Source: a virus
Length of the DNA stretch: 27,312 bases
Virus record (IMG/VR): IMGVR_UViG_3300038311_000027
Location: 1 to 27,312 of that record
Direction: 5' to 3' (one strand)
Notes under the pieces: model-generated
What the model saw: only the letters and a program-made list of their open reading frames with translations
Told to the model about the DNA's origin: nothing
Database searches by the model: none
In this document: piece by piece, positions 1-27,312 of the stretch
Layout of the letters: every line of letters starts with the position of its first letter
How positions within the stretch are numbered: the stretch's first letter is position 1
Program-made: the position numbers and the translations under genes

Positions 1-238
1 GGATATCAGCATCAGCCTTCCATTCTCCAAGCGTCTTGCAAAAATCAGGTTTATTTCTCCTCCACCTCAAAATAGAATCTTCTGATATATCAAGTATTTT
101 TGCCACCTCAACAACAGTAAACCCCCGCCTAAAAAGCATCTCCATCTTTGCGACGATATCATCTGTATATTTGCTTGGTCTGCCCTTACCGAGCTTCTCT
201 TGCTTTTTCAGAGTCTTAGGTTTTACGTTCTTAGCCAT
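1..238 (-). CDS. Terminase small subunit-like HTH protein (partial)
   Basis: The gene is read leftward and is cut by the window edge after 79 codons, so the C-terminus is not visible. After a basic N-terminus (MAKNVKPKTLKKQ) comes a GRPSKYTDDIV segment. A helix-turn-helix pattern follows (FTVVEVAKILDIS-EDSILRW), then a W/R-rich stretch ending KPDFCKTLGEWK. The GRPSKY...LGVS..T...W...HPEF layout is typical of phage small terminases, which bind the packaging site and recruit the large terminase. This is family-level recognition without an alignment. I chose the ATG at 238; an in-frame ATG at 247 is possible, and neither has a strong ribosome site. A leftward promoter lies just upstream (269-297). 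A plain DNA-binding regulator remains an alternative. Confidence 0.62.
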   Translation of the reverse strand, partial: MAKNVKPKTLKKQEKLGKGRPSKYTDDIVAKMEMLFRRGFTVVEVAKILDISEDSILRWRRNKPDFCKTLGEWKADADI

Positions 239-268
239 CTTCCACATGTCTCAAGTTATTTTATCAAG

Positions 269-297
269 ATGATACAATAGTGTCTCACATTAGTCAA
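269..297 (-). promoter_or_regulatory. Leftward sigma70-type promoter before the terminase-like gene
   Basis: On the minus strand TTGACT (297-292) and TATCAT (274-269) are separated by exactly 17 bp, which is near consensus. A TTAGT-CAA-ACTAA dyad (290-302) overlaps the -35 box and could be an operator. The promoter would drive the terminase-like gene. If the genome is circular it could also drive the whole leftward late block. The assignment rests on motif and spacing only. Confidence 0.6.
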
Positions 298-413
298 ACT
301 AATTTGATACACTTTTTATTTATAAATACTTGATAAATAAGGGACAAGGGGCAATCTACACCTTATTTATATAAGAGCAATGATATTTTTTTTATTTTAT
401 TTTAAAAAAAAGC

Positions 414-442
414 TTGACACGATAATAAAAAAAAATTATATT
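414..442 (+). promoter_or_regulatory. Rightward sigma70-type promoter
   Basis: TTGACA (414-419) and TATATT (437-442) are separated by 17 bp in a very AT-rich stretch. The first gene of the rightward operon starts 52 bases downstream of the -10 box. Bases 248-494 hold no gene. They contain this promoter, the divergent leftward promoter, and AT-rich palindromes such as TATTTATAAATA near 316-327. Confidence 0.75.
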
Positions 443-494
443 GTAATCAACAAAGGGCAAGGGATAACCAAAAATATAAAAATGGGGGGAAACT

Positions 495-791
495 ATGAAA
501 CACCAACCGCCGCATGAAGTGAGGGACATCGTTAAATTAAACGCCATGATTGAGACCCTTAAAAATGGCGGATCTCTACCCCCAATATTAGTATGTGGAG
601 AGATAGCATACAGTGGGTCACATAGGCTGGTTGCATGGGATGCAATGGGCATGGACGCAACCACCATCGAATTCTCACCGGAGGAAATCGAGGGAGCAAT
701 GGCCGATATGGGTCTGGAACCATTATACGACGTTATAGATGATTATGATAATTTATGCGATACGTTGATACGAAATAGGCAAAATAACTAA
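495..791 (+). CDS. Small ParB-like (ParB/sulfiredoxin fold) protein
   Basis: This is a 98-residue protein. The core 'LPPILVCGEIAYSGSHRLVAWDAMG' region (residues about 28-53) has the shape of the ParB N-terminal fold: a short strand giving a value, then a G-S-H-R motif, then a helix. The GSHR tetrapeptide matches the position of the ParB nucleotide-binding G-x-R-R/G-x-H-R box. The C-terminal half is acidic and ends in IRNRQNN. It has a GGGGGGA ribosome site and is the first gene of the 495-1805 operon. Such stand-alone short ParB-like proteins occur in phages, usually without a known role. A partition function is not implied, since no DNA-binding HTH follows the fold. Confidence 0.55.
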   Translation: MKHQPPHEVRDIVKLNAMIETLKNGGSLPPILVCGEIAYSGSHRLVAWDAMGMDATTIEFSPEEIEGAMADMGLEPLYDVIDDYDNLCDTLIRNRQNN

Positions 792-810
792 AAACAAAAG
801 GAGAACAGCT

Positions 811-1143
811 ATGAAAACTATAACATACCCAATACGGAACACGACCCGAAACGCAATCATCACTATTGATGATCAAGGCGAAATTACCTGGGGTGAGGTG
901 CTTTTACCCTCCCACGATGGAGAGGTGATAGACCAACTTCAGGACAAAAATTTTTTAGGCGTTGAAATATCGGACGGATGGGGAACGGCCAATAAAGCCA
1001 TCTCAGGATACAGATCCATAAAAGTACTGTACGACTCACCACAAGAAGCACAAGCGGAGTTATCCAGAGAAGTCATAAAAATAATCACCAACAGAGTCAG
1101 CAGAGATGAGACCCCGTTTTTTTTAAAAAATTGGGCGTGTTAG
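811..1143 (+). CDS. Hypothetical phage protein (110 aa)
   Basis: I do not recognise a family. The protein is soluble and begins with a beta-rich N-terminus (MKTITYPIRNTTRNAIITID). It has no Cys pair, signal or membrane segment apart from a lone terminal Cys. An AAGGAGA ribosome site precedes the ATG, and the gene sits 19 bases after the ParB-like gene, so co-transcription is likely. The segment DSPQEAQAELSREV (residues 75-88) looks helical. Its role in the early rightward operon is unknown. Confidence 0.7.
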   Translation: MKTITYPIRNTTRNAIITIDDQGEITWGEVLLPSHDGEVIDQLQDKNFLGVEISDGWGTANKAISGYRSIKVLYDSPQEAQAELSREVIKIITNRVSRDETPFFLKNWAC

Positions 1144-1162
1144 CAAAAAATGAGAAAACTCT

Positions 1163-1423
1163 ATGAAATGGACATCTGAAAAACCGAAACGGGATGGAGG
1201 TAAAGCAATGGCGTTATATGATGACCCGAGCAATGAATTGAATTCAAAGAAGTTCCACACAGGAAAACTATGTATCGAAGGGTGCGGTCGTCCAGCAGGT
1301 ACAGCATGGAGCCCCCACTGGTGCTTCGAATGCAACGTAGAGAGAATCAATCGAATTAATAATCAATTTAAAAAGCTAACCAGTTCATTCACTGGACCTA
1401 TAACAAACCATGCCAGTGATTAA
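1163..1423 (+). CDS. Hypothetical protein with four-Cys cluster
   Basis: The 86-residue product carries C-x3-C (CIEGC) followed about 16 residues later by C-x2-C (CFEC), a plausible treble-clef or zinc-knuckle layout. The first start gives an N-terminus KWTSEKPKRDGG, reminiscent of the short WTxEKP openings of many small phage proteins. However, the in-frame ATG at 1208 has a perfect GGAGG seven bases upstream and would give 71 residues, still including all Cys. The sequence cannot decide between the two. The gene is third in the rightward operon; its function is unknown. Confidence 0.65.
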   Translation: MKWTSEKPKRDGGKAMALYDDPSNELNSKKFHTGKLCIEGCGRPAGTAWSPHWCFECNVERINRINNQFKKLTSSFTGPITNHASD

Positions 1424-1466
1424 GACGTTATATCATTAGTCAATAAATTGGAAGAGGAACAGAAAA

Positions 1467-1805
1467 ATGGAACAAATAAAAACATTCGTATTTGACGAAA
1501 ATTTTAGCGCAACAATAGAAACGATATGGAAAGGCCAAGAACCGGCCAACCTGAGCGATAGAATGTGCATGGCTGTAAAAATAAAGATTCCAGATAACCA
1601 AGATTTTAAATTTGGGAAAAGGCTACGAATATTTAACGGAGCGGATTTGTATGTTTCAACCGTAATAACAATCACTGTAACAGGCGAAACATGGCCTGAA
1701 GCTATGCGTAATTTACAGACATATGTTTTTGATGATCTTGAGATCCTGAAAGAAGCGTACCTGAAAAGAATAGATGCCCGTAAAAATGCAGATATAGAAC
1801 GATAA
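1467..1805 (+). CDS. Hypothetical phage protein (112 aa)
   Basis: No family is recognised. The gene starts behind a GAGGAACAG ribosome site and is the last one before the terminator at 1804-1849. The central part alternates hydrophobic and charged residues (AVKIKIP, RLRIFNGADLYVSTVITITVTG), suggesting a beta-sandwich. It is followed by a helical C-terminus (LEILKEAYLKRIDARKNAD). There are no cysteine clusters or membrane segments. It is probably co-transcribed with the three genes upstream. Confidence 0.68.
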   Translation: MEQIKTFVFDENFSATIETIWKGQEPANLSDRMCMAVKIKIPDNQDFKFGKRLRIFNGADLYVSTVITITVTGETWPEAMRNLQTYVFDDLEILKEAYLKRIDARKNADIER

Positions 1806-1849
1806 AAAAGGTAAGGCATGGCCGATATTGCGGATGGGCCATGCCTTTT
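1804..1849. terminator. Bidirectional intrinsic terminator
   Basis: An 11-bp perfect stem, AAGGCATGGCC (1813-1823) with GGCCATGCCTT (1837-1847), encloses a 13-nt loop. It is followed by TTTT on the plus strand. On the minus strand a TTTTTT run (1809-1804) follows the stem after three bases. It sits between the convergent rightward operon (ending 1805) and leftward operon (ending 1902), so it can serve both. Bases 1850-1901 show no gene. Confidence 0.85.
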
Positions 1850-1901
1850 AGAAGGGGTGTGATGTGATTGAAAAGGACAAACTCAATATATATTGCGTCT
1901 A

Positions 1902-2156
1902 TTAAAATTGCAACACTTTTGATTCGCTATTAACCAATTCCAAATATATCCCAAGAGTATGATACGCTTTTTTTATATCTTCAATTCCACCCTTGCTTGC
2001 TTCTCGCTGTAAATACGAGATCACATCTTTTTTCATTGCGCCCTTCAACTCTTCTTGCGTCATCCATTTCGATAATACAATCCATGGTTGGTATTCGCCC
2101 AATTTTTTGTAATGATCTCCCCCAACTTGGCTATTTAATTTGCTTTCTTTCCCCAT
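1902..2156 (-). CDS. DUF3310-like small phage protein
   Basis: This 84-residue protein starts at the ATG that overlaps the upstream stop (TGATG) rather than at the in-frame GTG six bases earlier. The motif S-Q-V-G-G-D-H-Y-K-K near residue 8 matches the opening of DUF3310 proteins, often written as 'NHPxHY'. So do the following EYQPWIVLSKW and helical DVISYLQREASKGGIEDIKKAYHTLGIYLE. These occur in many phages beside nucleotide-metabolism or replication genes; their biochemical role is unsettled. It is the last gene of the leftward operon and directly follows a MazG-like gene, which fits a nucleotide-pool theme. Confidence 0.72.
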   Translation of the reverse strand: MGKESKLNSQVGGDHYKKLGEYQPWIVLSKWMTQEELKGAMKKDVISYLQREASKGGIEDIKKAYHTLGIYLELVNSESKVLQF

Positions 2157-2449
2157 CAACACCTCTTCCCGCCGTGTCTATACGGCCGTTTTTTGTTAAT
2201 TTCATGTTTTTTGTGGATATCCGCTTCCAGGTCTATGCCTTGCGCAGCACACATATCAAAAAGCCTGATTGCGATATCGGCCAATTCCTCTCTATAATTT
2301 TGATTATCTCCAACTCTATACGCCTCAAGCGCCTCTGACACCTCGGAATGTAATAAGCATAACAGCTCTGGAATTGGCCGTTCGTCCTCCCACCAGCCTT
2401 TTGAAACTGATGTTTTATGCAAATCTTGCATTAATAATCTTAAATCCAT
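2156..2449 (-). CDS. MazG-like nucleotide pyrophosphohydrolase
   Basis: The 97-residue protein carries the all-alpha NTP-pyrophosphohydrolase pattern. The first metal-binding helix is HSEVSEALEAYR (E-x-x-E, residues about 34-45), and the second is EELADIAIRLFDMC (E-x-x-D, residues about 54-67). They are followed by the usual DLEADIHKKHEINKKRPYRHGGKR tail. Family members hydrolyse NTPs or dNTPs to monophosphate and pyrophosphate. Phage versions are thought to adjust nucleotide pools or ppGpp, which is inference here. An AGGAGAGAT ribosome site supports the start. The gene overlaps the DUF3310-like gene by one base, TGATG style. Confidence 0.85.
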   Translation of the reverse strand: MDLRLLMQDLHKTSVSKGWWEDERPIPELLCLLHSEVSEALEAYRVGDNQNYREELADIAIRLFDMCAAQGIDLEADIHKKHEINKKRPYRHGGKRC

Positions 2450-2456
2450 ATCTCTC

Positions 2457-2936
2457 CTATCCTAAATATTTAATATAAATGCCTGGAGTCAATTTATCAT
2501 ATGAATATGCCAGAGATTGATGGCATAACGGAATTAAATCAGGTAAATTTTTAGCATGAATATAATCATGCGGTATTGGATAAATGTATAGATGATCGCA
2601 ATCATCATCAGGTACAAACCCATACGAGACAAAAAGATCAGCTATTATTTGGGTCGCATTATTAAAATCGAAATGATGTTTTGTACTCCTGATAAAATGA
2701 ACGCCTAAACATATTGGATATTTGCCAGTCAATTTCAAAAAAAAAGGCTCACAAATAATTCTAAAAACAGGCTGCTTAGTCTTTAACTCTTTGACGCCAT
2801 CCCTCCCAATTTTTGCTATTCCCAGGCTCGACAAATATTTACGGCATGTTTTAGACATGAAAACGCCCCTTGGAGTTGCTATTTTAGAGTTTTTCGAACT
2901 TGGGACGTTCCCAGGTATAAAAATATAATCTCGCAT
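2457..2936 (-). CDS. RusA-like Holliday-junction resolvase
   Basis: This 159-residue protein opens with FIPGNVPSSKNSK, the usual RusA-type 'pG.p..K.rpr' start. Near residues 87-118 it has FIRSTKHHFDFNNATQIIADLFVSYGFVPDDD. The aspartates of D-x-x-N, AD-L and DDD line up with the catalytic acidic cluster of RusA, which resolves four-way junctions as a metal-dependent homodimer. I start at the ATG behind AAGGGGTGATT; an in-frame GTG lies six bases upstream. The gene sits downstream of the annealing protein and exonuclease, so it likely processes recombination or replication intermediates before packaging. The match is by motif, not alignment. Confidence 0.75.
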   Translation of the reverse strand: MRDYIFIPGNVPSSKNSKIATPRGVFMSKTCRKYLSSLGIAKIGRDGVKELKTKQPVFRIICEPFFLKLTGKYPICLGVHFIRSTKHHFDFNNATQIIADLFVSYGFVPDDDCDHLYIYPIPHDYIHAKNLPDLIPLCHQSLAYSYDKLTPGIYIKYLG

Positions 2937-2938
2937 AA

Positions 2939-3208
2939 TCACCCCTTTGTGACATCGATAAACTTGATATCAAACGGGAGCGGGGTTCTAACTGTGCCAT
3001 CTTCCATCTCTACAATAGCTACTGTAAAATGGCTAAACTCATTATCACGTTCGTCGTAAGATATGCCCCAACAGTGGAATAACCCACTGCCTACTTCAGT
3101 TATGGTTGCAGGATTGCCCCTTCCATGCGGACATATTCTTTCGTAAACCATCACTTTTCGTTTGTCCATCAATAAAATCCTTTCAATGTTCATTCCATCG
3201 TCAGCCAT
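2939..3208 (-). CDS. Hypothetical phage protein (89 aa)
   Basis: The start is the ATG that overlaps the upstream stop by eight bases; the longer frame upstream lies over the neighbouring gene. The protein has an N-terminal RILLMDKRKVMVYERI strand pair, a GLFHCWGISYDE centre and a VAIVEMEDGTVRTPLPFDIKFID end. This resembles small beta-rich phage proteins in early operons that end in 'VR.v....irFid'. No function is known to me. Its stop overlaps the ribosome site of the RusA-like gene, so the two are translationally close. Confidence 0.7.
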   Translation of the reverse strand: MADDGMNIERILLMDKRKVMVYERICPHGRGNPATITEVGSGLFHCWGISYDERDNEFSHFTVAIVEMEDGTVRTPLPFDIKFIDVTKG

Positions 3209-3419
3209 TTTCACCGTCCCTGCCTTCCAGTAATTTTTTATATATTCTCTTGCACGCTTCGTCAACCAAATCGTTATATGAGTTGTTGGTTGGTACAATG
3301 TTTAAAACTTCAACCTCATCAGGTTCAAATGGCTGTTCACGTGTTTGCTTTTGCCCCTTCAAAACCGTATATTTAACATCAAATTCCAATTCAATGTCGG
3401 TGCTTATCGTTATTTTCAT
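3201..3419 (-). CDS. Hypothetical phage protein (72 aa)
   Basis: An N-terminal beta strand (MKITISTDIELEFDVKYTV) is followed by an acidic EPDEVEVLNIVPTN segment and a helical, charged C-terminus (LVDEACKRIYKKLLEGRDGENG). Small phage proteins with the 'pa..dPpe.eevei..v' pattern look similar, but none has a function known to me. The gene overlaps the next start by eight bases and its own start overlaps the previous stop (ATGA), so it is embedded in the operon. Confidence 0.66.
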   Translation of the reverse strand: MKITISTDIELEFDVKYTVLKGQKQTREQPFEPDEVEVLNIVPTNNSYNDLVDEACKRIYKKLLEGRDGENG

Positions 3420-3601
3420 TCTATCAATCCCTTCTCCCTCGCAAGGTCATCCATATTTTTCAAAAAAGTTTTAGACCATTCTTTTCGATTTGATTTTGTT
3501 GCGTATCCTATCGTTTGATTGGTCATCATTTCGGCAATTGGGATCAACGTATCACGTGCCATTATATAGGCATGGTCTATTTTTGGTTTTTTGTTGTTCA
3601 T
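3416..3601 (-). CDS. Hypothetical phage protein (61 aa)
   Basis: This is a small, basic, mostly helical protein (MNNKKPKIDHAYIMARDTLIPIAEMM...) with no recognised motif. Its start overlaps the exonuclease stop by four bases and its stop overlaps the next gene's ATG by four bases. These tight junctions support it as a real gene between the exonuclease and downstream genes. Function unknown. Confidence 0.62.
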   Translation of the reverse strand: MNNKKPKIDHAYIMARDTLIPIAEMMTNQTIGYATKSNRKEWSKTFLKNMDDLAREKGLIE

Positions 3602-4236
3602 TGTCGATTCGCTTCCTTGAATGAGTTGTATTTTGATATAATATCATACTTTTTTTCTTCTAAGAGATCAACATATTCTTTAAATTTTTCAATGTATTTG
3701 TTGTAATTGTCATCGCGTTCAACCCTCAAAATAAATGGTTCCATATCAGGATGATACGATATGAAAACCCATGATTCTAATTCATCAGCAACATAGAGGC
3801 TACCGTACACCTGAGGAACGTATTCAGTTGGTAATACTCCATCGATAATATATTTTAGATGTATTCCATCGGAGGGGCATTTAATTTCTAAGCCAAATTC
3901 CCCATCAATCAACCCGTCTGGAGAACAACCCAATAGCCCGCTATCATTTTTTTTAATGAATCCAACATTTTTAATGTCTGACCCTGTTATGAACCCATAA
4001 TAATTTTTTGCGATAGGTTCCAAATCAAGCCCGCGCTGCATATGGTGATTGGTATATGAATCCCTGTCCATTTTGCCAGTGATAGTTTCACACGCCAATC
4101 TAAACGCCTCCCCATTTAATGAGTCTGATTTTTTACCGGTAGCAGTGCAAATATTTTTGAATCTGGAGGCAGTTAGGCAACCAGACCTTATATTCCACCA
4201 TTCATCAGAATATTGCTCAAAATCATACATTATCAT
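3598..4236 (-). CDS. Lambda-Exo/YqaJ-type recombination exonuclease
   Basis: This 212-residue protein has the YqaJ nuclease layout. It begins with a Q-x-S-x-E/D-W start (FEQYSDEWWNIRSGCLTASRF), followed by MQRGLDLEPIAKNYY (RG-x-x-LEP). The catalytic block is GCSPDGLI (D) ... FGLEIKCPS (E-x-K), residues about 103-122. A Q-x-Y segment (VPQVYGSLYV) follows. Relatives degrade one strand of duplex DNA 5' to 3', leaving single strands for an annealing protein. That partner is the next gene upstream, and the two overlap by 14 bases, the typical coupled phage pair. The length is normal and all expected acidic and lysine residues are present. Confidence 0.9.
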   Translation of the reverse strand: MIMYDFEQYSDEWWNIRSGCLTASRFKNICTATGKKSDSLNGEAFRLACETITGKMDRDSYTNHHMQRGLDLEPIAKNYYGFITGSDIKNVGFIKKNDSGLLGCSPDGLIDGEFGLEIKCPSDGIHLKYIIDGVLPTEYVPQVYGSLYVADELESWVFISYHPDMEPFILRVERDDNYNKYIEKFKEYVDLLEEKKYDIISKYNSFKEANRQ

Positions 4237-4861
4237 TTTGGGCCACCATCATTCGTTTCTTTTTTTCAAGCATAACAACAGCCCTTTCATAATCATTTGA
4301 TTTCAAATCTTTGATTGATATAATTTGAAAACACTTCAAAAATTTAGATAGATCGGCCTTAGAATCCTCAAGCAATACAACAATATTTGCTTCCTGCTCT
4401 TCCGTTATTGTCTTTATGTCATCGTCAGGCTTTGTATATTTTGAGCCGTCCCAATAACCCATATACACATCTGCTCCGACTCCTAACATTTTCATGGCAT
4501 TTGTGAGGGCGTCAGTTACCGCCATTTTATAAGCCTCATCAGATATGTGAGGCCCTGAGCTCTCCTGGACTTTCAATTTTGATCCACCGACCCCAGGGAT
4601 CGCATCGCTCCATTCCCCATCTATTTTCACAGACAAATCAACATCGACAAAAATAACGATTTCATTATCAACATCTATTTGTCTCATATTCTTTATTTGG
4701 TATTTCCAATCTATGCCGCACAATCCATAGACTTCGGTCATACGCTTTATACGCCACATTGGTTTTATGTCGGTCATATTTTTAAGTCTACCGCCCGTTA
4801 TCTTTTTCAATACCGATGCTGGCGGCGTTGCTACTTTGTCCCAAAAATCCATTGGCCCCAT
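4223..4861 (-). CDS. Rad52-fold-type single-strand annealing protein (Sak/DdrA-like)
   Basis: The N-terminal half matches the phage Rad52-like annealing family in style. It starts DFWDKVATPPASVLKKI, then MWRIKRMTEVYGLCGIDWKYQI, then a strand of acidic/hydrophobic residues. The signature helix ISDEAYKMAVTDALTNAMKMLGVGADVYMGYWDGSKY falls around residues 105-143. The C-terminal third is charged and helical, as in proteins that contact SSB or the exonuclease. Its partner exonuclease follows with a 14-base overlap, and SSB is in the same operon. An AAAGGA ribosome site precedes the ATG. A cassette-like array sits immediately upstream (4910-5760). The exact subfamily (Sak, DdrA or another) cannot be fixed by eye. 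Confidence 0.75.
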   Translation of the reverse strand: MGPMDFWDKVATPPASVLKKITGGRLKNMTDIKPMWRIKRMTEVYGLCGIDWKYQIKNMRQIDVDNEIVIFVDVDLSVKIDGEWSDAIPGVGGSKLKVQESSGPHISDEAYKMAVTDALTNAMKMLGVGADVYMGYWDGSKYTKPDDDIKTITEEQEANIVVLLEDSKADLSKFLKCFQIISIKDLKSNDYERAVVMLEKKKRMMVAQNDNV

Positions 4862-4878
4862 TGTTTTGTCCTTTCGTT

Positions 4879-4916
4879 GGTTATCTAATCATTTCGATCC
4901 ACATTTATAGTCTAAC
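4879..4916 (-). repeat. 38-bp direct repeat, copy 2
   Basis: This matches 5384-5421 with two mismatches over 38 bases. On the minus strand it reads GTTAGAC, then ATAA, TGTGGATCG, AAATGATTAG and ATAACC. Similarity continues for AACG after a one-base offset. The repeat starts exactly at the GTTAGAC that ends the attC-like site at 4910-4986, and runs into the leader of the annealing-protein gene. Confidence 0.9.
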
Positions 4917-4986
4917 GCCCCTGTTGAGCCGCGCCCTCGGAAGCCGAAGGCTGAGAAGGTGTCGGCTCCAACGGATTGTTATGTGG
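4910..4986 (-). other. attC-like integron recombination site (site 2)
   Basis: Read on the minus strand, the site starts CCACATAAC (4986-4978) and ends GTTAGAC (4916-4910, a full match to the GTTRRRY core). The inner arms GTTGGAGCCG (4972-4963) and CGGCTCAAC (4931-4923) pair with a single unpaired G, the extrahelical base typical of attC. A small central hairpin (AGCC-TTC-GGCT) caps the structure. It lies directly after the stop codon of the 4987-5313 gene and in the orientation expected for a cassette. I worked out the fold by hand; no covariance search was run. Confidence 0.8.
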
Positions 4987-5337
4987 TTATCCTGCGTGAG
5001 TGTAAACGCAGATCGCCTCTTTTACTTCTTTCTGATACTGCTCATCCACGGCTTTCTTGCATTCTTCGTCGGTCATACCTTCTTCAATGAAAATAAGATT
5101 TTCCATCTCATCTCTGATGTTGTCTTCATCAGTTTCGATCCGCTCGCCACCATCAAACCACCATGGATTGATCTCCACTCCGGTTATTCTGTGGGCCGTC
5201 CATCCTGAATCACAGAGTTCGTCGGAATCGACACAGAAATGAATATCCATTTCTGGATGTTGCGCTTTCAATTCGAGTATTTCTTTCAGATATTCTTCTT
5301 GTGTTTTATTCATAATCCTCTCCTTTGATCCACATAA
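4916..5337 (-). mobile_element. Integron-type gene cassette B (complete)
   Basis: The cassette is bounded by the predicted G/TT cut points of two attC-like sites. It begins TTATGTGG, then a short leader with AAAGGAGAGG, then the 4987-5313 gene 24 bases in, and ends with its own attC-like site. With the preceding G, the cassette start (GTTATGTGG) is the exact complement of the site's first arm (CCACATAAC). This is the relation expected when a free circular cassette carries one complete site. No promoter of its own is obvious, so expression would come from the phage operon. No integrase gene is in the window. Confidence 0.75.
4987..5313 (-). CDS. Cassette-borne hypothetical protein (108 aa)
   Basis: This is an acidic 108-residue protein. 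A helical N-terminus (MNKTQEEYLKEILELKAQHPEMD) leads into IHFCVDSDELCDSGWTAHRITGVEINPWWFDGG and an acidic, helical second half ending VYTHAG. The 'lk..nPd..i.f.vd.de..d.g.' pattern recalls small phage hypothetical proteins, but I know no function. The strong AGGAGAGG ribosome site lies seven bases before the ATG. The stop codon TAA directly precedes the attC-like arm CCACATAAC, the compact layout of integron cassettes. Base composition near the 3' side is visibly richer in G+C than the flanking phage genes. Confidence 0.85.
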   Translation of the reverse strand: MNKTQEEYLKEILELKAQHPEMDIHFCVDSDELCDSGWTAHRITGVEINPWWFDGGERIETDEDNIRDEMENLIFIEEGMTDEECKKAVDEQYQKEVKEAICVYTHAG

Positions 5338-5391
5338 CGGTTAAGCTCACTGGCTGCGATGTTTGCAGTCCAGTGAAGCGTTGGGTTATCT
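5330..5391 (-). other. attC-like integron recombination site (site 1)
   Basis: On the minus strand it runs from AGATAAC (5391-5385) to GTTATGTGG (5338-5330). The inner arms GCTTCACTGGACTGC (5379-5365) and GCAGCCAGTGAGC (5357-5345) pair along their length with two unpaired bases, again the attC hallmark, around a 7-nt loop. The outer boxes fit the RYYYAAC/GTTRRRY consensus less well than site 2, at 5 and 6 of 7. It separates the gene at 5394-5674 from the cassette at 4916-5337. Confidence 0.72.
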
Positions 5392-5421
5392 AATCATTTC
5401 GATCCACACTTATCGTCTAAC
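5384..5421 (-). repeat. 38-bp direct repeat, copy 1
   Basis: This is the partner of 4879-4916, with two mismatches in 38 bases. It covers the last codons of the frame-interrupted gene (LLDDKCGSK and stop) and the first arm of attC-like site 1. Upstream of GTTAGAC the two copies share nothing, so the left boundary coincides with an integron core sequence. Confidence 0.9.
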
Positions 5422-5674
5422 AATTCATTTAATTGATTTAACTCTTTAAGAAGTGCCTCCTTACGAAGCTCGTACCATTCGCTGTCTATTTTAACAGCCA
5501 TCCCTTTTGTAGCTGCCATAGCATCGCAATTGTCTATCCAGCCCCGAGCCTCATAACAAATAATATCGCCGTTGCTGTCAATTTGAATATGATCACCGGC
5601 TCTAAAAGTTCCATCACTGCTTTTTTTGTGACGATATATCTTGCATTAGTAATTAATTTTAACGTATTTGGCAT
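5394..5674 (-). pseudogene. Cassette gene interrupted at an A7 run (frameshifted or -1 recoded)
   Basis: From ATG 5674 the frame reads MPNTLKLITNARYIVTKK and then runs into 28 unrelated residues and TAG. Moving to the -1 frame at the A7 run (minus 5627-5621) gives a coherent continuation: SSDGTFRAGDHIQIDSNGDI, a middle segment, ATKGMAVKIDSEWYELRKEALLKEL, and a stop at 5396-5394. That is 93 residues in all. The seven A bases are phased ACA AAA AAA, exactly the X-XXY-YYZ heptamer that permits -1 slippage. The product could be made by programmed frameshifting, or the gene may be broken by a one-base loss, or the base may be a sequencing error. Its TGTGGATCG end belongs to the 38-bp repeat. Function unknown. 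Confidence 0.7.
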
Positions 5675-5703
5675 TTTGTTTCACTCCAATTGCTATGTTG
5701 GGT

Positions 5704-5760
5704 CAATAACATTTTGTTAAGTTTACTGCGCTACGCTTGCAACTTAACAAGTTGTTAGAC
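5704..5760 (-). other. attC-like integron recombination site (site 3)
   Basis: On the minus strand it starts GTCTAAC (5760-5754, full RYYYAAC match) and ends at GTTATTG (5710-5704, only the GTT core fits well). The inner arms TTGTTAAGTT (plus 5714-5723) and AACTTAACAA (plus 5741-5750) are perfect 10-bp complements around a 17-nt spacer. The usual unpaired base is not evident, so this is the weakest of the three sites. The stop codon of the upstream gene lies inside it, which is common for cassettes. Confidence 0.55.
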
Positions 5761-6010
5761 TTGATTCAAGTTCTGCTATTCTTCCTCTCAACGACACGAC
5801 TTCAGATTCAAGACTGTCTTTTTCTTCTTCGAGTTCCTTGCGCCCTTTATCGCAAACTTCACAAAAAGTTGTAAACTCATTCGTTGATCTGCTTTTGTAT
5901 TCTGTATTCCAACAAATCCCGTTTCCACAATTAGCGCACCACATTTGAAACTCGATCCGTATTTCCACGCGATTGCCCTGAATGTCAATATCTTCTCTTG
6001 CTGTTGGCAT
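5744..6010 (-). CDS. Small zinc-ribbon/coiled-coil protein, possibly cassette-borne
   Basis: The 88-residue product has C-x2-C (CANC) and, 26 residues after that pair, C-x2-C (CEVC), a plausible zinc ribbon. A charged heptad-like coiled coil follows (KELEEEKDSLESEVVSLRGRIAELESS). I start at ATG 6010, which has GGAGG six bases upstream; the frame stays open to 6037 but lacks a comparable ribosome site there. The stop lies in attC-like site 3. If it was once a cassette gene, its other boundary is not evident upstream. Function unknown. Confidence 0.72.
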   Translation of the reverse strand: MPTAREDIDIQGNRVEIRIEFQMWCANCGNGICWNTEYKSRSTNEFTTFCEVCDKGRKELEEEKDSLESEVVSLRGRIAELESSLTTC

Positions 6011-6033
6011 ACAATCCTCCTTTTCGCGCGAAG

Positions 6034-6252
6034 TCAATAAGACCTATCTGATATTTCTTTTTTCAAACAAAAGTTCTTTTTCTTTAATGCATCATTTTCT
6101 TCAAGCAGTTTTTTGTTTGATTCTTTCAGCATCGAATTAGATACCTCTAATTTTTTGATATAATTTTTGGCATAGTCAAGGGCTCGATCCATTTTACATG
6201 TATCGCAAGTCTCGCCATTAATTAGTAAATCATGATTGCATCCACATTCCAT
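6034..6252 (-). CDS. Small Cys-rich coiled-coil protein
   Basis: This is a 72-residue protein. The N-terminus has C-x-C and C-x2-C (CGC...CDTC), followed by a long helical, Leu-rich segment (YIKKLEVSNSMLKESNKKLLEENDALKKKN) that is very likely a coiled coil. Its plan, a metal-binding head plus coiled coil, is like that of the next gene downstream although the order and sequence differ. An AAAGGACAAAAATT ribosome site precedes the ATG. Function unknown. Confidence 0.7.
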   Translation of the reverse strand: MECGCNHDLLINGETCDTCKMDRALDYAKNYIKKLEVSNSMLKESNKKLLEENDALKKKNFCLKKEISDRSY

Positions 6253-6264
6253 AATTTTTGTCCT

Positions 6265-6309
6265 TTATTTCAATAATTTACAGGTTATAGTTATTTTATC
6301 TTTTGCCAT
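6265..6309 (-). CDS. Possible 14-codon peptide (MAKDKITITCKLLK)
   Basis: A 14-codon frame with an AAGGAGG ribosome site lies between the SSB gene and the 6034-6252 gene. It could be a leader peptide, the remnant of a deleted gene, or chance. The strong ribosome site a few bases after the SSB stop is the only support. Confidence 0.3.
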   Translation of the reverse strand: MAKDKITITCKLLK

Positions 6310-6318
6310 AGAACCTCC

Positions 6319-6699
6319 TTAGAATGGTATGTCATCATCTGGAAAATTGCCAGTTATGGGCGGCGGAGTGTATTGTTCTCCTTCATTTTTTGGCGATAAG
6401 AAATCGATGCCATTTACTCGGATGTTTGTATAGACTATTTTTAATCCATCCTTTTCCGATGTCCTGTATTCAAGCTCCCCATTGATGTATAATTTTGACC
6501 CTTTTTTACAATATTTTGATATAAGCTCAGCCTTCTGACCAAACGCTACGCATCTATGCCAAGCTGTATCGTATCCACCCTCCTTTTTTTTCCTGGATGT
6601 TGCCAACGAAAAATTACAAATTGCCGTCCCGTCTTTTGAATAGATAACTTCTGGGTCACGACCAATGTTCCCAACCAAAATAACTAAATTCACAGACAT
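6319..6699 (-). CDS. ssb: Single-stranded DNA-binding protein
   Basis: The 126-residue protein has the OB-fold SSB opening (VNLVILVGNIGRDPEVIYSKDGTAICNFSLATS), the W-H-R-C-V-A-F-G core and an IYINGELEYR-like strand. It ends with the acidic DDDIPF tip used to recruit partner proteins. Length is slightly short because the linker is brief. It coats single strands during replication and recombination, and lies in the same operon as the helicase loader, annealing protein and exonuclease. A short hairpin with a T7 run lies just upstream (6737-6757) and may modulate it. Confidence 0.95.
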   Translation of the reverse strand: MSVNLVILVGNIGRDPEVIYSKDGTAICNFSLATSRKKKEGGYDTAWHRCVAFGQKAELISKYCKKGSKLYINGELEYRTSEKDGLKIVYTNIRVNGIDFLSPKNEGEQYTPPPITGNFPDDDIPF

Positions 6700-6736
6700 C
6701 GAACTTTCTCCTCTATTAATCGGTTAAAAATAATTC

Positions 6737-6757
6737 AAAAAAATACCCTATAGGGTA
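6737..6757 (-). terminator. Weak hairpin plus T7, possible attenuator before ssb
   Basis: On the minus strand TACCC-TATA-GGGTA (6757-6744, a perfect 14-bp palindrome) is followed by TTTTTTT (6743-6737). The stem is only five base pairs around TATA, so termination would be partial. The palindrome could instead be an operator. It lies in the 90-bp gap between the 6790-7017 gene and ssb. Confidence 0.4.
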
Positions 6758-6789
6758 ACACCAATAACAAAAGTTAATTCAAAACGTCC

Positions 6790-7017
6790 CTATGATATAT
6801 GTTCCTGAGCCCTTAAATTTGCATTTTTGAGACGACCCGCTATCAAGCTTTTTTGTTCTTCGCTTAAAATACGTTTTTTCCTGTAGGGGTTAGTCCCAAA
6901 TCGGAACGGATAAAGGGCACAATTCTTCACAGGGCATTCCTTAACCTCAACAACAGATTCAGAGCTGCATTCCAAGCATTTAGCACGAATAGCCTTAACC
7001 GGATTGGTTATTTTCAT
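6790..7017 (-). CDS. Small phage zinc-finger protein
   Basis: The 75-residue protein begins NPVKAIRAKCLECSSESVVEVKECPVKNCALYPFRFGTNPYRKKR. The C-x2-C ... C-P-x3-C-x-L-x-P-x-R-x-G-x-NP-x-R pattern is a recurring small phage protein seen beside replication genes; I know no biochemical role. Its ATG directly follows the helicase-loader stop (TAA-ATG), which suggests translational coupling. Confidence 0.78.
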   Translation of the reverse strand: MKITNPVKAIRAKCLECSSESVVEVKECPVKNCALYPFRFGTNPYRKKRILSEEQKSLIAGRLKNANLRAQEHIS

Positions 7018-7797
7018 TTAAGCATCCTTTCGAATTTGGTTCCGTCGCATTGATTCCCAATCGAAAACCAAAACAGCGCCATGATTTTCGAACAACCGGT
7101 CAATGGTTCTTGAACCAAGGTTCTCTTCGAGATCCTTCATGCTGAGATTTGAAACAATCAATGTTGGCCTAACAGCTTCATATCTTTTATCGATAATTTG
7201 ATAAGTCAGAGCTATCTCAGTTTCCGTAAAAGTTTTTAGGCCTACTTCATCCAGTATGACCAAATCAAATTCGGATATAGCTTTTATAACCCCCCCTTCA
7301 GTTTCCGTTGCCCCTCGGCCATATGTTGCTTTTATCCTGGCCATCAAATCATAAAGCCTGTAATAGCCTACAGAGTAGCCTTTTAAATGCAGGTCAACCC
7401 CAACAGCGGTAGCTAAATGGGTTTTGCCTGTACCAGGGTTGCCTATGAATACCATGCAAGAGCCCAATTCCTTAACTTTATCGAAATTGACAACGAATTT
7501 AGAAACGCGCTCAACAACTGCACGCTGTTGGGGGTTGTTAATTTTATAGTTTGAGATCCTCATATTGGACCGTCGTTTAGAGAGCCACTCAATCTTTCCT
7601 TCTTCGGCCTTCAATGATGTCTCTACATCTTGTACACATTTTGGGCATTTAGAATAAAACGCCTTCCCTAAAATATCATGTTTAGTTGACTGGTACTCAC
7701 CATGTTTAGAACAATTCATTTTGGTTTGTTCCTGAGCCGGATTTGTCATAGTAGGAAGAATCTCCGAAAGTTTTTTTAGATCCTGTTGTTCTGCCAT
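7018..7797 (-). CDS. DnaC-like AAA+ helicase loader
   Basis: This 259-residue ATPase has a four-residue zinc-binding-like head (C-x-K-H ... C-P-K-C, residues 29-54). Walker A is GNPGTGKT (119-126), Walker B is LVILDE (about 179-184), and a sensor-like IVSNLS and R-x-x-D-R-L arginine region come near the C-terminus (RTIDRLFENHG). It belongs to the DnaC/DnaI/IstB class and would load the host replicative helicase at the phage origin. The ATG at 7797 has AGGGGTGA upstream; a GTG nine bases earlier is in frame. It overlaps the initiator gene by 92 bases in another frame, as initiator-loader pairs do in lambdoid phages. Confidence 0.92.
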   Translation of the reverse strand: MAEQQDLKKLSEILPTMTNPAQEQTKMNCSKHGEYQSTKHDILGKAFYSKCPKCVQDVETSLKAEEGKIEWLSKRRSNMRISNYKINNPQQRAVVERVSKFVVNFDKVKELGSCMVFIGNPGTGKTHLATAVGVDLHLKGYSVGYYRLYDLMARIKATYGRGATETEGGVIKAISEFDLVILDEVGLKTFTETEIALTYQIIDKRYEAVRPTLIVSNLSMKDLEENLGSRTIDRLFENHGAVLVFDWESMRRNQIRKDA

Positions 7798-8449
7798 TAG
7801 TGTCACCCCTTTTTTTATTTTCCCATGTTCGTATGGCTGCTCTCCAGTCCTTCATGGGTGTCTTACCAATTTTCCAACCCTTTGACTCATAAAAATCATA
7901 AAATGTTTTTGCGCAAATACCGTTTCCCCTCTCTATGCAATATGCGTCTATTTCCGCTACACTTGGTTTAACGAATTTTTTTGATGTAGGCTCACATGTA
8001 TTATTGCCTATATATATATTATATAATTCTTTCCCTTCTTTCCCTTCTTTCCTTGTTTGTTTGTGGTTGATTGCTGGTTGGTTGCTGGTTGGTTGCTGGT
8101 TGGTTGCTGGTTGATGTGGATGGTCGTCTTGCTGATAACGCTCCCAATTTATTATTGTTATTATTGAAAATTTGTTGGTTGATTTTTTATGTATCAACCG
8201 TTCGGTTAATAAAAAACGAGCAATCGTTCGTATTTTCTGTTCCGATATACCCAACTCAATAGAAGCTGCCTTCCTTCCAAACACAAATTGGCCAGGTTCA
8301 AGAGGCACTAAAGCCGTCCCAACTAAAACATTATGTTTTTTCCATGACGCCTTCATTAAACACCAAGACCAAAAACGCCAAATGTCACGATCTTGGAATA
8401 TGGTCGATTCAATTGACTTGCGCCACAATTTAACATAACCTCTTTCCAT
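7706..8449 (-). CDS. Phage replication initiator (winged-helix, O/DnaD-like)
   Basis: The 247-residue protein starts GYVKLWRKSIESTIFQDRDIWRFWSWCLMKASW, the usual opening of phage winged-helix replication proteins. The winged-helix domain is ELGISEQKIRTIARFLLTERLIHKK (about 67-92). A low-complexity linker rich in N, Q, P and T (about 112-137) follows. The C-terminal FYDFYESKGWKIGKTPMKDWRAAIRTWE block is common in such initiators. Iteron-like repeats encode the linker (8000-8113). It would bind the origin and hand over to the DnaC-like product of the next gene. A GGTGAAAT ribosome site precedes the ATG. Confidence 0.85.
   Translation of the reverse strand: MERGYVKLWRKSIESTIFQDRDIWRFWSWCLMKASWKKHNVLVGTALVPLEPGQFVFGRKAASIELGISEQKIRTIARFLLTERLIHKKSTNKFSIITIINWERYQQDDHPHQPATNQQPTSNQPAINHKQTRKEGKEGKELYNIYIGNNTCEPTSKKFVKPSVAEIDAYCIERGNGICAKTFYDFYESKGWKIGKTPMKDWRAAIRTWENKKRGDTNGRTTGSKKTFGDSSYYDKSGSGTNQNELF
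8000..8113. other. Candidate phage replication origin (iterons + AT-rich tract)
   Basis: Inside the initiator gene there are four head-to-tail 11-bp units GGTTGRTTGCT (8065-8075, 8076-8086, 8087-8097, 8098-8108) plus GGTTG. Next to them are three 9-bp TTCTTTCCY units (8027-8053) and then an AT-rich run with TATATATATTATATAATT (about 8011-8028). Iterons in the initiator gene beside an AT-rich unwinding zone is the lambda ori-in-O arrangement. An 11-bp period is not a codon multiple, so it is not simply a peptide repeat. Function is inferred. Confidence 0.6.
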
Positions 8450-8452
8450 ATT

Positions 8453-8746
8453 TCACCGGTTGTATACGAGTTTTTCTATAGCATTGTCGTCGATGTCTAT
8501 ATATGAATATTTTAAATTTTTAGATTGAGTATTTGTAACTGGTTTCAATTCCCAGTTTTTAAGGCCCTGCTCGCATTTTTGACAGCTTTGGTCATGCCAT
8601 GAGAAACAACCTCTCACAGCTAAGGATTTAGCCCGCCTATTAATGCAATGCCTTATTGCCATTTTGCAATGATACCTAACACATGTGAAATGCTTTTTGA
8701 GTTCATCAATGTTTTCTATTTTTATTCTCTTCACAATTAACCTCAT
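8453..8746 (-). CDS. Hypothetical Cys/His-rich protein (97 aa)
   Basis: This is a basic protein with Cys at several positions (FTCVRYHC, RHCINRR, RGCFSWHDQSCQKCEQG), suggesting metal binding. The last part is acidic (YIDIDDNAIEKLV). I start at the ATG that lies one base after the upstream stop; a TTG nine bases earlier is in frame. The stop falls three bases before the initiator ATG. No family recognised. Confidence 0.65.
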   Translation of the reverse strand: MRLIVKRIKIENIDELKKHFTCVRYHCKMAIRHCINRRAKSLAVRGCFSWHDQSCQKCEQGLKNWELKPVTNTQSKNLKYSYIDIDDNAIEKLVYNR

Positions 8747-8747
8747 T

Positions 8748-8858
8748 TTAACCAAAAATGATTGACAATGACTCTACCAGGAATAAAATGATAGTAAATA
8801 TCAATATCAGCCCGAACAATTCCTTGATTGGTTCATCGTTATCTTGCCTGTGTATCAT
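8748..8858 (-). CDS. Small single-span membrane protein (36 aa)
   Basis: The 36-residue frame MIHRQDNDEPIKELFG is followed by LILIFTIILFLVESLSIIFG, one clear transmembrane segment with a charged N-terminus. Its ATG overlaps the preceding stop by four bases (ATGA), which supports translation despite its size. Function unknown; early small membrane proteins of phages can affect host physiology or superinfection, but nothing here shows that. Confidence 0.55.
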   Translation of the reverse strand: MIHRQDNDEPIKELFGLILIFTIILFLVESLSIIFG

Positions 8859-8980
8859 TTTTTAATTTCCTCAATTGTTTTGTGTTGGCAATTTTGACAA
8901 ACCCAATGAATTTTTATTATTGGTCCAATGTCGTCATATTTTACAACAATCATCAATGTTTCACATTTTGGGCAACGCAT
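8855..8980 (-). CDS. Small zinc-ribbon protein (41 aa)
   Basis: The 41-residue frame opens MRCPKCETLM and later has CQNCQHK. The two C-x2-C knuckles are 23 residues apart, a minimal zinc ribbon. A GGAGGG ribosome site nine bases upstream and a TAATG overlap with the preceding gene support it. Together with its neighbours it forms a run of short overlapping genes. Function unknown. Confidence 0.62.
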   Translation of the reverse strand: MRCPKCETLMIVVKYDDIGPIIKIHWVCQNCQHKTIEEIKK

Positions 8981-9189
8981 TAAAAGACCCTCCTTCTGTA
9001 CGAACTACACGTACTTGATATATTTTGGATATTGTTGTATGGGGATATCCGGCATATAACATCCAATTCAATCCGGTCGTTTTGCTTGAATGCCTCACCT
9101 AATGAGTACGTGCAGTTCCAACAACAATTGATCTGATCATAGATCAAGTTTAGGCATGCATTTCTAAAATAGTTTTCGTTTTTGTCCAT
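8980..9189 (-). CDS. Hypothetical Cys-containing protein (69 aa)
   Basis: The N-terminal helix (NYFRNACLNLIYDQINCCWNCTYSLGEAF) carries a CCWNC cluster, with two further Cys later (DVICRIS, STCSSYRRR). This may bind metal. A GAGG ribosome site lies before the ATG and the stop overlaps the next start. No family recognised. Confidence 0.6.
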   Translation of the reverse strand: MDKNENYFRNACLNLIYDQINCCWNCTYSLGEAFKQNDRIELDVICRISPYNNIQNISSTCSSYRRRVF

Positions 9190-9210
9190 TTTTATTCCTC
9201 TATTAAAATA

Positions 9211-9468
9211 TTAAAGATGCCACAACTTACATTCAGGAGCGTAAACAAAAACCTTTCCATATGCTTCAGATTCTAAAATAAAACCTTTTCGATAATGGGC
9301 GCAATCTTTCCGACATTTTGATGAATTTATTGGGCAATATTTGTCAGCCATAACTTCAATAAATTTATTCAATGCAAGTTCACCTTCTTCCTTCATGTCC
9401 TGTGTTATGATAGGTTTTGTGGACCCTAATATACTCAAAAAATCAAACAACAACCCATTTTTCTTCAT
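9211..9468 (-). CDS. Hypothetical Cys-rich protein (85 aa)
   Basis: The C-terminal half has C-x6-C-x3-C and a later Cys (CPINSSKCRKDCAHYRKGF...APECKLW), resembling small phage proteins with a four-Cys site. The N-terminal half is helical (DMKEEGELALNKFIEVMADKY). The ATG overlaps the stop of the XRE-type regulator by four bases, so it is the second gene of the leftward operon. Function unknown. Confidence 0.65.
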   Translation of the reverse strand: MKKNGLLFDFLSILGSTKPIITQDMKEEGELALNKFIEVMADKYCPINSSKCRKDCAHYRKGFILESEAYGKVFVYAPECKLWHL

Positions 9469-9704
9469 GTTGCATCCTCCACTTCAGTTTCAACCACCAA
9501 ATCATAGATATTCAATGGCTTGATCGATTTTCGGTTATTTTCGATTCTTGATAATGCAGACAAAATACCAAGGCCTCTTTGTTTGGAGATAGCAACCCTA
9601 CCCTCCCTATATTGGAATATAGACCCAATTGATGATCCTGACTCTTTTGCGAGCTCACCCAACGTGATTCCTTTCTGTTCCATATAAAACTTTAATTTTG
9701 TCAT
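9465..9704 (-). CDS. XRE/Cro-like transcriptional regulator
   Basis: This 79-residue DNA-binding protein has a helix-turn-helix at LGELAKESGSSIGSIFQYREG (residues about 15-35), preceded by LKFYMEQKGIT as in Cro/CI family proteins. It is followed by a short alpha-helical end and an acidic C-terminus. It lacks a long oligomerisation or protease-sensitive domain, so it is more Cro-like than CI-like. It is the first gene of the leftward early operon, and its divergent neighbour starts 218 bases away. It probably controls the two facing promoters in that gap. Confidence 0.82.
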   Translation of the reverse strand: MTKLKFYMEQKGITLGELAKESGSSIGSIFQYREGRVAISKQRGLGILSALSRIENNRKSIKPLNIYDLVVETEVEDAT

Positions 9705-9715
9705 TCATCCTCCAT

Positions 9716-9729
9716 AATTAATGTTAATT
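9716..9729. promoter_or_regulatory. Candidate operator dyad AATTAA-TG-TTAATT
   Basis: A perfect 6+2+6 inverted repeat lies between the leftward -10 box and the regulator's ATG, where a repressor could act on its own gene. The stretch is AT-rich, so a chance palindrome is possible. Confidence 0.35.
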
Positions 9730-9739
9730 GTTTATTGGA

Positions 9740-9767
9740 ATATTACATATTTTTTATCGTGTGTCAA
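9740..9767 (-). promoter_or_regulatory. Leftward early promoter
   Basis: On the minus strand TTGACA (9767-9762) and TAATAT (9745-9740) are 16 bp apart, 35 bases upstream of the regulator's ATG. It would drive the long leftward replication and recombination operon. The gap 9705-9922 otherwise holds AT-rich DNA with dyads and the facing promoter. Confidence 0.65.
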
Positions 9768-9854
9768 TATTATTTTAATAAATTTTTATCTACCATATAT
9801 AATATATTTGGCTCAACCATTACCAGATTATTATTTTTTTGTTTTAAATAATTA

Positions 9855-9881
9855 TTGACATGACGTATTTTTTTTTATAAT
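9855..9881 (+). promoter_or_regulatory. Rightward promoter facing the early operon
   Basis: Perfect TTGACA (9855-9860) and TATAAT (9876-9881) boxes are separated by 15 bp, shorter than optimal, 41 bases upstream of the first rightward gene. A 10-bp palindrome AATAATTATT (9847-9856) touches the -35 box. The short spacer could make it dependent on an activator or on supercoiling. Confidence 0.6.
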
Positions 9882-9922
9882 GTAGGTCTATAAACAAAAA
9901 CCAATAAACTTATGGAGGGCAA

Positions 9923-10267
9923 ATGGACGAAATGAACGAAATTGAAATAAATGGGTGTGTGTATGTAAAAAAAAATAGGGATGACATGCCGTATGTCATA
10001 GTGAGAACGCACTCGGCAGGTGTTTTTGCTTGTTACTTAAAAGATAGAAATGGGAAAGAGGGTGTATTGGTAGACGCACGAAGGTTGTGGCGTTGGTCAG
10101 GGGCTGCGTCATTGTCACAACTCGCTGTGGATGGACCATCAAACCCACAAAAATGCAAATTCCCATGTGTTGTTGGTGAAATAATTGTGACTGAAATTAT
10201 AGAAATATTAACTTGTACTGAAAAATCTAAAAAAGCTATCAGTGAGGTTCCAGTATGGAAAGTATAA
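9923..10267 (+). CDS. DUF6948-like phage protein
   Basis: This is a 114-residue protein. The block GVLVDARRLWRWSGAASLSQLAVDGPSNPQKCKFPCVVGEIIVTEIIEILTCTEKSKKAI (residues 47-106) matches a recurring phage protein with the W-S-G-A-A-S-L-S-Q-L-A and C-K-F-P-C signatures, which I know as DUF6948-like. The role is unknown. GGAGG precedes the ATG. Its 3' end overlaps the start of the glycine-rich gene by 13 bases, and such pairs of DUF6948-like plus Gly-rich genes recur in phages, from memory. Confidence 0.72.
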   Translation: MDEMNEIEINGCVYVKKNRDDMPYVIVRTHSAGVFACYLKDRNGKEGVLVDARRLWRWSGAASLSQLAVDGPSNPQKCKFPCVVGEIIVTEIIEILTCTEKSKKAISEVPVWKV

Positions 10268-10539
10268 TTGGCTCTGGATATGGTGATGGCTATGGGGATG
10301 GCTATGGTGATGGCTATGGGGATGGCTCTGGCTCTGGCTCTAGCTCTGGATATGGATATGGATCTGGGGATGGCTCTGGTGATGGATATGGGTATGGAGC
10401 TGGTGATGGCTATGGTGATGGATATGGAGATGGATATGGCTCCGGATATGGAGATGGGGATGGAGCTGGTGATGGAGATGGCTATGGGGATGGCTATGGT
10501 GATGGCTCTGGGGATGGCTCTGGCTCTGGAGATGGATGA
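10255..10539 (+). CDS. Low-complexity Gly/Tyr/Asp/Ser repeat protein
   Basis: After MESIIGSG the protein is built almost entirely of GYGDG, GSGSG and GDGSG units to its end, 94 residues in all, with no hydrophobic core. It is likely disordered or condensate-prone. The acidic Asp could bind cations. The underlying DNA is a tandem array of 6-bp GGNTAT/GGNGAT/GGCTCT units, which keeps several other frames open. It overlaps genes on both sides (13 bases upstream, 8 bases downstream), so it is probably translated by coupling. Function unknown. Confidence 0.72.
   Translation: MESIIGSGYGDGYGDGYGDGYGDGSGSGSSSGYGYGSGDGSGDGYGYGAGDGYGDGYGDGYGSGYGDGDGAGDGDGYGDGYGDGSGDGSGSGDG
10270..10531 (+). repeat. 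6-bp-period tandem repeat (GGNTAT/GGNGAT)
   Basis: About 260 bases consist of hexamers of the type GGNTAY, GGNGAT, GGCTCT and GGAGCT. Third-position variation shows selection for the peptide rather than pure replication slippage. Length is likely unstable between relatives. Confidence 0.85.
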
Positions 10540-10819
10540 AAATAAAACTATGATCAAAAAATATAGAGCAAGAATCTATTCCACCCCAGAGATAGACGAG
10601 GCCGAATTCGAAAGAGAAACAGGGTTTTTTCTTTTCGATGAAAATGGGGATAGAGTTTTAAAGAGCTCAGACAGCCATGCACACTTTGACACGTTCGCAG
10701 AAGCCAAAGAGTATCTTATGGACTATGCAAAACACCGGATTAAAGGCTATATAATCGCCATTACAAGCTCGATTGATTATCTTCAACAAGTGATGGAGCT
10801 GAATGAAAAAGACATCTAA
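10532..10819 (+). CDS. Hypothetical phage protein (95 aa)
   Basis: I place the start at the ATG overlapping the end of the Gly-rich gene; a second ATG at 10550 (MIKKYRAR) is also possible. The open frame continues far upstream through the repeat only because of its hexamer structure. The protein contains EIDEAEFERETGFFLFDENGDRV and a helical HAHFDTFAEAKEYLMDYAKHRI, then a hydrophobic GYIIAITSSIDYLQQV segment. No family recognised. Confidence 0.65.
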   Translation: MDENKTMIKKYRARIYSTPEIDEAEFERETGFFLFDENGDRVLKSSDSHAHFDTFAEAKEYLMDYAKHRIKGYIIAITSSIDYLQQVMELNEKDI

Positions 10820-11054
10820 AAAACAACCTCCAAAAAACGGGTGGGTCATATTGGCACAGTTTAAAAACATGCCTTGGTTATTAACAGCCATGTGGAACGA
10901 CACATCCCAAAAATGGGTTGTTGCTGTGCCTCAAGTCGAGCCGTTTGAAGGAATGTGGACAGATTGTTATTTTGAAAATGAGTTTTTTCATGATCATGAC
11001 TTGTTGGCATGGCAAGAATTGCCAACTAAAATTGAAGAGGTTGAGCCTAAATGA
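10803..11054 (+). CDS. Hypothetical phage protein (83 aa)
   Basis: A basic N-terminus (MKKTSKKQPPKNGW) precedes a compact Trp-rich body: WVILAQ, MPWLLTAMWNDTSQKWVVAVPQVE, YFENEFFHDHDLLAWQELP. The 'aW.d...W......yf..e.....d...W..lP' pattern resembles small phage proteins whose C-terminus ends 'WM.LPe.P'. Function unknown. It overlaps the previous gene by 17 bases and the next by four. Confidence 0.68.
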   Translation: MKKTSKKQPPKNGWVILAQFKNMPWLLTAMWNDTSQKWVVAVPQVEPFEGMWTDCYFENEFFHDHDLLAWQELPTKIEEVEPK

Positions 11055-11260
11055 AAATAAAAGTAGTCAAATCTATAAAAGATGACTTTCACGAAATGGC
11101 AGGCCCAAGTCAAACAACTCATGCATTTTTATCAATTGACGGGATGTTGTTTGAGCTTGGTAAATTTTATGAAGGCCCGCACATGAATGAAGACACAGGG
11201 AAACGATTAGCAAAAATATTGGAGTTTGAAAGTAAATGTTCTGAAATTTTTGGTGATTGA
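11051..11260 (+). CDS. Hypothetical phage protein (69 aa)
   Basis: The protein reads as a short beta/alpha unit (MKIKVVKSIKDDFHEM ... FLSIDGMLFELGKFYEGPH ... GKRLAKILEFESKCSEIFG). Its ATG overlaps the upstream stop by four bases. No family recognised. Confidence 0.62.
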   Translation: MKIKVVKSIKDDFHEMAGPSQTTHAFLSIDGMLFELGKFYEGPHMNEDTGKRLAKILEFESKCSEIFGD

Positions 11261-11282
11261 TAATTAATTTTATAGGAGATTG

Positions 11283-11354
11283 ATGCAAATGGAATTTGAA
11301 GTAGGAATTGGAATTTATGATAATGCGAATGATATACTTATATGTATAAAATAA
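11283..11354 (+). CDS. Possible 23-aa peptide
   Basis: MQMEFEVGIGIYDNANDILICIK follows an AGGAGATTG ribosome site. The next gene begins inside it in another frame, so it may act as a leader that delivers ribosomes, or be the remnant of a longer gene. Support is limited to the ribosome site. Confidence 0.35.
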   Translation: MQMEFEVGIGIYDNANDILICIK

Positions 11355-11548
11355 GGAGAATTAATTTAATAAATGGAGGTTGTGGAATACGAATAGAATT
11401 CGATTTCAAAATAAATGAAAAAAATGGCGTTAAAATTGAAAGACCTCCATATTTTATAACTACATGTTGGGAGCATCCTTACGATGTTAATGGCATCCAA
11501 AGTGCATTTATGAATTTGCTTGAAATGATTTTGAATATACCAAAATAA
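11342..11548 (+). CDS. Hypothetical phage protein (68 aa)
   Basis: This is a short AT-rich gene with an N-terminal beta hairpin (YKIRRINLINGGCGIRIEFDFKI) and a segment PPYFITTCWEHPYDVNGIQSAFMNLLEMILNIPK. It starts within the 11283-11354 frame. No recognised family and no clear ribosome site of its own, so translation may depend on coupling. Confidence 0.5.
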   Translation: MYKIRRINLINGGCGIRIEFDFKINEKNGVKIERPPYFITTCWEHPYDVNGIQSAFMNLLEMILNIPK

Positions 11549-11582
11549 AACAAACAAAAAAATATATATAATTGGGGTGATG

Positions 11583-12227
11583 ATGCAAATTAAAGCAAGA
11601 GATTTGTCTGATTTATGGTTCCAAGCTGTTTACAATGTTCTTGATGTCGGGAAGCGCAGGACCGTTGATCATGGCTCATACGCCGGTCAACAGCGTATCG
11701 AATTCGATATGTTCACGGCTTATGTCCGCTACCCAGGGGTCCGCCCGCTTCTACCCCAGATACCGGAGAGCCTTGGGCTTCCGAACCCGGTATCGGAAGA
11801 CTACCTTGACAGCTACATGGCGTATCTCATGGAAGACGAAGTACTGCCCGGCGAGGGCTACACATACGGGCAACGGATTAAGCCTCAGATCCCGTATGTG
11901 ATTGATGCGTACCGGAACCGTGGACTCACCAACAATCAAGTTGTGATTAGAGTAGCTGAACCAGACGATAGATTCCTTGACGATCCGCCGTGCCTCCAGA
12001 TGATAGACACAGCCATTCGAGACGGGTATCTGGAGTTCTTCGTCTACTTCCGATCCTGGGAGCTGTGGGCAGGTCTTCCGGCGAACCTGGCAGGAATCCA
12101 GCTACTGAAAGAATATCTTGCTGCTGAAATAGGTGTTAAGGACGGGCCCATGACCGTTATGTCAAAAGGGTTGCATATCTATGGGTATGCTGAAGATTTG
12201 GTTAAGAAAAGATTGGGGAGGGCGTGA
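11583..12227 (+). CDS. Thymidylate synthase-like enzyme (archaeal/phage type)
   Basis: The 214-residue protein keeps the ThyA-fold landmarks. These are a catalytic Cys in D-P-P-C-L (Cys137), F-R-S-W-E-L-W-A-G-L-P-A-N (equivalent to QRSxDxxxGxPxN, with the Asn near 168) and K-G-L-H-I-Y-G-Y (the H-x-Y site). It is shorter than bacterial ThyA and resembles the compact archaeal type, so it may methylate dUMP or act on dCMP or dUMP with another one-carbon product. The start with GGGG five bases upstream is preferred; ATG 11580 and GTG 11577 are in frame. The gene is much richer in G+C than both neighbours, suggesting separate ancestry. Substrate is not determined. Confidence 0.8.
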   Translation: MQIKARDLSDLWFQAVYNVLDVGKRRTVDHGSYAGQQRIEFDMFTAYVRYPGVRPLLPQIPESLGLPNPVSEDYLDSYMAYLMEDEVLPGEGYTYGQRIKPQIPYVIDAYRNRGLTNNQVVIRVAEPDDRFLDDPPCLQMIDTAIRDGYLEFFVYFRSWELWAGLPANLAGIQLLKEYLAAEIGVKDGPMTVMSKGLHIYGYAEDLVKKRLGRA

Positions 12228-12228
12228 T

Positions 12229-12732
12229 ATGACAATAACAATAAAAAATGATAGATATGTAGATGAAAACGAAAATAGCTGGAATGTAAAAATTTTTACA
12301 AAAAAAACTGCTTCTGAATTATCCGATGTTTTTCTTAGATCTAACTGTTTCAATATGATGGACTGCTCAGGTTTAATTGACTGTTCAAATTTAAGGGACT
12401 GCTCCTATTTAAGGGACTGCTCAGGTTTAAGGGACTGTTCAAATTTAAGGAACTGCTCAAATTTAAGGGACTGCTCATTAATTAATTTTGGGTATAGAAT
12501 AATAAATACGCTCGGTGTAAACTCTATCAGCACATACATAACACCACCGATAGGTTCAAGAGATGATCAAACATATTTTTATTATACAAAAGATTGGAAC
12601 ATGGTCAGGTGTGGGTGTTTTTGGGGAACACTCGAAGAATTCAAAAATAAAGTACATTCCACATATCCAGATGGAGAATACCGAGAAGAATATGATAAAC
12701 AAATAAAAATTATGGAAGAAATGATATTGTAA
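12229..12732 (+). CDS. DCSxLR hexapeptide-repeat protein
   Basis: The 167-residue protein has three parts. The N-terminal module (MTITIKNDRYVDENENSWNVKIF) is followed by about six tandem hexapeptides of the form D-C-S-x-L-R (residues about 44-82). The C-terminal module carries GSRDDQTYFYYT..., R-C-G-C-F-W-G-T-L-E-E-F and YREEYDKQIKIMEEMI. The hexamer period suggests a beta-solenoid with stacked Cys. The R/V-C-G-C-F-x-G-T-x-E-E-F end recurs in phage proteins with similar repeats, from memory, always of unknown function. The ATG one base after the ThyA-like stop has GGGGAGGG upstream. Confidence 0.75.
   Translation: MTITIKNDRYVDENENSWNVKIFTKKTASELSDVFLRSNCFNMMDCSGLIDCSNLRDCSYLRDCSGLRDCSNLRNCSNLRDCSLINFGYRIINTLGVNSISTYITPPIGSRDDQTYFYYTKDWNMVRCGCFWGTLEEFKNKVHSTYPDGEYREEYDKQIKIMEEMIL
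12361..12477 (+). repeat. 18-bp tandem repeat, 6.5 copies
   Basis: Units of the form GACTGYTCARRTTTAAGG start at 12361, 12379, 12397, 12415, 12433 and 12451, with a partial seventh unit. They encode the DCSxLR hexapeptides. The DNA units are nearly identical, more than peptide selection alone requires, so recent expansion is likely. Confidence 0.9.
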
Positions 12733-12789
12733 CTACAATATGAAATGTTGATAAAAGTATCCGTGGAATAGCAGGAAAAGGAGACTAAT

Positions 12790-13119
12790 ATGGAAGATTT
12801 TTTGGGGTTTATGAAAATGGATCGTTATAGCCGAGAGGTAATAGTCACAGAAAAGATCGATGGAACTAACGCTCAGATTCTTATTACCGAAGATGGAGGT
12901 TTTTTTACCGGGTCGCGTAACCGTTGGATTACGCCTGAAAACGATAATTACGGATTTTCCAGATGGGCTCACCGGAACAAGGACGATCTTATGGAGCTTG
13001 GCGTAGGTCGACACTTTGGAGAATGGTGGGGCTATGGTATTCAGCGTGGTTACGGATTGCAGAAAGGCGAAAAACGCTTTTCTCTTTTTAATTATGCAAG
13101 CAAGATATATTGTCAATAA
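12790..13119 (+). pseudogene. Truncated RNA ligase (T4 Rnl2-like nucleotidyltransferase)
   Basis: The frame contains ligase motif I E-K-I-D-G-T-N (Lys22 nucleophile), G-S-R-N-R (41-45) and motif III-like F-G-E-W-W-G (76-81, Glu78). It then has YGIQRGYGLQKGEKRFSLFN. It then ends with YASKIYCQ and a stop, so motifs IV and V with their Glu and Lys residues are missing. At about 109 residues it is roughly half of the usual small ligases. Neither other forward frame restores the rest. Composition switches sharply to AT-rich at about 13085, so a rearrangement junction is likely. AAAGGAGA precedes the ATG, so a truncated product may still be made but would not be expected to complete ligation. Confidence 0.75.
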
Positions 13120-13180
13120 TGATTTGATAGAAATAGAAAAAGATATAAAATTGAAAAGACTTTATGATTTATTAATTTGA
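13094..13180 (+). CDS. 28-aa frame, probable 3' remnant of another gene
   Basis: The frame starting MQARYIVNNDLIEIEKDIKLKRLYDLLI runs across the point where ligase similarity stops and ends just before the operon terminator. It has no ribosome site and is AT-rich like the rest of the operon. I read it as the tail of a gene whose 5' part was lost when the ligase was truncated. This is an inference. Confidence 0.3.
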   Translation: MQARYIVNNDLIEIEKDIKLKRLYDLLI

Positions 13181-13195
13181 ATTATTATATTTTAT

Positions 13196-13231
13196 AAGGC
13201 TTATACCATTTGATATGATATAAGCCTTTTT
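13196..13231 (+). terminator. Intrinsic terminator of the rightward operon
   Basis: A 10-bp perfect stem AAGGCTTATA (13196-13205) with TATAAGCCTT (13219-13228), a 13-nt loop and a T5 run ending at 13231. It closes the 9923-13119 operon and separates it from the convergent leftward genes. On the minus strand there is no T-run, so it is mainly one-way. Confidence 0.82.
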
Positions 13232-13237
13232 CTCATG

Positions 13238-13525
13238 TCAATCGTATGGCCTATGATAATCATCAAAAGACTCCATCTTCTTGATCAATTTTTCAATTGA
13301 GGCGCTCAATTGATGTATGTCTTTTTGGATCATCCCAATTTCCAAATGGATTGTTTTTAAATCTGATTCATGCCTCTCCTTGCATTCAGTTTTAGTATGA
13401 AATTGCAACTCTCCACGTTCTGAATATAAAATTTTGTGATGAGTTTCAACTTTTGATCTAACTATTGCAAAAATACTTACTCCACCTACAGCTATCATCC
13501 CTGCTGAGATTATTTGATCTATCAT
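13238..13525 (-). CDS. Membrane-anchored protein with ETHHKxLxSERGELQFHT motif
   Basis: This 95-residue protein has an N-terminal transmembrane segment (IISAGMIAVGGVSIFAIV), then KVETHHKILYSERGELQFHTKTECKERHESD and a heptad-like helical C-terminus. A degraded relative lies at 14187-14427 with the same THHKxLxSxRGELQFHTKxEC block. The plan, one TM plus a cytoplasmic or periplasmic coiled coil at the end of the late operon, suggests a holin-associated or lysis-related role, but this is only position-based inference. The start is the ATG overlapping the preceding stop (TGATG). Confidence 0.6.
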   Translation of the reverse strand: MIDQIISAGMIAVGGVSIFAIVRSKVETHHKILYSERGELQFHTKTECKERHESDLKTIHLEIGMIQKDIHQLSASIEKLIKKMESFDDYHRPYD

Positions 13526-13584
13526 CAATAACCCCCCTTGCCTTTACCCTTACCCTTACCTTTGTTTTTACCTTTGCAGCCCAT
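13525..13584 (-). CDS. 19-aa Lys-Gly repeat microprotein
   Basis: MGCKGKNKGKGKGKGKGGY is preceded by a textbook GGAGGTGATAAT ribosome site and its stop overlaps the next ATG (TGATG). The peptide is almost pure KG repeat with a single Cys, strongly cationic, and could bind nucleic acid or membranes. Too short for standard gene calling, but the ribosome site and overlaps are good support. Confidence 0.6.
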   Translation of the reverse strand: MGCKGKNKGKGKGKGKGGY

Positions 13585-13588
13585 ATTA

Positions 13589-13816
13589 TCACCTCCTTTT
13601 ATTTATTTTAAACCCTCCAGGTGTATTGGCTATCGATGTTAGAATTTTGCCAATAGGTTTTAATTTTCTTGCTAACTTTGGAGGTAAAAGGTAGAGAATC
13701 ATAGGATATAACATAGCAGCCAAAATAACAAAATTAATAATCTTCGTTGATAAATTATTTCCCAAGATACAATCCAACAAATATTTTATTTGGTTGATAT
13801 CTATTGATTCTATCAT
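13589..13816 (-). CDS. Small membrane protein, possible holin
   Basis: The 75-residue protein has a hydrophilic N-terminus, one strong hydrophobic stretch that may form one or two spans (IINFVILAAMLYPMILYLLPP, residues about 26-46), and a basic tail (KINKRR). The layout and the position near the end of the late operon fit a class III or small holin, but no family is recognised. GGAGGGATT precedes the ATG, which overlaps the upstream stop. Confidence 0.55.
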   Translation of the reverse strand: MIESIDINQIKYLLDCILGNNLSTKIINFVILAAMLYPMILYLLPPKLARKLKPIGKILTSIANTPGGFKINKRR

Positions 13817-14262
13817 AATCCCTCCATTCTTATTTTTGTTCCACTACCGACCTTAATAGATGATCCTGATGTTGTTGTAAATTTTTGGCCATCCTGACCA
13901 TAAAGAAGCTCGAAATACGTTGGTCCTATACGGCTACTATTTACAATAACATCATCAATATATATATGCTCTGTAGGGCCGAAATTACCTTTATCACTCG
14001 AACCAGATAGAAGATATTCGTCGCCAGTTTGGAACGTATTATCTGTTCCTCCTCGTAATCCATCACATGTCAATTGGGTGCTGGAATCTTCTGAAGATAC
14101 AATGCAATAACTCATATCTGTTACATTCCAAAGGTATTTCCCAATAGTGCCATTAGTTATAGGTTCAAAGTCTTGTTCCGAATCAATTAAAATTGTGGAA
14201 CTGTTACCATCTGTGGTTGTACCTCTTGCAGTCTCACCATTATCATATCCTTCTTGATTATC
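13813..14262 (-). pseudogene. 3' fragment of a tail or decoration protein gene
   Basis: An open frame of about 149 codons starts after a stop at 14265-14263 with no start codon until ATG 14115 (MSYCIV). The peptide contains STILIDSEQDFEPI...IGKYLWNVTD, SSTQLTCDGLRGGTDNTFQTGDEYLL, and GPTEHIYIDDVIVNSSRIG. The 'D...DF...G..i.N.TD.s...i.s.DSTTQL.l..L.GGTDN.f..GD.Y' pattern is familiar from larger phage tail and neck proteins. Similarity clearly extends upstream of MSYC into the region overlapping the next pseudogene, so the 5' part was probably lost in a fusion near 14250. A 100-residue product from ATG 14115 remains possible. Confidence 0.6.
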
Positions 14263-14427
14263 TCAAGTTTCAGACATATCGTTTGAAGGTCGTTTTTATG
14301 CCTGTCCTGACACTCTTCTTTTGTGTGAAACTGGAGTTCGCCGCGATCGGAGAACAACACTTTATGATGGGTGTCTACTTTCGCTTGCAACAGCTCCAAT
14401 GATGCCTATGATATCAATGTTTTCCAT
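14187..14427 (-). pseudogene. Degenerate paralogue of the 13238-13525 membrane protein
   Basis: The ATG at 14427 overlaps the preceding stop and reads MENIDIIGIIGAVAS, which looks like the start of the anchor. It then runs into a stop 21 codons in. In the neighbouring frame lies KVDTHHKVLFSDRGELQFHTKEECQDRHKNDLQTI, closely similar to the intact copy. Compared with that copy, about ten residues of the membrane span are missing and the frame is shifted. After KKDM the resemblance ends and the frame runs into the adjacent tail-type fragment. A frame starting at TTG 14399 could still give 70 residues. I interpret it as a pseudogene with a deletion at each end. Confidence 0.65.
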
Positions 14428-14621
14428 CACTCAACGACCTCCTGTGGCCATAGCCTTTCAATGGCGAGGTCTACAATCTGATCATCGGTGAGTTCTGTGT
14501 TGGAGCTGATCAGCAATCCCCCCATGATTAGAGTCCCGTCGAGCCGTATATCAACCAACGATTCGTGCTGTTCCACACGGCGTTTGTTCGCCCATATGAT
14601 GTCAACAGTAATTTCAGGCAT
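14427..14621 (-). CDS. Hypothetical late protein (64 aa)
   Basis: This short acidic protein (MPEITVDIIWANKRRVEQHESLVDIRLDGTLIMGGLLISSNTELTDDQIVDLAIERLW) has alternating strands and a C-terminal helix. Its ATG overlaps the preceding stop by eight bases and its stop overlaps the next start. No family recognised. Confidence 0.62.
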   Translation of the reverse strand: MPEITVDIIWANKRRVEQHESLVDIRLDGTLIMGGLLISSNTELTDDQIVDLAIERLWPQEVVE

Positions 14622-14856
14622 CGGTCACCTCCGCCTCATAGATTGCCTGGAGCAGATCCAGGATATCTTTTCGGTTGTACTTCACACCGTCGATTACAAA
14701 CGGCCACTTGGTGATGGTCACTTCATCGATCGGGCCACGGATCTTCTTTCCATTGATGTCAATTATAGACCTGCCCTTACATACTACTTCGCCGTCTTCA
14801 ACAACCACGGATACCAATTTTTCTGTCTGTGTCGCTTGAATAGTTTTACTTGTCAT
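14614..14856 (-). CDS. Hypothetical late protein (80 aa)
   Basis: The N-terminal half is beta-like (EKLVSVVVEDGEVVCKGRSIIDINGKKI). The C-terminal half (ITKWPFVIDGVKYNRKDILDLLQAIYEAE) looks like a strand plus helix. Overlaps of four and eight bases with its neighbours place it in the late operon. No family recognised. Confidence 0.64.
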   Translation of the reverse strand: MTSKTIQATQTEKLVSVVVEDGEVVCKGRSIIDINGKKIRGPIDEVTITKWPFVIDGVKYNRKDILDLLQAIYEAEVTDA

Positions 14857-15053
14857 CTGATATACTCCACTCCGTTTATGGTATTGATTGCCCCGGTCGT
14901 GAACGATACCGGGTTCATGATAACACCGTTTATGACAACCAGGGCCGTTGTCCCATGGTCCCCACCCATGAACGACCGCCTATCTGAATGCCGAAACCCG
15001 GTTCCGGTCATGCAGATGCAAACGATCGCTATCGCTATCATTGCTTTATACAT
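14853..15053 (-). CDS. Small exported protein (66 aa)
   Basis: The N-terminus MYKAMIAIAIVCICMTGTG is a good Sec-type signal or anchor; the rest is short and neutral (HSDRRSFMGGDHGTTALVVINGVIMNPVSFTTGAINTINGVEYIR). No lipobox of usual form is visible. I start at the ATG overlapping the preceding stop (TGATG), with GGAGGTG five bases before it; an ATG 15 bases earlier is in frame. Function unknown; a spanin-like or tail-associated role cannot be shown. Confidence 0.62.
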   Translation of the reverse strand: MYKAMIAIAIVCICMTGTGFRHSDRRSFMGGDHGTTALVVINGVIMNPVSFTTGAINTINGVEYIR

Positions 15054-16828
15054 CACCGCACCTCCCATTTAGGATCAATAAGCACATACGCCCCGGACTC
15101 ATAGCGCCGCAGATAAAGGTTGAAATACACAACCCCTTCCTGCGACGGCGTGAACGTAACCGAGCACTCTCTCCAAGCGCCATTGGCGTATGTTTGGGAT
15201 GTGTTCAACACTGTCGTTCTCGTAACGCCTGATACTGTATCCAGGTAACGCAGTTCCAGTACTAAACTGCTTTGATTCAATGCCGTAGCCCACCCAACAG
15301 GCCATACCTTGAACGTCAAGGTTGTTGATTGTGCTTTGGCATACGCCGCCATGGGGCGTAAAGGAGACAGTATCAATTGGTGGGCTTTGGTAGCGTAAGT
15401 GCAATAATTATTTGGGACTGATTGGAGCACCCAAGAATTTCCAGACTCAGGAGTCTGCCAATCTGTATCTCCTGGTACCAACGGCAGGATAACCCCCGAA
15501 TTTGCTCTTACCCGGTACGGGATTACAGCCGCCCCACCAATTGAACAGCCTTCCATCACAACAGAGATATCTTTTCCAGATGGAGTTACAACTTGAGGAA
15601 TATCAATATTGCCGGTAATGCATAATGCTTGAGGATCTAAAGAAGATGAACACCCTATCACATCCCCAAATATAGTCCCTACAAAAGCACTTCCACCAAT
15701 ACTATTTGAACAACCAATAATATCACAATTAGCTTTCAAACCAGCGCACGAGGCCAACCCCGTGGAACAATTACCAATAACGCCTGTATATTTACCGCCG
15801 GTCATATACCAAATGGCTCTATAACAGCTTATAAAATCTGCATCAACGTCGTGATAGCTCCCATAGTAAACCCCATACCCGCAATTCACCACCGCACAGG
15901 CGTTCAGTTTCAATAGATACCCGTTATCTGAAATACGCTCCCATCCGACAAAAGAGCAGTTATCAAAGGTAACGAGGGCGTTGGCGTCTGTTTGGTTTAA
16001 ATCGAGTTGAAGCCTTTCAGTAAACGACCCATAATCATACATCCCCCAAGTGGCCGAATTATCCCGAAGAATCACGTTCCTGGAAACCATTACTAGTTTC
16101 GAACGATGATTACTGTAAACCGCCGCATAGGTAACTCCTGGGGCTGTTTCTGATATAGTTATTGGAGTACGATTGTTTCCGGAGTCATACGCCCCTACGT
16201 TTGCAATGGTGTAGATCCACCCTTGAGTTTTATGCCCATCCGCTACCCACGTAGTGTTTTGGTGGATATAAAATTTCTGATCAACCGCCCATTTAGCGGT
16301 ATAGTCGCCTTCTACGTAAAGCGTTTGTCCAGAAGTCCAGTCCGATTTTAAGTACGCATATCGCTCTATCTCCGCGCCCATGAGATTGATAGCCCCACCG
16401 TCATTAATCACCATAACTGATCGTATTGATGACCCCGTATCAAACCCAATGGTGACAGTGTATGCCGCCCCCACTCTCCCAACAGCCCCAGAAGTTCCTG
16501 TCCGTAACTCTCCACCGCTGTTAACAGTGAGAACAGACGTTGCTCCAAACAGCATCGTTGAATTTGCGGTAGTTGGAAAAGCTATCATTCCACCGCTGTT
16601 GACAGTAACGTTTCCCCAGGCGACCGCAGACGCCCCGGCATTGTAACTGACAGCGTGACCAATGATCACCACGTCACCAGCAACCGATGGATGTCCTCCG
16701 CCGCCCCACGTTGCATCAGTGTCCCAGTTACCAGCCTGTGTTGATGTATACGTGGCTGCAAAGCTTTGACCAGCCAACACCAATACAACGGCGACGGCGG
16801 CTCGAAGAATTTTATTTATCGAAAACAA
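15053..16828 (-). CDS. Exported beta-rich tail/receptor-type protein
   Basis: The 591-residue protein starts with a classical signal peptide (MFSINKILRAAVAVVLVLAGQSFA, cut before ATYTST). It then has a G8-like opening (GNWDTDATWGGGGHPSVAGDVVIIGHAVSYN). Long runs of short beta strands with G/N turns follow and look like a right-handed beta-helix (about 70-420). The C-terminus resembles a carbohydrate-binding jelly roll (TLTFKVWPVGW...LVLELRYLD...YLRRYESG). The start is TTG with GGGGGTGA upstream, overlapping the previous gene by 17 bases. A Sec signal on a virion-side gene is unusual. The protein may be a surface or lysogenic-conversion product rather than an assembled tail part. Confidence 0.62.
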   Translation of the reverse strand: MFSINKILRAAVAVVLVLAGQSFAATYTSTQAGNWDTDATWGGGGHPSVAGDVVIIGHAVSYNAGASAVAWGNVTVNSGGMIAFPTTANSTMLFGATSVLTVNSGGELRTGTSGAVGRVGAAYTVTIGFDTGSSIRSVMVINDGGAINLMGAEIERYAYLKSDWTSGQTLYVEGDYTAKWAVDQKFYIHQNTTWVADGHKTQGWIYTIANVGAYDSGNNRTPITISETAPGVTYAAVYSNHRSKLVMVSRNVILRDNSATWGMYDYGSFTERLQLDLNQTDANALVTFDNCSFVGWERISDNGYLLKLNACAVVNCGYGVYYGSYHDVDADFISCYRAIWYMTGGKYTGVIGNCSTGLASCAGLKANCDIIGCSNSIGGSAFVGTIFGDVIGCSSSLDPQALCITGNIDIPQVVTPSGKDISVVMEGCSIGGAAVIPYRVRANSGVILPLVPGDTDWQTPESGNSWVLQSVPNNYCTYATKAHQLILSPLRPMAAYAKAQSTTLTFKVWPVGWATALNQSSLVLELRYLDTVSGVTRTTVLNTSQTYANGAWRECSVTFTPSQEGVVYFNLYLRRYESGAYVLIDPKWEVR

Positions 16829-17303
16829 GCGTCACCCCCACCGTTGCCGAGTTCACAGCGTTTCCAGTGATACTTATAGTAAGTTGTTCGCCAATCATTG
16901 GAAACTGAGCCTGTCCACTACTTCCATATGGAACACAATATCCAGACGTAGCATTGTTAACTATATTTGACCCATTCCCACCAAGAATGTCGACCCCACC
17001 CCATGTAACTGTTATATCTGAATTGTCAGTTGGTCCTGTAGTACCTGGTGTAATCTTAACATGGCTTAACCAATAACATCTGACAGTCCCTGTTTGTGAT
17101 TCTGTCATGGTATACGATGGAAAAGAACCATCAGTATCATCAGCAGTAAATGTCAAAGTCATAGTTGCAATATCGCCATCTCCAAACATACCACGTCTAA
17201 GTATAACAGGGTCAGTTGCCACCACTGATGAACCAGCCGCAAAAATATCAGTCGATATCATCATGATAGATAAGAATATTAACATAAATTTTTTGAAAGC
17301 CAT
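16812..17303 (-). CDS. Small exported protein of the tail region (163 aa)
   Basis: I start at the ATG with AAGGAGTTTAAA upstream. The first residues MAFKKFMLIFLSIMMISTDIFAAG form a clear signal peptide, followed by a beta-sandwich-like domain (MTLTFTADDTDGSFPSYTMTE, ITVTWGGVDILGG, GEQLTISITGNAVNSATVGVTLVFD). The next gene also encodes a signal peptide and overlaps this one by 17 bases, so the two may form an exported pair. No family recognised; the fold guess is only from strand pattern. Confidence 0.65.
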   Translation of the reverse strand: MAFKKFMLIFLSIMMISTDIFAAGSSVVATDPVILRRGMFGDGDIATMTLTFTADDTDGSFPSYTMTESQTGTVRCYWLSHVKITPGTTGPTDNSDITVTWGGVDILGGNGSNIVNNATSGYCVPYGSSGQAQFPMIGEQLTISITGNAVNSATVGVTLVFDK

Positions 17304-17313
17304 TTTAAACTCC

Positions 17314-18183
17314 TTAAAATATAGTTTCGATATATGGCGCATCATCTGCACCCGTTATACTTAACGATGACCCAACCTGTGACCATGTTGACCCATTGAA
17401 TCTCATCGTATATAAAGTATCTGTTCCATTATCAATAACAGCTATATCAGTATTATTCAATGTACAACAACAAGCATAATCCATAGAGGCATGCATATTA
17501 TATACTGATCCTGTTGCGCTCCATGATGACCCATTGAATGTATTGGTCTGAAGCTCACGAGTACCATTATTGATTAAAGCAACTGTAGTGCTTGTTAATG
17601 CTGTCACTGTCGACCCTGAGCCCATATAATTTTTAATTATTGAGGAACCTTGGGTTGACCAGTTTGTTCCATCAAAATAAAACGCTTGCATCGATGTCAT
17701 GAAAGGTTCCAGCAATACTATGACAGAACTTGTTAATGAAGTTGCCCTTGGGCTTGTAATCCAAGTTGTTGAATAACTATTACCGAGTGTACCCCATGAA
17801 GATGTTAACGGATTCCATCGATATGCTTGCAGTTTATTCGCACCTGTGTGGGTCAATGCAATATCTGTTGTTGTCAATTTAGTTAACATAGGTGAGCCCA
17901 TGCCTGTTACTTCATCACCAGTTCCAATCTGGCCCCATGAAGCACCACTAAACTGTTTAAAAGACAATATGTCTGTGTCAGAATCAGCAATGGCTAACCC
18001 GAATTCTCCCATATTTGCAAATCGTATTTTACCAGTTCCGCCAATCAAATAGTCCTTTGCTTGCCTAACCCATTTTTTACCATCCCATCCATAAATTTTG
18101 AGAGTACGATCGGAATCATCAATATATGTGATTAAATTTTGGTATGCGTTAACCGCCAATGCTCCTGTTAATCCTACATTCAA
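17314..18183 (-). CDS. Repeat-propeller-like tail protein
   Basis: The start is a TTG with AGGAGGAG upstream, overlapping the tailspike-type stop by four bases; a longer TTG-initiated frame to 18228 lies inside that gene. The 289-residue protein consists of repeats of about 45 residues with the themes 'T-D-I-A-L/V...G-T/N-x-x-L-x-x-x-x-F/W-N-G-S-x-W-S' (for example STTVALINNGTRELQTNTFNGSSWS and NTDIAVIDNGTDTLYTMRFNGSTWS). These fit blades of a beta-propeller and suggest ligand or surface binding. The gene follows the N-terminal tailspike domain gene, so it may be the separate distal part of a receptor-binding apparatus. Inference from repeats and position. Confidence 0.6.
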   Translation of the reverse strand: MNVGLTGALAVNAYQNLITYIDDSDRTLKIYGWDGKKWVRQAKDYLIGGTGKIRFANMGEFGLAIADSDTDILSFKQFSGASWGQIGTGDEVTGMGSPMLTKLTTTDIALTHTGANKLQAYRWNPLTSSWGTLGNSYSTTWITSPRATSLTSSVIVLLEPFMTSMQAFYFDGTNWSTQGSSIIKNYMGSGSTVTALTSTTVALINNGTRELQTNTFNGSSWSATGSVYNMHASMDYACCCTLNNTDIAVIDNGTDTLYTMRFNGSTWSQVGSSLSITGADDAPYIETIF

Positions 18184-18992
18184 GGGGTCTCCTCCTGCCA
18201 ACCAAAATATTTCGACTCGAAGATCCAATGCAATGACCCACCAATATTAGCGCACCATCCGACAATATATTGCGCTAATGTACCTGTAGCGTTTATTATT
18301 GATTCGTCGTTTGCCATTGCGTCACCATTCAAATAAAAATGCGTTCCTGACTCTGGGGTTATAGTGACTTGGTATTCATCCCCTATGATAAACATTACAT
18401 TTCCATTGATATGAGCTGGCGACATTTGGAAAACATGATCAGCACCAGACGCTTTATAATTACTGATTACTGTATTTGTTGTTTCTTCTGTTGTAAGGGA
18501 AGATGGAGTGGAGGGATCTTCCAGATCTGCTACTGCTAATGCTCTAAATTTAGTTGCAGCCTCAATAAAGATCTGCTCCCAATATGTTGGTGATGAAGTA
18601 GGATCATGCCCAACGTTACCAGATGATAGAGACCTGTAATAGCTATTGTCTGAACCTGTCACAAGTTCTCCAACATCATAAATGATGTCAGTGTCCCATG
18701 TGTCGAATGCCGCCTTCCCGAATGTCCCACCCACAGGGTCAAAAACCTCTATCTGAATATCATCAGCATCAGTAGAAACTACGCGATAGGAACCAGATCC
18801 AAATATATCACCAGCTCTGCCATCTGCGTCAAGAATTACAGGGTTTGTATTAGGCGTAGCTTCCGAAACATCTGAATAGGTATCCTTCGCAGTGTCTGTT
18901 GATCCAGGTTCGTAGAACCATAATTTCCCACCTGGTAAAGGGTTTCCTTCTCCATCAAAAAATTGGCTAAACGCTTCAATAATTCTCGCCAT
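18180..18992 (-). CDS. Tailspike-type head-binding domain protein
   Basis: Residues about 1-80 have the P22-tailspike-like virion-attachment pattern. It starts ARIIEAFSQFFDGEGNPLPGGKLWFYEPGSTD and continues TYSDVSEATPNTNPVILDADGRAGDIFGSGSYRVVSTDADD. A Y-x3-E-L-V...YYRSLSSGN-GH-P...YWEQ unit follows, recalling small carbohydrate-binding modules, and then a beta-rich end. At 270 residues it is shorter than full spikes, and no long beta-helix with catalytic acids is seen. The ATG at 18992 is favoured by AAGGAG nine bases upstream; ATG 18998 is also in frame. It lies directly after the ejection-protein genes, as tailspike does in P22. Confidence 0.8.
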   Translation of the reverse strand: MARIIEAFSQFFDGEGNPLPGGKLWFYEPGSTDTAKDTYSDVSEATPNTNPVILDADGRAGDIFGSGSYRVVSTDADDIQIEVFDPVGGTFGKAAFDTWDTDIIYDVGELVTGSDNSYYRSLSSGNVGHDPTSSPTYWEQIFIEAATKFRALAVADLEDPSTPSSLTTEETTNTVISNYKASGADHVFQMSPAHINGNVMFIIGDEYQVTITPESGTHFYLNGDAMANDESIINATGTLAQYIVGWCANIGGSLHWIFESKYFGWQEETP

Positions 18993-21195
18993 ACTCATCT
19001 TCTCCTTCTGGTGTTAAAGCAGCTACGCCAAGGGCGTTTAAAAGTCTGGGATTTGTTTGTTCTAGCATTTTTACTGTTTGTTTCACGTCTGGCATTGATT
19101 TCATTGCGGTTGCCATATCCATACGGCTAGCTCCTAACTTTGAAACGGTTGCAACTCCTCCAGCCAATTTAGCAGCATATGGCCCTAATCCAGGTATGTT
19201 ACGTATGATAGAAAGCATTGCATCCATATTGACAGCAGCACTCCCCTTTGGTGTAGCCATAGATGAAACCGTCAAATCTTCCATTGATTTTGATATTTTC
19301 ATCAAATCCCTGTAACCTTTAGGGTTACTCTGGAAAATAAGTTTAAGTCGGTCTTCGCCGATGTCTTTTAATTTTTTTGTGAACATAGCAGGAGAGACCA
19401 TAACTTGACCATTAATCATCCTTGTTTGAGCTTTTGTGCTATAATCAATGATATCAAGCATTGTTGCTGCTTGCAAATTCCCCATGGCCTTCTTGCCTTT
19501 GAATCCTGACTTTCTTAGACTATCAACGGATCTTTGCAGCCATTCTATAGGTTGATCCTTTCCGACCAATTTACCATACGCTTGACTTGCTTCAATAACG
19601 CTTGCATTACTTCCGCTCTTAAAATCTGTTAGCCTTCCAACTATATCTTTTGGGCTAAACTCCCGTTTCATTTGATAAACGGTTTTTCTTGCATATTTTA
19701 ATGGTATGATAACTTTTTGAGACGCTTCATCAACTCCAGCATCTTCAAGCTGAGAAATTAAATCATCTGTCGCATCATCAAGACGTTTTTTAATTGGCAT
19801 TATCAAATTAGCCATATATTTAGCGTCTTTGCTTTCCATCAAATAATTCAAATGTTTTCTAAACGTATCGAAATTACCAACACTTAAAGGGGTTATTTTT
19901 TTAACTCCAGTTTCTTGAGCAACGGCTAACGCTTCTTTTGATTTCGTAAGACCGAATTCGGCAAGCAATGATTTTAAGGCCTTGACTTTCCCAGGTTCAT
20001 AAATAGATATTTGGCGCATGTCATCAGCGTTGGGTAATACGTCCTTAAACTCTTCAAGGTCGAATGGTACATCTTTTATTTCGTTTGCGTTTTTTTTGGC
20101 AAGTCCATAAAGCCTTCTAATCCTTGTATTTAAGTTTTCTTCTCTCCTTGTCAAAGCGTCTTTTACAGATTCACCAAATTCTTTAGCCGATCCTGTCTCT
20201 TCCGCCATTCCCCTAACCCTTCCCTCAATCATGCTCGATTGCTCTCTCCTGAGGGCTCTCATAGGATCTGCGTTAGGATCAGCCATGGATTCCAACAGCC
20301 TTGCTTCAAGTGCTTGCTGCTTTGTATCTCTGGTAAGGTCTCCTTTGGTGACAGGGAAATTAGGATCTATGTTTTTGTATCGCGCCAATCTTGCAAGCTG
20401 TTCAGGGTCCGCATCAGGAGCGAGGCCCTCGATCAATTCAATGGAAGATGCTTTTAGGTCTGATAGATCAAGCCCCGCTTTATTAAGCACCCCTTGCAGC
20501 TCTTCAGATGGCAACCCGTCAGGTGTAAAAAGAGTTCTTGCAGGAGCCTTACCTGTTATTTTAGAAAAAAGTTTATTAGCGTAACGATGCATAATATTTT
20601 GAACAGGACCACCCAAGCCTGCCGTAACCCCTCCCAACGCCGCCCCTGTCGCTTGACCATATTCATCTTCACCAGCTCCTCTTGATATTGTTGCGCCCAA
20701 TGCTGTTCCATATGCAACATTTGGTGCATGTATTCTTATGACTTCGGGTATCATTGTCTTTATTGTATCATACCCAACACGTTCTGCAATTTTTTTTGTC
20801 GCACCTGAAACTATTGGAGCGGCTGCTAATCCAGTCGCGGCTAATTCTGCGGCTGTTATAGGTATAGCCTCTCCTAATGTCTCACCAATAAATGATGTAT
20901 ATGGCCTTTCTTTTTTTAATGCCTCCATAGCTCTTTGCTCTGCTATATCAGGCTTATCTGTAAGTCCAAGGCCTCTTCCTATGGTATACATTCCTTTACC
21001 TGTGTTGATAGCCATAGATTTAAGTGGACCTTGTTCCCTTGCCAATTCACCGAACGCTGAAAGATCGTTAAAGTTTTCCGGCGTTATAGCGTCTTCTGGA
21101 CCAGTGTCAACCGGTTCTTGTGCCTGCTGTTTCTGACCTCTCCTCCTGGCAAGTTCGGCCAGCGCTTCTTCTCTTGTGATCGCTACTTTCATCAT
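18976..21195 (-). CDS. Large ejection (internal virion) protein, P22 gp16-like by position
   Basis: The 739-residue protein starts MMKVAITREEALAELARRRGQKQQ, as in phage DNA-transfer proteins. An acidic linker follows, then a Gly/Ala-rich hydrophobic region (LGEAIPITAAELAATGLAAAPIVSGATKK...GATISRG, about 107-180) and a long helical body. Such proteins are stored in the head and ejected with the DNA to cross the envelope. Order after gp4, gp10 and two further ejection-type genes matches the last P22 ejection gene. It overlaps the tailspike-type gene by 17 bases. No lytic transglycosylase motif was seen. Confidence 0.7.
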   Translation of the reverse strand: MMKVAITREEALAELARRRGQKQQAQEPVDTGPEDAITPENFNDLSAFGELAREQGPLKSMAINTGKGMYTIGRGLGLTDKPDIAEQRAMEALKKERPYTSFIGETLGEAIPITAAELAATGLAAAPIVSGATKKIAERVGYDTIKTMIPEVIRIHAPNVAYGTALGATISRGAGEDEYGQATGAALGGVTAGLGGPVQNIMHRYANKLFSKITGKAPARTLFTPDGLPSEELQGVLNKAGLDLSDLKASSIELIEGLAPDADPEQLARLARYKNIDPNFPVTKGDLTRDTKQQALEARLLESMADPNADPMRALRREQSSMIEGRVRGMAEETGSAKEFGESVKDALTRREENLNTRIRRLYGLAKKNANEIKDVPFDLEEFKDVLPNADDMRQISIYEPGKVKALKSLLAEFGLTKSKEALAVAQETGVKKITPLSVGNFDTFRKHLNYLMESKDAKYMANLIMPIKKRLDDATDDLISQLEDAGVDEASQKVIIPLKYARKTVYQMKREFSPKDIVGRLTDFKSGSNASVIEASQAYGKLVGKDQPIEWLQRSVDSLRKSGFKGKKAMGNLQAATMLDIIDYSTKAQTRMINGQVMVSPAMFTKKLKDIGEDRLKLIFQSNPKGYRDLMKISKSMEDLTVSSMATPKGSAAVNMDAMLSIIRNIPGLGPYAAKLAGGVATVSKLGASRMDMATAMKSMPDVKQTVKMLEQTNPRLLNALGVAALTPEGEDEYGENY

Positions 21196-22424
21196 GGTTG
21201 TTCACCATTCGCAATTTGTTCAAGTTCTGAATCGCTCATTGTTGAAATTTTTCGGTCTTTGTATCTTTTATTGGCCTCTGTGACTGCTTCAGCCCATTTG
21301 TTATAATGCTTTTGTATTTTTAATATATTAGACCTAAGTTTTTTAGCCCCCATTCGATAATCAAGAGCGGCTATTGTCCTTTGTAGTTGCCTAAGCTCTT
21401 CAACAGCTACGCTTCCTAAAGCTCCTCCTGTTGGAGAAAGTTGTTTCATTTTAGCAAGCTCATCAAACGCTAAATTAGATGTTAAAACATCTAATGCGCC
21501 TTGAAGCTCCACCATTTCAGGGTCTCCAGTAGCGGCCCAAATTCTCCCAGTCCTACCAGTGTTTTGATCTGTAACAAGTCCAGGTATGCCCTTTTCTCTA
21601 TTACCAAGTAGCTGTTCAACAGCATCGTCAATGGTTGCTTTTTTGTCCATTATTGAACTTATGCTTTGAGTTCTTTTCTCTTCTGCTGCTTGCTGTTCCA
21701 TTGCTGGTTTTGATCCTGGGATAGCTTCCAGGGTTCCAGATTGAGTTCTTCTGTAACCTGGTGGTATTTTCCCGTATTTCTGTTCAATTTGTTTCTGCTG
21801 CAATTCATTTTCAAATTTTTGTCTTTCTAAAGCATTTAATTCAGATCGAAGCTGATAATTCATCCCTGATAGCTCTCTATCTTGGGCCATCTTATCATAT
21901 CCTCTTCGATTCTCTGCCTGAGCCTTCCATGCCCCAGTTTCAGCCGTTAATTCTTTTACCCTTGTTTCTCGTTCTTTCAATTTGAGGTCATTTGCTACAT
22001 CTGTAAGGGATTTTTTAACCTCTACATATCCCATTTGAGCGCCATGATCGACCGCTTTTAGCAATGTCTTTTTAAATTTATCGCCGCTCATTTGTAATAG
22101 TTGCTGACTACCCCGTAGGTATATTTCGTCTGTTGATGGGTCAAGCTTCGACATTGCAATCTGAATCATTTGTTTCGCTACGTTCTCATCATCAAACGAA
22201 TAATACATTGCCGCAGACATATCCTTGAAATAGTCTTGGGCTCTTTGTTTGTTGACCATCTCCAATTGTTTTTGTTGAGATAGTTGAGAAGATGCTTGTT
22301 GACCTGCTATCTGCGCTTTCATGGCCTGATTAGCAAGTAGGTTGTTTCTCATTGAGATACCAGCATTCAACCCACCAATTAAATCAGGCGCTGATCCCTG
22401 GGCTATCATATCTAAAATACCCAC
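21192..22424 (-). CDS. Ejection-type protein, P22 gp20-like by position
   Basis: The 410-residue, Gln-, Ala- and Lys-rich helical protein has long coiled-coil stretches (KLKERETRVKELTAETGAWKAQAENRRGYDKM, LNALERQKFENELQQKQIEQKYGKI) and a recurrent 'Y-x-Q-x-QGA'-like opening (IAQGSAPDLIGGLNAGISMRNNLLANQAM). These fit an internal virion protein delivered into the host. The start is GTG with GGAGG six bases upstream. It overlaps the next gene by four bases (ATGATGA), so the two are co-translated. Confidence 0.66.
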   Translation of the reverse strand: MGILDMIAQGSAPDLIGGLNAGISMRNNLLANQAMKAQIAGQQASSQLSQQKQLEMVNKQRAQDYFKDMSAAMYYSFDDENVAKQMIQIAMSKLDPSTDEIYLRGSQQLLQMSGDKFKKTLLKAVDHGAQMGYVEVKKSLTDVANDLKLKERETRVKELTAETGAWKAQAENRRGYDKMAQDRELSGMNYQLRSELNALERQKFENELQQKQIEQKYGKIPPGYRRTQSGTLEAIPGSKPAMEQQAAEEKRTQSISSIMDKKATIDDAVEQLLGNREKGIPGLVTDQNTGRTGRIWAATGDPEMVELQGALDVLTSNLAFDELAKMKQLSPTGGALGSVAVEELRQLQRTIAALDYRMGAKKLRSNILKIQKHYNKWAEAVTEANKRYKDRKISTMSDSELEQIANGEQP

Positions 22425-22436
22425 TGTTTACCTCCA

Positions 22437-24632
22437 TTATGCTAATAGGCTTAAACCGATTAGGCTCATCCCCTGGCCTAAAAGATTATTGAAAGAATTG
22501 GCCTGACCAATAAGACCGGCTGCTTTTGCATCACCAGACTGCTGTGCAAGCTGCGCTAATGTATTACCAGTATTGAGGTTTATATTTCCTAATGCAAGGC
22601 CTCTACCTGTTGCTAAATTAGCAAGTGTATTACCACGGCTGGCAAGGAAATTGGCTAAATTAGTTGAATATTGATCCAACGCACCAGCCGCAGTGTTTCC
22701 AAATTGTGCTCCTGTTGCCCCTCTGGTTTGTGCCCATTGAGATATTAATGAAGCAAGGTCGTTGCCTGCTGATTGCTGTAGGCCTGCAACATTTTGACCG
22801 GCTGTCGCTGATAGATTGGCAATGTCTGCCCCCGTGCCTCTCTGCACGCCGACTATGTTCTGCGCTGTTGAAAGGCCTGTGTCAGCAAGAGAAGAGCCTA
22901 AAAACTGTCTAAGGTTGGCAGTATTTAGAGCGCTGTTCGATGCAAGGTCAGCAAGTGAAAGACCTGTAGCCCTGCTGATGTCGCTAAGCTGCGTCCCCAT
23001 TGTCGATCTAAGTTGTGCCTCAGTCATACCAAGCTGAGAGGCAAGGCCTGCCAATGATTGCCCTGTTGATGATTCATATCCTGCTAATTGAGTACCAAGA
23101 TTGGATTGGAGGTTTGATATATCTCCTCTATATCCCTGGTTGGCTGCCAGCGCTGCAAGTTGATTCGAACGAATTATATCGGCTGTTGTCTGGCCACCAG
23201 CCATTTGCCAATTACCCTGATTTGTTGCTGCGCCTGCTCCTACACCAGCTATAGAACGCATATTTTCAAGTGTTTGTTGTTGGTTCTGTGCCGCTATCCC
23301 ATAGGCTTGCTCTTGAAGTGCGCTTCTTACATTACCACCGCCCAGACCACCAATGGCAGCCGAATTCCTCAACAATGCTTTTTCTTGCTGTTCCCTTAAA
23401 TATTTCTGCCCTGGGCTCTCAATGAATTCGTTTATGGCTTGCTGTTGTGCCTCTGGGCCAAGAGCTCCAGAAAGAGCCGCTTCCCTATTCGCTGCCTGGT
23501 TGCCAAGATTTGCATAAGTGTCAAGCCCTGATACAGCCCTTGAAACTGCTTGGTCAACCCTGTTCACGGCTGCCGTTGGGTCTGTCAACCGGGCTACATC
23601 TGCAAGACCGGCCTGCAAATTCGATATGGCATTACCATAGTTTGTGTTTAAATCTCCCCTAATACTTTGAAGCGAGTTTGTAAGATCTGCCCTTGCTGTT
23701 CCTGCTCCTTCCCTGGCGGCATTGATTGCTTCTGACCCATAGTCCCTTATAGCATTTTGCGCTTGGGTTGCGCCTGATGTTATCGTACCCGTTCCGGTTT
23801 GGTATGCGTTAGCTATATCGGCTATAGCTGCCCCAACTCCACCAGATAGATCGGCCCGCCCTTGCTCTTGGGCCTGTCTATATGTGTTGACAGCATCATC
23901 CCTTCCCTGTAGTAGAGCATTCTCGCCAACTTGATAAGCTCTTCCATAGGTTGCAAGTGCGTCGGATGAACCTTGTCTAAGAGCCTCAAGAGATTCACGC
24001 TCGCCTCCTCCCTGGATGGCGTTAACGATGTTGGCTGTATCGTAGATCGTTTTTAAAACATCCTGATTGCCACTCTGAAGCGCCTGTTTGGCCCAATCCA
24101 TTTGTTCGGCATAGAGTTTGAACGCCTCATTATAATCTTGGACAATAAAATTTCTTGCTTCATCTGCAGCTTGCTTTGAGATTTGACCGGCTTCTTTCTG
24201 TGCTTGCACTATTTCATCAGCCGCTTCATCAATCTTATCGCCGCTTAGGTTGTCATAAACCTCCTGGCCTAATTCGTATGTCGATGTTACCGCCCATGGA
24301 AGTCCTAAGGTGGCTACATTACCGATATCGCTCCAACTTAAACCTCTTGTTGGGTCTTCAGTCGTTGTTGGAGTAGTCCCACTTGGTTTCTTTAGTGCTT
24401 GCCATTTTAAAAGGTCTGGGCCTGTAACAGGCTGTTGTATAGCTGGCGTAGCCTGTTGCAAAACTGGCGTTGCGTTTTGAAGCGTAGGAGGAACGTTTTG
24501 AGCTGCTGCCGCTAATATAGTTCCTGGATCTTGACCCTGCAAACCGAGTTGTTTAGCCTGAGCCTGTAGATTAGCAAGATACGCTTGGCGCTCTTGTGCT
24601 TTTCTTAATTTTTCTTCTTCAGTTAAGGCCAT
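22437..24632 (-). CDS. Ejection-type protein with TGxxLAxL repeats (gp7/transfer-like)
   Basis: The 731-residue protein is rich in Ala, Gln, Gly and Asn. An N-terminal helix (LTEEEKLRKAQERQAYLANLQAQAKQLGL) leads to a long helical region. A characteristic 'SPGQKYLREQQEKALLRNSAAIGGLGGGNVRSALQEQA' block around 395-430 is familiar from phage DNA-transfer proteins. The last 300 residues repeat an 11-residue-like theme (TGxxLAxLxxxxG) that may form an amphipathic solenoid. It follows the 24637-25041 gene and precedes the other ejection genes, as in P22. No catalytic motif seen. Confidence 0.68.
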   Translation of the reverse strand: MALTEEEKLRKAQERQAYLANLQAQAKQLGLQGQDPGTILAAAAQNVPPTLQNATPVLQQATPAIQQPVTGPDLLKWQALKKPSGTTPTTTEDPTRGLSWSDIGNVATLGLPWAVTSTYELGQEVYDNLSGDKIDEAADEIVQAQKEAGQISKQAADEARNFIVQDYNEAFKLYAEQMDWAKQALQSGNQDVLKTIYDTANIVNAIQGGGERESLEALRQGSSDALATYGRAYQVGENALLQGRDDAVNTYRQAQEQGRADLSGGVGAAIADIANAYQTGTGTITSGATQAQNAIRDYGSEAINAAREGAGTARADLTNSLQSIRGDLNTNYGNAISNLQAGLADVARLTDPTAAVNRVDQAVSRAVSGLDTYANLGNQAANREAALSGALGPEAQQQAINEFIESPGQKYLREQQEKALLRNSAAIGGLGGGNVRSALQEQAYGIAAQNQQQTLENMRSIAGVGAGAATNQGNWQMAGGQTTADIIRSNQLAALAANQGYRGDISNLQSNLGTQLAGYESSTGQSLAGLASQLGMTEAQLRSTMGTQLSDISRATGLSLADLASNSALNTANLRQFLGSSLADTGLSTAQNIVGVQRGTGADIANLSATAGQNVAGLQQSAGNDLASLISQWAQTRGATGAQFGNTAAGALDQYSTNLANFLASRGNTLANLATGRGLALGNINLNTGNTLAQLAQQSGDAKAAGLIGQANSFNNLLGQGMSLIGLSLLA

Positions 24633-24636
24633 GTTT

Positions 24637-25041
24637 TTAAACCTTATTGTATTTGATTGAATACCGTACGTTTAATGATAATCCCAATCTGTTTTTGATA
24701 ACTATGTTGGAGCCATCATGGAAAATGCATAAATCACCATCTGAATCAGAATTGGCGACATTTGACGATGAATCGTTTATCGTTACAGTACCGGCGACAT
24801 TAAACCGAAATGTTGCCCATTCTTGGTTGTCACCTGCCATTACTTCACCATATCCAGCGTATCCAGTTTCAAGTGATGATGTTGCGTCATCTTCTAAAGT
24901 AACGTTGGTTTCAAACGTATTTACTAACTTATTGATATTATTTATCATTGACAAAGTAAACCTATGGAAATACCTTGTCATTGCCCCAACTTCATCCGTT
25001 GCCTGATATGACGGGTCGTATGTAGGAATAGTTTTTACCAT
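24637..25041 (-). CDS. Small structural protein between hub and ejection genes
   Basis: The 134-residue protein starts IPTYDPSYQATDEVGAMTRYFHRFTLSMINNINKLVNTFE, an extended arm plus helix. A compact beta-rich domain follows (TLEDDATSS...GEVMAGDNQEWATFRFNVAGTVTINDSSSNV...RYSIKYNKV). Its position, right after gp10-like, is where P22 has the tail needle gene, but length and composition differ from gp26. Its ATG overlaps the gp10-like stop (TAATG). Role is inferred from position only. Confidence 0.58.
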   Translation of the reverse strand: MVKTIPTYDPSYQATDEVGAMTRYFHRFTLSMINNINKLVNTFETNVTLEDDATSSLETGYAGYGEVMAGDNQEWATFRFNVAGTVTINDSSSNVANSDSDGDLCIFHDGSNIVIKNRLGLSLNVRYSIKYNKV

Positions 25042-26450
25042 TATTCAACCTCCACTTTTATGATTACTGGTTTGACTTGAGACGAAAGCCTAAATCTCAA
25101 GTATCCAAATCGTTGGAATAATCCAATGCCCCTCCATATAACTCTTCTTGCATATTCCCCAACACGACCAAGCCCCCTCATTCGTTCAAAATCCCATGTT
25201 TTCCCATCCCGTGACGCCGCCATTGTCATTTTGGGTTCAGGGACAGCGTTATTTCCAACGCCAGATTCAACAGTCAATTCAACTTTTGACAGGGCGAACG
25301 AATCACCTCCAGATTCAAAAACTTGAGTTGAGAATGTCCTGATAATATCCCCGCCGTATTCTCCATATATGTCTGGAGACATCCTTCCAATCCTTCCGTC
25401 GTAGCTATCGCCGACCAAAAATTCGCCATTGAGTTTGACTATTGAATTGGCTCTCCATCTTTGGTCAACTTCTTGGACTCGGCTTCGTCTTTCATGCCAC
25501 AGGCCAGTTATGGTATCATAAACAAAGGTTGTGTATCCATCGAACGTAAAACATACAAACGATGCCCCATTTGCAGAATACGAAAATCCAAACGCCGATT
25601 CTATTTCTGCTTCTGTTAATGAGTTGAGATAGGAATCTATAGCATTGTGAGAGATTTTTTTGTATCCATTACCTTGGTAGGCCCATATTGCTGGTTGCTC
25701 GTGTTTCCCACCGCCAACCATAAAAAAAGTACCATTGGCGTTTACAATAGCATGAGGAGCGAAACACCCCTTATCAATGAATATTCCATTTCGTGTAAAT
25801 GCGAATCCAGCACCGCCAACGTTTTGAAAACCCTCTGTTGTACTTTTCCCCAAAATGAGTAGCATGTTCTGGACTACTACAGGAGCTACAGGGAAATCTG
25901 GGTCACTTTCTGCACTCCCGAAGTCAAGGGCGTTCCATGATGTACCATCATTAAGATCTGAAATGATCCATTGCTTAGTATCTGTTACGCATGCGAAATA
26001 ACCATCGATGAAAACAAGAAACTGCGGGTTTCCATTAGCGTCAAAGTCGCCATCCGAAATTGTTACTAAGCCGCCAGCTACGGTATATATATAACCAGTG
26101 CTGCCAGGTACTAAAATCATTAATTGGGCACCGTTATCGGCCATAGAGACTCTGGAATCGCCTGTGATATCTCCTAATGATGTAACGGTATAATCCGAAT
26201 CGCACGAATACAGGTGTGAGCCATTAACAAAATAAGCAATGTCACCCATTACATGAGCACCACGGTTAATTTCTCGTGGGTTGACAGTAGCCGCAACAGA
26301 TGTGGCCCCAGGAGTTCCATAGAGGATTGCATCAGACAAAGCCCCTGGTGATTCCTGTATAGATGGGTAAAAATTAACGCACTCTTGATGGGAGAGCGGC
26401 AAACTCTTAGCTCTATAGAATCCATTTGCTATCTGTAACTTGATGCTCAC
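25041..26450 (-). CDS. P22 gp10-like packaged-DNA stabilisation protein
   Basis: The 469-residue protein opens SIKLQIANGFYRAKSLPLSHQECVNFYPSIQES, the typical start of the P22 gp10 (Phage_stabilise) family. Propeller-like strands follow (FVNGSHLYSCDSDYTVTSLG, YIYTVAGG, FLVFIDGYFACV). The block GAGFAFTRNGIFIDKGCFAPHAIVNANGTFFMVGGGKHEQPAIWAY matches the family's middle, and FDGYTTFVYDTITGLWHERRSR its later part. It would form the tail hub that closes the portal after packaging. The start is GTG overlapping the gp4-like stop by four bases. Confidence 0.88.
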   Translation of the reverse strand: MSIKLQIANGFYRAKSLPLSHQECVNFYPSIQESPGALSDAILYGTPGATSVAATVNPREINRGAHVMGDIAYFVNGSHLYSCDSDYTVTSLGDITGDSRVSMADNGAQLMILVPGSTGYIYTVAGGLVTISDGDFDANGNPQFLVFIDGYFACVTDTKQWIISDLNDGTSWNALDFGSAESDPDFPVAPVVVQNMLLILGKSTTEGFQNVGGAGFAFTRNGIFIDKGCFAPHAIVNANGTFFMVGGGKHEQPAIWAYQGNGYKKISHNAIDSYLNSLTEAEIESAFGFSYSANGASFVCFTFDGYTTFVYDTITGLWHERRSRVQEVDQRWRANSIVKLNGEFLVGDSYDGRIGRMSPDIYGEYGGDIIRTFSTQVFESGGDSFALSKVELTVESGVGNNAVPEPKMTMAASRDGKTWDFERMRGLGRVGEYARRVIWRGIGLFQRFGYLRFRLSSQVKPVIIKVEVE

Positions 26451-26884
26451 TCATCAAACTCCTGGATAAAAAATGGTCCTTCAATCTCACTTGCTAAAAT
26501 GTCATTACCTGATCCGGTTGGTAGAGAGTCAGGAAAATCCATTTCGTCAACCCCTACAGCTATTTTGTATAATTCTTTTTTACCGATGATCGCGTTAGCC
26601 ATTACCATTTGGGATGGATCTGTTTTGTAATAGTATGGCCATAGTTTAAGGGCTAAATTGGCTATCACCCCTCCATATGCCCCTGAATCAATTGTAACTG
26701 TATCAGTTGGATCTGAAACGGATGTATAATCCAGGTCAATCCCATCTGCTTCAAATGACGCCATCATTCGGTTTAATGTTCTGATTCCTCGCTCCATATC
26801 GACATTTTCAATTGGCTCTTCGTCTCCAGTTACTAAAATCAATCTCAATGCATCACTAATTATGGAACGCGCAGTTTCAGACAT
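26447..26884 (-). CDS. P22 gp4-like head-completion/tail accessory factor
   Basis: The 145-residue protein begins TARSIISDALRLILVTGDEEPIENVDMERGIRTLNRMMASFEADGIDL. The A-L-R-L-I-x-V-x...E and G-x-x-x-L-N-x-M-x-x-x-W/F pattern is typical of gp4-type proteins. Then comes YGGVIANLALKLWPYYYK. P22 gp4 binds below the portal and allows tail assembly. The order, coat then small gene then this then gp10-like, supports the call. It overlaps the upstream gene by eight bases. Confidence 0.85.
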   Translation of the reverse strand: MSETARSIISDALRLILVTGDEEPIENVDMERGIRTLNRMMASFEADGIDLDYTSVSDPTDTVTIDSGAYGGVIANLALKLWPYYYKTDPSQMVMANAIIGKKELYKIAVGVDEMDFPDSLPTGSGNDILASEIEGPFFIQEFDE

Positions 26885-27140
26885 GTTTTTTCTTTTCCCA
26901 CTGCTTTGTAATTAATTCGTTTGGTGATATTCCATATTTGATAAATATCGATTCGCCATCTACATCACCAAGAATTTTAACAATTTTACTGTTATCCCTA
27001 AACCAATAGTGCTTTAAATCGGTTGCCTGCCTGAATGTTTCAGGATTAACGATAGTACGAGTAGCGCCCTTCTCGATAAAATGCCCATCGTATTCATTAG
27101 GGCACCAGAACTTTACATCATCAAAATATAGCGTCCCCAT
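26877..27140 (-). CDS. Hypothetical head-region protein (87 aa)
   Basis: The start is the ATG with AAAGGAGAACT upstream; a longer frame to 27209 lacks such support and overlaps the coat end. The protein is compact (TLYFDDVKFWCPNEYDGHFIEKGATRTIVNPETFRQATDLKHYWFRDNSKIVKILGD). It sits between coat and the gp4-like factor. No family recognised; a role in head or connector assembly is possible by position. Confidence 0.65.
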   Translation of the reverse strand: MGTLYFDDVKFWCPNEYDGHFIEKGATRTIVNPETFRQATDLKHYWFRDNSKIVKILGDVDGESIFIKYGISPNELITKQWEKKKHV

Positions 27141-27155
27141 AGTTCTCCTTTGATA

Positions 27156-27177
27156 GCGCCGCCCTTTCAGACGGCGC
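27156..27177 (-). promoter_or_regulatory. GC-rich hairpin downstream of the coat gene
   Basis: A 6-bp stem GCGCCG/CGGCGC with a 10-nt loop lies just after the coat stop and before the next ribosome site. No T-run follows on the minus strand, so termination is unlikely. It may set RNA stability or expression ratio between coat and downstream genes. Confidence 0.45.
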
Positions 27178-27183
27178 ATTAGA

Positions 27184-27312
27184 TTACAATCCGAATGATT
27201 TACCGCCAAACATTGGGTTCATAACTCCAAAGGCAGGAAGTATATCGAACCGAATTTTATTCTGGTTTTTGTCGCCATCTGCGTATTTAGAGACTCTAAC
27301 GCTGATTCCATC
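27184..27312 (-). CDS. Major capsid protein, P22 gp5-like (C-terminal end only)
   Basis: Only the last 42 residues are in the window: DGISVRVSKYADGDKNQNKIRFDILPAFGVMNPMFGGKSFGL and stop. The V-R-V-x-K...N-K-x-R-F-D-x-L...P end is the typical C-terminus of P22-family coat proteins. It is the first visible gene of the leftward late block, and identity is supported by the gp4-like and gp10-like genes that follow. Confidence 0.72.
   Translation of the reverse strand, partial: DGISVRVSKYADGDKNQNKIRFDILPAFGVMNPMFGGKSFGL

Follow-up and report, generated by a model that had tools for sequence, protein, structure and literature searches.

How does an integron-type gene cassette come to lie in the early operon of a phage? 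Clusters of attC sites without an integron integrase (CALINs) occur in phage genomes (Qi et al. 2023; PMC9892861) and are known from some twenty phages, the entry route of their cassettes being so far a guess. The question arises here for a 27.3-kb virus record of IMG/VR, from an uncultured phage, which we analysed as a whole (hereafter the window) and in which the first-pass annotation had read three attC sites within the leftward recombination operon.

That operon starts at a helix-turn-helix-like gene near 9704 and runs through replication genes (7706-8449), DnaC (7018-7806) and SSB (6319-6699), followed by small genes, to the genes of a Rad52-like single-strand annealing protein (4223..4861, minus strand) and a YqaJ exonuclease (3598-4236). 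The annealing protein matches phrog_7838 (E 1.2e-35) and reaches 40% to the Rad52/22 annealing protein of phage phiRg519T2; the cassette lies immediately upstream of its gene. No DNA similarity of the window to phages was detected, nothing in it reached Rfam gathering scores, and a defence-gene search of the small genes with PADLOC gave no match. Elsewhere in the window, a long tandem-repeat ORF (GYGDGYGDG...) at 10255-10539 can be read in several frames of either strand, and a short RNA-ligase-like ORF (12790-13119, plus strand; phrog_548, E 2.7e-27, about one third of the family profile covered) is 77% identical to part of locus L264 and possibly truncated.

Two predicted attC sites in the recombination operon

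Integron integrases of four kinds were used as queries and yielded 80 bacterial loci with intI. A scanner for the pattern R''-spacer-L''...L'-spacer-R' found many sites in bacterial intI loci and few in shuffled sequences, and 38 aligned bacterial sites upstream of intI served to build an attC covariance model, R1, which is our own model, trained on sites preselected by our own scanner, and distinct from the published IntegronFinder model. With R1, the aadA1 and aadA2 sites scored 71.9 and 69.4 bits, two tandem VIM-24 cassettes of a class 1 integron 36.1 and 31.6 bits, and the attC sites of phage TJE1, which recombine with IntI1 (PMC9892861), 31.2 and 21.3 bits; 80 viral IntI loci yielded 177 sites, of 21 to 70 bits.

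The first-pass annotation had proposed an attC covariance scan of the region. Run with R1 on both strands of the window, with filters off, the scan returned two significant matches, both in gene orientation on the minus strand. The first, attC1 (4910..4984; 37.2 bits, E 1.9e-7; crossover G|T at 4916/4915), consists of R'' ACATAAC, spacer AATCCG, L'' TTGGAGCCG(A), L' CGGCTCAA, a spacer and R' GTTAGAC. The second, attC2 (5332..5391; 35.7 bits, E 4.4e-7; crossover at 5338/5337), consists of R'' AGATAAC, spacer CCAAC, L'' GC(T)TCACTGG(A), L' CCAGTGAGC, spacer TTAACC and R' GTTATGT (5338-5332). In the rest of the window the next best match had 17.1 bits and all others at most 9.5. The scanner, which is independent of R1 scoring, ranked the same two sites first and second across the whole window, and two matches of this strength within 1 kb of each other did not occur on any strand of 200 dinucleotide shuffles. 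The claim that the sites follow the direction of the genes thus held, site 1 scoring 37.2 bits on the minus strand versus 7.5 on the plus strand.

The boxes of both sites keep AAC and GTT intact; measured against the consensus RYYYAAC/GTTRRRY, those of site 1 agree at 6/7 (ACATAAC) and 7/7 (GTTAGAC) positions, and those of site 2 at 5/7 (AGATAAC) and 6/7 (GTTATGT). A GTTAGAC core had earlier been assigned to site 2; it belongs to the R' box of site 1. Sequence and folds placed two extrahelical bases in each site, G and A in TTGGAGCCGAC on the L'' arm of site 1, as previously noted, and T and A in GCTTCACTGGA of site 2, replacing the single unpaired G read there before. In both sites these bases lie on the 3' arm of the plus (bottom) strand, on which the attC2 hairpin has a z of -4.75, and the spacers measure 5-6 nt. 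The arms of attC1 are identical to aadA/Pseudomonas-type attC sites at 40/52 positions. That attC1 and attC2 are duplicates of one hairpin could be ruled out, as their identity to each other (24/52) is at the level of random attC pairs (mean 23.5/52). Judged by these properties, sites 1 and 2 are genuine attC sites, similar in strength to those of ordinary integrons or to experimentally proven phage attC sites.

A complete integron comprises an intI gene and an attI site adjoining the array. The TIGR02249 profile found no integron integrase in the 27-kb record, an absence whose scope is the record, possibly a fragment. Two sites about 350 bp apart, in the same orientation and without integrase, make the locus a CALIN and not a complete integron.

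The remaining site of the first-pass annotation, site 3 (5704..5760, minus strand), did not hold up as an attC. It is a hairpin that overlaps the end of gene 5744-6037 and folds well (DNA fold z -3.5 and -4.4), and it might be read as a third, decayed attC, in which case the neighbouring gene X would itself be a cassette (5338-5707) and the array would contain at least two. The box spacing (7-6-7 ... 7-6-7) and an R'' of GTCTAAC fit this reading, X starts about 30 bases past the would-be core, and ATAAC is common to the R'' of attC2, AGATAAC, and the complement of the presumed R', GTTATTG. However, GTTATTG is off consensus at three of the four variable positions, no base is unpaired, and the R1 match extends over a fragment only (9.5 bits, E 1.5), which makes a decayed attC rather improbable.

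A weaker candidate, which had gone unmentioned before, lies in a gene island of its own on the plus strand, at the end of ORF 1163-1423 (site 4; 1374..1433; R1 17.1 bits, E 0.019). Its fold is not exceptional. It has the core TTCACTGGAC / CCAGTGA in common with attC2, and the start of a possible cassette (1140-1427), GTTAGCA, complements its R'' AGCTAAC at 6/7 positions; joining the flanks of 1140-1427 keeps ORF 811-1143 open for five codons more. The identity between sites 2 and 4 (29/52) is under the 95% level of 32, so that their belonging to one attC family is only suggestive.

The cassette and its cargo

Gene cassette 1 (4916..5337, minus strand; 422 bp) extends from TTATGTGG, after the G of attC2, to the G of attC1 and contains, in minus-strand order, a ribosome-binding site, a 108-aa ORF and the R'' of attC1. 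It opens with GTTATGTGG, a perfect reverse complement (9/9) of CCACATAAC, which comprises R'' and its flank at the attC1 end. In a comparison set of 58 cassettes from bacterial intI loci, R'' matched the start of its own cassette at 4/4 variable positions in 46 cases and that of the next cassette in 19. The R'' of attC1 agrees with the next cassette's start at one of the four variable positions, and so follows the own-not-next pattern of known arrays. The simple conclusion from these predicted boundaries is that cassette 1 is a genuine integron-type cassette between two different attC sites, and on this evidence the earlier claim of such a cassette inside the leftward recombination operon, upstream of the annealing gene, stands.

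Could both sites be ordinary phage hairpins, terminators or operators, that merely resemble attC? The window does contain other hairpins, such as site 3, and small palindromes are frequent in AT-rich early operons. Against this stand E-values of about 1e-7 for both sites, their correct orientation, the unpaired bases on the correct arm and the 9/9 match at the cassette start. Moreover, when R1 was run over 744 kb from 83 loci that encode related annealing proteins, attC clusters appeared in two of them only (L198 and L237) and weak matches in a single other (L211). We regard a mere resemblance as the least probable of the readings considered here.

The putative cassette ORF (4987..5313, minus strand; 108 aa) is preceded by the ribosome-binding site GGAGAGG, and its stop codon adjoins R''. 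The only homologue detected was gene16 of Chlorobiaceae phage CV-1-33 (34% identity over 95%, E 1e-13); there was also a weak match to phrog_23660. Pfam and PADLOC gave no match to the protein, whose predicted structure is of low confidence (pLDDT 56), and no relatives of the ORF were found in plasmids, in genome_contigs or in 160 IntI loci. No attC was found in the 26.7 kb of CV-1-33 that were scanned. The idea of a foreign base composition for the ORF was dropped, its GC content (42%; regional mean 38%) being unremarkable. Because its one clear homologue, CV-1-33 gene16, lies near the ERF annealing gene of that phage, the cargo is, by homology, a phage-type early gene. Capture from a chromosomal integron, as the first-pass annotation had inferred, found no support in these searches, and such a source is unproven.

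A direct repeat that begins at the crossover base

Upstream of the cassette lies a small phage gene, gene X (5394..5674, minus strand). It occupies two frames (5534-5674 and 5394-5519), and the protein-like sequence runs on across an A7 run at 5621-5627; X is likely one gene with a frame break, a programmed shift or a sequencing error at this run. The 3' end of gene X is present twice, as a 38-bp direct repeat on the minus strand that the first-pass annotation had not mentioned. Copy 2 (5384..5421) is the end of the gene itself (...LLDDKCGSK*), whose reading frame includes GTTAGAC as a naturally occurring GTTRRRY box. Copy 1 (4879..4916) starts at the G|TTAGAC of attC1 and reaches the leader that precedes the annealing gene. 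The copies are 95% identical, with two differing positions, and are spaced by 505.

At this joint the cassette abuts phage DNA at the G|TTAGAC of the gene X 3' end. The repeat starts exactly at the G of attC1, and the copies disagree at each of the four bases preceding this G, so that the duplicated phage sequence has its border on the predicted crossover base of the integrase. It looks as if recombination at a secondary (attG-like) site within a phage gene had left the repeat behind. We infer that recombination between attC1 and the GTTAGAC box in an allele of X would be the most economical reading of the joint.

An assembly chimera at the 38-bp repeat could produce a similar arrangement, given that the locus is known from a single metagenomic record and that a near-identical repeat could mislead an assembler. 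Yet the copies differ at two positions, attC1 and the cassette are enclosed by phage genes that belong to a single syntenic genome, and a border on the crossover base would not be expected of a chimera, which we therefore hold to be very improbable.

The R'' of attC2 (AGATAAC) overlaps copy 2 of the repeat, an overlap that is left unexplained by a simple insertion of cassette 1 in one step. With R'' inside the repeat, more than one event, or a joint of two phage alleles, is needed. The overlap is compatible with an alternative in which the attC sites are real, and the segment was acquired from a carrier phage by homologous or illegitimate recombination, no integrase having acted in this lineage and the joint being one between two alleles of X. 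Such events at GTTRRRY motifs have been suggested (PMC9892861); the two differences between the repeat copies are what two alleles would show, and the cassette ORF has its sole homologue next to the annealing gene in the early operon of another phage. The repeat, however, begins exactly at the crossover, with no homology upstream that could have guided homologous recombination. Transfer from phage to phage is unlikely on balance, although it is the alternative with the most in its favour.

How the cassette may have entered

The reading that we prefer, with a probability of roughly 78%, is that the phage carries an integron-type cassette at 4910-5391 that was joined to its DNA by an outside integrase recombining attC1 with the GTTAGAC box in X. 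The record itself being without an integrase, we suppose that the enzyme was supplied in trans by the host or by a co-infecting element. The bottom strand of attC1 would fold during phage replication, and the folded site would recombine with GTTAGAC in one allele of gene X, this box serving as an attG-like secondary site. The resulting joint would connect the array to the leader of the annealing-protein gene, the reading end of X staying upstream. Under this mechanism, an empty allele would consist of the end of gene X followed directly by ...GATTAGATAACCAACGAAAGGACAAAACAATG. Once in place, the cassette ORF may be expressed by read-through from the promoter of the leftward early operon, and any encounter with a host whose integrase is active could, in principle, allow the cassette to be cut out or swapped.

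We looked for phages in which the locus differs. The nearest relative, G003 (locus L172), has structural, replication and recombination genes in shared order (identities: head closure protein 71%, DnaC 59%, exonuclease 57%, annealing protein 56%). Its DnaC and annealing genes are only about 135 bp apart, the inserted genes being missing, and no attC was found in the whole G003 record (best match 13.8 bits). Because so little lies between these two genes in G003, everything that the window has in this interval, from the SSB gene through the small genes and X to the cassette, is variable content, and the locus is a variable one, as had been anticipated; an exact empty site is not thereby shown. 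A search for sister phages through DnaC returned only G003, already known, and scans of viral_contigs with the annealing protein, the cassette ORF and DnaC singly, and with the repeat as an exact pattern, gave nothing. As no empty copy of the exact locus was found by these routes, the insertion is deduced and not observed.

Other attC clusters near phage annealing genes

The two other phage loci with attC clusters resemble the present one in that the clusters are without integrase and lie in phage recombination regions, near homologous annealing genes; they differ in their attC sequences and in their cargo. In L198 (IMGVR_UViG_3300029981_000047), four attC sites score 20-33 bits and are accompanied by genes for an M78-like peptidase and two DNA methylases, N6_N4 and C5; the methyltransferases are cassette-borne, and the attC sites are interspersed with core phage genes. 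In L237 (IMGVR_UViG_3300032362_000034) the sites (38.3, 28.9 and 18.7 bits) point away from the annealing gene. No integron integrase was found in either record. The presence of attC clusters in three distinct phage recombination regions suggests that integrons and phages meet repeatedly at such places.

Note that integrase-encoding contigs also exist in IMG/VR: 270 of those in viral_contigs (loci L092-L171 among them) encode relatives of integron integrases, many with adjoining attC arrays, and some of these may be mis-sorted or integron-bearing host DNA. Virus Rctr41k (KX853513; locus L006), from a methane-oxidising enrichment, has an integron integrase annotated as xerD (45% to IntI1) with attC-like matches downstream.

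With an early gene of another phage as the cargo's only homologue, one may ask whether some cassettes are passed around among phages and not among bacteria. One might extend this, tentatively and with doubt outweighing belief, to the idea that phage early operons could act as attG-type landing or exchange places for cassettes circulating mainly among phages, an outside integrase acting at a coding GTTAGAC box and leaving the 3' end of the gene on both sides.

Comparison with known systems

Carriage of cassettes by viruses had been called uncommon, and it is indeed rare, but it is already documented: the phenomenon has been reported for phages (PMC9892861), with Tetrasphaera phage TJE1 and Polaribacter phage P12002L as examples of phage CALINs. 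The present locus shares with these two a pair of attC sites in the same orientation, a small cassette, a phage genome and the absence of an integrase. With R1, the TJE1 sites score below the present ones (31.2 and 21.3 versus 37.2 and 35.7 bits). The cassette described here differs from the TJE1 and P12002L CALINs in lying directly upstream of an annealing-protein gene and in carrying no methyltransferase, and its joint with a phage gene differs in leaving a readable footprint, the repeat that starts at G|TTAGAC.

For that joint, the closest counterpart is the insertion of integron cassettes into bacterial genomes at secondary attG sites (Loot et al. 2024, as cited in PMC11023631 and PMC12901181). 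An integrase that joins a cassette to non-integron DNA at a GTT-type site would give exactly such a border; the present case, a predicted one, differs in that the target is a phage gene, whose 3' end is found on both sides. What is new here is therefore an example with an unusually readable insertion footprint: a duplicated gene end that borders on the crossover base and turns the entry of cassettes into phages, by recombination of an attC with a secondary site, into a testable route.
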